From contig DYEY01000036.1 of assembly GCA_020725465.1 (NCBI GenBank), positions 1-64,000 on the forward strand: DNA of 64,000 nucleotides, in the 5' to 3' direction. This document shows, in pieces, positions 1 through 64,000 of this stretch (within the stretch, counting starts at the first letter, position 1; every line of letters starts with the position of its first letter). The translations under genes were made by a program, and so were the position numbers. The notes below the pieces were generated by a model. That model was given only the letters and a program-made list of their open reading frames with translations, was not told the DNA's origin and ran no database searches. Origin of the DNA: Dethiobacter sp. (GTDB lineage: Bacteria > Bacillota > Dethiobacteria > Dethiobacterales > Dethiobacteraceae).

Positions 1-1653
1 GTAGCCGCCCGCTTCACCCTGGACGCCATGCCCGGCAAACAGATGAGCATTGATGCCGACTTCAACGCCGGCCTGATTGACGAGAATACCGCCAAGGAGC
101 GGCGCCGTGCTCTGCAGCGGGAAGCCGATTTCCACGGCGCCATGGACGGTGCCAGCAAGTTTGTCAAGGGAGACGCCATTGCCGGCGTAGTCATCGTGCT
201 GGTTAACATCCTGGGCGGGCTGGCCATCGGCATCGTGCAAAAAGGCCTGCCCGTGGAAAGGGCGGTACATACCTATACCCTGCTCACGGTGGGGGACGGG
301 TTGGTTACCCAGATACCGGCCCTGCTGATCTCCACGGCGGCAGGCTTGCTGGTTACCCGCTCTGCCAACAGCCGCAGCTTCGGCGATGACCTGACCCGCC
401 AGTTACTGGGGTTCCCCCGGGTCATCGGCATGGCGGCGGGGATTGTGCTGCTCCTTGGCTTTGTTCCGGGATTGCCCTTTATTCCCTTCTTCGTGCTGGC
501 CCTGGGCAGCGGTGCCACCTCCTACCTGCTGCACACCGAAGAAAAGCAGAGGCTGGCCCGCCAGAAGAGCCGGGAGGAACAGGAAGCGGCTAAAGCATCG
601 TCCCAGCCCGACAGCTTTGTCTCCCTGATACCGGTGGACACCCTGGAAGTGGAGCTGGGTTACGGCCTGCTGCCGCTGACAGAGAAACGGGAAGGCGGCG
701 ACCTGCTGGAGAGAGTGACGGCGGCACGGCGTAAGTGCGCCCTGGAGATGGGACTGGTGGTACAGCCCATCCGTGTCCGCGACAACCTGCAGCTGCCCCC
801 GGACAGCTACTGCATTCGCCTCAAGGGCAATGTGGTAGGGTCAGGCACCCTGAAAACCGGTTATAGTCTGGCCATGGACCCGGGCGGCGCAGAGGGACAG
901 ATAGACGGTATTCCCACCCGGGAGCCGGCTTTTGGCCTTTCTGCCCTCTGGATCAGCAAGGACAGGAAAGAAGAGGCTGAACTGGCGGGCTACACAGTGG
1001 TGGACGAGACCACTGTCCTTATCACGCACCTGACAGAAATCCTGAAAAAACACGCCCATGAGCTTTTGGGCAGGCAGGAGACCAAGGCCCTGGTGGACAT
1101 GGTCAAAGAAACCCGACCGGCGGTGGTGGAGGAACTGATACCCGGCCTGCTTGGGCTGGGCGATGTGCAGAAGGTGCTGCAAAACCTGCTCCTTGAGCGG
1201 GTACCCATCCGGGATATGGCCAGCATCCTGGAGGCGCTGGCTGACCATGCTGGTTTCTCCAGGGACGCGGATTACCTGACGGAGACAGCGAGGCAGGCGC
1301 TCTCACGGACCATCTGCTCCCTCTACGCCGACCAGGAGGGGCGCCTCAGCGTGCTGACCCTGAACCCGGCGGTGGAACAGGAGATATTCGAGTCACTCCA
1401 GCATTCGCCGCAGGGTACTTACCCGTCGCTGAGCCCCGACAAGACAAGGCAGCTTTTCCGGAGCCTTTCGGCCCGGGTGGAAGAGATGACGCTGCGGGGG
1501 CAGTCGCCTGTCCTCCTGGTGTCCCCGCGCATCCGCCTGCCGTTCCGGCGCCTGCTTGGGCGCTCGCTGTCCCAGGTGGCGGTGCTTTCTTACAATGAAA
1601 TTGCCCCCGGCATTGAAGTACAGGCGGCGGGAGTGGTGGGTTATGAAGATTAA
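1..1653 (+). CDS. flhA: Flagellar export apparatus protein FlhA (5' end cut by window)
   Basis: FlhA is the large export-gate protein of the flagellar type III secretion system, in the inner ring of the basal body. The frame is open from base 1, so the N-terminal membrane segments lie outside the window. What remains starts in the conserved cytoplasmic FHIPEP-type loop (ADFNAGLIDE), continues with about four hydrophobic segments up to base 530, and ends with the roughly 350-residue cytoplasmic domain that docks chaperone-substrate complexes. The stop codon overlaps the flhF start by 11 bases, so the two are translationally coupled in one flagellar operon. Identification is secure; only the true start is unseen. 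Confidence 0.96.
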   Translation, partial: VAARFTLDAMPGKQMSIDADFNAGLIDENTAKERRRALQREADFHGAMDGASKFVKGDAIAGVVIVLVNILGGLAIGIVQKGLPVERAVHTYTLLTVGDGLVTQIPALLISTAAGLLVTRSANSRSFGDDLTRQLLGFPRVIGMAAGIVLLLGFVPGLPFIPFFVLALGSGATSYLLHTEEKQRLARQKSREEQEAAKASSQPDSFVSLIPVDTLEVELGYGLLPLTEKREGGDLLERVTAARRKCALEMGLVVQPIRVRDNLQLPPDSYCIRLKGNVVGSGTLKTGYSLAMDPGGAEGQIDGIPTREPAFGLSALWISKDRKEEAELAGYTVVDETTVLITHLTEILKKHAHELLGRQETKALVDMVKETRPAVVEELIPGLLGLGDVQKVLQNLLLERVPIRDMASILEALADHAGFSRDADYLTETARQALSRTICSLYADQEGRLSVLTLNPAVEQEIFESLQHSPQGTYPSLSPDKTRQLFRSLSARVEEMTLRGQSPVLLVSPRIRLPFRRLLGRSLSQVAVLSYNEIAPGIEVQAAGVVGYED

Positions 1654-2713
1654 AAAGTATGTGGCAGAGTCGGTAAAGGAAGGGCTGGAGCAGGTACGCA
1701 GCGATATGGGTCCCGATGCCGTGATCCTGGAGAGCAGGAAAGTAAGACGGAGGGGCCTGACGGGGCTTTTGCTGCCCAAAAGGGTGGAAATCACCGCGGC
1801 AATTGACAGTGATGGCGGTATGGCCAAAACAGTACCGTTAAACGGCATGGGTAAGCCTTCGCAGCTGGAGCGGGAAATCGCTGAACTTAAAGGTATGGTT
1901 GGTCTGCTGCTGCAGCGGGAAACCAACCGGAAAGGCACCCCGGCCGGGTATCTTTTGGCCAGGCTGGAAGAGAACGACATTGAAAGCGAGCTGGCGGCTG
2001 ACATTGTGGGCGGAGTGGAAAAAATGACCGGCGGCGCGGCGGTAACGACTGAGGTAATGGCGGCGCTGCTGAAAAACCGGGTCAGGGAGATGCTCCCTGT
2101 GGCCCAAATCCCGCACCAGGCCAGGTTTTTAACTTTTGTCGGTCCCACCGGTGTGGGCAAAACCACTACCCTGGCCAAGCTGGCCGCTTATTACACTTTT
2201 GAGCGCGGGAAAAAAACTGCCATTATAACGGTGGACACCTACCGCATCGGGGCGGTGGAACAGCTGAAAACTTACGCCGCCATTACCGGCATTCCGGTGG
2301 CGGTGGTAAACACGCCCCAGGACATGCGCAAAGCCCTGGCCGACTTTTCGGACAAAGATATTGTCCTGGTGGACACCACCGGCCGTGCCGCCAAAAACGC
2401 CATGCAGATCAGCGAGACAGCGGCTTTTTTAAAGCTGTTGCCCAAAGGAGTAACTTTCCTGGTGGTAAGCGCCGGCACCAAGCCGCGTGACCTGAAAAGA
2501 ATCGCTGACGGGTTCCGCCGCCTTAACTGCGACCACCTGATCTTCACCAAGCTTGATGAGACGGAGAGCGGCGGCGTAATCCTCAATATGTGCAGTTACA
2601 CCAATTTGCCGGTGGCTTTTGTCACCACCGGACAGAACGTTCCGGAAGATATTGAGCCGGCCCGGGCGGAAAGGCTGGCGGACTTTGTGCTGGGAGGGGG
2701 ATGGAATGGCTGA
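1643..2713 (+). CDS. flhF: Flagellar biosynthesis GTPase FlhF
   Basis: FlhF is an SRP-type GTPase that places the flagellar basal body. From ATG 1643 it has 356 residues. The N-terminal B domain begins MKIKKYVAES, followed by a linker and the NG GTPase domain with a P-loop near residues 167-174 (GPTGVGKT), a G3-like motif DTTGRA and the TKLDE motif that reads guanine. An upstream in-frame extension is open but lies inside flhA; ATG 1643 gives the family N-terminus and a purine-rich sequence (gggagtggtggg) in front. It overlaps flhA by 11 bases and flhG by 8, which fits coupled synthesis of the FlhF/FlhG pair. Confidence 0.96.
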   Translation: MKIKKYVAESVKEGLEQVRSDMGPDAVILESRKVRRRGLTGLLLPKRVEITAAIDSDGGMAKTVPLNGMGKPSQLEREIAELKGMVGLLLQRETNRKGTPAGYLLARLEENDIESELAADIVGGVEKMTGGAAVTTEVMAALLKNRVREMLPVAQIPHQARFLTFVGPTGVGKTTTLAKLAAYYTFERGKKTAIITVDTYRIGAVEQLKTYAAITGIPVAVVNTPQDMRKALADFSDKDIVLVDTTGRAAKNAMQISETAAFLKLLPKGVTFLVVSAGTKPRDLKRIADGFRRLNCDHLIFTKLDETESGGVILNMCSYTNLPVAFVTTGQNVPEDIEPARAERLADFVLGGGWNG

Positions 2714-3572
2714 CCAGGCAGAAAAACTGAGGCAGATGGCCGCCGGCAAGACCGTGCCGGCCTCGCCACACAAGTCCCGGGTCATCACCGTCACCAGCGG
2801 CAAAGGCGGTACCGGCAAATCGAACCTGGCGGTAAACCTGGCCCTGGCGCTGGCAGTGCGGGGAAAACGGGTAATTATTTTCGATGCCGATTTCGGCACC
2901 GCCAATGTGGATATTATCCTGGGCATGGTACATGGGTATGACCTGCACCATGTGATTAAGGGCGAGACAGAACTGTCATCCATCATCGTAGCCGGGCCCC
3001 TGGGTGTCAGGGTCGTGCCAGGCGGCGGCGGGTTCCTGGAACTGGGAGAGCTGGATGCCGCCAGGCGCCGGAGGCTGCTGGACCAGCTGCTCCAGCTGGA
3101 GAAAGAGTGTGATTATGTGCTGGTGGATACCGGTGCCGGGCTGTCCAGGACGGTGGTTGCGTTTCTGGCCGCCGCAGACGATATGCTCCTGGTGACCACG
3201 CCGGAGCCCACCGCCGTGGCTGACGCCTACCGTTTAGCCAAGGTGGCGGCTACCTGCCGGCTCCATTCCGTAATTAAACTGGTGGTCAACCAGGCGTCCG
3301 TCCGCGAAGGCCATGAGGTGGCCCGCCGCTTTGGAATGGTCACGGAAAAGTACTTAAACCTGCCGGTGGATTTTTTGGGGGCCATACCTCAGGACCACTT
3401 TGTCACGCTGGCAGTTAAAAAACAGGAACCGTTCCTCCTGGCTTATCCCCACAGCCCGGCCGCCGCTGGCCTCAGAACAATCGCGCAAAACCTGGACAGC
3501 GGGGAACGCCCGCAGCAAGGCGGCATGGGAGGCTTCTACAGGCGGCTGTCAAAAATTTTGGGGCGGAATTGA
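2706..3572 (+). CDS. flhG: Flagellar number regulator FlhG (MinD-like ATPase)
   Basis: FlhG (YlxH) is a MinD/ParA-family ATPase that stimulates FlhF GTPase and controls flagellar number or position. The 288-residue product starts with the conserved activator helix (DQAEKLRQ at residues 3-10), known in the family to insert into FlhF. A deviant Walker A motif follows at residues 31-39 (SGKGGTGKS), and a switch region DADFGTAN. The ATG at 2706 sits behind a GGGAGGGGG ribosome binding site at 2692-2700 and overlaps flhF by 8 bases. The C-terminus ends in a short basic stretch, which in this family contributes to membrane binding. Confidence 0.95.
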   Translation: MADQAEKLRQMAAGKTVPASPHKSRVITVTSGKGGTGKSNLAVNLALALAVRGKRVIIFDADFGTANVDIILGMVHGYDLHHVIKGETELSSIIVAGPLGVRVVPGGGGFLELGELDAARRRRLLDQLLQLEKECDYVLVDTGAGLSRTVVAFLAAADDMLLVTTPEPTAVADAYRLAKVAATCRLHSVIKLVVNQASVREGHEVARRFGMVTEKYLNLPVDFLGAIPQDHFVTLAVKKQEPFLLAYPHSPAAAGLRTIAQNLDSGERPQQGGMGGFYRRLSKILGRN

Positions 3573-3577
3573 AGGCA

Positions 3578-4219
3578 ATGGCAGCCAGGGAATATTTTTG
3601 GCCAAATATGCATATGGAGATTGCCGGAGCGGCGGAGGATGTCTATTACCATACCCTGGTGTTTGAGGTCGCGGGAGATTACTTACACGTAGCCCAGCCT
3701 GAGGCCGGTTTCCTCCCGGAGGACGGGGCGCGGGTAAAGGGAAGGTTTGTTCTGGGCGAGGCGCTTTACAGTTTTTCAACCACAGTGGAGGGCAGGACCT
3801 GGTCTGAAGGGGAGCCACTTCTGATACTGCGCAGGCCGTCCCGCCTGGTGCGTAACCAGCGCCGCGACTATTACCGCTACCCGGTAATACTGGAGGCGGA
3901 GTATACCCTGGGCGGCGGCGATGGGGACGACCAATGGGTGGAGGCCTACACACTGGACCTGGGCGGCGGCGGTATGCGGCTGGCCACCGATGAGCGGCTG
4001 CAGGAAGGGACTGAACTGAAGTTACGGCTTTACCTGCCGCTGCAAAAGGCAGAGCCGCCTGAGCTGTTGGAAACGGCGGGGAAGATCATCAGGTCCTTCC
4101 CGCTCAGGGCCAAAGAAGACAAATATGTTTACGCCATACAGTTCACCCGGATCAAAGAAGCGCAGCGGGACAAAATTATCGGGTTTATCTTCGCCCTGTT
4201 AAGAAGGAGAATCCGTTAA
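3578..4219 (+). CDS. PilZ-domain flagellar brake-type protein (YcgR-like)
   Basis: This is a probable cyclic-di-GMP receptor that adjusts motility. The 213-residue protein has an N-terminal YcgR-like beta domain (residues 5-85) and a C-terminal PilZ domain. The RxxxR half of the c-di-GMP site is present (RRDYYR near residues 95-100). In the second half, usually D/NxSxxG, the serine is glycine (DLGGGG), so binding is likely but not certain. ATG 3578 was chosen because a purine-rich GGGCGGA sits about 10 bases upstream; a TTG at 3569 overlapping the flhG stop is the alternative. Its place between flhG and sigD supports a flagellar role, and an HD-GYP enzyme is encoded at 29851. Confidence 0.85.
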   Translation: MAAREYFWPNMHMEIAGAAEDVYYHTLVFEVAGDYLHVAQPEAGFLPEDGARVKGRFVLGEALYSFSTTVEGRTWSEGEPLLILRRPSRLVRNQRRDYYRYPVILEAEYTLGGGDGDDQWVEAYTLDLGGGGMRLATDERLQEGTELKLRLYLPLQKAEPPELLETAGKIIRSFPLRAKEDKYVYAIQFTRIKEAQRDKIIGFIFALLRRRIR

Positions 4220-4231
4220 AGGAGGGATATT

Positions 4232-4960
4232 ATGGCCTTGACTGGTTATGGCTATCAAGTGGAAAACCGGGAGATCCTGGTGGAAAAATTTCTGCCGCTG
4301 GTTAACAGGATAGCCAACCGGCTGGCGATGGGGCTCCCTTCCCATATTGACAGGGGCGACCTGGTGGGGAGCGGGGTGCTGGGACTGCTGGATGCCCTGG
4401 ACAGGTACGACGCTTCCAAAGGACCGCTGAAAAACTATGTGGCGCTGCGGGTACGGGGGGCGATGCTGGATGAACTGCGCAAGATGAGCTGGCTTCCGCG
4501 CAACCTGCTGCAGAAAGCAAAGGAGATTGAAGGGGCCTATGCCACGCTGCGAGCCCGGCTGTTAAGAGAGCCAAACGATACTGAGCTGGCGGAGGAACTG
4601 GGTATCGACACTGTGGAGTTAAGCCGGCTGATGGCCTATATCAACCAGAAGGCGGTAATTTCTTTGGAGGAATACCTCTTTGCCGGAGCCGGAGGAGACA
4701 AAAAAGTGGAGGAGAAGCTGGCGGATGAGGACCTGGACAGCTGCCCGGAGAACAGGCTGCTGAAACAGGAACAGCTGGACAGGCTGTCTGCAGCCCTGTC
4801 CACACTGACTGAGCGGGAGCAGCTGATCCTTCACCTTTATTACCGGGAAGAGCTGACGCTGAGAGAAATCGGCCTGGTACTGGATATCGGCGAGTCCAGG
4901 GTGTGCCAGCTGCACAGCCGCGCCATGCTGAAATTGCGGGCCCGGATGAGGGGATGGTAA
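4232..4960 (+). CDS. sigD: Flagellar/motility sigma factor SigD (FliA, sigma-28)
   Basis: This alternative sigma factor directs late flagellar, chemotaxis and autolysin promoters. The 242-residue length matches the family. Region 2 spans about residues 15-85 (LVNRIANRL to DELRKMSWLPR, the FliA-type region 2.4 with RxLxWxPR), region 3 about 95-140, and region 4 about 180-240 with a helix-turn-helix (LTLREIGLVLDIGESRVCQL). A strong AAAGGAGGG precedes ATG 4232. It follows the PilZ gene by 12 bases, and the next gene starts on its stop codon (TAATG), so it belongs to the flagellar operon. Region 1.1 is absent, as is normal for group 3 sigma factors. Confidence 0.95.
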   Translation: MALTGYGYQVENREILVEKFLPLVNRIANRLAMGLPSHIDRGDLVGSGVLGLLDALDRYDASKGPLKNYVALRVRGAMLDELRKMSWLPRNLLQKAKEIEGAYATLRARLLREPNDTELAEELGIDTVELSRLMAYINQKAVISLEEYLFAGAGGDKKVEEKLADEDLDSCPENRLLKQEQLDRLSAALSTLTEREQLILHLYYREELTLREIGLVLDIGESRVCQLHSRAMLKLRARMRGW

Positions 4961-5379
4961 TGGTTTACCTCATGCTGGTTGTAGGCCTTTTTGTCTGTGG
5001 TTATGCAATAAGCGCGCTTTACAGAAAAAAACAAAAACTGCTGCTGACCAGCCCTTCCCGGGAAATGCCGGCCGCCGCTGCCATGCTCTCAGCCGATCCC
5101 GTGTTCCGTGAACTGAAAGAACAGGTGGAGGTCGGGCTGTCGGTTATCAGAAAGCAGCAGGACCTGGTGGCGGATACGCTGTTCAGGTTGGAGAAACAGC
5201 TGCAAACAATAGCGGTTTGCCAATGCGGCCCTGACAGGGATAGTGGATTGGATGACACGGGCAGGCTGCGTGAAGAGGTCAGGCTGCTGCACAGTCAGGG
5301 CGCCACGGTGACACAAATCGCCGGCTGCACCGGCCTGGGCAAGGGGGAAGTGGAATTAATATTACGGTTAAAGAATTAA
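4960..5379 (+). CDS. DUF6115-type membrane-anchored protein, SwrB position
   Basis: The 139-residue product begins with one membrane segment (VYLMLVVGLFVCGYAISALY), followed by a charged coiled-coil-like stretch (residues 45-85), a cysteine pair (CQCG) and a C-terminal helix-turn-helix-like segment (LLHSQGATVTQIAGCTGLG). The start overlaps the sigD stop as TAATG with GATGAGGGG in front; an ATG 6 bases earlier is also open. Bacillus subtilis has swrB directly behind sigD, also with one N-terminal membrane helix and a cytoplasmic part, and SwrB promotes assembly of the flagellar export gate. I infer a similar role from position and architecture; sequence similarity to SwrB was not tested. Confidence 0.75.
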   Translation: MVYLMLVVGLFVCGYAISALYRKKQKLLLTSPSREMPAAAAMLSADPVFRELKEQVEVGLSVIRKQQDLVADTLFRLEKQLQTIAVCQCGPDRDSGLDDTGRLREEVRLLHSQGATVTQIAGCTGLGKGEVELILRLKN

Positions 5380-5418
5380 GTTCACCGCTGTCTGATAAAA
5401 GCGAAGGAGGTGCCATGG

Positions 5419-6189
5419 ATGCTGAGAGGTCTTTACACAGCCGCCAGGGGGATGGCGGTGGAACAGAAGAAACAGGAAATCATCAGCAACAATCTGGCCA
5501 ACAGCAATACCACCGGCTTTAAAAAAGAAATAACCCTGGTGCAAAGCGCGCCGGAACTGCCTGTGATACTCCAGGAGAAGGGCAGCAGGAGGCTGCTTGG
5601 CACGGGCGGGCAGGGCGCCCTGCTGGATACGGTGGTAACGGTGCTGAGCCAGGGTGATCTGGAACAGACCGGGAGGAGCCTTGACCTGGCCCTGGCGGAG
5701 CGCAGGCCCGGCGGGGGCACCGCCTTCTTTGCGGTTGCCACACCCCAGGGGGTCAGGTATACCCGGGACGGTCATTTTTCCCTGGACCGGGACGGTTCTC
5801 TGGTAACCAGCCAGGGTTTCCGTGTGCTGGATGTCAACGGCCGGGCAGTGTCTTTGCCCGGAGAGCGGGTACAGGTAGACGCCGACGGTGTGATTTGGCA
5901 GGAAGACGCGGTTATTGCCCGGCTGGCGATACCGGTCTTTGGCGGTGAAAGGCTGGCTGGCCTGGAAAAGAGAGGCGACAACCTGTTTGAAGACACCATG
6001 GGAGGAGCAACGGAGCAGGCTTCCGGCCAGGTGCGGCAGGGGTTCCTGGAGCGGCCGAACCTGAACATGGTCAGTGAGATGATAAACATGCTGGAGGTAA
6101 TGCGCACTTACGAGGCAAACCAGAAAACGCTGCAGGCCCAGGACGAGCTGCTTGGCAAAAGCGCCAACGAACTGGGCAGCCTGCGCTAG
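5419..6189 (+). CDS. flgF: Flagellar basal-body rod protein, FlgF/FlgG family
   Basis: This is a structural protein of the flagellar rod or hook-rod junction. The 256-residue product carries the N-terminal basal-body rod motif (ANNLANxxTTGFKK type, seen as SNNLANSNTTGFKK near residue 25) and the C-terminal Flg_bbr_C motif (residues about 205-250, NLNMVSEMINMLEVMRTYEANQK region), which form the coiled-coil core. ATG 5419 lies 8 bases behind AAGGAGG; an in-frame GTG at 5410 overlaps that ribosome binding site and is rejected. The gene is 10 bases upstream of flgG, and the two are paralogues, like flhO/flhP in Bacillus. Which is proximal and which distal rod protein is assigned by order only. 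Confidence 0.85.
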   Translation: MLRGLYTAARGMAVEQKKQEIISNNLANSNTTGFKKEITLVQSAPELPVILQEKGSRRLLGTGGQGALLDTVVTVLSQGDLEQTGRSLDLALAERRPGGGTAFFAVATPQGVRYTRDGHFSLDRDGSLVTSQGFRVLDVNGRAVSLPGERVQVDADGVIWQEDAVIARLAIPVFGGERLAGLEKRGDNLFEDTMGGATEQASGQVRQGFLERPNLNMVSEMINMLEVMRTYEANQKTLQAQDELLGKSANELGSLR

Positions 6190-6199
6190 GAGGTAAAAG

Positions 6200-6985
6200 A
6201 TGATCAGGCAACTGAGGAGCGGTGCCGCGGGCATGCAGGCCCAGGCCTTCAAAGTGGACAATATCGCCAACAACATCGCCAATATTAACAGCGACGGCTT
6301 TAAAAAAAGGGAAGTATCTTTCCGCGACCTGGTTTACCAGGCTGTATCCGGGCCGGGAAACCCGGTGGTCCCGGGCCGTGACCACCGGCTGCAGGTGGGT
6401 ACCGGAACCCGGGCCGGGTCGGCGTCCGTTTTCAGCCAGGGCGTACTGCGGCATACGGGGCGTGACCTGGACTTTGCCATTGAAGGGGAAGGGTTTTTCC
6501 GGGTGACTTTGCCGGACGGCAGTGAAGCTTACACCAGGGCAGGCGCTTTCAGCCGGGACGCGGCGGGCAACATTGTAACCGCCGAGGGCTACAGAGTCAA
6601 TTTCCTGACAGGGCTCCCCTCCGGGTGGGAAAGTCTCAGCGCAGACCCGTCCGGACAGGTTCGGTACACTCTCCTTGACCAGGAAGAGGGCAGTGACCCG
6701 GTGGAAGGCACAGTGGTGGTCTACCGCTTCCGCAACCCGGCGGGGCTGGAGAGCCTGGGCCGCAACCTGTACGCCGTTACCGCCAATTCCGGTGAAGCGG
6801 TGGCCGGCCGCCCGGGCGAAGACGGCTTTGGCCTCCTGAAGCAGGGAGCGCTGGAAAGCGCCAACGTAAACCTGGTGGAGGAAATGACGCAGCTGCTCAT
6901 GGCGCAGCGCGCCTACGAGCTCAGTTCCCGTACCGTGCGCACCGCGGACGAGATGTGGTCCATGGCCAACCAGATCCGCCGCTGA
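6200..6985 (+). CDS. flgG: Flagellar distal rod protein FlgG
   Basis: FlgG builds the distal rod of the flagellum. The 261-residue length is standard. The N-terminal motif is NIANNIANINSDGFKK (residues about 22-37), and the C-terminus has the Flg_bbr_C pattern (ESANVNLVEEMTQLLMAQRAYE) with a terminal heptad repeat (TVRTADEMWSMANQIRR). The ribosome binding site AGGAGG lies 8 bases before ATG 6200. This is the last recognisable gene of the flagellar operon here. No flgJ or hook gene follows; instead repeat sequences and a decayed remnant follow within 15 bases of the stop. Confidence 0.93.
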   Translation: MIRQLRSGAAGMQAQAFKVDNIANNIANINSDGFKKREVSFRDLVYQAVSGPGNPVVPGRDHRLQVGTGTRAGSASVFSQGVLRHTGRDLDFAIEGEGFFRVTLPDGSEAYTRAGAFSRDAAGNIVTAEGYRVNFLTGLPSGWESLSADPSGQVRYTLLDQEEGSDPVEGTVVVYRFRNPAGLESLGRNLYAVTANSGEAVAGRPGEDGFGLLKQGALESANVNLVEEMTQLLMAQRAYELSSRTVRTADEMWSMANQIRR

Positions 6986-6997
6986 TACGACACGCTG

Positions 6998-7063
6998 GTG
7001 ACACGGGGACGGTTCTTTTGTCATCTTCCAGTGACACAAGGACGGTTCTTTTGTCATCTTCCA
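6998..7063 (+). repeat. Two head-to-tail copies of a 33-bp repeat
   Basis: Copies at 6998-7030 and 7031-7063 abut exactly and differ at two positions (CGGGG in the first, CAAGG in the second). The shared core reads GGACGGTTCTTTTGTCA. The first copy is imperfectly self-complementary at its ends (GTGACA and TTTTGTCA). The same core occurs as an inverted pair at 36620-36670. Repeats with this GGGACGGTTCTTTTGTCA core are, to my knowledge, widespread in Peptococcaceae and related genomes, often near REP-associated (Y1/RAYT) transposases; no such transposase gene is in this window. Confidence 0.85.
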
Positions 7064-7241
7064 GTCCAAAGACGACATACTGTCAGCTATCCTGGAGAGA
7101 AGGCTCTGCAAACTGGCTGAGGAAGCAGAAGCCATTGCCAGGAACACCCTCTTTAACCTGCTTGAAAAACGCCGGTATATCTTTAAGGGACTCCTGACCA
7201 GCAAGGACAGCGGATTTTCTCCTGAAGAGGGGACAGTATAA
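7035..7241 (+). pseudogene. Decayed gene remnant without start codon
   Basis: An open frame runs from a stop at 7032 to TAA 7239-7241 with protein-like content: charged amphipathic helices such as DDILSAILERRLCKLAEEAE and RRYIFKGLLTSKDSGFSPEE. There is no ATG, GTG or TTG in its first part and no ribosome binding site, and its 5' part is made of the second 33-bp repeat copy. I read this as the C-terminal piece of a gene whose front was lost or replaced by the repeat. The parent family is not recognised. A chance open frame is the alternative. Confidence 0.45.
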
Positions 7242-7337
7242 TGCGTTAAACTGGCGGAAAATTTTGTAGTGGTTGCGGTAAATTACTTGCCAGTAAATTA
7301 GTGATTTTTACTGATAAGGAAACGGAATTACATTGTT

Positions 7338-7388
7338 CACCAAAGCGAAAGGTGTGGTAACACCTCGCCTTTCGCCTTGGTGTTTTAG
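7338..7388. terminator. Hairpin between convergent units
   Basis: A 13-bp stem with one mismatch pairs 7340-7352 (CCAAAGCGAAAGG) with 7368-7380 (CCTTTCGCCTTGG); an inner AGGTGT/ACACCT pairing closes the loop. It sits between the plus-strand flagellar side and the minus-strand operon ending at 7395. Short T/A tracts follow on the plus side (TGTTTTAG). It probably acts as a terminator for one or both directions. The 90 bases before it are AT-rich and hold no gene I can see. Confidence 0.65.
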
Positions 7389-7394
7389 ATAAGG

Positions 7395-8492
7395 TTATTT
7401 CTCAAAAATACGGATGCCTCTCTCCGCCAGTTCGGCGAAGAACTGCTCGTGGTCAATGCCGCCTTCTGCTTCCGGGGTGATTACCCCGGTGGCGCTGACC
7501 TGGCCGCGGGCCAGCATCAGGGCGGTGATGGCCAGGGGCAGGCCGGTCAGCTCCCGCATGGGAGCGGCAGCCTCCAGCACCACCGTACGCTTTTGGCCCT
7601 CTTTTTCGCCTTCCAGCACCACCTTGATGCCGGAACAGGCCAGCCCCCTGAACAGGCGGTCAAGGGGGGGCAGTATTTTTTTCATGAAAAGGGCCAGGAA
7701 CTGCCTGCGGCGGTCGGAACGGGTAAAGCCCAGGCGAGCCAGCATAATGGCCAGAAAGTTCAGGTGGTTCTCCACCAGCCCTCCTTTAAGGCTGACGGTA
7801 TGGACTGCGGGGAAGCGCAGGGGCAGGGTAAGGGGCTCGGGGTGGCCCAGGTGGTAAGTATTAACCTCGCCCAGCGGGGAGGGGAAGCGGATTCGTTCCT
7901 TTTCGCTGCCCGCTTTCACCATTACCGTCCGCCCATCCCTGAAAGTGGGAACCTCCCCGGTAAAAATATGAATGGTGTGGAGAATCACCGCCAGCCCGCC
8001 TGAATCGGCCGAGCTGCCGGCCCAGTAAATGCGGATGGCCTCCAGGTGGTCAAAGGAGGCTGCGCCGCGTACTGCCAACAGGTTGCTGATGCCCGGCGTC
8101 CAGCCCACACCGCTGATGAGCCTGAGTCCCCTGTCTTTGGCTTCCCGGTCCAGTTCCCGCACGCTTTGCCAGGCGTCGTGGTCGTCACAGATGCTGACGT
8201 AGTCTGTGCCGGCAGCCAGCGCGGCTGCAGCCAGAGTTTTCTCGTACCGGTAGAACGGCCCCAGGGCGCTGGCGGCCACCCGGTGTCCCTTCATGGCTGC
8301 CACCAGGCCGGGTGGGTCTGCAGCGTCCACCTTTACCGCTTTTACCCTGCCACCCAGTCGGGCAGCCAGTTTCGTTGCTTTGTCCGTGTCGCGGTCGGCT
8401 ATGGTAACCAGTTCCACTTCTTCCAGGGCGGCCAGGGCTTCCACGGTTCTGCTCCCCATATCCCCGGCGCCGCCAAAGACGATAATCCTCAT
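7395..8492 (-). CDS. Saccharopine dehydrogenase-like NAD(P)-binding oxidoreductase
   Basis: This 365-residue protein belongs to the saccharopine dehydrogenase-like family, a Rossmann-fold group with varied and often unknown substrates. The N-terminal dinucleotide motif is clear (IVFGGAGDMGSRTVEAL, residues 3-19), followed by an acidic strand end (TIADRD) and the family segment LGPFYRYEKTLAAAALAAGTDYVSICDD. ATG 8492 has GGAGGCCGGC in front; an open upstream extension lacks such a site. It is the last gene of a four-gene minus-strand operon with an aldehyde oxidoreductase and an alcohol dehydrogenase, so a role in the same redox pathway is likely. The substrate cannot be read from the sequence. 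Confidence 0.8.
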   Translation of the reverse strand: MRIIVFGGAGDMGSRTVEALAALEEVELVTIADRDTDKATKLAARLGGRVKAVKVDAADPPGLVAAMKGHRVAASALGPFYRYEKTLAAAALAAGTDYVSICDDHDAWQSVRELDREAKDRGLRLISGVGWTPGISNLLAVRGAASFDHLEAIRIYWAGSSADSGGLAVILHTIHIFTGEVPTFRDGRTVMVKAGSEKERIRFPSPLGEVNTYHLGHPEPLTLPLRFPAVHTVSLKGGLVENHLNFLAIMLARLGFTRSDRRRQFLALFMKKILPPLDRLFRGLACSGIKVVLEGEKEGQKRTVVLEAAAPMRELTGLPLAITALMLARGQVSATGVITPEAEGGIDHEQFFAELAERGIRIFEK

Positions 8493-8508
8493 GTGCCGGC
8501 CTCCTTCA

Positions 8509-10383
8509 TCAATCCGGGTATAACCAGGGTACGGCAAAGCCGAGGCCGAGTTTCCGGAGCGTTTCCACGCCCGGCAACCCCCGGGGGGATAAATCCCTCA
8601 ACACATAATATTCACTCAGCATGAGTTCCATGTCAGGAACAGAGCCGGCTGCCCCGCCCGTGTCAAGGGGTTGCAGGAGCCGCGGTGGCAGTTGGTCGTC
8701 TTCCCTGCTGACGCCGCACAGGTTGTTCAGCACCCGTTTCAGGTACCAGATACGGCGGCCCTGCTCCAGTAGAGATTCCAGGGTGTGATCCTCACCGGTG
8801 ACGGCCTGCAGGGCGCCGACGATATCGGCTTCGCTGTACCCGGTTACGCCAAGCAGGCAGAAAATGGCAGCACCTCCCAGTATACTTCCCAAGTCCTGGG
8901 CAGCGGCAACCATGGCTGCTTTACCCAAGCTGCTTTGGCCTTCGTAACAGTCCGGCAGCTCAAGGCCGGGGAAAAGGGATGAGCCCTGCTCTATGCCCAT
9001 GGTGAGGTCGGACATATGGCAGGCGCCGCGGTAGCCGGTAGCGTACGCCAGGCCCATGCCATGACCGGCCCGGGGGTCATGCATTGGTGCTTCCAGACCT
9101 TTTACCGTTGTCAGGAAAGCTTTGGCAGCCGGTCCGACCCGCCTGGCCGCTTCCCGGCTGCCGGCGGCCAGCAGGCTGCCCCCTCCCCGGCGGTAAGCCG
9201 CCTCTTTTACCATCTCCAGTACCGCTGGGGCGTTGCCGAAGGAAAACCCGGGCGGGGTGTCAGGGAGCAGGCCGTTTTCCGCCGCTTCCAGCAGGAAAGC
9301 GGCGGTGGCCCCGGCGGTAATGGTGTCCATCCCCAGCCGGTTGCAGGTTTCGTTCAGTTTACACAGTGCTTCCACCGAATCAATCAGGCACATGGTGCCA
9401 AAAGAGGCAACCGTTTCATATTCCGGCCCCGGCCCTCTCCCGGTCCGGAAAGGCCCTTCCGTAACTTCCACTTCCCGCTTGCAGACCACCGGGCAGGCAA
9501 AACAGGTTTTGCGCCCGGTCAGGACCGCGTCAAAAGAAGGCCCGTTGATTTTGGCTATACCCTCATTCCATTCACCTAAGGCCCAGTTCCGGATGGGGAC
9601 GTCGCCGCTGAAAAGGGCCAGGTCAAGAGCACTGTTGGTGCCGTAGACATGCAGTGATTGCAGGACAATATTTTCCTTCATCCCGGCGGTAATGCTCTTC
9701 TTCAGGAGGCTGACCGCCGCTTCGTCAGCCGATGGAGGGGCGGTGCGGCCGCTGACCACCAGCCCTTTTAGTTTTTTGGCGCCCATTACGGCTCCGATAC
9801 CGGTTCTGCCAAGAAAATGGCCTTTGTTAACAGCCACAGAGGCAAAGGGGACCAGGTTTTCACCGGCCGGGCCGATACAGGCGGCGGCTTTTAAGCCGCG
9901 CTCTTCTGCCACCTCTGCCATGAGCAGGTCGCAGGTCTGGTAGGTGTCAAGCCCCCACAGGTTTTCCGCCGGCAGCAGCAATGCTTCCCGCGGGTTGATT
10001 TTGAGATAACTGGGACGGGCGGCCGCCCCGGTTATTACAATACCGTCCAGTCCGGCGTATTTCAGGGCGGCGCCCAGGGAGCCGCCCACGCTGGATTCTC
10101 CGTAGATACCGGTAAGCGGAGATTTGCTGCAGGCAGAGAGGCGCCCGGTAGCCGGTAAGCCGCTGCCCGTCAGGGGCCCGGTCATAAAAACCAGGGGATT
10201 TTGGGCGGAAAAAGGATCTACCCGACCGAATTCGCTGCCCAGCAAATCAACCAAAATTTTAGCCCCGATACCGCTTCCGCCCAGGTAATCTTTTATATAG
10301 CCCGGGTCCAGGGGCCGTACCCCGGTAGTGCCGGCGGTGAGGTCGACCCACAACAGTTTTCCTGTATAGCCGCCTGCGCTCAT
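8509..10383 (-). CDS. Aldehyde:ferredoxin oxidoreductase (tungsten/molybdenum type)
   Basis: Members oxidise aldehydes to carboxylic acids (or the reverse) with ferredoxin, using a bis-pterin tungsten or molybdenum cofactor and one [4Fe-4S] cluster. The 624-residue length fits. The N-terminal domain begins GGYTGKLLWVDLTAG and contains the pterin-binding YLGGSGIGAKIL and TGPLTGSGLPATGR segments. The cluster cysteines appear as CFACPVVC (CxxCxxxC, near residue 295) with a further candidate cysteine late in the protein (LNNLCG near residue 557). The start overlaps the stop of the SCP2 gene by 4 bases (ATGA), so it is co-transcribed with it. Substrate specificity is unknown. Confidence 0.93.
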   Translation of the reverse strand: MSAGGYTGKLLWVDLTAGTTGVRPLDPGYIKDYLGGSGIGAKILVDLLGSEFGRVDPFSAQNPLVFMTGPLTGSGLPATGRLSACSKSPLTGIYGESSVGGSLGAALKYAGLDGIVITGAAARPSYLKINPREALLLPAENLWGLDTYQTCDLLMAEVAEERGLKAAACIGPAGENLVPFASVAVNKGHFLGRTGIGAVMGAKKLKGLVVSGRTAPPSADEAAVSLLKKSITAGMKENIVLQSLHVYGTNSALDLALFSGDVPIRNWALGEWNEGIAKINGPSFDAVLTGRKTCFACPVVCKREVEVTEGPFRTGRGPGPEYETVASFGTMCLIDSVEALCKLNETCNRLGMDTITAGATAAFLLEAAENGLLPDTPPGFSFGNAPAVLEMVKEAAYRRGGGSLLAAGSREAARRVGPAAKAFLTTVKGLEAPMHDPRAGHGMGLAYATGYRGACHMSDLTMGIEQGSSLFPGLELPDCYEGQSSLGKAAMVAAAQDLGSILGGAAIFCLLGVTGYSEADIVGALQAVTGEDHTLESLLEQGRRIWYLKRVLNNLCGVSREDDQLPPRLLQPLDTGGAAGSVPDMELMLSEYYVLRDLSPRGLPGVETLRKLGLGFAVPWLYPD

Positions 10384-10802
10384 GCCAGCAGGTCCTGGTA
10401 GCCAAGGTTTTGCAGGTGCCTGGTGTAAATGGCGAAAGCAGGCTTGATGGCCGGCAGCAGCTTCATTATTTTGGGAATGGGTCCCCTTGCTTTCATTTCC
10501 CCGCGGGTAAGTGCTGATACCAGGTTAACTTTGCCCAGCCAGAAGCGGTGAGCAACGTCGGCTTTCATCTCCATCACCACCTCCGGTTCCAGGTCGTTTT
10601 CACCGCGGTAGACGGTAAAATAACCATGTGGCGCCGGGTTTTTGGCATCCACAGTGATCTGGCTGTCCGGGTCACTGTAGACAAAGCGGATGACCAGCTC
10701 CGCTTCCCTGATCTTTCCGCCCATGGCCTGATCTTCGCTGCAAATCTCCATCATGCCGGCAATACACTGGTACAGCTGTTCGGCGTCTTTGAAAACTCCC
10801 AT
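10380..10802 (-). CDS. SCP2 sterol-binding-domain protein
   Basis: This 140-residue single-domain protein resembles the SCP-2 lipid-binding fold, which forms a hydrophobic tunnel for acyl chains or other apolar ligands. The typical pattern is visible in the second half: an acidic and aromatic strand (DLEPEVVMEMKADVAHRFW), then GKVNLVSALTRGEMKARGPIPKIMKL, the usual SCP2 C-terminal helix region. It lies between an alcohol dehydrogenase gene (22 bases upstream) and the aldehyde oxidoreductase gene (4-base overlap). That context suggests it presents an apolar alcohol, aldehyde or acid to these enzymes; this is inference. There is no signal peptide, so it is cytoplasmic. Confidence 0.8.
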   Translation of the reverse strand: MGVFKDAEQLYQCIAGMMEICSEDQAMGGKIREAELVIRFVYSDPDSQITVDAKNPAPHGYFTVYRGENDLEPEVVMEMKADVAHRFWLGKVNLVSALTRGEMKARGPIPKIMKLLPAIKPAFAIYTRHLQNLGYQDLLA

Positions 10803-10823
10803 TATTCTTCTCCTCCCGGTTAT

Positions 10824-11966
10824 TTAATAGGCGCTCTGTAAAATTACCAACAGGTCTTCTGCATCCGCCAGGCGTGGGTTGGTATACATGGCACCGTCCA
10901 CCGAGGCGCTGCCGGCAACGGCAGGCAGGTCGTCCTCCGCCAGCCCCAGCTGCGAGAGGCGGTAAGGGAGGTTGCACTCCTGCAGTAACCTGGTGATCAT
11001 GTCGGCCAGCATCTCTCCCCCTGCCGTACTGCCAAAGAGGCGGCAGGTCAGTTCCCGGTAGGGGTCTGGCTCCTGGCGGGAATTAAACCGGATGCTGTGC
11101 GGAAGCATCAGCCCCACTGCCACCCCGTGTGGCACTTCCCTGAGGGCACCCAGGGCATGGGCCAAGGCGTGGGCGCAGCCCACCAGAGCATTGGAAAAAG
11201 CAATGCCGGCCAGGTTGCTGGCCAACAACATAGCCAGGCGGGCTGCCAGGTCGTCGCCTGCCGCCACCGCACGCGGCAGGTTGCGGAAAATGAGCTCGCA
11301 GGCCTCGGTTGCCAGGCCCCGGGCCAGTGGCCCGGTGCTGGTTGATACAAAGGACTCCACCGCGTGTCCCAGGGCATCCATGCCGGTGGCGGCGGTCAAC
11401 CCGGGCGGCATCGATATGGTCAGTTCCGGATCCAGGATGGCCAGGGCGGGGGCCAGGTACGGGCTGAGAAAAGTAATTTTATAATGGTTTTGTTTGTCCA
11501 GGATCAGGGCGTACTGGGTCACCTCGCTGCCGGTGCCGGCCGTGGTGGGTATGGCGGCCATGGGGCCAAGCGGCGTGTTTATCTGGCCGAACCCTTCGTA
11601 GTCGCGCAGGTTGCCTCCCCTGCTTAACACCAGGTTGACAGCCTTGGCCGTATCAATGCAGCTGCCGCCGCCCACCGCCAGCAGGTAATCAGCGCCCGTT
11701 TCGCCGGCCAGCCTGGCTGCTTTTTCCACCAGGGCAACTTCGGAGTCCGGAGTAACCTCGTCAAAGATGCCGGCCATCTCCACCCCTTTAAGGACGGAAA
11801 CCACTTTGTCCACTATGCCGTTTTGGCGCAGCACCCGGTCGGTAATCAGGAATACCCTCCTGTGCTCACTGGCCAGAATGTGTTCCGGCAGGTCTTGTAA
11901 CGTGCCGGGTCCCGCAATTATGCGGGTTGGCAGGTAAAACTGCCAGTAATCGGACAACACGCTCAT
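10824..11966 (-). CDS. Iron-containing (group III) alcohol dehydrogenase
   Basis: The product interconverts alcohols and aldehydes with NAD(P)H. The 380-residue length matches group III enzymes. The cofactor motif is VGGGSCIDTAKAVN (near residue 98), followed by the family signature regions TTAGTGSEVTQYA, the metal-binding GMDALGHAVESF and the second signature NALVGCAHALAHALG with PHGVAVGLMLPH. It is the first gene of the minus-strand operon. ATG 11966 directly abuts AAAGGGGGG, which is too close for normal initiation, so the GTG at 11960 (6-base spacing) may be the real start. An AT-rich region lies upstream. Confidence 0.93.
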   Translation of the reverse strand: MSVLSDYWQFYLPTRIIAGPGTLQDLPEHILASEHRRVFLITDRVLRQNGIVDKVVSVLKGVEMAGIFDEVTPDSEVALVEKAARLAGETGADYLLAVGGGSCIDTAKAVNLVLSRGGNLRDYEGFGQINTPLGPMAAIPTTAGTGSEVTQYALILDKQNHYKITFLSPYLAPALAILDPELTISMPPGLTAATGMDALGHAVESFVSTSTGPLARGLATEACELIFRNLPRAVAAGDDLAARLAMLLASNLAGIAFSNALVGCAHALAHALGALREVPHGVAVGLMLPHSIRFNSRQEPDPYRELTCRLFGSTAGGEMLADMITRLLQECNLPYRLSQLGLAEDDLPAVAGSASVDGAMYTNPRLADAEDLLVILQSAY

Positions 11967-12297
11967 CCCCCCTTTGTTAATTTTCGCGCTTCTCCACTTT
12001 CAGACGAAAAGCTTATAAAAGAAAGAAGCAAATTATAATTATTATAAGTGTTAGAATATTTTTTATTATTCTATTAATTATGGCTATAGACAATTCATTA
12101 TATAGATGTTAGAATTAGAATAAGTTAAAAATATTTTTTTGCTTAAAATTTCATCTGTTCAAGTAATTGTTAATAACATTTTTTATATCAAAAAAGTTAA
12201 TATATTTACTGTCCGCAAATGGCCTGTCTGAGCAGGAATAACTGTGCGGGAAAAGGGAAAAATAGGGAGAGGACTAATGAGCAAAGGAGGGATTGCC
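11967..12297. other. AT-rich intergenic region upstream of the alcohol dehydrogenase operon
   Basis: This 331-base gap contains no gene I can support. From about 12000 to 12215 it is far richer in A and T than the rest of the window. GTTAGAAT occurs twice at 58-base spacing (12050 and 12108), and A/T tracts recur at near-helical intervals, as in curved DNA or regulator-binding regions. Minus-strand TATAAT-like hexamers are present (for example around 12035-12045), but no convincing -35 element is at the right distance, so I do not mark a promoter. The region may control the minus-strand operon, the plus-strand gene at 12298, or both. Confidence 0.6.
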
Positions 12298-12432
12298 GTG
12301 GCTAACCAGCAGCTGATTGAAGCACGCGACGAATTGTTGCGGGAATTTATGCTGGCCTCCGGACCGCATAAAGCTGAGATCCTTGTCAAGATAATGGATT
12401 TGGATGAAGAGCTGGAAGATGCTAGGAGCTGA
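12298..12432 (+). CDS. Small protein of 44 residues, unknown
   Basis: AAAGGAGGG at 12282-12290 places initiation at GTG 12298, giving a 44-residue, acidic, fully helical-looking protein (LIEARDELLREFML, then KIMDLDEELEDARS). Further upstream in-frame ATGs (12277 and others) lack a spaced ribosome binding site. A clear intrinsic terminator follows two bases after the stop, so it is a real single-gene unit. It faintly resembles small helical hairpin proteins such as the Spo0E group, but the SQELD signature of that family is absent, so I leave it unnamed. Confidence 0.65.
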   Translation: MANQQLIEARDELLREFMLASGPHKAEILVKIMDLDEELEDARS

Positions 12433-12433
12433 T

Positions 12434-12458
12434 CACCGGTACGCCGGTGTTTTTTTTG
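12434..12458 (+). terminator. Intrinsic terminator
   Basis: Stem CACCGG/CCGGTG with a short loop (12434-12449) followed by a run of eight T. It ends the unit of the 44-residue protein gene. Confidence 0.9.
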
Positions 12459-12503
12459 TTTTAACCTGACCCGGGGCTGCCGCGGGGCTGTGCTTTGCCG
12501 CTG

Positions 12504-13172
12504 CTAAAATTCGACGCCTGCGCCGGGTGTGAGGACCAGGCACCGGCTAGAGGTGGTCTTTGTCACTTTGTCACAGAAATCAGCAGGGTCAGCGGCGATT
12601 ACCGGCCAGGTGTTGAAGTGGCAGGGGATAACAGTGGCGGGAGCGGCCAGTCGGACAGCGTGGACCGCGTCATCTAAGTCCATGGTGAAGTTGCCGCCGA
12701 TGGGTACCAGAAAAAGGTCGATTTTTTCAATTTCACCAAGCAGTTTCATGTCACTGAACAGGGAAGTGTCGCCGGCGAAATAGACTGTAAACCCGTTGAA
12801 GTTAACGATAAAACCGCAGGCGTGGCCGCCGGGGATGCCGGAACCGTGAAAAGCGGGTGTAACACGGACATAGCCGAAGGGAAAGGTGTGTTTGCCGCCC
12901 ACATGCATGGCGTGGGCGTTCAACCCCCGGTTTTTGCATTCGCTGGCGATTTCGGCGGTAGTTATAACGGTGGCGCCGGTACGGGCGGCAATATGGTAGG
13001 TATCGCCCAGGTGGTCGGCGTGGGCGTGCGAAACAAAAATGTAATCGGCGTCTGCCTCTTCTGCTGTGATGGGGGCCAGCGGATTGCCGCTTAGAAACGG
13101 GTCAAACAGAAATGTCAGGTTGTCTTTTTCCAGCTGAAAGCAGGCATGCCCCAGGTATTTTACCAGTATCAT
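12504..13172 (-). CDS. Metal-dependent hydrolase, UPF0173 (YtkL-type) beta-lactamase fold
   Basis: This 222-residue protein of the metallo-beta-lactamase superfamily has the metal ligands HAHADHLGD (HxHxDH, residues about 49-54), further histidines at AFHGSG and CHFNTW, and the aspartate in YFAGDTSLF. Its compact length without extra domains and the start MILVKYLGHACFQLE are typical of the UPF0173 group, whose substrate is not established. ATG 13172 lies 8 bases behind GGAGG; an upstream TTG overlaps that site. It is transcribed alone, away from the operon starting at 13417. A minus-strand promoter is proposed at 13201-13228. Confidence 0.88.
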   Translation of the reverse strand: MILVKYLGHACFQLEKDNLTFLFDPFLSGNPLAPITAEEADADYIFVSHAHADHLGDTYHIAARTGATVITTAEIASECKNRGLNAHAMHVGGKHTFPFGYVRVTPAFHGSGIPGGHACGFIVNFNGFTVYFAGDTSLFSDMKLLGEIEKIDLFLVPIGGNFTMDLDDAVHAVRLAAPATVIPCHFNTWPVIAADPADFCDKVTKTTSSRCLVLTPGAGVEF

Positions 13173-13200
13173 ATTTCCAGCCTCCAATTGCTTTTTCTAT

Positions 13201-13228
13201 ATTATACCATAATCTGCCGCCCCGGCAA
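13201..13228 (-). promoter_or_regulatory. Candidate sigma-A promoter for the UPF0173 hydrolase gene
   Basis: On the minus strand TTGCCG (13228-13223) and TATAAT (13206-13201) are separated by 16 bases, about 30 bases before the start codon. The -10 box is perfect and the -35 box matches four of six. Confidence 0.6.
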
Positions 13229-13244
13229 GCTAGCTTTGCTGTTA

Positions 13245-13273
13245 TTGCCCGCTTTACCTGTTTGGGGTATAAT
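13245..13273 (+). promoter_or_regulatory. Candidate sigma-A promoter of the moxR operon
   Basis: TTGCCC (13245-13250), 17 bases, TATAAT (13268-13273). This would give a leader of about 135 bases before the moxR-like gene at 13417. A second TATAAT at 13380-13385 has no good -35 partner. Confidence 0.65.
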
Positions 13274-13416
13274 ACTGTGGTGGGCTCAGGTATGTTTAAG
13301 CTTTTTGGGGAATGTACGTATTGATGGGCAGACTTTAAACAGTGTGATACATGTCATTTACCGTATTGAACCCATGGGCTATAATGTAGGTAACGGGCAG
13401 GAAGGATGTGGGTATA

Positions 13417-14307
13417 ATGGAGGTAACCATTCCGGCATTACGCAAAGCTTTTCGTGATGTGGGTTACATCACCGACGAAGAAGTGGTGATTACCGTTTAT
13501 TTGGCCCTGAAACTGGAGAAGCCGCTTTTAATCGAGGGGGCTCCCGGTGTGGGCAAGACCGAGCTGGCCAAGGTGCTGGCCGCGCTTTTTGATACTGAGC
13601 TGATCAGGCTGCAATGTTACGAGGGCCTGGATGAGAACAAAGCTCTGTACGAGTGGAATTACCAGCGCCAGCTTCTGAAAATACAGATTTCCAGGGAGAC
13701 CGCTTGCACGGAGGACCTGGAACGGGACCTGTTTGCCCGGGAGTACCTGCTGGAACGCCCGTTGCTCAGGGCTATCCAGGCGGACCGGAAAGTGGTGCTG
13801 CTTATTGACGAGGTGGATAAAACGGACGAGGAGTTTGAAGCTTTTTTGTTTGAAGTGCTGTCCGATTTTCAGGTGTCCGTGCCCGAGCTGGGAACACTGG
13901 CGGCGCGCCAGATACCGGTGGTGGTGCTCACCAGCAATAACGAGCGGGAGCTTTCCGACGGCTTAAAAAGACGTTGCGTCTATCTCTACCTGGATTATCC
14001 CGGCGTGGACAGGGAAATTGAAATAATCAGGGCGCGTATTCCGGACATCGGCGAAAAGCTGTCCACCGAAGTAGCCAGGGCTGTGGCCCTGATCCGCTCT
14101 GACCAGGATGTCAGAAAAAAACCGTCCATTGCCGAAACCCTGGACTGGGCCCGGGCGCTGCTGGCCCTGGAAAAAGACCGGCTGACCAAGGCTGGCGTGA
14201 ACCAGACCATTAACCTGCTTCTGAAGACCAAGGCTGACTTGGATGCTTTCCATAAAAATATCGGTGCGTCCCGCCTGGAGGAATACGTGCGCGCGGAGAA
14301 GGGGTAA
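13417..14307 (+). CDS. MoxR-family AAA+ ATPase (CoxD-like)
   Basis: MoxR ATPases act with von Willebrand factor A proteins as chaperones that remodel or load metal into target enzymes. The 296-residue product has Walker A GAPGVGKT (residues 41-48), Walker B VVLLIDEVDK (126-135), a sensor region LTSNNERELSDGLKRRCVY with the arginine finger, and a C-terminal lid. ATG 13417 is chosen because the GGAAGG at 13400-13405 is too close to a GTG at 13408. The VWA partner follows after 5 bases and a CooC-type ATPase after that. In aerobic CO oxidisers the equivalent pair is coxD/coxE, needed for maturation of the CO dehydrogenase active site. Confidence 0.9.
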   Translation: MEVTIPALRKAFRDVGYITDEEVVITVYLALKLEKPLLIEGAPGVGKTELAKVLAALFDTELIRLQCYEGLDENKALYEWNYQRQLLKIQISRETACTEDLERDLFAREYLLERPLLRAIQADRKVVLLIDEVDKTDEEFEAFLFEVLSDFQVSVPELGTLAARQIPVVVLTSNNERELSDGLKRRCVYLYLDYPGVDREIEIIRARIPDIGEKLSTEVARAVALIRSDQDVRKKPSIAETLDWARALLALEKDRLTKAGVNQTINLLLKTKADLDAFHKNIGASRLEEYVRAEKG

Positions 14308-14312
14308 GCGCT

Positions 14313-15644
14313 ATGAAGGACTGCCTGGAGGTTAATGTGGTCCGGTTTATCCACCTGTTGCGCCACACCGGGGTCCGTATTGGCAGCGGTGAAGTCATCG
14401 ATGCCTTAAATGCCCTCACCCTTCTCGACCTTTCCGACCGCCGGTCGGTGAGGGCGGCGCTGCAGGCCACTTTGGTCAAGCGGCCGGGGGAACGGGCGGT
14501 GTTTGACCGAGCTTTTGACCTCTTTTTTGCGCCGCCGGAAGAAAAGCAACAGGTCACCGCCCGCCACCACCACAAGTGGGAAAAGCGGCAGGACATGATC
14601 CGGCAGGCGGAGGAGGAACTGACTTTCCAGGGGCAAGCTCTGGAGTTGTCGGACCGGGAGAAAACTGTTTATGCCAGCATCCCCGAGGCGGACCGGCAGA
14701 AAATACTGGATTATGTGAAGAAGACGGCGGAAGGCAAAAACGTGGAACAACACTTCCGGCCCATCCTGGAAAGCGTGGTAAAGGGATCGCTCTCTTACTG
14801 GCGCAAGAGCCTGCGCAACGAGCTGGACCTGTCGGAGGCTCCCGATACCGGGGACAGGGAGCTGAACGCGCTGCTGGAGGGAGTGGGCAGCACCGGTGAA
14901 GGCGGCTTTGCTTCGTTGCTTGAAGAGGACATGCAGAATATCGCCGACAAGGACCTGCCGCGGGCGCGGGAATTGATCAGGAGGCTGGCCAGGCAGATGG
15001 TAGCCAGGATCACCCGCCGCTACCGCCAGAGCAAAAAGCATAAACAGCTTGATTTGCGCAAAAGCATACGCTCCAATATCCGTTTTGGCGGCACCATGTT
15101 CCGCCTGCGCTACCGCAGCCGGCGCATTCAAAAGCCCAGGCTGGTGCTGCTTTGTGACGTGTCGGGTTCCATGGCTCGTTACGCCAGCTTTGTCCTGCAA
15201 TTCATCTACGGCATCCACAGCGTGGTGGGCAGTATTGAAAGTTTTGTCTTTTCAGAGGACCTGGAGCGGGTGACGCCTTATTTCGGCCAGTCCGACTTTA
15301 ATACCACCATGCTCCAGATCATCAACCGTTCGGCTGAATGGGGCAGAGGGACCAATATCGCCACGGCTCTGCGCACGCTGCGGGTAAAGTTCCCTTCGGT
15401 GCTGACCGGTGACTCATATGTAATCATAGTCAGTGACACCAAAACCATGGCGTTGGATGAGGCGGCAAAGGAACTGGCCCAGCTCAGACGAAAGGTCAAA
15501 GATGTGGTCTGGCTGAACACCATGCCGGATACCGACTGGGAGAACGCCAAAACTGTTATGGCTTTTCAGAAGCTGGTGCGCATGTTCCCCTGCAACACTC
15601 TGGCTGACCTGGAAAAAGTCATGCGCAAAAAAATATTTGTATAG
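14313..15644 (+). CDS. VWA-domain protein, CoxE-like
   Basis: This 443-residue protein pairs with the MoxR ATPase. Residues 1-270 are helical and charged. The C-terminal VWA domain (about 275-443) carries the metal-ion-dependent adhesion site DVSGSM (D282, S284, S286), a threonine in GRGTNIATALRTL and an aspartate in IIVSDTKTM. The MIDAS is thus complete and could hold Mg2+ while contacting the MoxR ring or a client. It starts 5 bases after moxR, and the cooC-like gene follows after 21 bases. By family knowledge it is a CoxE-type maturation factor; the client here is not identifiable within the window. Confidence 0.9.
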   Translation: MKDCLEVNVVRFIHLLRHTGVRIGSGEVIDALNALTLLDLSDRRSVRAALQATLVKRPGERAVFDRAFDLFFAPPEEKQQVTARHHHKWEKRQDMIRQAEEELTFQGQALELSDREKTVYASIPEADRQKILDYVKKTAEGKNVEQHFRPILESVVKGSLSYWRKSLRNELDLSEAPDTGDRELNALLEGVGSTGEGGFASLLEEDMQNIADKDLPRARELIRRLARQMVARITRRYRQSKKHKQLDLRKSIRSNIRFGGTMFRLRYRSRRIQKPRLVLLCDVSGSMARYASFVLQFIYGIHSVVGSIESFVFSEDLERVTPYFGQSDFNTTMLQIINRSAEWGRGTNIATALRTLRVKFPSVLTGDSYVIIVSDTKTMALDEAAKELAQLRRKVKDVVWLNTMPDTDWENAKTVMAFQKLVRMFPCNTLADLEKVMRKKIFV

Positions 15645-15665
15645 CCGCGAGGGAGGTTTTAAAAA

Positions 15666-16421
15666 ATGAAACAAATTGCCATTGCCGGGAAGGGTGGTGT
15701 GGGTAAAACCACCTTTACCGCGCTCATGCTCCGTTACCTGGCCAGGAACAAACCGGGTAAATCCATTCTGGCCGTGGATGCTGACCCCAACGCCAACCTG
15801 AACGAGGCGCTTGGCCTGGAAGTGGAAAATACCATATCCACCATCCTGGAGGATACCAAGAAACCCAATGCTGTGCCCACCGGCATGACCAAGGAAATGT
15901 TTATTGAATACAGGCTGCAGGATGCGCTGGTGGAAACCAAAACCATGGATCTTTTGGTGATGGGTAACCCCCAGGGTTCCGGCTGCTACTGTTACCCAAA
16001 CGACCTGCTGCGCAAACACCTGGAGAAACTGCGGGCCAATTACGACTATGTGGCGGTGGACAACGAGGCGGGTCTGGAACACCTGAGCCGGCGCATTATT
16101 TCCGAAGTGGATACCATGATCGTGGTCAGTGACGCCTCGGCCCGCGGCATCCGTTCCGCGGCGCGGGTGCATGATATTGTCAAAAGCGTAAACCTCGGGG
16201 TAAACAACCTTTACCTGGTGGTGACCAAGGTAATGGATGACAATGCGGTGAGCGAGCTAAAGGATGAAATAGACAAGACCGGCCTGCAGCTGCTTGGCAC
16301 CGTGCCCATGGATCCTATGGTGGCGGAGTATGACCTGTTGGGCAAGGCCATTACTGACTTGCCTGACCATGCGCCGGCGGTGAAGGCAGTGGAGGCGATA
16401 CTGGCCGGACTGGACCTGTAA
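15666..16421 (+). CDS. cooC: CooC-family nickel-insertion ATPase
   Basis: CooC is a MinD-like ATPase that helps insert nickel into anaerobic CO dehydrogenase or acetyl-CoA synthase. The 251-residue product has the deviant P-loop GKGGVGKTT (residues 8-16) and, decisive for this family, the metal-binding CxC pair in GSGCYCYPN (C107, C109). Switch regions VDADPNANL and DNEAGLEHLSRR also match. AGGGAGG precedes ATG 15666. No cooS, acsB or other nickel-enzyme gene is in the window, so the client lies elsewhere on the genome. The direct linkage to a MoxR/VWA pair is notable. Confidence 0.92.
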   Translation: MKQIAIAGKGGVGKTTFTALMLRYLARNKPGKSILAVDADPNANLNEALGLEVENTISTILEDTKKPNAVPTGMTKEMFIEYRLQDALVETKTMDLLVMGNPQGSGCYCYPNDLLRKHLEKLRANYDYVAVDNEAGLEHLSRRIISEVDTMIVVSDASARGIRSAARVHDIVKSVNLGVNNLYLVVTKVMDDNAVSELKDEIDKTGLQLLGTVPMDPMVAEYDLLGKAITDLPDHAPAVKAVEAILAGLDL

Positions 16422-16427
16422 ACGGGC

Positions 16428-17123
16428 ATGATCAGCCTGCAGTTTAAGCCAGCCAGGGACGGGGTGTTTCTGTCTCGCCCCAACCGCTTTGTCGCTGTGG
16501 TGGAAACCGGCGGCACTGTGGTTAAGGCACATATTGCCACTTCGGGCCGGCTGCGGGAACTCCTGGTGCCCGGTGCCCGGCTCCTGCTGGAAGAGGGGGA
16601 AGGCCGAGCCCGGCGCACCCCCTTCAGTCTGAAGGCGGTGAAGCATAACGGTGTTTGGGTCAGCATCGATGCCCAGGCGCCCAACCGTCTGCTGGAGCAG
16701 GCATTGCGGCTACGGACCCTGTCTCCCTTTGCCGGCTGTGAGTTTGGGCGCCGTGAACCGGAAAGCGGCGGCGGCCGCTTTGACTTTTTGCTGTGGGAGC
16801 GGGGGCACCCGGTATATATCGAGGTAAAATCGGTGACCCTGCTGGAAAAAGGAGTGGGCCTGTTTCCCGACGCGCCAACCGCCAGGGGGGAGCGGCATCT
16901 CCGGCACCTGGCTCGCCTGGCCGAAAGCGGCCTGAGGGCTGCGGTGATTTTTGTCATCCAGCGGCGGGACGCCTGCTGTTTTGCGCCAAACGGCGATACC
17001 GACCCGCGCTTTGCCGCCACCCTGCAGGAGGCTGCCTGGTCCGGGGTTGAGATTTATGCTTACGGCTGCCTGGTGGACCGGTCCGGTATCACCCTGAACG
17101 GCCGCCTGCCCATACTTATCTAA
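16428..17123 (+). CDS. sfsA: SfsA family protein
   Basis: SfsA was named for stimulation of sugar fermentation in E. coli; it is a DNA-binding or nuclease-like protein of uncertain physiological role. The 231-residue length is normal. The N-terminal OB-like part has RPNRFVAVVETGG and HIATSGRLRELLVPG; the C-terminal part has the nuclease-like signature DFLL...YIEVKSVTL (residues about 116-133), with the conserved FPDAPTARGERHL. It starts 6 bases after cooC, inside the same operon. Why sfsA follows a metal-insertion cassette is unclear; it may be simple operon packing. Confidence 0.92.
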   Translation: MISLQFKPARDGVFLSRPNRFVAVVETGGTVVKAHIATSGRLRELLVPGARLLLEEGEGRARRTPFSLKAVKHNGVWVSIDAQAPNRLLEQALRLRTLSPFAGCEFGRREPESGGGRFDFLLWERGHPVYIEVKSVTLLEKGVGLFPDAPTARGERHLRHLARLAESGLRAAVIFVIQRRDACCFAPNGDTDPRFAATLQEAAWSGVEIYAYGCLVDRSGITLNGRLPILI

Positions 17124-17147
17124 GCCTGTTTCCCGGAGGTGCTATTG

Positions 17148-17828
17148 ATGCCTATTACCGGATACCGCGACCGCACCGAGGCCGGGCGCGTGCTGGCGGG
17201 TCTGCTGGCCGGTTACAGCGGCCAAGGCGGCCTGGTACTGGCTGTGCCGCGCGGCGGTGTGCCGGTGGCCCTGCCCCTGGTGCAGGCGCTGTCTTTTGAG
17301 CTGGACCTGATAATCCCCCGCAAAATCGGGGCGCCCCACCAGCCTGAGCTGGCCATCGGGGCGGTCTGCGAAGACGGCGAAGTCCTGTTAAACCCTCACC
17401 TGATCAATGCCCTGGGGGTAAGCGACAGCTACATAAACAGCGCAGCGGAAAAAGAAGTGGCGGAAATAAAAAGGCGCCTTACCCTTTACCGCGGGTCGGC
17501 TGTGCCCGCCGCGGTGGAAGGCAGGACTGTGATTGTGGTGGATGACGGGGTAGCCACCGGTTTTACGATTACGGCGGCGCTGCAGTCCGTGGCCCGGCGC
17601 CGGCCCAAAGAGCTTGTTCTGGCTGTTCCGGTGGGTCCGCCCGATACCATTGTCATGCTGGCCAGGGAAGTGGACCGGGTAGTCTGCCCGTTGCAGCCGG
17701 AAAATTTTGACGCTGTGGGCCGCTTTTACCGGGACTTCCGCCAGCTTGGCGATGACGAGGTGCGGGCTATGCTGGCCCTGGCAAAAAAAGCGGCGCCGGT
17801 AGGAGAAAGCTCTCCCGGGGTCGAATAA
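17148..17828 (+). CDS. Phosphoribosyltransferase-domain protein
   Basis: The 226-residue protein has the type I phosphoribosyltransferase fold. The PRPP-binding loop is VIVVDDGVATGFT (near residues 124-136), and an early loop VPRGGVPVALPL resembles the pyrophosphate-binding region. Proteins of this subgroup, often annotated only as predicted phosphoribosyltransferases, have no agreed substrate. CGGAGG at 17134-17139 places the start at ATG 17148 (8-base spacing). It lies between sfsA and the beta-CASP nuclease in the long operon from 13417. I cannot assign a salvage pathway. Confidence 0.85.
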   Translation: MPITGYRDRTEAGRVLAGLLAGYSGQGGLVLAVPRGGVPVALPLVQALSFELDLIIPRKIGAPHQPELAIGAVCEDGEVLLNPHLINALGVSDSYINSAAEKEVAEIKRRLTLYRGSAVPAAVEGRTVIVVDDGVATGFTITAALQSVARRRPKELVLAVPVGPPDTIVMLAREVDRVVCPLQPENFDAVGRFYRDFRQLGDDEVRAMLALAKKAAPVGESSPGVE

Positions 17829-17855
17829 CAGAGGTACCAGGAATGGGGGGACGCC

Positions 17856-19451
17856 ATGCTTCTGAAATTCTGCGGCGGCGCCCGGACGGTGACAGGGTCT
17901 TCTTTTCTGCTTGAAGCCTCCGGCAAAAAAATCCTGATAGACTGCGGCCTTTTCCAGGGGAACAAGCGGCTGCGCGAGAGAAATCTGCGCGATTATCATT
18001 ACGACCCAGCACAGTTGGACTACATTTTGCTGACCCACGCCCATATTGACCACAGCGGAATGGTGCCACGCCTTATTAAAGACGGTTTTACGGGGAAAAT
18101 CCTGGCCACCAGAGCGACAGTGGACCTGTGCGGCATAATGCTCCCGGACAGCGCCCATATCCAGGAGATGGAGACTGAGTGGGTCAACCGGAAAAACCGC
18201 CGGGCGGGCCGGCCGGTGGTTGAACCGCTTTATTCTGTGGCCGACGCCTACGCTGCGCTGGATTACCTCCAGGGGGTCGATTACTACGAAACCATATCCC
18301 TTTCGCCGCAAATTTCACTGAAGTTTTACGATGCAGGGCATATACTGGGCTCCGCTGTTATAGAGCTGTCAGTCATCGAGGGACAGAACCTGCAGAAAAT
18401 AGTCTTTTCGGGAGACCTGGGCAAATCAGACCAGCCCATCATCCGCGACCCCGACGTGGTGGAGGAGGCGGACTGGCTGGTGCTGGAGGGCACTTACGGC
18501 ACCCGCCTGCACGAGCAGGAGGAAGAAAAACTTGATATCCTGGCAGGCGTAATCAACAGGACGCTGGCGCGCGGCGGCAATATCGTGGTGCCGTCTTTTG
18601 CCGTGGGCAGAACCCAGGAAATCCTTTATTACCTTAACCTGCTGATCAGGGAGGGCCGCGTCGCCAGGCTCCCCATCTATATTGACAGCCCGCTGGCCAT
18701 CTCTGCTACCGAAATTTTTTCCCGCCACCCTGAATGCTTTGATCTGCGGATGCGCCAGCTGCTTTACAGTGGCCAGGATCCGTTTAACTTCCCCGAGGTC
18801 ATTTATACCAGGACGGCACAGGAGTCCCAGGCCATCAACAACCTGCCGGGAGGCGCCCTGATAATCTCCGCCAGTGGCATGGCTGAAGCCGGCCGCATCA
18901 AGCACCACCTCAAGCATAACCTGTGGCGGAAAGAATCCACCATCCTTTTTATAGGTTACCAGGCGGAGGGGACGCTGGGCCGCCAGATCAGGGACGGCGC
19001 CAAAAAAGTCACCATTTTTGGTGAAGAAATAGTGGTCCGGGCCGACGTGGTAAGCATTGACGGTTTCTCCGCCCACGCCGACCGGGGGGAACTGCTTAAA
19101 TGGGTAAGTAGGTTTTTGAGGAAACCGAAACAGGTTATCCTGGTACACGGCGAGCAGGAAGTGTTGACCAGTTTTGCCCGGGATATCGGGAGCGAGTTCG
19201 GCCTGCCCGTGTATATCCCGGAGTACCTGGAAACGCTGGAACTGAGGGCGGCCGAGCCGTCAATATCTTTCACCGCCAAGGCCATGGCCAGGGTTAAGGC
19301 AGACCAGCTCCTGAGTGACTGGCAGCAGGCCGCCGGTGAATTTAACCGGCGCCTGGAAGACACTTTAAGCCGCGAGGAGGACGAAGAACGCCTGCTCTGG
19401 TGGGAGAGGCAGCTGGCTGCGCTGAAAGAAAAAATGGCCCAGAATTTTTAG
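17856..19451 (+). CDS. Beta-CASP metallo-beta-lactamase RNase-like protein
   Basis: This 531-residue protein belongs to the CPSF/beta-CASP nucleases, which process RNA. The zinc site is THAHIDHSG (H61, H63, D65, H66) with DAGHILGSA and SGDLG following. The beta-CASP domain lies about residues 195-400 ([38 protein letters not shown]). The last histidines are in [10 protein letters not shown] and VHGEQE. The C-terminal 60 residues form a charged helical tail ([17 protein letters not shown]). GGGGGG-type spacing lies before ATG 17856. It resembles the YSH1-type group rather than RNase J, which is typically about 550 residues with different C-terminal architecture. Confidence 0.9.
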
Positions 19452-19464
19452 GGAGGGACCGCCT

Positions 19465-19890
19465 GTGAGCGACTGGAACATACAGGAAATCATCCCGCAC
19501 CGTTACCCTTTTTTGCTGGTGGACCGCCTGCTGGAAGTTATCCCGGGTGAGCGCGCCCGGGGCATTAAAAACGTTACCGTCAACGAGCCCTTTTTCCAGG
19601 GCCATTTCCCTGGCTACCCGGTTATGCCGGGTGTCCTGATCGTTGAGGCCATGGCCCAGGTCGGAGCGGCGGCCATTTTGACCCTGCCGGAAAACAAAGG
19701 GCGGCTGGCGCTTTTTACCGGTATCGACGGGTTGCGTTTTAAACGGCAGGTGGTGCCCGGCGACACGCTTTACCTGGAGCTGGAGGTGATTAAAATGCGT
19801 GGGCCTGTGGGTAAAGGACGCGGCACCGCCACGGTGGACGGCAAGACCGCTGCCACCGGTGAGCTGATGTTTGCCCTGGTTGACCGTTAA
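19465..19890 (+). CDS. fabZ: 3-hydroxyacyl-[acyl-carrier-protein] dehydratase FabZ
   Basis: FabZ dehydrates beta-hydroxyacyl-ACP in each fatty-acid elongation cycle. The 141-residue length is standard. The hot-dog fold carries the catalytic histidine in [11 protein letters not shown] (H47) and glutamate in IVEAMAQ (E61); the N-terminus [16 protein letters not shown] is typical. Initiation is at GTG 19465 with AGGGAGGGA in front, 13 bases after the nuclease gene. It is the last gene of the operon; no other fab genes are adjacent. Confidence 0.95.
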
Positions 19891-19913
19891 AGGCACCGGT
19901 CCCGTAAAACCAG

Positions 19914-19942
19914 TTGACAGCCAGAGGCGTTTCCGTTATTAT
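19914..19942 (+). promoter_or_regulatory. Sigma-A promoter for the SAM riboswitch/metK
   Basis: TTGACA (19914-19919), 17 bases, TATTAT (19937-19942). The -35 box is perfect and the -10 box has one mismatch. The predicted transcript starts about 15 bases before the riboswitch P1 stem. Confidence 0.85.
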
Positions 19943-19962
19943 TTAACTGCAAAAACCGCATA

Positions 19963-20070
19963 CTCTTATCCAGAGAGGTGGAGGGACTGGCCCGATGAAA
20001 CCCGGCAACCGGACGCGCGTCAACGGTGCCAATTCCAGCAGGGTGGTAACTCCATCCTGGTAGATAAGAG
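19963..20070 (+). promoter_or_regulatory. SAM-I riboswitch aptamer (S-box)
   Basis: P1 is CTCTTATC (19963-19970) paired with GATAAGAG (20063-20070). Inside are the hallmark S-box elements: AGAGGTGGAGGGACTGGCCC (19972-19991), GATGAAACCCGGCAACC (19994-20010), GGTGCCAATTCCAGCAGG and the late P4 region. High S-adenosylmethionine would stabilise P1 and free the downstream terminator, lowering expression of metK, the enzyme that makes this metabolite. Confidence 0.95.
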
Positions 20071-20090
20071 AGGTGCTTCCTGAAAAAAGG

Positions 20091-20119
20091 ACCTCTTAAA
20101 TCGAAAAGAGGTTTTTTTT
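20091..20119 (+). terminator. Riboswitch-controlled intrinsic terminator
   Basis: Stem ACCTCTT (20091-20097) with AAGAGGT (20106-20112) and a T run to 20119. The segment AGAGAGGT (20067-20074), which overlaps the 3' strand of P1, can pair with ACCTCT instead and so forms the antiterminator when SAM is low. Confidence 0.88.
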
Positions 20120-20185
20120 ATTGGTAAGGAAGGCCGGAATAAAAGCAGCCCTTTGCCAAAAGCTACTTAAATAGGAGGTTGCAAG

Positions 20186-21379
20186 ATGGGCAAGAGTTTT
20201 CTTTTCACTTCGGAGTCGGTAACCGAAGGCCATCCTGACAAGGTGGCCGACCAGATTTCAGACGCTATTCTGGACGCCATCCTGGAGAAAGACCCCCTGG
20301 CCCGGGTGGCAGCAGAGACTTCCGTTACCACCGGCCTGGTGCTGGTAGCCGGCGAGATTACCACTTCCTGTTATGTGGATATCCCTTATGTTGTACGCAG
20401 TACAATTAAGGGGATTGGCTATACACGGGCCAAGTACGGGTTTGACGGCGATACCTGTGCCGTACTCACCTCCATTGACGAGCAGTCACCGGATATCGCC
20501 ATGGGTGTCAACCGCTGCCTGGAAGCCAAAAGCGGCGAGTTTGCCGACGGGGATCCTGATGCCATCGGTGCCGGCGACCAGGGCATGATGTTTGGCTTTG
20601 CCTGTACCGAAACACCGGAGCTAATGCCGCTGCCCATAGCCATGGCCCACCGGCTGGCCCGCCGCCTGGCCCAGGTGCGGCGGGAAAAAATACTGTCCTA
20701 CCTGCGCCCCGACGGCAAGACGCAGGTCACGGTACGTTATGAAAACAGCCTTCCGGTTGCCATTGATACTGTGGTAGTCTCCGCACAGCATCGGGATGAT
20801 GTCCCCCTGGAAAAAATCCGCAAAGACATACTGGAAGCGGTGGTGCAGGAGGTGGTTCCCGGTAAGTATCTTGCCGCCGGCACCCGCTATTTTGTCAACC
20901 CCACCGGCCGCTTTGTGGTGGGAGGCCCGCAGGGTGATGCCGGACTTACCGGCCGCAAGATAATCGTGGATACTTACGGGGGTTACGCCCGTCACGGCGG
21001 CGGAGCGTTTTCCGGCAAAGATCCCACCAAGGTGGACAGGTCAGCGGCTTATGCCGCCCGCTATGTGGCAAAAAATATTGTGGCGGCGGGACTGGCAACC
21101 AAGTGCGAGGTACAGCTGGCCTATGCCATCGGTGTGGCCAAACCGGTTTCCCTTATGGTGGAGACTTTCGGTACCGGCGTTATTGAAGAGGCCAGGATAG
21201 AAAAAATTGTCCAGGCAGTTTTTGACCTCAGGCCTGCTGTCATTATCCGCCAGCTAAAGCTGAGGCGCCCGATTTACAAACAGGTGGCGGCTTACGGCCA
21301 CTTCGGACGAGCCGACCTGGAACTGCCCTGGGAACTTACCGACCGGGCCGAACTGTTGCGGAGTGAGGCAGGGTTATAA
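20186..21379 (+). CDS. metK: S-adenosylmethionine synthetase
   Basis: MetK makes S-adenosylmethionine from methionine and ATP. The 397-residue length and motifs are standard: [20 protein letters not shown] at the N-terminus with the catalytic GHPDK histidine, [12 protein letters not shown], and the phosphate-binding [19 protein letters not shown] (residues about 271-289). AGGAGG lies before ATG 20186. Expression is controlled by the SAM-I riboswitch directly upstream. The gene is monocistronic or nearly so; the next gene has its own promoter at 21496. Confidence 0.98.
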
Positions 21380-21495
21380 AAGCAGGGACGGCACCAGGTG
21401 GTGGCGTCCTTAACTTTTGCCAGGAACCGGTGGTTTAGATATGACATCCGGCAGCCCCGCTCCCTTTTCCCCGGGGTGCAGGCCAAACTGTGGGG

Positions 21496-21524
21496 TTGAC
21501 CGGCAAAGCTCCCCTTTTTATAAT
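21496..21524 (+). promoter_or_regulatory. Sigma-A promoter for the DUF1659/DUF2922 pair
   Basis: TTGACC (21496-21501), 17 bases, TATAAT (21519-21524). Five of six and six of six matches to consensus; start codon 42 bases downstream. Confidence 0.85.
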
Positions 21525-21565
21525 GGATTCACCGCGCGGTATTATAAGCAAAGGTGGTGAACCAG

Positions 21566-21790
21566 ATGGCTGTGACCCTTCTTCCCAACTACAGCCGCTG
21601 CCAGGTGAGACTGCAGAAAGGTGTGGATGGCCAGGGTGAACCGGTTTATACCACCCGTACCTTCAGCCGGATCCGCCCGCAGGCCAGTCACCAGGATATC
21701 TATGATGCCATAACCTCCCTGCTTTCCCTGCAGGCCCTGCCGGTGGTGTCCCTGCGCCGCATTGACGACGGTGAGCTGGTAAGCGGGTAG
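21566..21790 (+). CDS. DUF1659 family protein
   Basis: This 74-residue protein matches the small DUF1659 family common in Firmicutes, whose function is not known. Typical are the start MAVTLLPNYSRCQVRLQKG, the R-x-F-x-x-I segment (TRTFSRIRPQA) and the central QDIYDAITSLLSLQ helix. AAGGTGGTG at 21551-21559 directs initiation to ATG 21566, not to the GTG codons inside that site. It is paired with a DUF2922 gene 32 bases downstream, as is usual for these families. It has its own strong promoter. Confidence 0.85.
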   Translation: MAVTLLPNYSRCQVRLQKGVDGQGEPVYTTRTFSRIRPQASHQDIYDAITSLLSLQALPVVSLRRIDDGELVSG

Positions 21791-21822
21791 CGGTTTACGA
21801 AGCAAACGGGGGAGGTGATAGC

Positions 21823-22044
21823 ATGGAAGAAGTTCTTCAGCTGGTTTTCCGCAATGAAGCAGACTCCCTGTTCACCATAACGCTGCCAAGTCCGGTTTCA
21901 GGAGTGACGGAGGCGGCCGTGGAGGAGGTTATGGACCACATCATCGCCAAAAACATCTTTCACACCGCCGGCGGCGCGGTGGTGGGCAAAGTCAGGGCCC
22001 GGCTGGTGTCCCGCGAGGTAACGGAGATTATTTCTTTCACGTAG
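21823..22044 (+). CDS. DUF2922 family protein
   Basis: This 73-residue protein belongs to the DUF2922 family of unknown function, almost always found next to DUF1659. The pattern LQLVFRNEADSLFTITLPSP and the C-terminal RLVSREVTEIISF are typical. GGGGGAGGTGATAGC precedes ATG 21823. It is the second and last gene of the unit; an inverted repeat (22050-22069) follows the stop. Confidence 0.85.
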   Translation: MEEVLQLVFRNEADSLFTITLPSPVSGVTEAAVEEVMDHIIAKNIFHTAGGAVVGKVRARLVSREVTEIISFT

Positions 22045-22049
22045 CGCAC

Positions 22050-22069
22050 AAGGGAGGCCCGCCTCCCTT
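22050..22069 (+). terminator. Hairpin after the DUF2922 gene
   Basis: A perfect 9-bp stem, AAGGGAGGC and GCCTCCCTT, with a two-base loop. There is no T run after it, so it may only weaken or stabilise the transcript end. Confidence 0.5.
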
Positions 22070-22140
22070 ACATAGAGGAAAAAGCGCTTTAACGGCGAAA
22101 TGGTAATACGTGCCTTTTATTTTTAGCCGGAGGTGGCATA

Positions 22141-23763
22141 ATGAGTTATTTCCCTGCAAACCAAAGCGCCGGGCAAAGCGGCGGAGACTTCAGCATACTG
22201 GTCTGCGGCTCCATTTCCCGGCACGGCATCGAAAAGCTGAAAGAACGGGCCGGGGTGGAGCTGGCGGCAGATCTGGCGCCGGAAGAACTGATAGAACGGA
22301 TTGCCGGTTACGATGCGCTGATTGTACGCGGCGCCACCATGGTAACCAGGGAAGTGCTGGCAGCCGGGTCAAGGCTGAAAGTAATAGGCCGGGCCGGGGA
22401 GGGTGTGGGCAATATTGATGTGGAGGCGGCCACCGAACGCGGCATAGTGGTGGTGAATGTGCCGGATGGCAATATCATCGCCAGGGCGGAACATACCATA
22501 GCCATGTTGATGTCACTGGCACGGAACATTCCCTCCGCTCATTTTTCCCTGAAAGCGGGGGAGTGGAAGCGCTCCCGCTATATGGGAACAGAGCTTTATA
22601 AAAAGACGCTGGGGCTGGTGGGAATCGGCCGCACCGGTTCGGAGGTAAGCAAAAGAGCGGCGGCCCTGGGCATGAAAATTATCGTATATGACCCTTATAT
22701 CCCGTCGCAGCAGGCCGAAAGACTGGGCGTGGAGCTGGTGACGCTGGAAGAGCTGTGCGCCCGGTCGGACATCATTTCCCTGCACGCGCCGCTGACGGCC
22801 GGCAGCTATCATATCATCGGCAGCCGGGAGCTGGCTCTGATGAAGGACGGAGTCCGCATCATAAACTGCGCCAGCGGCGGCCTTATAGACGAGGACAGCC
22901 TTTACCTGGCACTGAAATCAGGAAAAGTGGCCGGCGCCGCCCTGGATGTGTTTGAAAACGAACCGGATCTGGACAGCCCCCTTTTAAGCCTGGAAAATGT
23001 CATCGCCACACCACACGTGGCGGATTCCACCGAGGAGGCCCAGGCCAATGTCTCCCTGCAGGTGGCTGAGCAGGTGCTGCACGCGCTGTACGGCGAACCG
23101 GTGGCCAGCGCCATCAACCTGCCCGCCATCAACCCCGAAACCTTCAGCGCCCTCAGGCCTTTTCTTCCCCTTATGCGTATTCTCGGTTCTTTCTACACCC
23201 AGGTTTTCAGCGGTCAGGTGCGGGAGGTGGAGCTCCTCTACAGCGGAGATATTGCCGCCCACCCGGTCAACGCGCTTACCAATTCGTTTCTGGTCGGCCT
23301 GCTTTCCTTTATCCTCCATGATTCGGTCAACTATGTGAACGCGCCGCTTTTGGCCGTGCAGCGCGGCATCAGGGTCAGGGAGATGACCAGCAGCGCCACC
23401 GAAGACTTTACCAGCCTGATCACGGTCAACGTCAAAACCGATGAGGGCGTTAACACCATCGCCGGGACCCTGTTCAACAAAGCTCCCCGCATTGTCCAGA
23501 TCGGCCGTCACCGCATCGAAGTATCACCCTCCCGGTACATGATTGTTACCAATCACCTGGATATACCGGGGGTTATCGGCAATGTGGGCACTTTGCTTGG
23601 CAAAAACAAAATAAATATCGCCGGCATGCAGGTGGGGCGCGAATCCATCGGCGGCGAAGCGGTTATGGTTATACAGGTGGATAACCCGGTACCGAAGGAA
23701 ATCATCGAAGAAATGAAAAAACTCCATCCCATAGCCGCCGTCTGGTTCGTGCAGCTGTATTGA
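22141..23763 (+). CDS. serA: D-3-phosphoglycerate dehydrogenase-like protein (catalytic Arg replaced)
   Basis: By family this enzyme starts serine synthesis by oxidising 3-phosphoglycerate. The 540 residues show the long SerA architecture: 2-hydroxyacid dehydrogenase halves, NAD motif GLVGIGRTGSEV (158-169), intervening domain and C-terminal ACT domain (about 465-540, DIPGVIGNVGTLLG). The catalytic glutamate (E274 in DVFENEP) and histidine (H292 in TPHVADST) are present, but the arginine of the NxARGG signature is Ser245 (NCASGG, codon AGC at 22873). An N-terminal tail of about 15 residues precedes the usual start. GGAGG lies before ATG 22141. Activity on 3-phosphoglycerate is therefore uncertain. 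Confidence 0.9.
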   Translation: MSYFPANQSAGQSGGDFSILVCGSISRHGIEKLKERAGVELAADLAPEELIERIAGYDALIVRGATMVTREVLAAGSRLKVIGRAGEGVGNIDVEAATERGIVVVNVPDGNIIARAEHTIAMLMSLARNIPSAHFSLKAGEWKRSRYMGTELYKKTLGLVGIGRTGSEVSKRAAALGMKIIVYDPYIPSQQAERLGVELVTLEELCARSDIISLHAPLTAGSYHIIGSRELALMKDGVRIINCASGGLIDEDSLYLALKSGKVAGAALDVFENEPDLDSPLLSLENVIATPHVADSTEEAQANVSLQVAEQVLHALYGEPVASAINLPAINPETFSALRPFLPLMRILGSFYTQVFSGQVREVELLYSGDIAAHPVNALTNSFLVGLLSFILHDSVNYVNAPLLAVQRGIRVREMTSSATEDFTSLITVNVKTDEGVNTIAGTLFNKAPRIVQIGRHRIEVSPSRYMIVTNHLDIPGVIGNVGTLLGKNKINIAGMQVGRESIGGEAVMVIQVDNPVPKEIIEEMKKLHPIAAVWFVQLY

Positions 23764-23825
23764 AGGCTGAAAAAAGCTTTCAGCAAAAGGTGTACCCCCT
23801 TACCTTATCCTCCGGAGGTAAAAAA

Positions 23826-26012
23826 GTGGATCTGCTGGAAGGAGTCCTGGAGAGAGTTACCTATTATAACGACCGCAGCATGTTCATGGTGGCGCGGCTG
23901 CGCCAGGAGGGCGGGGAACTCTGCACCATCACCGGCAACCTGCCTGAACTGAGCGCGGGTGAGAAGCTGCGGCTGAAGGGTGAGTGGTTCCAGCACCCCG
24001 AGTACGGCCGCCAGTTTAGGGTAAAAGCCTGCCAGGTCGTGGTTCCGCAAACTGTTGTTGGCATCAGGAGATTCCTGGCCTCGGGCCTGGTGAAGGGCGT
24101 AGGTCCGGTTACCGCGGAAAAAATCGTGGAACGTTTCGGCGAAAGGGCCCTGGAAGTCATAGAAAAGCAACCTTCCTTGCTGACCCACATCGAGGGGATC
24201 GGTGACAGGAGGGCCGCCATGATTTCCCACAGCTTAAAAGAGCGGCGTGAAGTGATAAATGTGATGACATTTCTGCAGGGTTACGGCGTCAGCCCGGGTT
24301 ACGCCGCCAGGATCTACCGCCGTTACGGTGACGACACTGTGGCCAGGGTCAGGGAGAATCCCTACCGGCTGGCGGAGGACGTCTTTGGCGTGGGTTTCCG
24401 TACCGCCGACAAGATAGCCCTGGAGATGGGGCTGGCCCCTGATTCGCCCCACCGCCTGCGCGCCGCCCTGACTTTTCTGCTTGGGCAGGCGCAGGAAGAG
24501 GGGCACGTCTACCTGCCGCGCCCGGAACTGGTGAGCAGGGCTGTGGAGGCCCTGGGGGGTGAGGATGAAATCAGCGCCGCGCTGGTGGACAGCCAGATTG
24601 GCCTCCTCATTGACGGCGGGCAGCTGGTCGGGGAAGCCATTGGGGACGAAGAGGCTGTTTACCTGCCCGGGCTTTTTTATGCGGAAAAACAGGTGGCGGA
24701 AAAACTGCTGGACTTGGCCGCCGGTACGTTTCCCCCGGCCGCCGGCCGGCCCGCTCCCGGTGATTTGCGGTGCTTTAACCTGTCGGAAGGGCAGCAAAAG
24801 GCGGTGGATATGGCGCTGGAGACTGGCCTGCTGGTCATAACCGGCGGCCCGGGAACCGGCAAAACCACTACCATCAAAACGTTGCTTGATATCTTCCGGC
24901 AGCAGGGGCTGGAGGTACTGCTGGCGGCGCCCACCGGCCGGGCGGCCAAACGGATGACCGAAGCTACGGGCCTGGAGGCCAAAACGCTGCACCGGCTGCT
25001 GGAATACGCTCCGGTGGAGGAGGGCGGTTTTCGTTTCCAGCGTGACGAAACGCGCCCGCTGCGCGCCCATGTGCTGGTGGTGGATGAAGTGTCAATGGTG
25101 GACCTGCCCCTGCTCTGGCATCTGCTGCGGGCGGTTCCCGCCGGGTGCCGCCTGGTCCTGGTGGGCGACGTGGACCAGCTGCCCTCAGTGGGACCGGGCT
25201 GTGTGCTGCGCGACATTATCTGCTCCGGTGCGGTACCGGTGGCCAGGCTCAACCAGGTTTTCCGCCAGGCGGCGGAAAGCGCCATTGTCACCAACGCCCA
25301 CCGCGTCAATTCCGGCCGGATGCCGCAGACCGACGGGGAAGCGGGTGATTTTTACTTTCTGGAGGAAGCTGAACCGGAAAAAATCCTGGATACCATCCTT
25401 GACCTTTGCGCGCGCCGGCTGCCCCGTTTCCGCAACCGCGACGCCACAGACGACATCCAGGTGCTAAGCCCCATGCGGCGCAATCTGCTGGGCGTGGATA
25501 ACCTGAACCTGCGCCTGCAGCAGGAACTGAACCCGCCCTCCCCCGCCAGGCCGGAGCTGAGAAGCGGAGGCGTTGTTTTCCGCCTCGGCGATAAGGTTAT
25601 GCAGATCCGCAACAACTACCAGAAAGAAGTTTTTAACGGCGATATGGGGCGTATCGTCCATATCAGCGGCGAAGACGGGGAAATCCACGTGCGCTATCCC
25701 GATGTGGGCGGCGCCCGTGACGTGGTTTATGACCTTACCGAGCTGGAAGAGCTGGTGCTTTCCTACGCCGTCTCCGTCCATAAAAGCCAGGGCAGCGAAT
25801 ACCCGGTGGTGGTGCTGCCGGTGGTTACCCAGCATTACGTAATGCTGCAGCGCAACCTCCTTTACACCGCCATTACCCGGGCCCGGGAGCTGGTGGTGCT
25901 CATCGGTACCAAAAAAGCGCTGGGCATAACTGTGAGAAACAACAGGGTGGCCCACCGCTACAGCCGCCTGGCCTACCGACTGGCTGGCAACAGGACGGTG
26001 CAGGCAATTTGA
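23826..26012 (+). CDS. recD2: RecD2-type DNA helicase
   Basis: RecD2 is a 5'-3' DNA helicase of the RecD family that works without RecBC. The 728-residue product has an N-terminal OB-like domain, helix-hairpin-helix repeats (residues about 80-200), Walker A GGPGTGKTTT (about 340-349), Walker B VVDEVSMVDLPLL, GDVDQLPSVGPG, and the C-terminal motif VHKSQGSEYPVVVLP with TAITRARELVVLIG. Although the frame is open from TTG 23760 overlapping the serA stop, GGAGGT at 23814-23819 favours GTG 23826, giving MDLLEGVLERVTYY, the usual family start. It is followed by comF. Confidence 0.93.
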   Translation: MDLLEGVLERVTYYNDRSMFMVARLRQEGGELCTITGNLPELSAGEKLRLKGEWFQHPEYGRQFRVKACQVVVPQTVVGIRRFLASGLVKGVGPVTAEKIVERFGERALEVIEKQPSLLTHIEGIGDRRAAMISHSLKERREVINVMTFLQGYGVSPGYAARIYRRYGDDTVARVRENPYRLAEDVFGVGFRTADKIALEMGLAPDSPHRLRAALTFLLGQAQEEGHVYLPRPELVSRAVEALGGEDEISAALVDSQIGLLIDGGQLVGEAIGDEEAVYLPGLFYAEKQVAEKLLDLAAGTFPPAAGRPAPGDLRCFNLSEGQQKAVDMALETGLLVITGGPGTGKTTTIKTLLDIFRQQGLEVLLAAPTGRAAKRMTEATGLEAKTLHRLLEYAPVEEGGFRFQRDETRPLRAHVLVVDEVSMVDLPLLWHLLRAVPAGCRLVLVGDVDQLPSVGPGCVLRDIICSGAVPVARLNQVFRQAAESAIVTNAHRVNSGRMPQTDGEAGDFYFLEEAEPEKILDTILDLCARRLPRFRNRDATDDIQVLSPMRRNLLGVDNLNLRLQQELNPPSPARPELRSGGVVFRLGDKVMQIRNNYQKEVFNGDMGRIVHISGEDGEIHVRYPDVGGARDVVYDLTELEELVLSYAVSVHKSQGSEYPVVVLPVVTQHYVMLQRNLLYTAITRARELVVLIGTKKALGITVRNNRVAHRYSRLAYRLAGNRTVQAI

Positions 26013-26719
26013 GTTTTCTGGTCTCGTTTCTGGAACTCCTCTTCCCGCCGCGCTGCCTCTTCTGCGGGTGCTTCCCCGGGGAAGATCCCCATGGCCTCAG
26101 CACCTGCCAGGCCTGCCTTATGGCACTGTCAGACCGGCCTGCCCGCTGCGGGCGTTGCAGCCGGCCGGTCCCGCCGGTGTACCGGTGCTGCCTGCACTGC
26201 AGCGGGCGGCGGCTTAACTTTGAAGCCGCCTGCGCGGTGGAGTTATTTCAGGGCGGGCTGAAAAAAACGATCCATCATTACAAGTACAGGGGGAAGTCAA
26301 GGCTCTCGGTGCCGCTGGGCAGGTTGATGGCCCGCCGGGTTAAAGAAAGCGGATGGCCGGAATTTTCCGCGGTGGTCCCGGTGCCTCTGCACCCGGCAAA
26401 GGTTAAAGAGCGCGGGTTTGACCAGTCAATGCTGCTGGCCCGCACAGTCAGCGCCGAACTGGGCGTGCCGCTTCGCCCGGTTTTGCAGCGCACGCGGCCC
26501 ACGCCGAGCCAGACCCGGCTGGGCGCCGGCATGCGCTGGCAAAATGTAGAAGGAGCTTTCCGGATATTGCCAAAAGAAGAGGTGGCCGGCAATGTTCTCC
26601 TGGTGGATGACCTCCTTACCACTGGTGCTACCGCTCACCATGCCGCCCAACCGCTGCTGGCGGCCGGCGCCTCCCGGGTATACCTGGCTGTGGCAGCGGT
26701 GGCGCCAGGTGCAAGTTGA
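26009..26719 (+). CDS. comF: ComF family protein
   Basis: ComF proteins are phosphoribosyltransferase-like and, in competent bacteria, act in DNA uptake with helicases. The 236-residue product has four CxxC pairs near the N-terminus (CLFC, CQAC, CGRC, CLHC), a zinc-binding knuckle typical of the family. A central segment IHHYKYRGKSRL follows, then VVPVPLHPAKVKERGFDQS, and the phosphoribosyl loop VLLVDDLLTTGAT (residues about 195-207). The TTG start at 26009 overlaps the recD2 stop, so translation is coupled. No comEA/EC genes are nearby. Confidence 0.9.
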   Translation: MSFLVSFLELLFPPRCLFCGCFPGEDPHGLSTCQACLMALSDRPARCGRCSRPVPPVYRCCLHCSGRRLNFEAACAVELFQGGLKKTIHHYKYRGKSRLSVPLGRLMARRVKESGWPEFSAVVPVPLHPAKVKERGFDQSMLLARTVSAELGVPLRPVLQRTRPTPSQTRLGAGMRWQNVEGAFRILPKEEVAGNVLLVDDLLTTGATAHHAAQPLLAAGASRVYLAVAAVAPGAS

Positions 26720-26800
26720 CATTATGGCCGAACTGTGATAACTTATTCCTGTGTTGTGTGCCAGCTTTGGCATAGTTTTATCTTTCTGGGAGGAATGACA

Positions 26801-26998
26801 TTGTACGGCAAAGTAAAATGGTTCAATCAGGAAAAAGGTTACGGGTTCATTGAAAAAGAGGACGGCGGGGATGTTTTTGTCCACTTTTCCGCTATCCGGG
26901 AGGAAGGGTTCAAAACACTGAGCGAGGGACAGGAAGTTCAGTTTGATATTGTTCAGGGTGAACGCGGACCACAGGCGGCCAATGTGGTAAAACTGTAA
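26801..26998 (+). CDS. Cold shock protein (CspA family)
   Basis: This 65-residue single-stranded nucleic-acid-binding protein has both RNA-binding motifs, KGYGFI and DVFVHF. The ribosome binding site GGGAGG (26788-26793) ends one base before an ATG at 26795, but it is 7 bases before TTG 26801. Initiation at this TTG gives [17 protein letters not shown], the usual length and N-terminus. A possible -35 TTGACA at 26716 lies at the end of comF without a good -10. The leader holds a small GCCAGCTTTGGC hairpin. A perfect terminator follows. Confidence 0.9.
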
Positions 26999-27024
26999 CA
27001 ATACTGCCTGGACATACTGCCTGC

Positions 27025-27053
27025 AAAATCCCAAAACACAGTTTTGGGATTTT
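27025..27053 (+). terminator. Intrinsic terminator after the cold shock gene
   Basis: A perfect 13-bp stem, AAAATCCCAAAAC (27025-27037) with GTTTTGGGATTTT (27041-27053), and a three-base loop. The symmetry would allow function in both directions. Confidence 0.9.
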
Positions 27054-27151
27054 ACTTGTAACAAAAGATTTGCGGCCAGCTGCGGCGAGGGCAGGATTTT
27101 CCATGGCGGCGGGGGAATAATTATAATAAAGCAAAGAAGGGGTGGACAATC

Positions 27152-27682
27152 ATGAAGCTTTCTGTCAGGGGCAAAAATATTGAGGTTACCGAAGCCCTCA
27201 GGGAGCATGCGCAAAAGCGTGTAGGCAAAATAAACAAGTATTTTGATTTCGGTACGGAGGCACAGGTGTCGCTGGGCGTGGTCCGCGGCTTACATACAGT
27301 GGAAGTGACCGTAATGGTCAACGGCATGATACTGAGGGCTGAGGAAGCCACCAATGACATGTATGCGTCCATAGATATGGTGGTCGACAAGCTGGAAAGA
27401 CAGATTGCCAAGTACAAGACCAGGATTAACCGCAAAGCCCGCCAGACCGGAGGCATCAGGGCCGCAGCCGAACTGCCCAAGGTGGAGGAGGAAGGGGAAC
27501 CGCAGGTGGTGCGGACCAAGCGCTTCCCTGTAAAACCGATGCCGGTGGAAGAGGCCATCCTGCAGATGGATTTGCTTGGTCACGATTTCTTTGTGTTCGC
27601 CAATGCCGATACCGACGAAGTAAACGTGGTTTACCGGCGAAAAGACGGCAATTACGGGTTAATTGAACCCACACTCAAATAA
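27152..27682 (+). CDS. hpf: Ribosome hibernation promoting factor, long form
   Basis: Long-form HPF (RaiA/YvyD family) dimerises ribosomes into inactive 100S particles in stationary phase. The 176-residue product has the N-terminal S30AE domain (KLSVRGKNIEVTEALREHAQKRVGKINKYF, to about residue 95), a charged linker, and the C-terminal dimerisation domain (about 118-176: RFPVKPMPVEEAILQMDLLGHDFFVFAN). AAGAAGGGGTGG precedes ATG 27152. A TATAAT hexamer at 27122-27127 could be a -10, without a good -35. A strong terminator follows the stop. Confidence 0.96.
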   Translation: MKLSVRGKNIEVTEALREHAQKRVGKINKYFDFGTEAQVSLGVVRGLHTVEVTVMVNGMILRAEEATNDMYASIDMVVDKLERQIAKYKTRINRKARQTGGIRAAAELPKVEEEGEPQVVRTKRFPVKPMPVEEAILQMDLLGHDFFVFANADTDEVNVVYRRKDGNYGLIEPTLK

Positions 27683-27692
27683 CCGACATTGC

Positions 27693-27718
27693 AAAAGCCG
27701 GCGAAAGCGCCGGCTTTT
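27693..27718 (+). terminator. Intrinsic terminator after hpf
   Basis: Stem AAAAGCCGGCG (27693-27703) with CGCCGGCTTTT (27708-27718), loop of four. Immediately downstream of hpf and upstream of the next ribosome binding site. Confidence 0.9.
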
Positions 27719-27749
27719 TAAAGTAGCACTGTTTACCGGGAGGAATCAT

Positions 27750-28853
27750 ATGTTGGACGCGGTTATTTTCGAAGGCGGCAAAACTGCCAGCACGGTTGAA
27801 GACATGATGGTAAAGGTCCGCCACGCGGCGCTGGCCGACAACCTGGACAAGCTACTGGCTGTACCGGAGGTAGGCAGGATTTTCCTGGTCACCGACAGGC
27901 CGGAACTGGCCGGCCTGGCTGCTGACCCACGCCTGCGGGTGGAATTAAACCATATCCCTCATTCCCGCTTTCATTTCGGCCGCCAGCTGCTGGACCTGGT
28001 GGAAAGGCACCAGATCCGGCGCCTGCTTTACCTGGGCGGGGCGGCCGTGCCGCTTATATCCGCCGCGGAGCTGGCGGCTGCATGCCGCCAGGTGCCGGAG
28101 GGGGCAAACCGCTTCGTTACCAACAACGTCCAATCAGCCGATATAATTGCCTTCAGTCCGGCCGCGGTGCTGCGGGATTATCCCCTGCCGGCCACCGACA
28201 ACGAGCTGGCCATGCTGCTGCGCTACCAGGCCCGCCTGGAGCAGGTGCTGATGCCCGCCACACTGGGTACCCAGTTTGATATCGATACCCCGGCCGACCT
28301 CCTGGTTTTGGCCGCCTCCCCTTTTGGCGGCCCGCGGTTGCGCTGCGCCCTCGACTCCCTGCAGCTTGACCTTTCGGCGGTGGAAAAGTTTAAGCAGATT
28401 TTGCGCGGAGACTACCTGGAAGTAGCCCTGATCGGCCGGGTGGGCGCGCCGGCCATCGCCCGCCTCAACAGTCATTTTAAAATCCGTCTCAGGGTTTTTT
28501 CCGAGGAGCGGGGCATGAAGGCGCTGGGCAGGCTGGAGAGCGGGCAGGTGGTTTCCCTGCTTGGCTACTGGCTGGAAGAGGTCGGACCGGAGAAATTTTT
28601 TCATTACCTGGCCAAAACGGTTCAGGGCGCACTGATAGACAACCGTGTCATCTTTGCCCATATGAAGAAAGACCTGAGTGACGCCGACCGCTTCTGGTCC
28701 GACCTGGGCCGCGCTGACCTGGTAAGTGATCCCTGGGCCAGGGAATTCACCCTGGCCGCTACCGGCTCGGGCCTGCCGGTACTGATGGGCGGGCATTCAC
28801 TGGTGACCGGCTGTATCTATGCCTTCACCCAGGAACTGGGCTGCCTTCTGTAA
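27750..28853 (+). CDS. Nucleotidyltransferase-like protein, function unknown
   Basis: This 367-residue protein has a layout like small-molecule nucleotidyltransferases: strands and helices (MLDAVIFEGG; IFLVTDRPELAGLA; LLYLGGAAVPLI) and the segment TQFDIDTPADLLVLA near residue 180, resembling the DIDTPED motif of CofC/MobA-type enzymes. The N-terminal nucleotide-binding GG(x)xSxR loop is not recognisable, so this may be a diverged or inactive member. A second half of about 180 residues (SLLGYWLEEVGPEKFFHYLAKTVQ; GGHSLVTGCIYAFTQELG) is unlike that family. GGGAGGA places the start at ATG 27750. It is flanked by the hpf terminator and a gap. Confidence 0.5.
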   Translation: MLDAVIFEGGKTASTVEDMMVKVRHAALADNLDKLLAVPEVGRIFLVTDRPELAGLAADPRLRVELNHIPHSRFHFGRQLLDLVERHQIRRLLYLGGAAVPLISAAELAAACRQVPEGANRFVTNNVQSADIIAFSPAAVLRDYPLPATDNELAMLLRYQARLEQVLMPATLGTQFDIDTPADLLVLAASPFGGPRLRCALDSLQLDLSAVEKFKQILRGDYLEVALIGRVGAPAIARLNSHFKIRLRVFSEERGMKALGRLESGQVVSLLGYWLEEVGPEKFFHYLAKTVQGALIDNRVIFAHMKKDLSDADRFWSDLGRADLVSDPWAREFTLAATGSGLPVLMGGHSLVTGCIYAFTQELGCLL

Positions 28854-28991
28854 GGTTTTTGGCCAAAGAAGAAGGAATTTCGCGCCATGGGTCGAATAAT
28901 GCAGTGACAGTATTGAAATTTTTGGGAAATGTGCCTGCAAAATGCTTTCGGGGGAGCATCAGGCGAAAAAACAAGAACGGAGGGATAGGCC

Positions 28992-29633
28992 TTGGCTGAT
29001 GCTCCCAAAGAGATCAGGCTGGAGGACTGCGAAAGTCTTATCAGACAAATTCGCGATGTCATCTCTGTCAATATCGTCCCCGGAGAAAGCAGGCAAATAG
29101 AAGAAATCCATGTCCTGGCCGACGACGTGCGCAGTGCCAAACAGATAGTGCGGGACATTGAGACTCTTTTCCGCGTGGAGTACGGGCTGGACCTGGACCA
29201 CAAAAAAGTTTCGGTGGTGCAGCTTAAGAAAGAACAAAAGCTGCCCCAGGAAAAGCGCCTGAAATTCTCCTCCATCCAGGTTGCGCTGCAGGGGAACCGG
29301 ATGGAAGCGGTGGTGGAGCTGGCTTCAGCCAAAAAAAGCTGCCAGGGCAAACTCAGCGGAGCCGGCTCGCGGGCCAACCGCCTGCGCCTGGTGGCGGAGG
29401 CTACCTTGCAGGCGGCGGGCGGCTTCCTTGACAATGGCACCTGCCTCCTCCTGGAAGAAGTAAACCTGTTTACCCTTGGCAGCAGGCAGGTGGTCTGCGT
29501 GGCTCTCACTTATATCAAAGGGTCGCAGGAGGAATCACTGGTCGGCATCGCCCTGGTCAGGCAGGACGAAAAAGAGGCGGTGGTAAGGGCGGTGCTTTCC
29601 GCGCTTAACCGCAGGGTAACCACCGATATCTGA
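28992..29633 (+). CDS. Conserved two-domain protein of unknown function
   Basis: I do not recognise a named family. The 213-residue product begins with an alpha/beta domain (residues 1-80: IRQIRDVISVNIVPGESRQIEEIHVLADD, then QIVRDIETLFRVEYGLDLDHKKVSVVQL). The second alpha/beta domain (about 90-213) contains alternating hydrophobic strands, ANRLRLVAEATLQAAG and VRAVLSALNRR. No signal peptide or membrane segment is present. GGAGGG (28979-28984) is 7 bases before TTG 28992. It precedes the inverted-repeat element and the HD-GYP gene. The first domain resembles small regulatory alpha/beta folds, but that is only an impression. Confidence 0.6.
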   Translation: MADAPKEIRLEDCESLIRQIRDVISVNIVPGESRQIEEIHVLADDVRSAKQIVRDIETLFRVEYGLDLDHKKVSVVQLKKEQKLPQEKRLKFSSIQVALQGNRMEAVVELASAKKSCQGKLSGAGSRANRLRLVAEATLQAAGGFLDNGTCLLLEEVNLFTLGSRQVVCVALTYIKGSQEESLVGIALVRQDEKEAVVRAVLSALNRRVTTDI

Positions 29634-29638
29634 CAGCA

Positions 29639-29831
29639 AAAAAGGACCGACAATTTTGTCCCCAGCGGAGCGGTTATCCCGCCGCCAAATAGCGGAGACG
29701 GCGGAGAAAACCGTAGAGGGGGATAACTTAAATGGCGAAGCTCATCCGTGTATTGCTGGCGCTGAGCGCTCTGCTCCTTGCCGGTGGCGCCGATTTCAGG
29801 TGGTAATTTTAAATAATTGTCGGTCCTTTTT
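29639..29831 (+). repeat. Element bounded by perfect 17-bp inverted repeats
   Basis: The left end AAAAAGGACCGACAATT (29639-29655) is the exact reverse complement of the right end AATTGTCGGTCCTTTTT (29815-29831). Between them are a hairpin-forming segment (GTTATCCC 29673-29680 with GGGATAAC 29720-29727; CCGCCG 29679-29684 with CGGCGG 29699-29704) and a 24-codon hydrophobic ORF (29732-29806). As RNA, the two ends would close a long-range stem ending in a U run, like a terminator with a 159-base loop. As DNA it could be a miniature mobile element. Confidence 0.75.
29732..29806 (+). CDS. Tiny hydrophobic peptide, 24 residues
   Basis: The ORF reads MAKLIRVLLALSALLLAGG and ends in a charged/aromatic ADFRW. 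It has a basic N-terminus and one hydrophobic helix long enough to enter a membrane. A purine-rich GAGGGGG (29716-29722) is about 9 bases before the ATG, and this site lies in one arm of a predicted stem with 29673-29680. It sits inside the 17-bp inverted repeats. It may be a type I toxin-like peptide, a leader peptide controlling the HD-GYP gene, or a chance ORF. No known family is recognised. Confidence 0.4.
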   Translation: MAKLIRVLLALSALLLAGGADFRW

Positions 29832-29850
29832 ATAAAGCGGAGGCGGACTC

Positions 29851-31104
29851 ATGTCTTTCCGAGACGAAAACAGGGGAACGCAAATATTTATTGTTTTGGT
29901 GGTTTTGGCCGCCTTTATTTTTCTGTTCCTGAATATGCCCGGCCGGGAAGTCCTGGGCTGGCCGCTCCTTTTCTTTATTGTTTTGAATATCATCATAGAC
30001 AACCTGGCCGTGCCCATGCCGCGGGGTCAGACCAGCGTTTCCGTGGCCTTTGCCATCAGCCTGGCTCTGATTATGCTGATGGGCCCGGCGGCGGCGGCTT
30101 GGGCAAAGATGAGTGCAATTATACATATCAGAGACTTTAAACACTATAAATCGAGACTTCACCGGCTTGTATTTAATGCCGCCCAGCTGACGCTAGCCGC
30201 CGGGGTAGCGGGCTACGTCTATCTTTGGGCTGGTGGCACCCTGGGCCAGGTGCGCCTGCCGGGAGATTTAATCCCGATTGCATTTAGCGTTTTAACTTAT
30301 TTTTTAATAAATTCCACACTTATTATGATAGTAATGTGCCTATCTCAAAAATTATCGATTTTTGGCGTCTGGCTTACCAACTTCCGTTGGGCTGCTGCTA
30401 ACTACCTGGCGGTGGCTCCCCTTGGCATCCTCATCGCCGTGGTTTATGTCAACATGGGGATACCCGGTGTGCTGCTGCTCATCATCCCCCTGATGCTGGC
30501 GCGGCACACCTTCATCATGTACATGGACATGCGCAACCAGTACCTCAGCACCATCAGGGCCCTGACCAAGGCCATCGATGCCAAGGACCACTACACCCAC
30601 GGCCATTCCGAGCGGGTGGCGCGCTATGTGGTCCTGATTGCACAGGAGATGAAGCTGCCCGAGGATTTTGTGGAGAAGCTGGAATACCTGGCGCTGATGC
30701 ACGACATCGGGAAAATAGGCATCCCGGAGAACATCCTGAACAAGCCGACCCGGCTTTCCGACGAGGAGTTTGATATTATCCGGAGCCACGCCGCGGTGGG
30801 CGCGGACATTATCAGCAACATCAAGTTCATAGGCGAGTATGCCGATATAGTGCGCCATCACCACGAGCGCATCGACGGCCGGGGCTACCCGGACGGACTG
30901 CAAGGGGACGAGATGTCCCTGGGAGCCAAAATAGTGGGAGTGGCTGACGCCTTTGACGCCATGACCTCGGAGCGGGTGTACCGTACACCCATGAGCAAGC
31001 AGGACGCCGTGGACGAACTGCAGCGCTGTGCCGACCTGCAGTTCTGTGGCAGGGTGGTCAGCGCTTTTGTCAGGGTTTTGCGGCGGAAGGGAGAGATAGC
31101 ATAA
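29851..31104 (+). CDS. Membrane-bound HD-GYP domain phosphohydrolase
   Basis: The HD-GYP domain generally hydrolyses cyclic dinucleotides such as c-di-GMP. The 417-residue product has an N-terminal membrane region of about six or seven hydrophobic segments (to residue 225), then the HD-GYP domain (about 232-400) with HGHSERVARY, HDIGKIGIPENIL, HHHERIDGRGYPDGL and DAFDAMTSERVYR. All metal ligands and the GYP motif are intact. GGAGGCGG precedes ATG 29851, just after the inverted-repeat element. It is coupled to the next gene by a TAATG overlap. The PilZ protein at 3578 could respond to the same messenger. Confidence 0.9.
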   Translation: MSFRDENRGTQIFIVLVVLAAFIFLFLNMPGREVLGWPLLFFIVLNIIIDNLAVPMPRGQTSVSVAFAISLALIMLMGPAAAAWAKMSAIIHIRDFKHYKSRLHRLVFNAAQLTLAAGVAGYVYLWAGGTLGQVRLPGDLIPIAFSVLTYFLINSTLIMIVMCLSQKLSIFGVWLTNFRWAAANYLAVAPLGILIAVVYVNMGIPGVLLLIIPLMLARHTFIMYMDMRNQYLSTIRALTKAIDAKDHYTHGHSERVARYVVLIAQEMKLPEDFVEKLEYLALMHDIGKIGIPENILNKPTRLSDEEFDIIRSHAAVGADIISNIKFIGEYADIVRHHHERIDGRGYPDGLQGDEMSLGAKIVGVADAFDAMTSERVYRTPMSKQDAVDELQRCADLQFCGRVVSAFVRVLRRKGEIA

Positions 31105-31649
31105 TGATTGTGACCGGAATTGTCCTGGCGGCGGCGGTGGGGTTACTGCGCGGCGGCAGCCTGAAGAGGCTTGAAGAGTTGGGCCTGAAGGCCTTTCCCC
31201 TGGTCTGGGCGGCCATCATCCTCAGGGTTGCCGCGGGCGCCCTTTCCCAGCGGGGGGTGGCCCCCGCTTCCTGGTTGCAGGTTGCCGCTTATGTGCTGTT
31301 AATTTATATGGTGCTGGCCAACCACCGGCAGCCGGGCATGAAAACCTTCGGTTTCGGCAGCTTCCTCAATTTCCTGGTGATAACGGCCAACGGCGGGAAA
31401 ATGCCTGTTTCGGCCGCTGCCATTGCCCGGGCTGGCTTGTCGGCGCAACCGTCCGGCACTCACACCCTGCTGGCTGAAGGGACCCTGCTCCCGTTTCTGG
31501 CGGACATTATACCGGTGCCTTTATACCTGCCCCTGCGCAGTGTTGTCAGCATCGGCGACATTTTTATCGTCCTTGGTATCTTTGCTTTTATCCAGTATCG
31601 CATGCTCGCTCCGGCCAAGCCGGCGGCACTTGTACCGGAAAAAGATTAG
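31104..31649 (+). CDS. DUF5317 membrane protein
   Basis: This 181-residue protein has about five hydrophobic segments and the DUF5317 features: LLRGGSLKRLEEL near the N-terminus and FLVITANGGKMPVSAAAIARAG (residues about 90-111). Its function is unknown. In other Firmicutes such proteins also occur next to HD-GYP genes. The ATG overlaps the HD-GYP stop as TAATG, so the two are translated together, which suggests a functional pair. A terminator hairpin follows at 31696. Confidence 0.8.
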   Translation: MIVTGIVLAAAVGLLRGGSLKRLEELGLKAFPLVWAAIILRVAAGALSQRGVAPASWLQVAAYVLLIYMVLANHRQPGMKTFGFGSFLNFLVITANGGKMPVSAAAIARAGLSAQPSGTHTLLAEGTLLPFLADIIPVPLYLPLRSVVSIGDIFIVLGIFAFIQYRMLAPAKPAALVPEKD

Positions 31650-31695
31650 TGGTAAAATAAATTTGTCCTGTGGCATAACAAGGTTATGGAAACGC

Positions 31696-31717
31696 GGGAA
31701 CCTGAGGGTTCCCTTTT
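31696..31717 (+). terminator. Intrinsic terminator before secA
   Basis: Stem GGGAACC (31696-31702) with GGTTCCC (31707-31713) followed by TTTT. It ends the HD-GYP/DUF5317 unit and lies 30 bases before secA. Confidence 0.75.
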
Positions 31718-31747
31718 GCACATTAAGGCTGACAGGGGGCTTTGCCG

Positions 31748-34621
31748 ATGCGGGGCTTGCTCGCCAGGATTATAGGTGACGTCAACCAGCGTGAACTGAG
31801 GAAGATAGAACCGCTGGTAGCCGGGATAAATGCACAGAGAGAGCGTATGGCGGCTCTTTCCGCGGCGGAGTTTAAGGAGCTGACCGTAGGCTTCCGGCGC
31901 CGCCTGGACGAAGAGCTGTCGGCCTCACGGCAGGAGGCGGCCCTGGTCAGGAAACAGTTCAACGAGGCTGCTGACTCCGCTGAGAGGCGTTTGCTGGCCC
32001 AGGAAGTAAAAGACGCTGAAGCCAGGCTGCTGGCTGCCGAACGGCAGGCGCTCTGGAACATTCTGCCCGAGGCCTTTGCCGCGGTCAGGGAAGCGGCCCG
32101 CCGCACCCTGAAGATGGAGCACTTTGACGTGCAGCTGCTGGGAGGCATCATCCTGCACCAGGGGCGGATAGCGGAGATGAAAACCGGCGAGGGTAAGACG
32201 CTGGTGGCTACCCTGCCCGCCTACCTCAATGCTTTGCTTGGCCGCGGTGTGCATATTGTCACCGTAAACGACTACCTGGCCAGGCGTGACCGCGACTGGA
32301 TGGCGCCGGTTTACCAGTACCTGGGGCTGACGGTGGGTTTGATCGTGCACGGCCTGAGCCCGGCTGAGCGCAGGGCCAGCTACGGCGCCGATATAACGTA
32401 CGGCACCAACAACGAGTTCGGGTTCGATTACCTGCGCGACAACATGGTGCTCTACCGGGAAGACCTGGTGCAGCGGGAATTATATTATGCCATCGTGGAC
32501 GAAGTGGACAGCATCCTTATTGACGAGGCCAGGACGCCGCTTATTATTTCCGGACAGGCGGAAAAAGACGAAACCGACTACCGCCGTTACTCCGAGCTGG
32601 CCCGGCGCCTTAAAAAGAATACAGATTACGAAGTGGACGAGAAAGCCCACACTGTGGACCTGACCGAGGCGGGACAGCATCGGGTTGAGGCGCTGCTTGG
32701 CATCCCCAATCTCTACGGTGATGAAGAGACAGCAGGGAGCGAAGAAGACGAAACCGCCGGACAGGACACGGCGGCGGTGGAGGCGGTGGAAAAAAACCGC
32801 CAGATCAGGACGCTGGTGCTCCAGGCCCTGAAAGCGCAGGCGCTGATGCAGCGGGACCGGGACTACGTGGTCAGCGATAAGGGCGAAATTATTATAGTGG
32901 ACGAGTTTACCGGGCGGCTGATGCACGGGCGCCGCTACAGTGAGGGCCTGCACCAGATGATCGAGGCCAAGGAAAACGTGAAAGTGGCCAGGGAGAGCAA
33001 GACGCTGGCTACCATCACCTTCCAGAATTATTTCCGCATGTACCGCAAAATCGCCGGCATGACCGGTACCGCCCGCACCGAGGAAGAGGAATTCCAGAAG
33101 ATTTACGGCATGGACGTTATAGAAGTGCCCACCAACAAACCCATGATCCGCCGGGACCTGCCCGATGTGGTGTACAAAACCGAGAGCGGCAAGTTCAGGG
33201 CGCTGGTAGAGGATATCGTGGAGCGCCACGCCACCGGCCAGCCCCTGCTGGTAGGCACTATCTCCATCGAAAAATCAGAGGAGCTAAGCCGGCTCCTGCA
33301 AAAACGGGGAGTGCGCCACGAGGTGCTGAACGCCAAGCACCACGAGCGCGAGGCGGCCATCATCGCCCAGGCGGGCCGGAGGGGGGCGGTCACCATTGCC
33401 ACCAATATGGCCGGCCGGGGTACGGACATTCTCCTGGGCGGCAACCCGGTGGTGCTGGCGGAAGAAGAATTCCGGTCCAGGTACGGCGTCCGGCTGGAGG
33501 AATTCCTGCAGGCCCAAGATACCGGCGAAGCCGGCAGGGCAGAAGCCAGGGAGCAGTTTGAAAAACTGGCGGCACAGTTCGCGGATCTGACCAGGCGGGA
33601 AAAGGAGCAGGTTATAAGCCTGGGTGGCCTGCACATTATAGGCACGGAGCGCCATGAGGCCAGGCGCATCGATAACCAGCTGCGCGGCCGTTCCGGCCGG
33701 CAGGGCGACCCTGGCTCCTCCCAGTTCTATATTTCCATGGAAGACGACCTGATGCGGCTGTTCGGCTCGGACAACATCATGGGCATTATGGAAAAGCTGG
33801 GCCTGGATGAAGACACGCCCATTGATCACCCCCTGATCAGCCGCGCCATCGAGACGGCGCAAAAGAGGGTGGAGGCGCGCAACTTTGATATCCGCAGGCA
33901 CATCCTGGAGTACGACAACGTCATCAATGAGCAGCGCGAGCTGATTTACAGCCAGCGCCGCCGGGTGGTGGAAGGAGAGAACCTGCGCGGCCAGGTGCTG
34001 GATATGATCAGGGAGCTGGTGGATGAAGCGCTGGCCCGGTATGCCCCTGACAAGACCTATGAGGAAGAATGGGACTTAAAAGAGCTTATCAGGCACTCCG
34101 AAAGCATCTTCCTGCCGCCAAGGAGTCTCTCACCCCATGACCTGAAGGGAAAAGGCAGGGAGGAACTGCGGGAGATGCTCCTGGAGCCGGCTTTGTCCTA
34201 CTACACCGAACGTGAAAAGCGCCTCGGGGAGGAGGCGATGCGGGAACTGGAGCGGGTTATCCTGCTGCGCGTGGTGGATACCCGCTGGATGGACCATATC
34301 GACGCCATGGACGACCTGCGCCAGGGCATCGGGCTCCGGGCCTATGCCCAGCGCGACCCGCTGGTGGAATACAAATATGAGGCTTATGATATGTTCCAGG
34401 AGATGGTGCGATCCATCAGGGAAGACGTCATCCGCCTGCTCTTCCGGGTACAGGTGGTGACGCCACCCAGGCGGCAGGCGGTGGCGGTGGCCAACGAAAC
34501 GCCGCCCAGTGGCGGCACCGCTGGGCACGGACCGGTTCGTGCGGCCAAGGTGGGGCGGAACGAACCCTGTCCCTGCGGGAGCGGGAAAAAACACAAAAAA
34601 TGCTGCGGAAAGCAGGTGTGA
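31748..34621 (+). CDS. secA: Protein translocase ATPase SecA
   Basis: SecA drives protein export through SecYEG. The 957-residue product is longer than usual (about 840-900). Two additions explain this: an Ala/Glu/Arg-rich helical insert at about residues 55-100, before [13 protein letters not shown], and an acidic linker ([16 protein letters not shown] region, about 325-350). Walker A is MKTGEGKT (144-151); [26 protein letters not shown] and the helicase C motifs follow. The C-terminus has the zinc-binding [13 protein letters not shown] tail that contacts SecB or ribosomes. AGGGGGC is spaced correctly for ATG 31748 rather than TTG 31742. prfB follows 2 bases later. Confidence 0.97.
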
Positions 34622-34623
34622 AA

Positions 34624-35740
34624 ATGGCGCTGGAGATAAAAACCGAATTTGCTGCTTTGCTTGAGCGTTTCACAGAAATGAGTGTTTCTCTTTGACTTTG
34701 CCGGCAAGCGCGAAAAAATAAAGAAGCTGGAAGAGAGCACCGGCCTGCCTTCTTTCTGGGACGATGCGGAAAAGGCGCAGGCTGCTATCCGGGAGCTGAA
34801 ACAACTGCGCGAAGATGTGGATCCCATTGCGGAAATGGAGGAGCTGCTTTCTGACCTGGAGGTGACCATCACCCTGGCTGAAGAGGAAAAAGACGAGGCT
34901 CTGCTGGCTGAAGCGGAGGAGAAACTGGTGGTTTTGGCCGGCAAAATGGAGCAGCTGGAGCTGGCCCTGCTGTTCCGCGGCCACTATGATGGTCACTCCG
35001 CCATTATTTCCATTCACCCCGGCGCCGGCGGCACCGAGTCCCAGGACTGGGCCTCCATGCTGGTGCGGATGTATACGCGCTGGGCGGAGAGGAGAAATTA
35101 CCAGGTAGAAATCATGGACCTTTTGCCCGGAGACGAGGCCGGCGTCAAAAGCGCCACCCTGCTGGTAAAGGGTAAGAACGCTTACGGGTATCTGAAAGCG
35201 GAACGGGGAGTGCACCGGCTGGTGCGTATCTCGCCCTTTGACGCCGCCAGACGGCGCCACACCTCTTTTGCCTCGCTGGACGTGTTGCCGGAGGTGGCGG
35301 AAGAAGACCAGGAAATAGTGATAGCGCCAGACGACCTGAGGATTGATACTTTCCGGGCCCGGGGCGCCGGGGGCCAGCATGTGAACACCACAGATTCCGC
35401 CGTGCGCATAACCCATCTGCCCACCGGCATAGTGGTCCAGTGCCAAAACGAGCGGTCCCAGCACGCTAACCGGGACCGCGCCATGAAAATACTGCGGGGC
35501 CGTCTGGCCGACCACTACCAGCGGCAGCAGGCGGAGGAAATAGCCAGCCTGCGCGGGGAGCAGAGGGAAATTGCCTGGGGAAGCCAGATCAGGTCGTATG
35601 TGTTCCAGCCTTATACCCTGGTGAAAGATCACCGGACCGGTGTGGAAGTAGGTAATATTGAGGCAGTCCTGGACGGCGACCTGGACTGCCTGATTGAATC
35701 TTACCTCCGCCAGACCGCAGGCAGAAAAGGGGCAATGTGA
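34624..35740 (+). CDS. prfB: Peptide chain release factor 2 with programmed +1 frameshift
   Basis: RF2 ends translation at UGA and UAA. The first 23 codons run from ATG 34624 to CTT 34690-34692, followed by an in-frame TGA (34693-34695) and then C; reading resumes at GAC 34694 in the +1 frame to the stop at 35740, about 371 residues. CTTTGAC is the classic autoregulatory prfB site: low RF2 makes ribosomes pause at UGA and shift. The main frame contains the codon-recognition loop region, RISPFDAARRRHTS, and the catalytic GGQ in RGAGGQHVNTTDSAVR. It follows secA by 2 bases, the standard gene pair. Confidence 0.96.
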
Positions 35741-35741
35741 C

Positions 35742-36581
35742 ATGGCCGGGCGTCAGCTTTTTAAGGAGTATGCGCTGATATTTTTGGGAACAGCGGTTAT
35801 GGCCGCGGCCTTTAACATGTTCCTGGTCCCCAACCGGATTGCCGCAGGCGGCATCAGCGGCCTGGGGGTTGTTTTTTTCTACCTGCTGGGCATCCCGGTG
35901 GGCCTCACCATACTACTGCTCAACCTCCCCCTGTTTATACTGGCCGCCTGCCATTTTGGCTGGCGGTTTCTCTCGCGCGGACTGTTCGGGGCGGTAGCCC
36001 TCTCCGTGCTGGTGGAGGTGCTGGTCTTTTTGCCGGTGGTAACCAGGGACCTGCTGTTAGCCTCCCTGTATGGCGGCATCCTGATGGGGGTGGGCTTGGC
36101 CATTGTCTTTCGGGCGCGCGGTTCCACCGGCGGTACGGTGCTGGCGGCCCAGCTCCTGACCAGATTTTTCGGCTTTACCACGGGTCAGAGCCTGCTGGGA
36201 GTGGATTTCCTGGTGGTAGCTCTGGCCGGGCTGGTCTTTAACCTGGAACTGGCCATGTACGCCCTGATCTCGCTTTTCGTCAGCGCCCGCGTTATTGACC
36301 TGGTACAGGAGGGCTTCAGCCACAGCAAGGCTGCCCTCATCATCTCCGGCCAGACGGAACTGATCGCGAAAAAAGTCTTAAGCGAATTAAACCGCGGTGC
36401 CACTGTCCTCACCGGCAAAGGCGCCTATACCGGCCAAACCCGGGAGATGGTCCTGACCGTGGTTGCCCAGTCGGAGGTGTCGCGGCTGAAAGCGCTGGTT
36501 TACGAGCTGGATAAAAACGCTTTTGTGATAGTGGGCAACATCCATGAAGTGGTGGGGGAAGGTTTCTCCGCCCGGACCTGA
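35742..36581 (+). CDS. YitT family membrane protein (DUF2179 C-terminus)
   Basis: This 279-residue protein has five or six membrane segments (to residue about 195) and a C-terminal cytoplasmic DUF2179 domain (LNRGATVLTGKGAYTGQTREMVLTVV). The YitT signature region FLVPNRIAAGGISGLGVV lies near residue 28. These proteins are widespread in Firmicutes; transport is assumed but the substrate is not known. ATG 35742 is one base behind the prfB stop. It is probably the end of the secA-prfB transcript, followed by a repeat hairpin at 36620. Confidence 0.88.
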   Translation: MAGRQLFKEYALIFLGTAVMAAAFNMFLVPNRIAAGGISGLGVVFFYLLGIPVGLTILLLNLPLFILAACHFGWRFLSRGLFGAVALSVLVEVLVFLPVVTRDLLLASLYGGILMGVGLAIVFRARGSTGGTVLAAQLLTRFFGFTTGQSLLGVDFLVVALAGLVFNLELAMYALISLFVSARVIDLVQEGFSHSKAALIISGQTELIAKKVLSELNRGATVLTGKGAYTGQTREMVLTVVAQSEVSRLKALVYELDKNAFVIVGNIHEVVGEGFSART

Positions 36582-36619
36582 AAAACAAATGAACAAAAGG
36601 TTCTAATGTTCAATCAAAT

Positions 36620-36670
36620 GGCACGGGGGTTCTTTTGTCGCCGTGACAAGAGAACCGTCCCCGTGTCATC
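36620..36670. repeat. Inverted pair of the 33-bp repeat family
   Basis: A partial direct-orientation copy (36620-36640, GGCACGGGGGTTCTTTTGTC) faces a fuller reverse copy (36644-36670, which contains AGAACCGTCCCCGTGTCA). The two pair into a long imperfect hairpin with a short loop, followed by TTTTTTT. It lies between the plus-strand yitT gene and the minus-strand oxidoreductase, so it may act as a transcription terminator. The core matches the tandem copies at 6998-7063, about 29.6 kb away. Confidence 0.85.
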
Positions 36671-36675
36671 TTTTT

Positions 36676-37521
36676 TTAAAAGAACTCGTCCTGGAGATGG
36701 GAGAGGGAGGACGGGTCGAAGGGGAGTTCAACAAGGGGGGTGCCGCGCAAGGCGGGGAAATGGGACTCGAAAGTGGGGCGGGGGGCGCTGTAGAAGATGC
36801 CGATGGGTATTTCCTCTCCCCAGCGGCGGGCCAGGTCCGCGGCGGCCCGCCAGTCGGTGGGGTCGTGGTTCTGGATTTTTTTAACCCTTTTCCGGTACCA
36901 GGAAAAGGTATTTATTTTATTAAAAGAAACACATGGCTGCAGGATGTCTACCAGGGCGTAACCGGGGAAGCTGATGGCCGCTTTCATCATCTCTTTCAGG
37001 TGTTCCTGCTCACCGGAAAAAGAGCGGGCTACGAAACCTGCTCCCAGGGACAGGGCCACCAGGAGGGGGTTAAAGGGCGGTAGGGTGACTCCCATTGTCT
37101 GGACTCCGGTGACCATGCCCGGTTCGCTGGTGGGGCTGGCCTGGCCTTTGGTCAGGCCGTAAACCTGGTTGTTGTGGACGAAGTGGGCGATATCCGGGTT
37201 GCGCCGGATGGTGTGGAGAAAATGGTTGCCTCCCTCGCCGTAGGTGTCGCCGTCGCCGGAAGCGACGATCACAACCAGCGCTGTGTTGGCTGCCTTGGCC
37301 CCTACGGCCGGGGGCAGCGCGCGGCCGTGCAGGCCGTTGAAGCCGCTCAGCCGCAGGTAATGGGGAAGCTTGGCCGCCTGGCCGATGCCGGAACACAGCA
37401 GGATCCGGTGTAACGGCAGCCCCAGCTCGCAGACGGCTTCGGCCAGGGCTTCACGGATGCCGAAATTGCCGCAGCCGGGGCACCAGGCGGTTTCAGCGGT
37501 CAGCAGAGCATTCTTACACAT
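36676..37521 (-). CDS. 2-oxoacid:ferredoxin oxidoreductase, beta subunit
   Basis: The beta subunit binds thiamine diphosphate. The 281-residue product contains the cysteine pair CPGCG near the N-terminus, the thiamine motif GDGDTYGEGGNHFLHTIRRN (GDG...N type) and NNQVYGLTKGQASPTS, all typical of the pyruvate/2-oxoglutarate/2-oxoisovalerate ferredoxin oxidoreductase family. Its start overlaps the alpha-gamma gene by 8 bases. No ferredoxin-like delta subunit gene is next to it, so electrons must go to a separate ferredoxin. The acyl substrate (2-oxoglutarate, branched-chain or aromatic) is not determined by the visible motifs. Confidence 0.92.
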   Translation of the reverse strand: MCKNALLTAETAWCPGCGNFGIREALAEAVCELGLPLHRILLCSGIGQAAKLPHYLRLSGFNGLHGRALPPAVGAKAANTALVVIVASGDGDTYGEGGNHFLHTIRRNPDIAHFVHNNQVYGLTKGQASPTSEPGMVTGVQTMGVTLPPFNPLLVALSLGAGFVARSFSGEQEHLKEMMKAAISFPGYALVDILQPCVSFNKINTFSWYRKRVKKIQNHDPTDWRAAADLARRWGEEIPIGIFYSAPRPTFESHFPALRGTPLVELPFDPSSLSHLQDEFF

Positions 37522-39208
37522 GCTTATTCACCTCCGCCGCAATTTCTTCGGCCAGAAACGGCCGCCCGTCGTATTTAAGGATATTGTGGTCTGCTTTGAG
37601 CCCGGTCTGGCGGAAAAGCAGCCTGGCCAGCTGGGCGGTGGCGTTCTGTTCCACACAGAAAGACTTGGCCCCGCCGGCCAGCACCCGGCGTACGGTGGCC
37701 ACGGGCAGGGGCCACAGGTCGGCGAAGTGCAGCAGCGCTGCCTTGTGCCCGTCCCGGCGGAGAATGTCCACAGCTTCCCGCAGGGCCCCGTAGGTGGAAC
37801 CGAAGCCCACCAGCACAGATTCCGGCGCGCTGTCGCCGTAGATCTCCGGCTCTTCCATTTCGGCGGCAAGCCCAGCTGACTTTCTCAGCCGTTTTTCTAC
37901 CATGAGCCGCCTGGTGGCGGCGTCTTCTATGATATGGCCGTCTTCGTCGTGCTCGTCACTGTCGGCCAGCACCACCTCGCCCGGCACCGCCCCGGGGAGC
38001 AGCCGCGGTGAAATGCCGCTGGCGGTCAGGCGGTAGCGCCGGTAAGGTTTTTCGGTATTATCCGGGTCGGCCAGATGGCGGTGGTAAGCGAGACGGGAGA
38101 AATCCAGCGGCGGTATGGTGCGGGCGGTATCGGCGAAGTGCTGGTCCGACAAAAAAAGCACCGGTATCTGGTATTTGTCGGCCAGGTTGAAAGCTTTGTT
38201 CAGGCGGTAAAAAGCATCGCCGGGGTGAGTGGCGGCCAGTACCGCCCGCGGAAACTCACCGTGGCCGCCGTAAAGGGCGAAATCCAGGTCGCCCTGTTCG
38301 GTACGGGTCGGCAGCCCGGTGGCAGGACCCGGCCGCATAGCCAGGACGATAACCAGCGGCGTTTCTGTCATGCCGGCCAGGGAAAGCCCCTCCACCATCA
38401 GGGCGAAGCCGCCGCCGGAAGTGGAGGTCATGGCCCGCACTCCGGCAAAAGAAGCGCCCAGGGCCATGTTAATGGCGGCGATTTCGTCCTCTGCCTGCTC
38501 CACCACCAGGTGGTGGCTGGCCTGCCGGGCGGCCAGGTAATTCATGATCCCCGTGGCCGGGGTCATGGGGTAGGCGGAAAGAAAACGGACGCCGCTGGCC
38601 AGCACCGCCATGCCGAGCAACGAATTGCCGTCGATAAAAAGCCTGCGGCCGTTTTTATTGGCAGGAGGGAGCAGGAAACAACGGCCGCAAAGGGCGGCGG
38701 CGGCGGCGTGTCCCGCCTGCAGGGCGGCGGTGTTTTTTTCGGCCATCCCCTCTTTGGCGGCGAATTCCTCCTTTAACAGCTCCTGCATGGTTGTGGTGTC
38801 CAGCCCGAGCAGGGCCAGCACGGCGCCACAGGCCACGGTGTTGGACATAATGGCGCCGCCCGCTTCCTTAGCCAGGGCCTGTAGGCTGACAGGCACACCC
38901 CTTGTTTCTGGCGCCGGGAGCGCAAAAAACCCGGGGTCATGGATTATGCGGCCGCTTTCCGCCAGCGTGCCGCGGTGCAGGTGATAGGTTTCCTCATTCA
39001 GCGCCACCAGGATGTGGGTGGTAAATGTGGCGGACCAGGGGGTTTCCGTGTCCACGCGCAACCTGGTAAAATTGTGGCCGCCGCGAACCCGTGACATGTA
39101 ATCCTTGGTCAGCAGCACGCCGTACCCTTCCCTGGACAGTGTCCGGCCCAGCAGGTGGCCGATTGTATCCATCCCCTGGCCGGCAGCGCCTCCGATCAGT
39201 ATATTCAT
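37514..39208 (-). CDS. 2-oxoacid:ferredoxin oxidoreductase, fused gamma-alpha subunit
   Basis: This 564-residue protein joins the gamma domain (residues 1-175, starting NILIGGAAGQGMDTIGHLLG) to the alpha domain (about 190-564) in one chain, as in KorA-type enzymes. Alpha features are FLSAYPMTPATGIMNYLA, VVEQAEDEIAAINMALGASFAG and TSTSGGGFALMVEGLSLAGMTETPLVI, then a C-terminal domain-II segment VLVGFGSTYGALREAVD. AGGAGG is 8 bases before ATG 39208. It forms a two-gene operon with the beta subunit. Such enzymes couple reversible oxidative decarboxylation of 2-oxoacids to low-potential ferredoxin. Confidence 0.92.
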   Translation of the reverse strand: MNILIGGAAGQGMDTIGHLLGRTLSREGYGVLLTKDYMSRVRGGHNFTRLRVDTETPWSATFTTHILVALNEETYHLHRGTLAESGRIIHDPGFFALPAPETRGVPVSLQALAKEAGGAIMSNTVACGAVLALLGLDTTTMQELLKEEFAAKEGMAEKNTAALQAGHAAAAALCGRCFLLPPANKNGRRLFIDGNSLLGMAVLASGVRFLSAYPMTPATGIMNYLAARQASHHLVVEQAEDEIAAINMALGASFAGVRAMTSTSGGGFALMVEGLSLAGMTETPLVIVLAMRPGPATGLPTRTEQGDLDFALYGGHGEFPRAVLAATHPGDAFYRLNKAFNLADKYQIPVLFLSDQHFADTARTIPPLDFSRLAYHRHLADPDNTEKPYRRYRLTASGISPRLLPGAVPGEVVLADSDEHDEDGHIIEDAATRRLMVEKRLRKSAGLAAEMEEPEIYGDSAPESVLVGFGSTYGALREAVDILRRDGHKAALLHFADLWPLPVATVRRVLAGGAKSFCVEQNATAQLARLLFRQTGLKADHNILKYDGRPFLAEEIAAEVNKHV

Positions 39209-39435
39209 GTTTCACCATCCTCCTGTCATTGTTTTCGCGAAACCTGGTGAAAAATCCTCTTTATTTGGAAACTTTACTGTTAAGAATCCGGCGCTTTTGT
39301 CGATAGAAAAACGAATGGATTTTAAAAAAAATGGCGCGGCTGAAAGGTTTTGCGGAAAAGCTGTCGAATTTATGTAAAGTAGTTTCGGGTCTTTGTTGAT
39401 TTTTGCCTGCGGGCGGGATGGAGTGGCCGTGTGTC

Positions 39436-40110
39436 GTGATTGAGATTCAGCAGGTTAACATGGTCTATCCAAACGGCGTAAAAGCATTACATAACATTAA
39501 TGTTAATATAGACCGCGGCGAATTTGTTTTTTTGGTCGGGGCCAGCGGGGCGGGAAAGTCCACCCTGGTCAAACTGCTTTGCCACGAATTCCTGCCCAGC
39601 AGCGGCAGCATAAAGATATTCGGACGCGATATCACCCGCCTGAGAAGGCGGGAGGTGCCCTATCTCCGCCGTGGCATCGGCGTGGTCTTCCAGGATTTTC
39701 GCCTGCTCAATAACCGGACGGTCTGGGACAACGTGGCATTCGCCCTCCAGGTAATCGGGGCGCCGGGGCGGGAAATCCGCAAACGGGTACCAGTGGCGCT
39801 GGAAATGGTGGGTCTGGCCCACAAACTGAAGATGAAGCCGCTGGAGCTGTCGGGTGGCGAGCAGCAAAGAGTCTGCCTGGCCCGGGCTATCGTAAACCAG
39901 CCGCTGCTGATTATCGCCGATGAGCCCACCGGCAACCTGGACCCCAATACTTCCCTGGGTATTATGGATATCCTGAGGAGCATCAATATACGCGGCACTA
40001 CGGTAATTATGGCCACCCATGACAGGGAAATCGTCAACTCCCTGCGCCAGCGGGTAATAGCGCTGGAGGCCGGCCGGATCATCCGGGACGAATGGGGAGG
40101 GTATTACTGA
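39436..40110 (+). CDS. ftsE: Cell division ABC transporter ATPase FtsE
   Basis: FtsE with FtsX links the divisome to peptidoglycan hydrolases. The product has Walker A GASGAGKST, the signature LSGGEQQRVCLARA, Walker B LLIIADEPTGNLD and the H-loop ATHD. GTG 39436 gives the usual N-terminus (IEIQQVNMVYPNGVKAL) at 224 residues; ATG 39418 would add six residues but has its purine stretch directly abutting. The ftsX start lies 4 bases after the stop. Upstream, 227 bases separate it from the divergent oxidoreductase operon; no clear promoter is visible there. Confidence 0.95.
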   Translation: MIEIQQVNMVYPNGVKALHNINVNIDRGEFVFLVGASGAGKSTLVKLLCHEFLPSSGSIKIFGRDITRLRRREVPYLRRGIGVVFQDFRLLNNRTVWDNVAFALQVIGAPGREIRKRVPVALEMVGLAHKLKMKPLELSGGEQQRVCLARAIVNQPLLIIADEPTGNLDPNTSLGIMDILRSINIRGTTVIMATHDREIVNSLRQRVIALEAGRIIRDEWGGYY

Positions 40111-40114
40111 CAGC

Positions 40115-40999
40115 ATGTCGCCCAGAACTCTGTTTTACTATATAAAAGAAGCTTTCCGCAGTATCTTCCGCAACAGCTGGATGAGCCTGGCTTCCATCGG
40201 TGTGGTGGCGGTAACCTTATTTATTTTAGGCAGCTTCATGCTGCTGAATATCAACGTGGAACACCTGACCGGGGAAATAAAGGACCAGGTGGAGATAATC
40301 GCTTATGTGGACTGGGAGATAACTCCGGAGGCCCTGGATGAACTGCGGGTGAGGGTAATCAGGTTGCCGCAGGTGGAAGAAGTCCGTTTTGTGGACAGGG
40401 ATGAAGCATTGCTGCGCCTGAAGGATAAACTGGGTCCCATGGTGGAGGGCTACGGTGAAGGTCGTCCCAATCCCCTGCGTGACTCTTTTGAAATCAGGAC
40501 CATTGTCCCCGAAGATATTCCGGCCGTGGCCGCCGCCTTAATGGACATGCCCGGTATAGCCAGGGTAGACTACGGCACGGAGGTGGTGGAAAAGCTCTTT
40601 CAGTTTACCGCGGTGGTGAAGTGGGTGGGCATGGCTTTTATGCTGGGCCTGGCCCTTACCGCCGCCTTCCTGATAGCCAATACCATCAAACTAACAGTTA
40701 ATGCCAGGGCCAACGAGATTATGATTATGAAGTATGTGGGAGCCACGGAATGGTTCATCCGCTGGCCTTTCCTGATTGAAGGCATGCTGCTTGGGGCTTT
40801 CGGCGCCCTGTTGCCCATGTTGCTGCTGGCTTACCTGTACGGCCGGACCGTGGCCTGGGCGGAGCTAAACCTGGTGTTTCTGCCGCTGGTGAGCCCGCAG
40901 GCGGTTTTAGGCGATATGGGCAGGATACTGCTTGTGCTGGGCACAGGCATCGGTTGCCTGGGCAGCCTGGTTTCCATCCGCCGGTTTCTCAGGGTATAA
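40115..40999 (+). CDS. ftsX: Cell division protein FtsX
   Basis: FtsX is the membrane partner of FtsE. The 294-residue product has the classic layout: a short cytoplasmic start (FYYIKEAFRSIFRNSWMSLASIG), the first membrane helix, an extracellular domain (residues about 50-165) and three further membrane helices, with a late coupling segment ANEIMIMKYVGATEWFIRWPFLIEG. In Gram-positives the extracellular domain activates peptidoglycan hydrolases; the M23 peptidase gene 29 bases downstream is the likely partner. Confidence 0.95.
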   Translation: MSPRTLFYYIKEAFRSIFRNSWMSLASIGVVAVTLFILGSFMLLNINVEHLTGEIKDQVEIIAYVDWEITPEALDELRVRVIRLPQVEEVRFVDRDEALLRLKDKLGPMVEGYGEGRPNPLRDSFEIRTIVPEDIPAVAAALMDMPGIARVDYGTEVVEKLFQFTAVVKWVGMAFMLGLALTAAFLIANTIKLTVNARANEIMIMKYVGATEWFIRWPFLIEGMLLGAFGALLPMLLLAYLYGRTVAWAELNLVFLPLVSPQAVLGDMGRILLVLGTGIGCLGSLVSIRRFLRV

Positions 41000-41028
41000 T
41001 TATATCCTTTTTGGGGGAGGTGCTGTCT

Positions 41029-42216
41029 TTGCCGAAGCAGCTCAGATTAATTCCCGCCTTGCTGGCAGCTTGCCTGTTGCTGGCTTTGGTTATGCCTGTC
41101 CTGGCCAACCAGATTCAGGAAAAGCACCAGGAGCTGGAATCAATCAGAGAAATGCAGAAACGCGTACAGCAGAAAATTGAAGAATACAAGCGGCAGGAAA
41201 GGAACCTGCGCCGGGAAGTGGAACTGCTGGAAAAGGAGATCTCCCGGGTCCAGGCGGAAATCAGGACGCTAGGCCGTAAAATTAACGATACCGAAGGCAG
41301 AATCAGGGTTACGGAAGAGAACCTGGCGGCGGCGGAGAAGCAGGTGGCAGACATGGAAGACCTGCTGGCCGTCCGGTTGCGGGCCATTTACGAGTACGGA
41401 CACATCAGCTATCTGGATGTACTGTTTAAAAGCTCCACTTTTACCGAGTTTCTTACCCGTTATAATGACCTGCAGCTGATTCTGGCCCAGGACCGGGAAT
41501 TGCTGGGAGAGTACCGGGACGAGAGGGAAAGAATCGCCGGTATCAGGGAAGACCTGGAAGAGCGGCGGCAGGAACTCCTGGTGCTGCGCCGCTCCACACT
41601 GCAGAAAAAAGAAGAACTGGAACTGAAAAACAGGGAGAGGGAATTGCTCCTGGCCGCGGTCCGGGATGAACTGGATGCCGAGGAAGAGGCCAATAAAAAG
41701 CTGGAAGCCGAGGCCAAGCAGCTGGAGGAAATCATCAAAAAGCTGCAGGCCCAGCAGCGGGGCGCCGCTTACCGCGGTTCCGGCGTGTATCACTGGCCGT
41801 TGCCGGAGTTTGGCCCCAGCTGGATAACCTCCGGTTTCGGCTACCGCATCCACCCCATCACGCGCCGGCCCGGCTCTTTTCACGGCGGCATTGATATCGG
41901 CATCCCCCATGACCGCTGGCCTCGCTCACGGGCTTACACCGGCACCCCGGTGCAGGTGGTGGCCGCCGACTCCGGCATCGCTTATGTTTACCGCATGGGC
42001 ACCGGTTACGGTAATGTTATCGTTATCGACCACGGCGCTAACATCGCCACTGTCTATGCCCACCTGGACAGCTTCCTGATCAATGACAACACCGCGGTCA
42101 TTAAAGGCCAGCCCATTGGTGTTGTGGGCTCCACCGGTTATTCCACCGGGCCCCACCTGCACTTTGAAGTCCGCATCAACGGGGTTCGGGAGAACCCGCT
42201 TAATTACGTGAAATAA
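41029..42216 (+). CDS. Secreted coiled-coil M23 peptidase (EnvC-like)
   Basis: This is a probable peptidoglycan endopeptidase or activator controlled by FtsEX. GGGGGAGG (41013-41020) directs initiation at TTG 41029, giving 395 residues. A signal peptide (residues 1-26, ending MPVLA) leads into long coiled coils (about 28-250) and a C-terminal LytM/M23 domain (about 265-395). The zinc motifs are complete: HGGIDIG (HxxxD) and HLHFE (HxH). Active-site integrity suggests it is an enzyme rather than a degenerate EnvC activator. A strong terminator follows, so ftsE-ftsX-M23 form one unit. Confidence 0.93.
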   Translation: MPKQLRLIPALLAACLLLALVMPVLANQIQEKHQELESIREMQKRVQQKIEEYKRQERNLRREVELLEKEISRVQAEIRTLGRKINDTEGRIRVTEENLAAAEKQVADMEDLLAVRLRAIYEYGHISYLDVLFKSSTFTEFLTRYNDLQLILAQDRELLGEYRDERERIAGIREDLEERRQELLVLRRSTLQKKEELELKNRERELLLAAVRDELDAEEEANKKLEAEAKQLEEIIKKLQAQQRGAAYRGSGVYHWPLPEFGPSWITSGFGYRIHPITRRPGSFHGGIDIGIPHDRWPRSRAYTGTPVQVVAADSGIAYVYRMGTGYGNVIVIDHGANIATVYAHLDSFLINDNTAVIKGQPIGVVGSTGYSTGPHLHFEVRINGVRENPLNYVK

Positions 42217-42241
42217 AACAGAAGGCCGATACAGGGCAAAG

Positions 42242-42282
42242 AAGACAGGAACGGGGGCTTCTCTCCCCGGTCCTGTCTTTTT
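42242..42282 (+). terminator. Intrinsic terminator of the ftsEX unit
   Basis: AAGACAGGA (42242-42250) pairs with TCCTGTCTT (42271-42279), with an inner GGGG/CCCC pairing, followed by five T. Confidence 0.9.
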
Positions 42283-42345
42283 GGTTCAGCAAAAAAACCA
42301 TAGATTATTCGGCCAAATAGAATTATAATTAATAAGGAGTTACAT

Positions 42346-43809
42346 TTGGCGGAAAGTTGGTGCTTACCTGTGAAAAAGGGGACAGCGGCCCTGCTGGTTG
42401 TCCTGCTGGTGGTCAGCAACCTGCTGACTTACCGGGTCACCAGAGGGCTTTACCGGTGGAAGAGTTATCCTCCTCCTTCTTCGCATTATAACGGCAATAA
42501 TACCCCCAAGGCTGATTACCGCAAAGAGCTGGCGCCTTTCTATGAGGCCCTGGACATACTGACCCAGCGCTACATCGATGAAGTCAGCGTGGAGAAACTG
42601 GTGGAAGCGGCAATTAAAGGGATGATCAGCATCCTGGACAGCCAGAGCAGTTACCTGGATTCCAGGCACTGGCAGATGATGATGGACCAGACCAAAGGTT
42701 CCTTCTCCGGCATCGGTGTAGAGATTTCTTCCATCGATGGGTTTATCACGGTTATCGCACCCATCAGGGGCACACCGGGCGAGCGGGCCGGCCTGCTGCC
42801 CGAAGACCGCATTGTGGAAGTGGACGGGCAGGACATCAGGGGTATTTCCACCATGGAGGCGGTTATGCTGATCCGTGGCCCCGAAGGCAGTAAAGTTTCC
42901 CTGAAAGTCCTGCGCGGTGAAGAGGGAAAAGAGCTGGCATTTGTAATTACCCGCGGCAACATTATGGTGCCCAGCGTCTTTCACGGCATGCTTGATAACC
43001 GAATCGGTTACATTGAAATCGCCACTTTTGACGACCATACCGGTGAAGACTTCAGTATCGCCCTGATGGAGCTGGAAAACCAGGGGATGGCCGGCCTGAT
43101 CCTGGACCTGCGGGGCAATACCGGCGGGCTTCTCAGTGAAGCGGTTAAAGTGGGCCAGGCCCTGCTCCCCCCCGGTCCCATTGCCTATATGGTGGACCGC
43201 AATGGCAACAGGCTGGAGACTTATATATCGTACGGCCCGGCCAAACCTTACCCCATCGTGGTGCTGGTAAACGGCACCAGTGCCTCGGCTTCGGAAATCA
43301 TTGCCGGTGCTCTGCAGGATACCGGCACCGGTGTCCTGGTGGGCACCAGGACTTACGGCAAAGCCACCGTACAGCACCTGGAAAAACTGACCGGCAATAC
43401 CGGGCTGCGTTATACCATGGCCAAGTACCAGACACCAGCCGGCCGTGATATCGACGGGGTGGGGCTGGAACCTGACGTGACCGTGGAGCTGCCGGAACAG
43501 TATATTCACCTGCATCCGCTTACCGTGGACTTAAAGCCCGGCGATGAGAACACCAGCGTCCTTTTTCTGCAGAGAGCCCTGGTGACCGCGGGTTACACGG
43601 TTACGGAGAGCGGCGTATTTGATGCGGAAACAGAGGCGGCCGTCCGTGCTTTCCAGGCGGCCCGGGGCCTGCCTGTCACCGGCGTGGTCCGGCAGGAAAC
43701 CAGGAAGAATTTGCAGGAAGCGGCGGAAGCGGCGCTGAAAAAAATGGACAGCCAAAAGCTTAAAGCCATTGAAATCCTGCTTGAAAAAATGTCTCAGGAG
43801 CGAAAATAA
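42346..43809 (+). CDS. ctpA: Carboxyl-terminal processing peptidase (S41) with peptidoglycan-binding domain
   Basis: This membrane-anchored serine protease resembles CtpA/CtpB. The 487-residue product has an N-terminal hydrophobic anchor (ALLVVLLVVSNLLTY), a helical part with SSYLDSRHWQMM, a PDZ domain (about 118-195), and the S41 core (205-390) with the nucleophile segment NGTSASASEIIAGAL (about 309-323) and lysine in YGKATVQ (about K339). A C-terminal peptidoglycan-binding domain spans about 398-465 (LQRALVTAGYTV...AVRAFQAARGLPVTG). AAGGAG is 6 bases before TTG 42346. A TATAAT at 42324-42329 may be part of its promoter. Confidence 0.94.
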   Translation: MAESWCLPVKKGTAALLVVLLVVSNLLTYRVTRGLYRWKSYPPPSSHYNGNNTPKADYRKELAPFYEALDILTQRYIDEVSVEKLVEAAIKGMISILDSQSSYLDSRHWQMMMDQTKGSFSGIGVEISSIDGFITVIAPIRGTPGERAGLLPEDRIVEVDGQDIRGISTMEAVMLIRGPEGSKVSLKVLRGEEGKELAFVITRGNIMVPSVFHGMLDNRIGYIEIATFDDHTGEDFSIALMELENQGMAGLILDLRGNTGGLLSEAVKVGQALLPPGPIAYMVDRNGNRLETYISYGPAKPYPIVVLVNGTSASASEIIAGALQDTGTGVLVGTRTYGKATVQHLEKLTGNTGLRYTMAKYQTPAGRDIDGVGLEPDVTVELPEQYIHLHPLTVDLKPGDENTSVLFLQRALVTAGYTVTESGVFDAETEAAVRAFQAARGLPVTGVVRQETRKNLQEAAEAALKKMDSQKLKAIEILLEKMSQERK

Positions 43810-45110
43810 TGGATTACGGCGCGCTGGCCCGGCTGGTCGCCCAGACTTACAGTTCCTTCCTGGTTAACCCCCTTTTCTGGCTGGTGGCGCTCCTGGTGGG
43901 CAGCCAGTACCGCCGTGCCGCCAGGACGGAGGAGAAGCTCTTCGGAGGGGCCAAGTCAACATTTCTCAGGCAGACAATCATATCCGCGGCCGCCGGCCTG
44001 GCCGGCGGCCTGCTGGCCAGTGTAATGCTGGTGTTTTCCGGCATTTCACTGCTTGATATCGGCATCCAGTTTGTCTGGCCCCTGGCTCTGCTTCTGCTCC
44101 TGGTCAGCCCCCGCTACCTGTGCTTTGCCTATGCCGGGGGGCTGGTAGGGGTTTTTTCCGTTTTAACAGGGCTGGCCGGCCGTCTCTGGCCGGAGCTGCT
44201 CGCCTGGTTCCCCCTGGCCGCCCTGGCGTCGCTGCACATCCCCGGTCTTTTGGCGCTGGTAGCCATCCTGCACCTCACCGAGAGTTTCCTCATCGCCATT
44301 ACCGGCCATCTCAGCCCCAGCCCCCTCTACCTGAAGACAGAAGACGGGCGGGTGGCCGGCGGTTTTTCCCTGCAGAAGTTCTGGCCGCTGCCTCTGGTGG
44401 GCCTGGTGGCGTGGTTGGCGCCGGAAGCGGTGGTACAGGCCGCCGAATCAGTCAGGATGCCTGATTGGTGGCCCCTTTTCCCCGGCCCGGCCACAGCGGC
44501 GCCGGGACAGGCGCTCATGTACGTGATTTTTCCGGTGGTGGCCGGCCTCGGCTACGGGGAGCTGGCTGTTTCCACCCCGCCCAGGCAAAAAAGCAAAGCT
44601 TCAGCCCGCAACCTGGCTTCTTACAGCCTGCTGCTCCTGGCACTGGCTTACCTGTCCCTGCGCTTGCCTTTACTTACGGTGTTTGCCGCTCTTTTTGCGC
44701 CTCTGGGGCACGAGTTGCTGATTATCCTTGCCAACAGGAAAGAATTTGCCGGCAGGCCGCTGTACGTGGCGCCGCCCCGGGGTGTGGGCATTCTTGATGT
44801 TTACCCCGGCTCCGCCGCCGCGGCGGCAGGCCTGATGTCCGGCGATACTATACTGGCGGTGGACGGCATGCCGGTGGACAACCGGCATCTCTTTCACGCC
44901 TTGCTGGCTGCCGGCGGTGAGGTCCGGCTGGTGGTGGAGCGCGGTGGCAAGACCCGGCACGTCCGCCTCTCAACCAGGCCCGGCGAGACGGTGCCGGCCG
45001 GGATTATCCTGGTACCTCACGAGGGCACCGGTGTCTTTATGGAAGTGAAACACGTCCACTTTTTTTCCGCCCTGGCCGGAAAGCTGCGTGCTCTCAGGAA
45101 ACGGCTTTAA
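43809..45110 (+). CDS. Multi-pass membrane PDZ protein, MinJ-like
   Basis: The 433-residue protein has about eight hydrophobic segments (residues 15-310), then a PDZ domain (about 330-400: GVGILDVYPGSAAAAAGLMSGDTILAVDGMPV). It starts on the ctpA stop codon (TAATG), so it is coupled. In Bacillus subtilis minJ, a polytopic PDZ protein bridging DivIVA and MinD, is also close to ctpB downstream of ftsEX. Position and architecture support a MinJ-like role in septum placement; sequence identity to MinJ was not tested. No minCD gene lies here, though FlhG is a MinD relative. Confidence 0.75.
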   Translation: MDYGALARLVAQTYSSFLVNPLFWLVALLVGSQYRRAARTEEKLFGGAKSTFLRQTIISAAAGLAGGLLASVMLVFSGISLLDIGIQFVWPLALLLLLVSPRYLCFAYAGGLVGVFSVLTGLAGRLWPELLAWFPLAALASLHIPGLLALVAILHLTESFLIAITGHLSPSPLYLKTEDGRVAGGFSLQKFWPLPLVGLVAWLAPEAVVQAAESVRMPDWWPLFPGPATAAPGQALMYVIFPVVAGLGYGELAVSTPPRQKSKASARNLASYSLLLLALAYLSLRLPLLTVFAALFAPLGHELLIILANRKEFAGRPLYVAPPRGVGILDVYPGSAAAAAGLMSGDTILAVDGMPVDNRHLFHALLAAGGEVRLVVERGGKTRHVRLSTRPGETVPAGIILVPHEGTGVFMEVKHVHFFSALAGKLRALRKRL

Positions 45111-45174
45111 TATCCGGTATGCCACCCCGTCATTGGTGCCAAAATATAATACCAGGAGGACGGGAGGTGCGGGC

Positions 45175-45408
45175 ATGACGGGTGAAAGTGAAAGAGAAAA
45201 AGAGCGGGAAGCGCGGCTGGAGATGGCGAGACAGATGGACCTGGCGCTGGAGCAGGCCATGACCGCCCTGGTGCGGGCACGGCAGCTGGTCCGGGCCGCC
45301 ATGGCCCGCGGCCGTGTTGAGTCTGCCCGGGAACAGGGGGAAGCGGAGCCGCCGCCGCAGAGCGGGCCTGCCATCTGGCCTTACACGGAGCACCCCGATT
45401 TGCATTAA
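45175..45408 (+). CDS. Small charged protein of 77 residues, unknown
   Basis: Beginning at ATG 45175 behind GGACGGGAGG, the product is highly charged and helical ([27 protein letters not shown], then [24 protein letters not shown]) and ends in a proline-rich tail ([19 protein letters not shown]). No family is recognised. It lies between the MinJ-like gene (64 bases upstream) and uvrB, and a terminator follows its stop, so it probably ends the ctpA transcript. Confidence 0.65.
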
Positions 45409-45416
45409 AATACCGG

Positions 45417-45439
45417 CTATGGCTCAGCCATAGTTTTTT
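45417..45439 (+). terminator. Intrinsic terminator before uvrB
   Basis: Stem CTATGGC (45417-45423) with GCCATAG (45427-45433), followed by six T. Confidence 0.9.
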
Positions 45440-45512
45440 GTTTCTTTTAATCATGGCGTCCCCCGCTAATTGTGGTATAATAGTTTTGCTGCCCGGAGGG
45501 GGAGGGACAAAT

Positions 45513-47489
45513 ATGGGTGAGTTTCGCCTGAAAACCGCCTACAGGCCGGCCGGGGACCAACCCGCGGCCATTGACAGCCTGGTCAGCGGCTTAAATAAAG
45601 GCCTGCGCCACCAGACCCTGCTTGGGGTCACCGGCTCGGGCAAAACCTTTACCATCGCCAATGTCATCGAACGGGTCCAGCGGCCGACCCTGGTTATCGC
45701 CCACAACAAAACCCTGGCCGCCCAGCTCTGCGGCGAGTTCAGGGAATTTTTCCCTGACAGTGCCGTGGAGTACTTTGTCAGTTACTACGACTACTACCAG
45801 CCGGAAGCCTATATCCCCCAGACCGACACCTATATTGAAAAGGACGCTTCCATCAACGACGAGATAGACAAGCTGCGCCATTCTGCCACCAGCGCCCTTT
45901 TTGAGCGCCGTGACGTGATTATTGTAGCCAGCGTTTCCAGCATCTATGGCCTTGGTTCTCCGGCTGAGTACCGCGACCATGTGGTGTCGCTGCGGGTAGG
46001 GATGGAGAAAAACCGTGACGAGGTCATTAGGCAGCTGGTGGCCAACCAGTACGAAAGGAACGACCTGCAGCTGGAGCGGAACCGTTTCCGCGCCCGCGGC
46101 GACGTGCTGGAAATCTACCCGGCCTCTTACACCGAAAAGGCAGTCCGGGTGGAGTTTTTCGGTGATGAAATTGAGCGCATCCGGGAGATAGACACCCTCA
46201 CCGGCGAGATCCTGGCGGAGCGCAGCCATATCGCCATTTTCCCGGCCTCCCACTTTGTCACCTCCCGGGAAGTGCTGGCAGCGGCCATGGCTGATATCAG
46301 CGCTGAGCTGGAGCAGCGCCTGGCGGAGCTGCGCGCCCGCGGCCGCCTGCTGGAGGCCCAGCGCCTGGAGCAGCGGACCAGGTACGACCTGGAGATGATG
46401 GCTGAAATGGGATTTTGTTCCGGCATTGAGAACTATTCCCGCCACCTGGACCGGCGCCCGCCCGGCAGCCGCCCTTCCACGCTGATAGACTATTTCCCTC
46501 CGGATTTTCTGCTGATAGTGGACGAGTCCCACGTTACGCTGCCCCAGATCCGCGGCATGTACGCCGGTGACCGCTCCCGCAAGGAAACCCTGGTGGAGCA
46601 TGGTTTCCGCCTGCCCTCAGCCCTGGACAACCGCCCCCTGCGGTTTGACGAGTTTGCCGCTTTGGTTGGTCAGGCCATCTATGTCTCGGCCACGCCCGGC
46701 CCCTATGAGCTGGAACACAGCGGGCAGGTGGTGGAACAGATCATCCGGCCCACCGGCCTGGTGGACCCGGAAATTGCGGTGCGCCCGGTAAAAGGCCAGG
46801 TGGATGACCTCTACAGTGAAATCCGGACCGTGACGGCCAGGGGCGAGAGGGTGCTGGTGACCACGCTGACCAAGCGCATGGCGGAAGACCTGACCGATTA
46901 CCTGCGGGAGCTGGAGGTGCGGGTGCGCTACCTGCACTCAGAAATCAACACCCTGGAGCGGATGGCTATTATCCGTGACTTGCGCCTGGGCGTGTTCGAC
47001 GTGCTGGTGGGCATCAACCTTTTGCGGGAGGGGCTCGACCTGCCGGAAGTGTCACTGGTGGCTATCCTGGACGCGGACAAGGAAGGGTTCCTGCGGGCCG
47101 AGCGCTCGCTGATCCAGACCATCGGCCGCGCCGCCCGCAATGTCAACGGCCGGGTCATCATGTACGCTGACCACATTACCGATTCCATGCGCGCCGCCAT
47201 TGACGAGACCAACCGGCGCCGGCGGCTGCAGATGGCGTTTAACAGCAAGCACGGCATTACCCCGGCCACTATCCGGAAGAAGGTACACCAGGTACTGGAG
47301 GCCACCAGGACGGTGGCTGACGCCCTGCCTGCCGATGTCCGGCCCGAGTCTGTGCGCTCCCTTACCCCGGCGGCGCGCAGGGAACTGCTGGCCAGGTTGG
47401 AAAAAGAAATGAAGCAGGCGGCCCGCGACCTGGAATTCGAGCGGGCGGCCTCCCTGCGCGACCTTATTTTTGAGCTGAGGAAAAGCTGA
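45513..47489 (+). CDS. uvrB: Excinuclease ABC subunit B
   Basis: UvrB is the damage-verifying helicase-like subunit of nucleotide excision repair. The 658 residues contain Walker A GVTGSGKT (38-45), the beta-hairpin region [20 protein letters not shown], helicase motifs [14 protein letters not shown] and [22 protein letters not shown], and a C-terminal UVR domain (about 625-655) that contacts UvrC. GGAGGGGGAGGGA places the start at ATG 45513. A TATAAT at 45476-45481 suggests a promoter, but I see no LexA-type GAAC-N4-GTTC box upstream. uvrA follows after 14 bases. Confidence 0.98.
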
Positions 47490-47503
47490 CGGAGGAAGAT
47501 ACA

Positions 47504-50353
47504 GTGCAGGACAGAATTTTAATCAGGGGCGCCCGCGAGCATAACCTGAAAAATATAGACGTGGAAATCCCCCGGAATAAATTGGTGGTAATAACCGGCG
47601 TTTCCGGCTCGGGCAAATCTTCTCTGGCTTTTGACACCATTTACGCCGAGGGGCAGCGGCGCTACGTGGAGTCGCTCTCGGCGTACGCCCGGCAGTTCCT
47701 GGGCCAGATGGACAAGCCGGACGTGGACTATATCGAAGGCCTTTCTCCCGCCATCTCCATTGACCAGAAGACCACCTCCCGCAACCCCCGTTCCACCGTG
47801 GGCACGGTTACTGAGATTTACGATTACCTGCGCCTGCTCTATGCCCGGGTCGGCCGCCCGCACTGCCCGCACTGCCACCTGCCCATCTCCCGGCAGACGG
47901 TGGAGCAGATGGTGGACCGGGTACTGGCGCTGCCGGATGGGACCAGGATACAGGTGCTGGCCCCGCTGGTGCGGGGCCGCAAGGGTGAGCACGCCAAACT
48001 GCTGCAGGAAGCCCGGGCCGACGGCTTTGTCCGCGCCAGGGTGGACGGGACGGTCCGGGAACTGGAAGAAGAGATCTTGCTGGAAAAAAACAAAAAACAT
48101 ACGGTGGAAATCATCGTGGACCGGCTGGTGGTGCGGGCAGGGATAGCCGGGCGCCTGGCCGACTCGCTGGAGACAGCCCTGAAAAGCGGCGGCGGCCTGG
48201 TTGTCATCGACGTGGCCGGCGGTGAGGAGATGCTTTTTTCCTCCACTTTTGCCTGCCCGGAATGCGGTTTCTCGGTGGAAGAGCTGGCGCCCCGGCTGTT
48301 TTCCTTCAACAGCCCATACGGGGCATGCCCGGAGTGCAGCGGTCTTGGCAACAAGGCGGAAATCGACCCGGACCTGGTGGTGCCGGACCGGCGCCGGACG
48401 CTGCGGGAAGGAGCTATCGCCCCTTGGAGCCCGGGCAGCCAGGGCTACTACCAGCAGATTCTGCTGGCCGCCGTCAACCATTTTGGTATCGACCAGGATA
48501 CACCGTTTAACCTGTTGCCGGAGGCCAAAAAACAGCTTTTGCTTTACGGCTCCGGGGAGAAAATATCTTTTGACTACCAGGATGCCGCCGGTCACCGCCG
48601 CCGCTGCCAGCTGCGCTACGAGGGTGTAATACCAATGCTGGACAAGCGCTACCGCGAGACCACCTCCGACCAGATCCGCGAGGAGCTGGAGGGCTACATG
48701 TCATACCGGGCCTGCCCCGGTTGCCGCGGTGCGCGCCTGAAGCCGGACAGCCTGGCAGTGACGGTGGGCGGTATAAACATAGCGGAACTGACCGCCCTGA
48801 CGGTAAAGGAGGCCAGCCGATTCCTGGACAGCCTCTCCCTGACCGGAAAAGAGAGGCAGATTGCCCGCCTGGTGCTGAAGGAGCTGCAGGCGCGCCTGGG
48901 CTTTTTGCAGAATGTGGGCCTTGAATACCTGACGCTGAACCGGGCGGCGGGGACCCTTTCGGGCGGCGAGGCCCAGCGCATCCGGCTGGCTACCCAGATC
49001 GGCGCCCACCTGACCGGGGTGCTTTATATCCTGGACGAGCCCAGCATCGGCCTGCACCAGCGCGACAACGAGCGGCTGGTCCGGACGCTGCTCAGCCTGC
49101 GGGACCTGGGCAACACAGTAATCGTGGTGGAACACGACGAAGAAACGATCCGGCGCGCCGACTATATCCTGGATATCGGCCCCGGCGCCGGGGCCTGGGG
49201 CGGCCGGGTGGTGGCCGCCGGCACGGTGGCGGATATCACCCGGGTGCCGGAGTCAGTCACCGGTCAGTACCTGTCCGGTCGCAAAAAAATAGAGATACCG
49301 GCCCGCCGCCGCCTGCCCAACGGCAACTGGCTGGAGGTGCGCGGCGCGTGCGCCCACAACCTGAAAAACCTGGACGTGCGCATACCGCTCGGGGTTTTTA
49401 CCTGTGTCACCGGCGTCTCCGGTTCCGGCAAAAGCACGCTGGTAAACGAAATCCTGTACCGGCGGCTGTCCCTGGAACTGCACCGCGGCCGGCAGAAACC
49501 GGCCGGGCACGAAATGGTCCTGGGTATCAATCACCTGGACAAGGTGATAAACATCGACCAGTCACCCATCGGCCGCACTCCCCGTTCCAACCCGGCCACT
49601 TACACCGGGGTTTTTGACCATATCCGCGACCTGTTCGCCCTTACCGGCGAGAGTAAAATGCGCGGCTACAAACCGGGCCGTTTCAGTTTCAACGTGAGCG
49701 GCGGCCGCTGCGAAGCCTGCAGGGGCGACGGCATCCTTAAAATTGAGATGCACTTCCTGCCCGATGTCTATGTGCCCTGCGAGATCTGCCGGGGCAAGCG
49801 CTACAACCGGGAGACGCTGCAGGTGCGTTACAAAGGCAAAAACATCGCCGACGTGCTGGCCATGACCGTGGAGGAGGCGGTGACCTTCTTTGACGCCATA
49901 CCCCGCATCAGGCGCAAGCTGCAGACGCTCTGTGACGTGGGCCTGGGTTATATCACCCTGGGCCAGCCGGCGCCCACCCTCTCCGGCGGCGAGGCCCAGC
50001 GGGTAAAGCTGGCCACCGAGCTGTCCCGGCGCAGCAACGGCAAAACTCTCTATATCCTGGACGAGCCTACAACCGGGCTGCACAGCGATGACATCAGCAA
50101 GCTGTTAAATATCCTGGACCGCCTGGTGGATAACGGCGACAGCGTCCTGGTTATCGAACACAACCTGGATGTGATTAAACGAGCCGACTATATCATCGAC
50201 CTGGGCCCGGAAGGAGGCGATGCGGGCGGGGAAGTGATCGCCTGCGGCACGCCCGAGGAGGTGTCCCGTTGCCCGGCTTCCCATACCGGCCGCTTTCTCC
50301 GCAGAATCCTGGGCCCGGGGACGGCGGGCCGGGCGGAGGCCTGTCATGGCTGA
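47504..50353 (+). CDS. uvrA: Excinuclease ABC subunit A
   Basis: UvrA recognises DNA lesions as a dimer of ABC-type ATPases. The 949 residues have two ATP sites: Walker A GVSGSGKS at residues 32-39 and a second in the C-terminal half ([11 protein letters not shown]). Two ABC signatures are visible ([32 protein letters not shown]). Zinc-finger cysteines are present as CPHCHLP-type, CPECGF...CPECSGL and CEACRGDG...CEICRGK pairs. GGAGGAAGATACA precedes GTG 47504. It overlaps uvrC by 8 bases, forming a uvrB-uvrA-uvrC operon. Confidence 0.98.
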
Positions 50354-52202
50354 ACAACAGGACAGGATAATTGCCAAGCTGGAACTGCTGCCGCGGCGTC
50401 CCGGTGTCTACCTGATGAAGGATGCCCGGGGTAAGGTGCTGTATGTGGGCAAGGCGGTTGACCTGCGCCAGCGTGTGCGCTCCTATTTTCAGCAGGGCAA
50501 CAGCCTGCCTCCCAAGGTAAGGGCACTGGTGGAAAAAGTGCACGACCTGGATTTTACCGTAACCGATAACGAAGTGGAAGCCCTGATCCTGGAAAGCAAC
50601 CTGATCAAGGAGTACCGCCCGCGCTACAACATTAACTTAAAAGACGACAAGCATTACCCCTACCTGCGCCTGACCGTGCAGGAACCTTACCCGCGCCTGC
50701 ATATAACCCGGAGGGTGGAGGCGGACGGCGCCCGTTATTTTGGCCCTTATGCCGGCGCCGGTGCGGTACGGGAAACCCTGAGCCTAATCAGGCGGCTTTT
50801 CCCGCTCCGGCACTGCCGCCGGCCGCCGGAGGAAACAAAGCCCAAGCGCCCCTGCCTGAACAGCCATATTGGCCGCTGCCTGGCTCCCTGTGCCGGAGCG
50901 GGGGCTGAGGATTACCGCCGGGTGGTGGAGGAAGTGCTGCTGTTCCTGGAGGGCCGGCGGGAAATGCTGCTGAAGAAGTTAAAAGAGCGTATGGCTGAGG
51001 CTTCCCGAAACCTGGAATATGAGAAAGCGGCCCGGTTGCGCGACCAGTACCGGGCGGTGGAAGCACTGGGTGAAAAACAGAGGGTTGCTTCAGTGGGGGG
51101 CGGAGACCGCGATTTCCTGGCCCTGGCTGCCGCAGCGGATATCGCCTGCGTCCAGCTGTTCGCTGTCCGCGGCGGCAAAGTCACCGGCCGCGACCATTTT
51201 CTGCTGACCAACCCTACCGGGGAAGACGACGCGGAGGTGCTGGCAGCCTTCCTGCGCCGGTTTTACACCCTGTCTGCCGGGATACCGCCGGAGGTGGTAC
51301 TGTCGCGGGAAATCCCTGACCTCCACTTAACTGAAAAATGGCTGTCGGCCAAACGCGGGCGCCGGGTCAGAATAACCGTCCCCCAAAGAGGAGAAAAAAA
51401 GGCGCTGATAGGCCTGGCCTACGACAACGCCCGGCTTTTCCTGGAGCAGGAAGAGCTGAGGTCAAAGCAGCGGGACCCCTCCGGTGCCCTGCGTGAACTG
51501 GCGGCTTACCTTGGCCTGGCGGAACCGCCCTGCCGCATTGAGGGTTACGATATTTCCCACCTGCACGGCGAAGGCGCTGTGGCAGCCATGGTGGTGTTTC
51601 AGAACGGTGTGCCGCTGCCGCCGGAATACCGCCGTTTCCGCCTCCGGACGGTGGAAACGGCTGATGACTGCGCTTCCCTGCGGGAAGCCCTTGTCCGCCG
51701 CCTGGCCAGGCTGAAAGCGGCCGGGAACGGTGGTGGAAAAGGGGGGGAAAAGGGCGATCCGTTCCTGGTTGTCCCTGACCTTATCCTGGTGGACGGCGGA
51801 CCCGGGCAGCTGGGCGCTGCCCGGCAGGCGCTGTGGGAAGCGGGCTTGCCTGCGGTGCCGGTCATCTCCCTGGCTAAGGAAGAGGAGCTGGTCTTTGTGC
51901 CGGATCAAAAAGAGCCGTTCCGCCTGCCGCGCAGCGCGCCGGCCCTGCAGCTTTTGCAGCATGTCCGCGATGAGGCCCACCGCTTTGTGGTAACTTACCA
52001 GCGGACAGTACGCCGGCGGCCGGAGCGCGATTCCACGCTGTCCGGGGCACCCGGCATCGGTGAAAAACGGCGTAAGGCCCTGCTTAAACATTTCGGGAGC
52101 CTTGCCGCCATCCGGAAGGCAAGCCCGGAAGAACTGGCGGCTGTTCCGGGCATGAACCGCGCCGCCGCACAGGGGCTTTTCGACTACCTGCAACATGAGT
52201 AA
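50346..52202 (+). CDS. uvrC: Excinuclease ABC subunit C
   Basis: UvrC makes both incisions in excision repair. The 618 residues show the N-terminal GIY-YIG nuclease ([26 protein letters not shown], about 16-41), cysteines in the linker ([23 protein letters not shown] region), a UVR helix pair (about 200-235), the RNase H-like C-terminal nuclease with [20 protein letters not shown] and [14 protein letters not shown], and terminal helix-hairpin-helix motifs. It closes the uvrBAC operon and faces a minus-strand gene. Confidence 0.97.
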
Positions 52203-52222
52203 AGCCCGCCTGTGGCCGGCTT
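52202..52222. terminator. Hairpin between convergent uvrC and the metallopeptidase gene
   Basis: AAGCC (52202-52206) pairs with GGCTT (52218-52222) and GCC/GGC inside, with one mismatch and a TGT loop. It sits at the junction of the two units and could stop both. Confidence 0.5.
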
Positions 52223-52237
52223 GCCTGTGGAGACAAT

Positions 52238-52969
52238 TCAGCAACCTGTCAGCAACCTGCGGGCAAAGCGGTGAGCGAACCTCTCCGCCTCGCCGCGGCG
52301 CAGTTCCGGGTCCGCCTGCGGCGGGCGCCCGGCGGTAAGGGCAGCATGGATAACGTGACCCAACTCGTGGAGCAGGCAGTGGAGTTTTTGACTGTCGTCA
52401 AGGTCGGACGCTCCGCACAGTATGGAGTGGGTACGGTACAGGTAATAGGCCGGGGCAGGCAGGGTGTAATCCAGGCAGTAGATATGCAGCCTGCTGCCCG
52501 CCAGATTCAGCCGCCCCAGCATTCCCGACCCTGCTGTCACAGCAAGCGCCCTGTTAACTACAGAAGGGGAGGGGGGTTTTTCTGTCAGGGGGAGCCGGAA
52601 ACCCTGAAAAAAAGCCAGCTCATCCGCCAGGCGCGCCCGGATCGAACTGTAAACCGTTTTGCTGTCATACAACCGGCACAACCCAACCGGTGGCAGGGCG
52701 GCTGTTATCTGCCGGGCCACGAACAAACGGGCTCCGGTTAGGCCAAAGGCGATAAACACAGCCCTCCTTTTATTTCCCCGGCCTTCTGCCAGCTTTTGGG
52801 GGACCTGCCGTAGTTCCGCCCCTTCCAGGGCCAGCAGGGCGCTGCCGTAGCCAATATTAACGCTTTGCTCATCCAGGATTTCCAGCAGCCCGCCCAGGTA
52901 ATCCACCGCCCACTGGACCGGTTCAGAGCGCAGCAGTCCGTTGGGACCGTAAGTGTACAATGTCTTCAC
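52238..52969 (-). CDS. ImmA/IrrE-like zinc metallopeptidase, unknown role
   Basis: The 243-residue protein has no membrane segment. Its C-terminal part holds the zinc motif LLHELGHVIH (HExxH, residues 201-205) and, 22-24 residues later, EAERFAHRFARRLL. This resembles the EA..FA..LL third-ligand helix of ImmA/IrrE (DUF955) peptidases, some of which cleave repressors after stress. The N-terminal 180 residues match nothing I recognise. Initiation is at GTG 52969 behind a weak AGGGC site. It converges on uvrC but has its own unit. A stress-responsive function is possible, not shown. Confidence 0.65.
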   Translation of the reverse strand: MKTLYTYGPNGLLRSEPVQWAVDYLGGLLEILDEQSVNIGYGSALLALEGAELRQVPQKLAEGRGNKRRAVFIAFGLTGARLFVARQITAALPPVGLCRLYDSKTVYSSIRARLADELAFFQGFRLPLTEKPPSPSVVNRALAVTAGSGMLGRLNLAGSRLHIYCLDYTLPAPAYYLYRTHSILCGASDLDDSQKLHCLLHELGHVIHAALTAGRPPQADPELRRGEAERFAHRFARRLLTGC

Positions 52970-53149
52970 TGCCCTGTCTGTTATTTCTTCATGCTTAGTA
53001 TACCAGGTTCCGCTGCAATAGTATTATGATTTTAGCCAAAAAAATAAACTGTGATTTCCGGGGTGAAACGCTATAATTTTACACTCGGGCCACGAGGATT
53101 GGGGAAAGCGACGTCGAAAAAGAAAATATTACCGGATGGAGGGGATATT

Positions 53150-53494
53150 ATGCGTGGGTTTGTCTGGCGGTGGGTACTAAATGCGGTAGCGCTCTACGCC
53201 ACGTCTTTTATCATCAACGGTATACACATACGGGGTATCGGTGCTGCCGTGGTGGCTGCCCTGGTCTGGGGCCTGGTTAACGCGGTTATCAGGCCGGTAA
53301 TCAATATCCTTACCCTGCCTGTCAATATTCTTACGGTGGGGCTGTTCTCGCTGGTGGTAAACGGTTTCCTGCTCTGGCTGGTGGCTGGCGTTGTCAACGG
53401 GTTCGTGGTGGACGGGATCCTGGTGGGGATTTTGGGAGCTATAGTGCTTTCCGTTTTCAGCAGTATCCTCAGTGCTGTCATCGGCGACAAATAG
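53150..53494 (+). CDS. Phage-holin-like small membrane protein (PF04020 type)
   Basis: This 114-residue protein has four hydrophobic segments and the signature GLVNAVIRPVINILTLPVNILTVGLFSLVVNGFLLWL typical of the family named phage holin family 4, which is mostly chromosomal and of unknown role in membrane physiology. GGAGGGG is 6-7 bases before ATG 53150. CTGTGA, 17 bases, TATAAT (TATAAT near 53073) is a weak promoter candidate upstream. It is the first gene of a run to whiA at 59565. There are no other phage genes nearby. Confidence 0.85.
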   Translation: MRGFVWRWVLNAVALYATSFIINGIHIRGIGAAVVAALVWGLVNAVIRPVINILTLPVNILTVGLFSLVVNGFLLWLVAGVVNGFVVDGILVGILGAIVLSVFSSILSAVIGDK

Positions 53495-53526
53495 ACATTA
53501 TTACAGTGGTGGGAACGGGGTGGCCA

Positions 53527-54345
53527 ATGAAAATCAGAATGCTGGCGCTGGACCTGGATGATACCCTGCTTGACGGTGATTTTGGCATATCCCGGCAAAA
53601 CCGGAGCGCCATACAGCGGGCCAGGCAGCACGGGGTCCTGGTAACACTGGCCACCGGCCGGATGTTCCGCTCCGCCTTGCCTTTTGCTGCCGAGCTGGGC
53701 ATAGACCTGCCTCTGATAACCTACCACGGGGCGTTGATTCGTACCGCCTGCGGCGGAGAAACACTGCTGCACAGGCCGGTTCCCCTGGAAACGGCCCGGG
53801 AAGTGGCCGGTTTTTGTGCCGCCAGGGGCTTTCATGTCAATGCCTATATCGATGACCAGCTTTACGTGGCGCAGGAAAATGAATACTCCCGCTACTACCA
53901 GAGCATTGCCGCCATCCCGGTGACAGTGACGGGGGACCTGGTTTCATCCCTGATCTCACCTCCCACCAAGCTGACCGTAATCAACCGTGATGGTTTATTG
54001 CCGGGGCTGATGGCAGATTTAAAGGTTAAATGGGGAGAGAAGCTGGCCATTGCTCTTTCCCGGCCCCACTTCCTGGAGATAACAGACCGCGGCGCCACCA
54101 AGGGGCAGGCGCTGGCTTACCTGGCTGCGCTGCACCGCATTGACCGCAGTGAAACCGCGGCCATCGGTGACAGCTATAATGACATTGACATGCTAAGGTT
54201 TGCCGGAGTGGGAGTGGCGGTGGCCAACGCGCCGGAGGAGGTAAAAGCGGCGGCGGACCTGGTCACCGCCGCCAACACCGAGCACGGAGTGGCTGTATTT
54301 ATAAACCGGTACCTGTTGGGAGGCAAGGATGATGGCAGTGATTGA
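53527..54345 (+). CDS. Cof-type HAD phosphatase
   Basis: The 272-residue protein belongs to the Cof/YidA group of HAD phosphatases, which act on small phosphorylated metabolites. Motif I is DLDDTLLD (D9 and D11), motif II lies in VTLATGRM, the family cap region in LPLITYHGALIR, and the C-terminal motif in AIGDSYNDIDMLRFAGVGVAV. ATG 53527 follows GGGAACGGGGTGG. It overlaps the next gene by 14 bases. The particular substrate (sugar phosphate, FMN or similar) cannot be read from sequence; the neighbour is a flavoenzyme. Confidence 0.88.
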   Translation: MKIRMLALDLDDTLLDGDFGISRQNRSAIQRARQHGVLVTLATGRMFRSALPFAAELGIDLPLITYHGALIRTACGGETLLHRPVPLETAREVAGFCAARGFHVNAYIDDQLYVAQENEYSRYYQSIAAIPVTVTGDLVSSLISPPTKLTVINRDGLLPGLMADLKVKWGEKLAIALSRPHFLEITDRGATKGQALAYLAALHRIDRSETAAIGDSYNDIDMLRFAGVGVAVANAPEEVKAAADLVTAANTEHGVAVFINRYLLGGKDDGSD

Positions 54346-55351
54346 AAAAGAAATCAGGGAACGTGCCCGGGAAAGATTTAAGGGTTTCTGCCGGGTCTGC
54401 CCCCGGTGTGACGGCAGAGCCTGTGCCGGAGAGGTGCCGGGCATGGGAGGGTTGCAAAGCGGTGCGTCCTTTATCAATAACATTGAGGCGTTGTCCATGT
54501 ACCGTCTTAATATGCGCACCATTCACCAGGTGGCGGAACCGGACACCAAAGTCCGTGTTTTTGGCCGCACCTTCCAAACACCGGTTTTTGTGGCTCCCCT
54601 GACCGGAGCATCGTATAATATGGGCGGATACTACAGTGAATCGGAAATGGTGTCGTGCCTGGTGCGGGGCGCCGCTGCTGCCGGCAGTTTTTCCTTTACC
54701 GGGGACGGCGCCGAGGAGGAGATTTACGCCGCGGGTCTTGCGGCCATGAAAGAATCAGGTGAACCGGGCCTCCCCATCATCAAACCCCGCGCCTTGTCCG
54801 CCGTGGCGGAACGGATTGCCATGGCGGAAGAAAGCGGCGCCTTTGCCGTGGGCATGGACATTGACGGTGCCGGCCTGGTAACCATGGCTCTCAAAGGTCA
54901 GCCGGTGGGACCCAAAACCTTTTACCAGCTGAGAGAAATTGTGGGCATGACCAACCTCCCCTTTGTGCTGAAAGGGATCATGACGGCCCAGGAGGCGGAG
55001 ATGGCGGTGGAGCTGGGTGCCGAGGCTATCGTGGTATCCAACCACGGTGGCCGGGTCCTGGACTGCACGCCGGGAGTGGCGGAGGTCCTGCCGGAAATCG
55101 TGGAGAGGGTAAAGGGCGAGATTTTTATCTTTGCTGACGGAGGAGTACGCAGCGGTGTTGATGTGCTGAAATTGCTGGCGCTGGGCGCTGACGCCGTGCT
55201 GATAGGCAGGCCGGCGCTGACCGGTGCCTTCGGCGGTGGTGCCGACGGCGTGCGCCATGTCCTGGACAAAATGACCGCCCAGCTGCGTCATGCCATGCTG
55301 ATGACCGGCTGTGCCTGTCTTAAGGCCATTGACTGCGGCGTCATCTATTAG
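54332..55351 (+). CDS. FMN-dependent alpha-hydroxy-acid dehydrogenase with N-terminal Cys cluster
   Basis: The TIM-barrel flavoprotein family includes lactate oxidase and glycolate oxidase. The 339-residue product has the catalytic histidine segment VVSNHGGRVLDCTPG, the FMN-phosphate region FADGGVRSGVDVLKLLALGADAVLIGRP, and a lysine in PFVLKGIMTAQEA. Near the N-terminus four cysteines lie within twelve residues (C20, C23, C26, C31: CRVCPRCDGRAC), which resembles an iron-sulfur ligand set, and CAC...C occurs near the C-terminus. In an anaerobe electrons probably do not go to oxygen. GGAGG at 54319-54323 fits ATG 54332 or 54329. It overlaps the HAD gene by 14 bases. Confidence 0.88.
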   Translation: MAVIEKEIRERARERFKGFCRVCPRCDGRACAGEVPGMGGLQSGASFINNIEALSMYRLNMRTIHQVAEPDTKVRVFGRTFQTPVFVAPLTGASYNMGGYYSESEMVSCLVRGAAAAGSFSFTGDGAEEEIYAAGLAAMKESGEPGLPIIKPRALSAVAERIAMAEESGAFAVGMDIDGAGLVTMALKGQPVGPKTFYQLREIVGMTNLPFVLKGIMTAQEAEMAVELGAEAIVVSNHGGRVLDCTPGVAEVLPEIVERVKGEIFIFADGGVRSGVDVLKLLALGADAVLIGRPALTGAFGGGADGVRHVLDKMTAQLRHAMLMTGCACLKAIDCGVIY

Positions 55352-55360
55352 AGGAAGACT

Positions 55361-56104
55361 ATGAAGATAACAGCGGACCTGCACGTACACACCATTGCCA
55401 GCGGACATGCCTACAGTACGGTGGAGGAAATCGCCCGGGCGGCAGCCCTGGCCGGCCTGCAGATGGTGGCGCTGACCGACCACGGGCCCTGCATGCCCGG
55501 CGGTCCCCACGCCTACCACTTCGGCAACCTGCGCATGCTGCCTCCCAAACTCCACGGGGTGGAACTGCTGCACGGCGTGGAAGCCAATATCATGGACAAG
55601 GAAGGCAGGCTGGACCTGGGTGAACCCTACCTGCGCCGGCTGGATATTGTGCTGGCCGGCCTGCACATCCAGTGCTTTTCCCCCCTTGACGCGGCGGGGA
55701 ACACCGATGCGTTGGTGGCAGCCCTGAAAAACCCGTATGTTGATGTGGTTGTCCATCCCGGCAATCCCGAGTACCCGGTTGACCTGGAAAGGCTGGTGCT
55801 GGCAGCTGTGGCTGCGGGTAAGGCACTGGAAATTAACAACAGTTCCTTTCTGGTCAGAAGGGGCAGCGCTGTTAACTGCCGGATGATGGCGGATCTGGTC
55901 AGGCGTCACGGTGGCCTGGTAACGGTAAGCAGCGATGCCCACATCGCCTGTGACGTCGGCAGGGTTGACCGTGCCCTTGAGGTGGTGCTGGAGGCGGGAA
56001 TACCCCCGTCCGCCGTGCTGAATTTATCTGTGGAACGTGTGCGTAATTTCCTGGCAGGTCGCGGGAAGAGGCGCTTCGCCGGTGAACAGGAGGGATCATA
56101 CTGA
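55361..56104 (+). CDS. PHP-domain phosphoesterase (YcdX-like), first copy
   Basis: This 247-residue protein has the PHP metal motifs DLHVHT (residues 6-11), ALTDHG, GVEAN, the later histidines VVVHPGNPE and a terminal SSDAH. It is close to YcdX-type phosphatases with a trinuclear metal site. It is a clear paralogue of the gene at 56820: both start with a K/R-ITADLH block and share TDHGP and GVEANI. It begins 9 bases after the flavoenzyme gene, and its stop overlaps the presumed start of a Crp-family regulator. The substrate is unknown. Confidence 0.88.
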   Translation: MKITADLHVHTIASGHAYSTVEEIARAAALAGLQMVALTDHGPCMPGGPHAYHFGNLRMLPPKLHGVELLHGVEANIMDKEGRLDLGEPYLRRLDIVLAGLHIQCFSPLDAAGNTDALVAALKNPYVDVVVHPGNPEYPVDLERLVLAAVAAGKALEINNSSFLVRRGSAVNCRMMADLVRRHGGLVTVSSDAHIACDVGRVDRALEVVLEAGIPPSAVLNLSVERVRNFLAGRGKRRFAGEQEGSY

Positions 56105-56781
56105 CCAAAAGCATTGAAGTTTTGCAGAAGCTGCCTTTTTTTGACGGCCTCACTGACCGGGAGCTGGAGCTGGTGGCCGGGCTGCTGGTGGAGCGCCGTT
56201 ACGCCAAAAGCGCAGTTATATTCATGGAGGGCGAGCCGGGGGAAGCGGTTTTCATTATCCGCCAGGGAAAGGTTAAAATCAGTAAGTCCACCGCTGACGG
56301 CCGGGAGCAGATTCTGCATATATTGAAGGATGGTGACGTTTTTGCCGAGGTGGTCCTTTTTGACAAAGGGCCTTACCCCGCCACCGCCGAAGCGGTGGAA
56401 GAAACCGCAGTCATGCTGCTGCGCAACGCGGATATGGAAAAACTGCTGCAAAAGCAACCGGTACTGGCGGTAAAGATGCTGCGGCTGATGGCCCGCCGCC
56501 TGCGCCAGGCCCAGCTGCTGATCCGTGACCTGGCGTTGCACGACGCTTACGGGCGCCTGGCCGGTCTTCTCCTGCGTTTTGCCAGGCGTGAAGGGAAGCG
56601 GGCTAAGGATGGGATAATCCTGGATCTGGAACTGACCCGCCAGGATATGGCCAGCATGATCGGCACCTCCCGGGAAACGGTGGCCAGAATCCTCAGCCGG
56701 TTTCAGAAGGAGGGGGTACTCTCCCTGGACCGGCAGCGGATAATCATACTGGACGAGGAAAAGCTGCGCGACTGGACCTGA
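56101..56781 (+). CDS. Crp/Fnr family transcription regulator, probable CTG start
   Basis: The protein has an N-terminal cyclic-nucleotide-binding-type domain (residues 8-125: FFDGLTDRELELVAGLL; GEAVFIIRQGKVKISK) and a C-terminal Crp helix-turn-helix (LTRQDMASMIGTSRETVARILSRFQKEG). No Fnr-type cysteine cluster is present. AGGAGGG at 56088-56094 is 6 bases from CTG 56101, which overlaps the preceding stop as CTGA. The first standard start, TTG 56122, would lack a ribosome binding site and remove seven residues (TKSIEVL). I therefore propose CTG initiation and 226 residues. Its ligand is unknown; flanking PHP genes may be targets. Confidence 0.85.
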   Translation: MTKSIEVLQKLPFFDGLTDRELELVAGLLVERRYAKSAVIFMEGEPGEAVFIIRQGKVKISKSTADGREQILHILKDGDVFAEVVLFDKGPYPATAEAVEETAVMLLRNADMEKLLQKQPVLAVKMLRLMARRLRQAQLLIRDLALHDAYGRLAGLLLRFARREGKRAKDGIILDLELTRQDMASMIGTSRETVARILSRFQKEGVLSLDRQRIIILDEEKLRDWT

Positions 56782-56819
56782 CTTTTGGGCACACTACCGG
56801 CAGGGAGGTGTCCATTTTT

Positions 56820-57584
56820 ATGCGCATAACTGCGGATTTGCATACCCATACCACCTACAGCCACGGCAGGGGTACCATCGAGGATAACGTGCGGGCGGCA
56901 CTGGACAGGGGCCTGACAGCGGTGGCCATTACCGACCATGGCCCCGGCCACCTCTTTATCGGCATCCGGGGAATGGCGGCTTTTATGCGGATGAAGCAGG
57001 AAATTGCACGCCTTGGCCGCAAGTATCCCGGGATAGATATCCTTTTTGGCGTTGAGGCCAATATTGTGGATGTGGACGGCACCATTGACGTCCCGGCCTA
57101 CATCCTGCGCCAGCTGGATATTTTGCTGGTAGGCTATCACAAGCTGGTCCGGCCGCGCAGTGTGGCCGCCTTTTGCCTGGGGGCACGGAATTTTTTGGCC
57201 GGCTGGACGGGACGGGCCGGTGAGGACCTGCGCCGCCGCAATACCGCCGCCATTTGTGAGGCGGTACGCCGCTACCCCATAGATGCTATTACCCACCCGG
57301 GCCTGCAAATCGACATAGATACCCGGGAGCTGGGCAGGGTTTGCGCTGAACAGGGGACAGCCCTGGAAATAAATTCAGCTTACGCCAAAGACCTGGAAGC
57401 CTTCCTGGCTGCCGCCCTGGATACCGGTGTTAAACTGGTCATCAACAGCGATGCCCATTCCCCGGATAAAGTGGGGGACTTTGCCGCCGCTCTGCAGCTG
57501 GCGGAACGGTTGGGAGTGCCCGCCGGCCGTATAATCAATTTTGAAGGAAACATGGGGCGCAAAAGAAGGGAATTGGGGTCCTGA
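56820..57584 (+). CDS. PHP-domain phosphoesterase, second copy
   Basis: This 254-residue paralogue of the gene at 55361 has DLHTHTTYS (residues 6-11 region), AITDHGPG, GVEANIVD, ITHPGLQ and the terminal NSDAHSP. The metal site thus looks complete. GGGAGGT lies about 10 bases before ATG 56820; an in-frame GTG at 56808 overlaps that site. It follows the Crp-family gene by 38 bases and precedes rapZ by 33, in the same direction. Compared with the first copy it has an extra loop (RPRSVAAFCLGARNF), hinting at a different substrate. Confidence 0.88.
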   Translation: MRITADLHTHTTYSHGRGTIEDNVRAALDRGLTAVAITDHGPGHLFIGIRGMAAFMRMKQEIARLGRKYPGIDILFGVEANIVDVDGTIDVPAYILRQLDILLVGYHKLVRPRSVAAFCLGARNFLAGWTGRAGEDLRRRNTAAICEAVRRYPIDAITHPGLQIDIDTRELGRVCAEQGTALEINSAYAKDLEAFLAAALDTGVKLVINSDAHSPDKVGDFAAALQLAERLGVPAGRIINFEGNMGRKRRELGS

Positions 57585-57617
57585 AGAGAAACTATCAGTT
57601 TGAACGGGGGTGGGGTT

Positions 57618-58487
57618 ATGAATGAAAACATCCGCTTTGTGATTATCACCGGCCTGTCGGGGGCCGGCAAAAGCCAGGCGGTCCACAGCTTCGAAGACTT
57701 GGGATATTTCTGCATAGATAACCTGCCGCCCCAGCTAATTCCCAAATTTGCCGAACTGGCGTCCCAATCCGGCGGTAAAATCAACCGTATCGCCCTGGTA
57801 TCCGACATCAGGGGGGGGGAGTTTTTTTCTTCTCTCAACGAGGCGCTGCTGGAACTGGAAGAGGTGGGACTGGACTATGAAATACTTTTCCTGGAGGCCG
57901 GCGATGACATCCTGATCAGGCGGTTTAAGGAAACCAGGCGTCGTCACCCACTGGCTGCCCACGCCAGCATCCAGGAAGGGATAAAAGAGGAGCGCCGTCT
58001 GCTGGCGTCTGTCCGGGGCCGGGCGGATAAAATAATCGACACCTCGGAACTGAGTCCGCAGCAGCTCAAAGAAGAAATAACCTCGCTGTATGCGCTGGAC
58101 GGCAAGCAGGAGAATATACTGATTACACTGGTGGCCTTCGGGTTTAAATATGGTATCCCTCTTGATGCTGACCTGGTTTTTGATGTCCGCTTCCTGCCCA
58201 ACCCGCACTATGTGGAACACCTGCGCCCCCTGACCGGCAATGATGAGGAAGTGAAAGAGTATGTCTGGAAATGGGCGGTTACCCACAAGTTTTTTCAGAA
58301 ATTAACCGATCTTATTGATTTCCTCGTCCCCTGCTACATAAAAGAAGGGAAACCGCAACTGGTAATCGCCATCGGCTGTACCGGCGGGAAACACCGTTCG
58401 GTGGTGGTGGCGGCGGAACTGGAAAAGATTTTGAAGGGAAAGAATTATTCGGTAATCAGCGAGTGCCGGGATATAAACAAGGCCTGA
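57618..58487 (+). CDS. rapZ: RNase adapter / nucleotide-binding protein RapZ (YvcJ)
   Basis: RapZ (YvcJ in Bacillus) is a P-loop protein: in E. coli it targets small RNAs in amino-sugar control. In Firmicutes its role is less clear. The 289 residues have Walker A GLSGAGKS (12-19), CIDNLPPQLIPKF, SDIRGGEFF, and the C-terminal domain with GFKYGIPLDADLVFDVRFLPNPHY and IAIGCTGGKHRSVVVAAEL. ATG 57618 is behind GGGGGTGGGG. In most Firmicutes yvcK (glmR) and whiA follow; here whiA follows after 130 bases without yvcK. Confidence 0.95.
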   Translation: MNENIRFVIITGLSGAGKSQAVHSFEDLGYFCIDNLPPQLIPKFAELASQSGGKINRIALVSDIRGGEFFSSLNEALLELEEVGLDYEILFLEAGDDILIRRFKETRRRHPLAAHASIQEGIKEERRLLASVRGRADKIIDTSELSPQQLKEEITSLYALDGKQENILITLVAFGFKYGIPLDADLVFDVRFLPNPHYVEHLRPLTGNDEEVKEYVWKWAVTHKFFQKLTDLIDFLVPCYIKEGKPQLVIAIGCTGGKHRSVVVAAELEKILKGKNYSVISECRDINKA

Positions 58488-58617
58488 GAAGAAGCGATGA
58501 TAACCGGTAAAAGAAGTTAACGTGGCTGCCCAGGGTGGTGTAACCGGCCATTCTACCCTGCTCACCCGCTGCCGGGAATAAGGACATAAAAGAAAGCTGA
58601 CGGGAGAGTGATTACCA

Positions 58618-59565
58618 ATGACTTACGCCCTGCAGGCAAAAAATGAACTGGCTCGCCGGGAACTTGGCAGGGCGTGTTGCCAGCGCGCCGAACTGGCGGC
58701 TTTTATTCGCCTTGGCGGCAATATCCAGCTTTCCGGCAAACGTCTGGCCCTGAATGTAGTCACTTCCAACCCTGCTGTGGCCAGGCGGATCTTTACACTG
58801 TTTAAACAGCTGTTTAGCCTCAGCTCAGAGATTTTGGTGCGCAGGAAAATACGCCTCCGTAAAAACAATGTTTACCTGGTCAGGGTGGCTGAGCCCCATA
58901 AGGTACGGGAAGCCCTGGCAAAGCTTGGCCTGATGAAAGACGGCGTATTGTCCCGGGATATCCGCGCGGAAGATTATAACAGCAAGTGCTGCCGCCGCTC
59001 CTATCTCCGCGGCGCCTTTCTGGCCGCCGGGTCGGTCTCCAATCCCGAGAATTCCTATCACCTGGAAATCTTCTCCGATTACCAGGAACAGGCGGAACAC
59101 CTGGCCTCCCTGCTTGGCTCTTTTGGCCTTAAAGCCAAGATCACCACGCGCAAAAACGGGTTCCTGGTATATCTCAAAGAAAGCGAGCAGATTATAGAGT
59201 TTCTTAACATTATTGGCGCTCACAGCGCTCTGCTGAATTTTGAAAACATCAGGATTATCAAGGGTATTCGCAACAGCATCAACCGGCTGGTCAACTTTGA
59301 AACCGCCAATGTCAACAAGACGGTGGAGGCGGCGCTCCGGCAGGCGGAATCCATCAGGCTTATTGAGGAAAATGCCGGCATTAACTCCCTGCCGGAACCG
59401 CTTAGGGAACTGGCTGAACTGCGGCTTAATAATCCTGAAGCCAGCCTGCAGGAACTGGGTGAAATGATGGACCCCCCCCTGGGCAAATCGGGAGTAAACC
59501 ACCGCATGCGCAAGCTGGAGAAGATAGCCAGGCAGTACAGGAAAGGTAGGCAAAAGGTGCGCTGA
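58618..59565 (+). CDS. whiA: WhiA sporulation/division regulator
   Basis: WhiA combines a LAGLIDADG-like N-terminal part with a C-terminal helix-turn-helix; it controls sporulation in actinomycetes and affects division in Firmicutes. The 315-residue product has the start SYALQAKNELARREL-type (TYALQAKNELARRELG), the conserved CCRRSYLRGAFLAAGSVSNPENSYHLEI, and the C-terminal LREL...NPEASLQELGEMMDPPLGKSGVNHRMRKL. GGGAGAGTG precedes ATG 58618. It is the last gene before the rpoN promoter. Confidence 0.95.
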   Translation: MTYALQAKNELARRELGRACCQRAELAAFIRLGGNIQLSGKRLALNVVTSNPAVARRIFTLFKQLFSLSSEILVRRKIRLRKNNVYLVRVAEPHKVREALAKLGLMKDGVLSRDIRAEDYNSKCCRRSYLRGAFLAAGSVSNPENSYHLEIFSDYQEQAEHLASLLGSFGLKAKITTRKNGFLVYLKESEQIIEFLNIIGAHSALLNFENIRIIKGIRNSINRLVNFETANVNKTVEAALRQAESIRLIEENAGINSLPEPLRELAELRLNNPEASLQELGEMMDPPLGKSGVNHRMRKLEKIARQYRKGRQKVR

Positions 59566-59643
59566 CCCGGGAAGGCCTGGCGCGCAAACCTGTTCTCAGT
59601 TTTAGTATTTTAATTATGGAATCCTCCATTGCAACAGTTTTTT

Positions 59644-59659
59644 TGGCAGGATTTTTGCT
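59644..59659 (+). promoter_or_regulatory. Sigma-54 (-24/-12) promoter upstream of rpoN
   Basis: TGGCAG (59644-59649), five bases, TTGCT (59655-59659). GG and GC are exactly 12 bases apart as required, and only the C after TGGCA deviates from consensus TGGCAC-N5-TTGCW. It lies 118 bases before the rpoN start codon on the same strand, in a gap with no gene. Confidence 0.75.
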
Positions 59660-59777
59660 AGAAAGGGCGAATACAAAAAACAAAAGCAGCTGTTTTTTCC
59701 GGTCTGTTTAGTTCACTGTTTCCGGCGGAACGCATAAAGATAAAATGAGACTGCCGGTAAACCGGGGGAGATGCTCA

Positions 59778-61181
59778 ATGCGTATTACCTACAACCTTAA
59801 ACTTGAGCAGACTCAAAAGCTGATTATGACTCCTGAGCTGCAGCAGGCTATTAATTTGCTGCAGCTTTCTTCGCTTGAGCTCCAGGACTTCCTGCAGGAG
59901 GAATTGCTGAACAACCCTGTCCTTGAAATTGAAGAAACTGGCGCTGAAGCGGAGGATGCCGACAAAAAAGAGGGAGAGCCGCCGGAGGCGGCTTCGGACC
60001 GTGATTCCATAGACTGGGACCAGTATTTCCGCGACCAGGACATTGAGCCGCTGCCCCGGTTCAACCAGTCCAATGCCGAAGAAACGCCTTCCTTCGACAG
60101 CTACCTGAGCCGTGACCCTTCTTTGCAGGAATACTTGTTGATGCAGCTCGGGTTGTGCCGGCTCAGCGTGACCCAAAAAAGAATAGGCGAGTTCCTGATC
60201 GGCAATATCGACCATAACGGCTACTTAAACGGCAGCGTTGCCGAGTTTGCCTCCCTGCTTGGAGTTGAAGAACGGGATGTAACCGAGGTGCTGTCTGTCA
60301 TTCATAAGTTTGATCCCTCCGGTGTGGGGGCCAGGGACCTGCGTGAGTGCCTGCTCCTGCAGCTGGCGGAGCGCACCACCGTACACCCGCTGGCTGAAGT
60401 TATCATTCGCCGGCATCTGCCTGACGTGGCGGAAAACAGGTTTAAGAAGATAGCCTCCGAGCTGGGTGTGGAACCCGCTGAGGTCCAGGCGGCCGTTGAC
60501 TTCATCCGTATTCTGGATCCCAAGCCAGGCCGCCTGGTGGGGGGAGCCAGCGATGTCCGCTATATAGTGCCCGATGTGGTGGTGGAGAAAGTGGCGGATG
60601 ACTATGTGGTCCTGGTCAACGAGCTGAGTGTGCCGCGCCTGACCATAAATGCATATTACCGTTCCATTCTTGGCAGGGAAGGGGAGTCGGTGACCAGCTC
60701 TTTTATCAAAAGCAAGCTGGATTCCGCCCTGTGGCTGCTGCGCAGCATCGAACAGCGCCGCCTCACCCTTTACCGGGTAACGGAAACCATAGTACGCATG
60801 CAGCGCGGTTTTCTGGACGGCGGCATCAAACTGCTGAAACCGATGACCCTCCGGCACGTGGCGGAAGAGTTGGGAGTCCACGAGTCTACCGTCAGCCGGG
60901 CTACCGCCAATAAATTCGTACAGACGCCGCGGGGTATTTACCCCCTGAAGTTTTTCTTCGCATCGGGCGTGGAAGACCAAAGCGGGGAGGCCATATCCTC
61001 GGCGTCAGTCAAAAGTCACCTGCGGGAGCTGATAGACTCCGAAAACGTTTACCGCCCGCTGAGTGACCAGAAGCTTGCCGAACTGCTGAGGCTGCGCGGC
61101 ATCGTGGTTTCCCGCCGTACCGTGGCCAAGTACCGGGAAGAGATGGCCATACCGCCTTCCAGCAAGCGAAAACGGCATTGA
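59778..61181 (+). CDS. rpoN: RNA polymerase sigma-54 factor RpoN
   Basis: RpoN directs transcription from -24/-12 promoters with the help of AAA+ activators. The 467-residue product has the glutamine/leucine-rich region I (LKLEQTQKLIMTPELQQAINLLQLSSLELQDFLQEE), an acidic region II (about 52-75), the core-binding domain, the DNA-binding helix-turn-helix (LRHVAEELGVHESTVSRATANKFVQTPRG) and the RpoN box (SRRTVAKYRE, about 445-454). GGGGGAGATG precedes ATG 59778. A -24/-12 promoter upstream and a terminator downstream make it a single-gene unit. Confidence 0.97.
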   Translation: MRITYNLKLEQTQKLIMTPELQQAINLLQLSSLELQDFLQEELLNNPVLEIEETGAEAEDADKKEGEPPEAASDRDSIDWDQYFRDQDIEPLPRFNQSNAEETPSFDSYLSRDPSLQEYLLMQLGLCRLSVTQKRIGEFLIGNIDHNGYLNGSVAEFASLLGVEERDVTEVLSVIHKFDPSGVGARDLRECLLLQLAERTTVHPLAEVIIRRHLPDVAENRFKKIASELGVEPAEVQAAVDFIRILDPKPGRLVGGASDVRYIVPDVVVEKVADDYVVLVNELSVPRLTINAYYRSILGREGESVTSSFIKSKLDSALWLLRSIEQRRLTLYRVTETIVRMQRGFLDGGIKLLKPMTLRHVAEELGVHESTVSRATANKFVQTPRGIYPLKFFFASGVEDQSGEAISSASVKSHLRELIDSENVYRPLSDQKLAELLRLRGIVVSRRTVAKYREEMAIPPSSKRKRH

Positions 61182-61185
61182 CCAG

Positions 61186-61206
61186 GCGCCGCCCGGCGCT
61201 TTTTTT
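61186..61206 (+). terminator. Intrinsic terminator after rpoN
   Basis: Stem GCGCCG (61186-61191) with CGGCGC (61194-61199), followed by seven T. It separates rpoN from the gap operon. Confidence 0.92.
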
Positions 61207-61334
61207 GTCCGGGGAAGCAGGAGCTTTGGGAAGGAATTCCTCACCGGGCTGTAGAATATGGCTAAGATGTTTTCGTCCCCGGTAACCTTTCGTGTGGTTA
61301 TTCAAAAACTTTTTCTGTCTCTGGAGGGGATCTT

Positions 61335-62342
61335 ATGGCAGTCAGAATAGGTATCAATGGTTTTGGCCGGATAGGCCGGGCCTGTATCCGTGCTTCCCTT
61401 AACCATGACGGGGTTGAGGTGGTGGCTTTTAACAGCACCCGTGACCCCCAACTGCTGGCACACCTGCTGAAATACGACTCCGTCTACGGTACCCTGCCGG
61501 TGGACGTGATGCCCGGGGAAAGCTCTCTGCTGGTGGGTGAAAAGGAAATAAAGATACTGGCCAGCCGGGAACCTGCCGCCCTGGACTGGAGCGCCCACGG
61601 GGTGGAAATTGTGGTCGAGGCAACAGGGGAATTCAGCGATGCCCGGCAGGCTAAAGCCCACCTGCGCGGCACCGTAAAAAAAGTCATCATCACCGCTCCC
61701 GCCGAAAATGAAGATATCACCGTGGTCATGGGAGTAAATCAGGATATGTATGACCCGGGCCGCCACCATATAGTCTCCAATGCTTCCTGCACCACCAACT
61801 GCCTGGCACCGGTCTGCAAGGTCCTTGACGGGGAATTTGGCTTTGTACGGGGACTAATGACCACCGTCCATGCGTATACTAATGACCAGCGAATACTTGA
61901 CCTCACCCATAAAGATTTCCGCCGGGCCAGGGCGGCCGGCCTGTCCATAATCCCCACCACCACCGGCGCCGCCAGGGCGGTTTCGCTGGTGCTGCCGGGT
62001 ATCAGGGGCAAGATAGACGGTTTTGCCGTGCGGGTCCCCACACCCTCGGTGTCACTGGTGGACCTGGTAGCCGACCTGGGCCGGGAAGCAACGGTGGAGG
62101 AAATTAACGCCGCTTTCCGGCACGCCGCCGCAGGGCCGCTGGCCGGGATACTGGGAATTTCCTATGAACCGCTGGTATCGGTGGATTATAAAGGTGACCC
62201 GCGCTCCAGCGTGGTGGACGCCCTTTCCACCATGGTGGTAGCCGGCAGCATGGTCAAGGTTATCGCCTGGTATGACAACGAGTGGGCTTATTCCTGCCGG
62301 GTGCTGGACCTGGCCAGTTATATCGCCTCGCTCGGCCTTTAA
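61335..62342 (+). CDS. gap: Glyceraldehyde-3-phosphate dehydrogenase, GapB-like cofactor site
   Basis: The enzyme interconverts glyceraldehyde 3-phosphate and 1,3-bisphosphoglycerate. The 335 residues have the GINGFGRIGR cofactor motif, the catalytic SNASCTTNC (C152) and the histidine region VHAYTNDQRILD. The residue that normally selects NAD (Asp in VND) is Ser34 (FNSTRDP), as in NADP-preferring GapB enzymes (NAS in Bacillus). GGAGGGG precedes ATG 61335. It is followed by pgk after 24 bases. The usual upstream regulator cggR is absent. This suggests a gluconeogenic or NADP-flexible enzyme. Confidence 0.95.
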   Translation: MAVRIGINGFGRIGRACIRASLNHDGVEVVAFNSTRDPQLLAHLLKYDSVYGTLPVDVMPGESSLLVGEKEIKILASREPAALDWSAHGVEIVVEATGEFSDARQAKAHLRGTVKKVIITAPAENEDITVVMGVNQDMYDPGRHHIVSNASCTTNCLAPVCKVLDGEFGFVRGLMTTVHAYTNDQRILDLTHKDFRRARAAGLSIIPTTTGAARAVSLVLPGIRGKIDGFAVRVPTPSVSLVDLVADLGREATVEEINAAFRHAAAGPLAGILGISYEPLVSVDYKGDPRSSVVDALSTMVVAGSMVKVIAWYDNEWAYSCRVLDLASYIASLGL

Positions 62343-62366
62343 TTTCACTGTTAAGGAGGCCTTCCT

Positions 62367-63563
62367 GTGCCCAAAAAAAGTATCAGAGACATTCCTCTGG
62401 CGGGTAAACGCGTTTTTACCCGCGTTGATTTTAACGTCCCCCTGAATGACCGCGGTGAAATCAGTGACGATACCCGCATCCGTGCCGGCCTGCCCACCAT
62501 CCACTTCCTGCTGGATTCCGGCGCCGCCGTGATTGTCGCCACCCACCTGGGACGGCCCAAAGGGAAGGTGCAGGACAGCCTGCGCCTGGACGCGGTGGCG
62601 GCCCGCCTTTCGGAATTGCTGGGCCGGGAAGTCAAAAAGACCGGTGAGGTGGTGGGGGAAGAGGTGACCCGCGCCGCCGCCGCGCTGCAACCGGGGGAAG
62701 TGCTGCTGCTGGAAAATGTCCGTTTCCACCCGGGGGAGGAAAAAAACGACCCCGAACTGGCCCGGGCTTATGCCAGCCTGGCCGACGTGTTTGTGTCGGA
62801 CGCCTTCGGCACCGCCCACCGCGCCCACGCTTCCAACGTGGGTATCGCCTACTACCTGCCCGCGGTGGCCGGATTGCTGATGGAGGCGGAAATCGCCAAT
62901 CTGGAAAAGGCGCTGCATGACCCGGAGCGCCCGCTGGTGGCCATTGTGGGCGGCAGCAAGATCGCTGACAAAATCGGTGTGTTAAAAAACTTTGCGGGTA
63001 CTGTGGATTCGTTGCTGCTTGGCGGGGGCATGGCCAACACGTTCCTTAAGGCCAAGGGCTATAACCTGGGCCGCTCCCTGGTGGAAGAGGACAAGCTGGT
63101 CGCAGCGGCGGAGCTGCTGCGCCTGGCTACCTACAACAACGTCAACCTGTGCCTGCCGGTGGACCTGGTAGTGGCCAAAGACCAGGATGACCCTCACCCC
63201 CGGGTTGTCACCGTGGAATCGGTGCCCGGCGATGCCATGGCCCTTGATATCGGGCCCAGGACCCGTGAAATATTTGCCTCGGTCATCCGGGAAGCGGGGA
63301 CGGTGCTCTGGAACGGGCCGCTGGGCGTTTTTGAAAAAGAACAGTTTGCCGCGGGCACCTTTGCCGTGGCGGAGGCCGTGGCTGAAGCGGGAGCTTTTTC
63401 CATCGTCGGCGGCGGCGACGTGGTTGCCGCTGTGGAGAAGGCTGGAGTGGCGGGTAAAATATCCCACCTGTCCACCGGGGGCGGCGCCACCCTGGAATTC
63501 TGGGAAGGCAGGGAATTGCCGGGGATAGCTGTCCTGGCCGAGCGGGAGGGTGCAGGGAAATGA
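62367..63563 (+). CDS. pgk: Phosphoglycerate kinase
   Basis: Pgk transfers phosphate between 1,3-bisphosphoglycerate and ADP. The 398-residue length is normal. Motifs include RVDFNVPLNDRGEISDDTRI near the N-terminus, HLGRPKGKV, the hinge VAIVGGSKIADKI, GGGMANTFLKAKGYNLG, and the C-terminal VGGGDVVAAVEKAG...STGGGATLEFWEG. AGGAGG precedes GTG 62367. It lies 24 bases after gap, and its stop overlaps the tpiA start by 4 bases (ATGA), so the three are one operon. Confidence 0.97.
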   Translation: MPKKSIRDIPLAGKRVFTRVDFNVPLNDRGEISDDTRIRAGLPTIHFLLDSGAAVIVATHLGRPKGKVQDSLRLDAVAARLSELLGREVKKTGEVVGEEVTRAAAALQPGEVLLLENVRFHPGEEKNDPELARAYASLADVFVSDAFGTAHRAHASNVGIAYYLPAVAGLLMEAEIANLEKALHDPERPLVAIVGGSKIADKIGVLKNFAGTVDSLLLGGGMANTFLKAKGYNLGRSLVEEDKLVAAAELLRLATYNNVNLCLPVDLVVAKDQDDPHPRVVTVESVPGDAMALDIGPRTREIFASVIREAGTVLWNGPLGVFEKEQFAAGTFAVAEAVAEAGAFSIVGGGDVVAAVEKAGVAGKISHLSTGGGATLEFWEGRELPGIAVLAEREGAGK

Positions 63564-64000
63564 GGACTCCCATTATTGCTGCCAACTGGAAAATGAATAA
63601 AACCAGCGCGGAAGCGGAGGATTTCTTCTCCCGGTTCGGGAACCTGTTGGAGGTGGCCGGGGTGGAGGTGGTAATCTGTCCGCCCTTTCCGCTGCTTGGC
63701 CTGGCGGCCGAGCACTGCCGCCGGATGTCCCTGCGCCTGGGTGCCCAGAATATGCACTGGGAAACAGAAGGCGCCTACACCGGGGAAGTATCCCCGCTGC
63801 TGCTGCGTGACCTGGGCGTCCAGTACGTGATACTGGGCCATTCGGAACGGCGCCAGCACTTCGGCGAAACCGACCAGAACGTCTCGCGCAAAGTAAAAGC
63901 CGCCCTGGCCGCGGACCTGACACCCATCGTCTGTGTGGGTGAAATGCTGCCGCAGCGGCAGGCGGGGCAGACCATGGCCGTGGTGGGAGAGCAGCTGACC
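63560..64000 (+). CDS. tpiA: Triosephosphate isomerase (3' end cut by window)
   Basis: TpiA interconverts dihydroxyacetone phosphate and glyceraldehyde 3-phosphate. The visible 147 residues begin RTPIIAANWKMNKT with the catalytic lysine (K11) and include CPPFPLL, GAQNMHWETEGAYTGEVSP and the catalytic histidine in VILGHSERRQHFGETD. ATG 63560 overlaps the pgk stop. The catalytic glutamate and the C-terminal half lie beyond the window. Confidence 0.96.
   Translation, partial: MRTPIIAANWKMNKTSAEAEDFFSRFGNLLEVAGVEVVICPPFPLLGLAAEHCRRMSLRLGAQNMHWETEGAYTGEVSPLLLRDLGVQYVILGHSERRQHFGETDQNVSRKVKAALAADLTPIVCVGEMLPQRQAGQTMAVVGEQLT

Follow-up and report, generated by a model that had tools for sequence, protein, structure and literature searches.

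Results

Organization of the locus

The window, which is the whole stretch of 64,000 nucleotides of Dethiobacter sp. DNA analyzed here, contains a compact RNA element located between two genes (Table 1). The gene 5′ of the element encodes a protein that we call UP, whose stop codon is 5 nt from the start of the element. The gene 3′ of it encodes a MASE9-HD-GYP protein, predicted to consist of a membrane sensor domain and a c-di-GMP phosphodiesterase. Directly 3′ of the HD-GYP gene, a DUF5317 membrane protein is encoded at 31104-31649.

The two ends of the element form an outer stem, P0, and are complementary at 17 of 17 positions. P0 encloses an open reading frame of 24 codons (the micro-ORF) with a GGGGG ribosome binding site (SD) upstream. 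Both features had been described in an earlier note made from the sequence of the window, and both are present. The fold of the whole element has an energy of -83 kcal/mol, compared with a mean of -65.0 for shuffled sequences (z -3.5), and 0 of 200 shuffles folded as well.

Table 1. Positions of the genes and RNA features at the locus in the window.
Feature	Position	Strand	Remarks
UP gene	28992..29633	+	TTG start; 213 aa
P0 outer stem, 5′ arm	29639..29655	+	pairing kept, sequence changed across families
P1 anti-SD strand, TTGTCCCC	29656..29663	+	pairs with 29719-29726 (MFE fold)
AGCGNAGCG motif, local form AGCGGAGCG	29664..29672	+	28/39 representatives
Core hairpins P2 and P3	29670..29714	+	RNAalifold, pair counts
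P2 strands, GCGGT / ACCGT	29670-29674 / 29710-29714		
P3 strands	29678-29684 / 29699-29706		
Second AGCGGA motif, P3 apical loop	29691..29696	+	invariant in first 18 relatives
SD of the micro-ORF, GGGGG, masked	29718..29722	+	
Micro-ORF, 24 codons, MAKLIRVLLALSALLLAGGADFRW, TAA stop	29732..29806	+	in-frame conservation; peptide profile match E 4e-11
P0 outer stem, 3′ arm, TTTTT at end	29815..29831	+	8 nt 3′ of micro-ORF stop
MASE9-HD-GYP gene	29851..31104	+	Pfam MASE9 7.5e-12, HD_5 5.6e-38

The earlier note placed the SD in a stem with GTTATCCC. Indeed, GTTATCCC and GGGATAAC (29673-29680/29720-29727) form a perfect 8-bp pair. In the MFE fold the SD pairs with TTGTCCCC at 29656-29663, as TTGTCCCC/GGGGATAA, and the inner hairpin is kept. 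GTTATCCC is an alternative partner of equal length in this sequence and is not kept in relatives. What relatives keep is a CCCC-GGGG pairing together with the inner hairpins, the CCCC run at 29660-29663 being the conserved anti-SD strand. The CCCC/GGGG pairing also covaries.

In the window, Rfam gave nothing over the gathering threshold at the element and nothing meaningful at E<=10. The same comparison of 19 divergent loci gave no match at E<=1. These results agree with the earlier statement that no known RNA class fits. Phage records contained no match. No paper on this leader was found in the open-licence literature, as far as titles and abstracts of the closest matches tell. Elsewhere in the window, a SAM riboswitch (RF00162, 92.6 bits) is located at 19963-20070.

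Distribution and synteny

The element is conserved across many Bacillota families and is not a product of chance. The host belongs to the class Dethiobacteria; the earlier note had looked to the Peptococcaceae, which is off. When 60 relatives were searched at the nucleotide level, matches to the element at E<0.001 came from 16 of the 19 genomes in the same family and from two further genomes, G022 and G057 (loci L002-L018). All of these copies sit between the same two genes, a layout shared by G022 and G057.

A CM of the core (R1) was used for searching the class and the phylum. It matched 32 of 98 class genomes, once in each, and 30 of 399 phylum genomes. UP is present in all 32 CM-positive class genomes. 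Another 14 class genomes carry UP with no CM match; the sequence downstream of UP is readable in 12 of them, and all 12 carry the element and the same kind of peptide. Among the 51 CM loci and the 12 class loci missed by the CM, the order is UP, element and HD-GYP wherever it can be read. UP adjoins every complete copy of the element. The location directly upstream of an HD-GYP gene, pointed out earlier for the window, is the same in all readable relatives.

UP was found in 161 of the 399 Bacillota genomes, often in multiple copies. We read 40 UP loci from many families. Twenty are followed by a MASE9-HD-GYP gene, 18 by other genes and two are cut by contig ends. The element lies in between at 20/20 of the loci followed by HD-GYP, and at 0/18 of the sampled Bacillota UP loci that have other genes next to them. 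These 18 loci rule out that the element is tied to UP rather than to HD-GYP. The module was found only where an HD-GYP gene follows UP.

A profile of the peptide gave 87 matches at E<=1e-3 in the 399 Bacillota genomes, with about 22% of the genomes carrying the peptide. For 76 of the matches, a listed UP match lies no more than 500 nt upstream. Six of the remaining 11 lie between a UP homologue and an HD-GYP gene, one is at a contig start with HD-GYP next, and the one in G309 was seen with both UP and HD-GYP. The matches in G247, G218 and G432 are outside the loci read; that in G432 falls within a frame of 406 aa and is probably due to chance. About a fifth of the sampled Bacillota genomes, belonging to dozens of families, contain the module, for which Rfam has no entry. 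The systematic search covered Bacillota, where many of the genomes are probably MAGs, and some family representatives and ORF starts were set by script or by eye.

Structure of the RNA

P0 closes an RNA of about 160-255 nt end to end. Its arms change completely between lineages, with pairing retained. They are AAAAAGGACCGACAATT/AATTGTCGGTCCTTTTT in the window, TGAAGCCGGCAGC/GCTGCCGGCTTCA in f3, GGGGGGGC/GCCCCCCC in f25, TAGGGGTCGTAT/GTACGACCCCTA in f54 and TAAAATGCCGGCTA/TAGCCGGCATTTTA in f104. In a permutation test, own arms were compared with swapped arms over the whole flanking regions, using one representative per family. Own pairings reached 568 for 17 representatives, compared with a best of 475 in 20,000 permutations, and 1257 for 39 representatives, compared with a best of 972 (0/20,000). 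In f12, P0 is either lacking or doubtful; it is uncertain in f43, f56, f60 and f18b.

Between the micro-ORF stop codon and the 3′ arm of P0 there are typically about 10 nt, and 33 of the 39 representatives fall in the range of 0-18 nt. The length of the 5′ spacer varies between about 0 and 71 nt. P0 is followed by a U-run in the window, in f1, f4 and f85, in some f25 loci and in a few others. It is missing in f3, f45, f54 and most other families, so P0 was rejected as a universal intrinsic terminator.

Across 51 loci, 94.1% of cells in the core structure are paired, and 12 of 17 pairs have changed on both sides. Covariation is 0.466, compared with 0.196 when shuffled and at most 0.121 when slid, figures that lean toward the model because the alignment was fitted to it. 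P1 carries extensions with new sequence in distant families, including GGAAAAACC/GGTTTTTCC in f54, GAATATAGC/GCTATATTC in f59 and f104, and TTTTATAGCC/GGCTATAAAA in f96. In f11 and f12, a direct GCGGT..ACCGC hairpin is found in place of P2 and P3.

The permutation test of the SD stem gave 0/20,000, with a margin smaller than that of P0 (742 compared with 702). The predicted accessibility of the SD, a mean of 0.27 unpaired, is hardly lower than the 0.31 of the HD-GYP SD that served as a control, and the claim that the SD is masked is consequently based on covariation and not on energy.

Predicted unpaired parts of the RNA contain the motif AGCGNAGCG, which is AGCG-N-AGCG with N being G, A or U. 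One or two copies are found in 28 of the 39 representatives, compared with 0.31 expected. The related AGCG(G/A/U)A has a mean of 2.1 copies per element, compared with 0.25 expected. The AGCG motifs persist while the surrounding helices are rebuilt, suggesting that they are recognized by a trans factor or make a tertiary contact.

Leaders bound by TRAP or CsrA likewise have repeats, GAG/UAG- or GGA-like, close to an SD that is masked, and both proteins were considered, TRAP for the GAG/UAG-like and CsrA for the GGA repeats of the element. Unlike what is expected for such leaders, TRAP (mtrB) is absent from 98/98 class genomes, in a search that found mtrB in B. subtilis as a control. The presence of CsrA is unrelated to that of the element, and five genomes (G020, G025, G029, G030 and G033) carry UP and the element without CsrA. 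Both candidates were rejected.

The micropeptide

In f1, pairwise differences in the micro-ORF are 0.228, 0.058 and 0.555 at the three codon positions. Amino-acid identity is 78% in frame 0, compared with 44% and 40% in the other forward frames. The values in f3 are similar. These substitution patterns indicate that the micro-ORF is under protein-level selection. It starts with ATG or GTG and stops with TAA or TAG, or with TGA in a few lineages.

The peptide has 19-30 residues and a charge of +1 to +4. Its start is basic, a hydrophobic stretch comes next, and the end is a conserved tail, LAGGA-x-(aromatic)-(K/R/T)-(W, sometimes L/M/I). The AGGA and the aromatic/basic tail after it are nearly constant, and in the hydrophobic stretch it is the composition that is kept. 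No significant match to the peptide was found in Pfam, NCBIfam or PHROGs. It was detected in 87/399 genomes, compared with 30/399 for the core CM, the search methods being different. This wider detection suggests that its sequence matters.

Peptides in f25 (L071, L075, L079, L082 and L087) are shorter and less hydrophobic, for example VKKVMRIVARLLSGGSNFMW, and the outer stem in this family is made of pure G/C runs. The short length and the lack of a long hydrophobic stretch in these peptides argue against a simple pore-forming toxin.

Discussion

A probable leader for a membrane HD-GYP gene

The element probably belongs to an RNA-micropeptide family that is so far undescribed and that provides the leader for a membrane HD-GYP gene, with gated translation, the peptide or both controlling the phosphodiesterase. 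The earlier note had listed a regulatory RNA among its readings, and the element is probably one, with a coding micro-ORF, a masked SD and a link to the HD-GYP gene. It had also named conservation of the stems or of the peptide as support for a function. The outer stem, the core hairpin and the peptide are all kept across many families.

We infer the steps that would follow from a masked SD. In the default state, the SD would be masked and the micro-ORF untranslated. A signal, or a protein acting on the AGCG motifs, might open the SD stem. Ribosomes could then translate as far as the stop codon, which typically lies some 10 nt upstream of the 3′ arm of P0, and a ribosome terminating or paused there would mask this arm and hold P0 open. 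Where the 3′ arm continues into a U-run, as it does in the window and some lineages, P0 could terminate transcription if the micro-ORF is untranslated, and an open P0 would prevent termination ahead of the HD-GYP gene. Because only some families have a U-run after P0, attenuation of transcription cannot be how the module works in general. In view of the lineages that lack it, the general output may be translational, RNA processing or the peptide itself. The conserved hydrophobic peptide may set the behavior of the ribosome in cis, or it may reach the membrane and act on the MASE9-HD-GYP enzyme there. We regard these two routes as about equally probable.

Leader-peptide attenuators, such as those of the trp, TnaC, erm and SecM types, have a short ORF before a gene and a stem that a ribosome can mask. 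Like them, the element has an ORF of about 24 codons just before a gene, a stem beside the stop codon and, in most cases, a C-terminal Trp, and its leader ORF is selected at the peptide level. Unlike them, it masks the SD of the leader ORF itself, and the arms of its closing stem are about 150 nt apart rather than forming alternative adjacent hairpins. It also has no run of regulatory codons, the Trp is replaced by L, M or I in several families, and the U-run is found in only some.

We propose more tentatively that the closed RNA domain with its AGCGNAGCG signals gates translation of a conserved micropeptide, and that this peptide targets the c-di-GMP phosphodiesterase encoded next to it, either by partnering the enzyme in the membrane or as a ligand of four to seven residues, W included, that is released. 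Ribosome or peptide output would then be coupled to c-di-GMP turnover across Bacillota, and the peptide may serve the MASE9 sensor domain as a new ligand or subunit. One conserved locus links a structured RNA, a peptide of 19-30 residues and a predicted c-di-GMP phosphodiesterase, and so opens a concrete way to test how c-di-GMP is set in these bacteria.

Alternative explanations

A rather unlikely alternative is that the micro-ORF is a stand-alone gene. The RNA would be its tightly controlled mRNA, and the peptide would be a membrane partner or a secreted ligand of the MASE9 sensor, the latter as 4-7 residues released by signal peptidase. The basic start, the hydrophobic stretch and the small-residue AGGA site suggest such a role. 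The peptide is also the most widely detected part of the module, its hydrophobic composition and its AGGA with the aromatic/basic tail are conserved, and it is paired with a membrane HD-GYP protein. However, f25 peptides have no long hydrophobic stretch. A stand-alone gene also leaves unexplained why the stop codon stays close to P0 and why P0 encloses the ORF.

The AGCGNAGCG-containing core could alternatively be the aptamer of a ligand-binding riboswitch, with the micro-ORF as a secondary read-out. The motifs are strongly conserved in predicted unpaired regions, and the gene downstream concerns c-di-GMP. As a structured leader before a c-di-GMP gene, the element resembles the GEMM-I and GEMM-II riboswitches. 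Unlike them, it encodes a conserved peptide, and its divergent loci match no Rfam aptamer. The core architecture differs between families, as in the hairpin of f11 and f12, and the motif copy number varies. We therefore consider a riboswitch improbable.

Type I toxin mRNAs, such as those of the AapA1, Hok and TxpA types, encode a short hydrophobic peptide and have end-to-end pairing and a masked SD. The element has the same layout, and hydropathy, length and the covarying SD stem fit a small membrane peptide with a masked SD, f25 excepted. In this case, the end-to-end fold, the masked SD and an antisense RNA would together keep a toxic membrane peptide silent. An AapA-family toxin mRNA with metastable structures is the subject of one study (PMC6733600). 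The element differs from these mRNAs in being a single syntenic copy strictly linked to an HD-GYP gene, in one place and over many families. It also differs in its conserved AGCG motifs and in the C-terminal GGAx(aromatic)(K/R)W, and no antisense RNA was found or predicted. A weak test for sigma-70 promoter-like sites at 29450-29900 gave none on the two strands, and Pfam, NCBIfam and PHROGs returned no significant match to the peptide. The toxin-like RNA raised in the earlier note is not favored given the single syntenic copy, the link to a c-di-GMP phosphodiesterase and the f25 peptides, and in its classical form it is very unlikely.

The perfect terminal inverted repeats and the U-run in the window might suggest a miniature mobile element, also raised earlier, or an ordinary terminator with a chance ORF, but both are refuted by a single copy in the genome of origin with no dispersed copies, one CM match per positive class genome, fixed and vertical synteny, outer arms that differ between lineages and an ORF under selection.

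The UP protein

UP, an uncharacterized but conserved protein, has no Pfam match. Its AF2 model has a mean pLDDT of 88.9, and its C-terminal half is similar to the allosteric domain of LeuA (Foldseek E 1e-6, TM only 0.41). The match is only partial and yields no function. The genes found after the 18 UP loci without HD-GYP include secA and spoVS, which were recognized by eye. At four f56 loci (L205, L206, L209 and L210), the upstream UP homologue looks rearranged, with two partial UP-profile matches inside one long frame, and the micropeptide module is intact.
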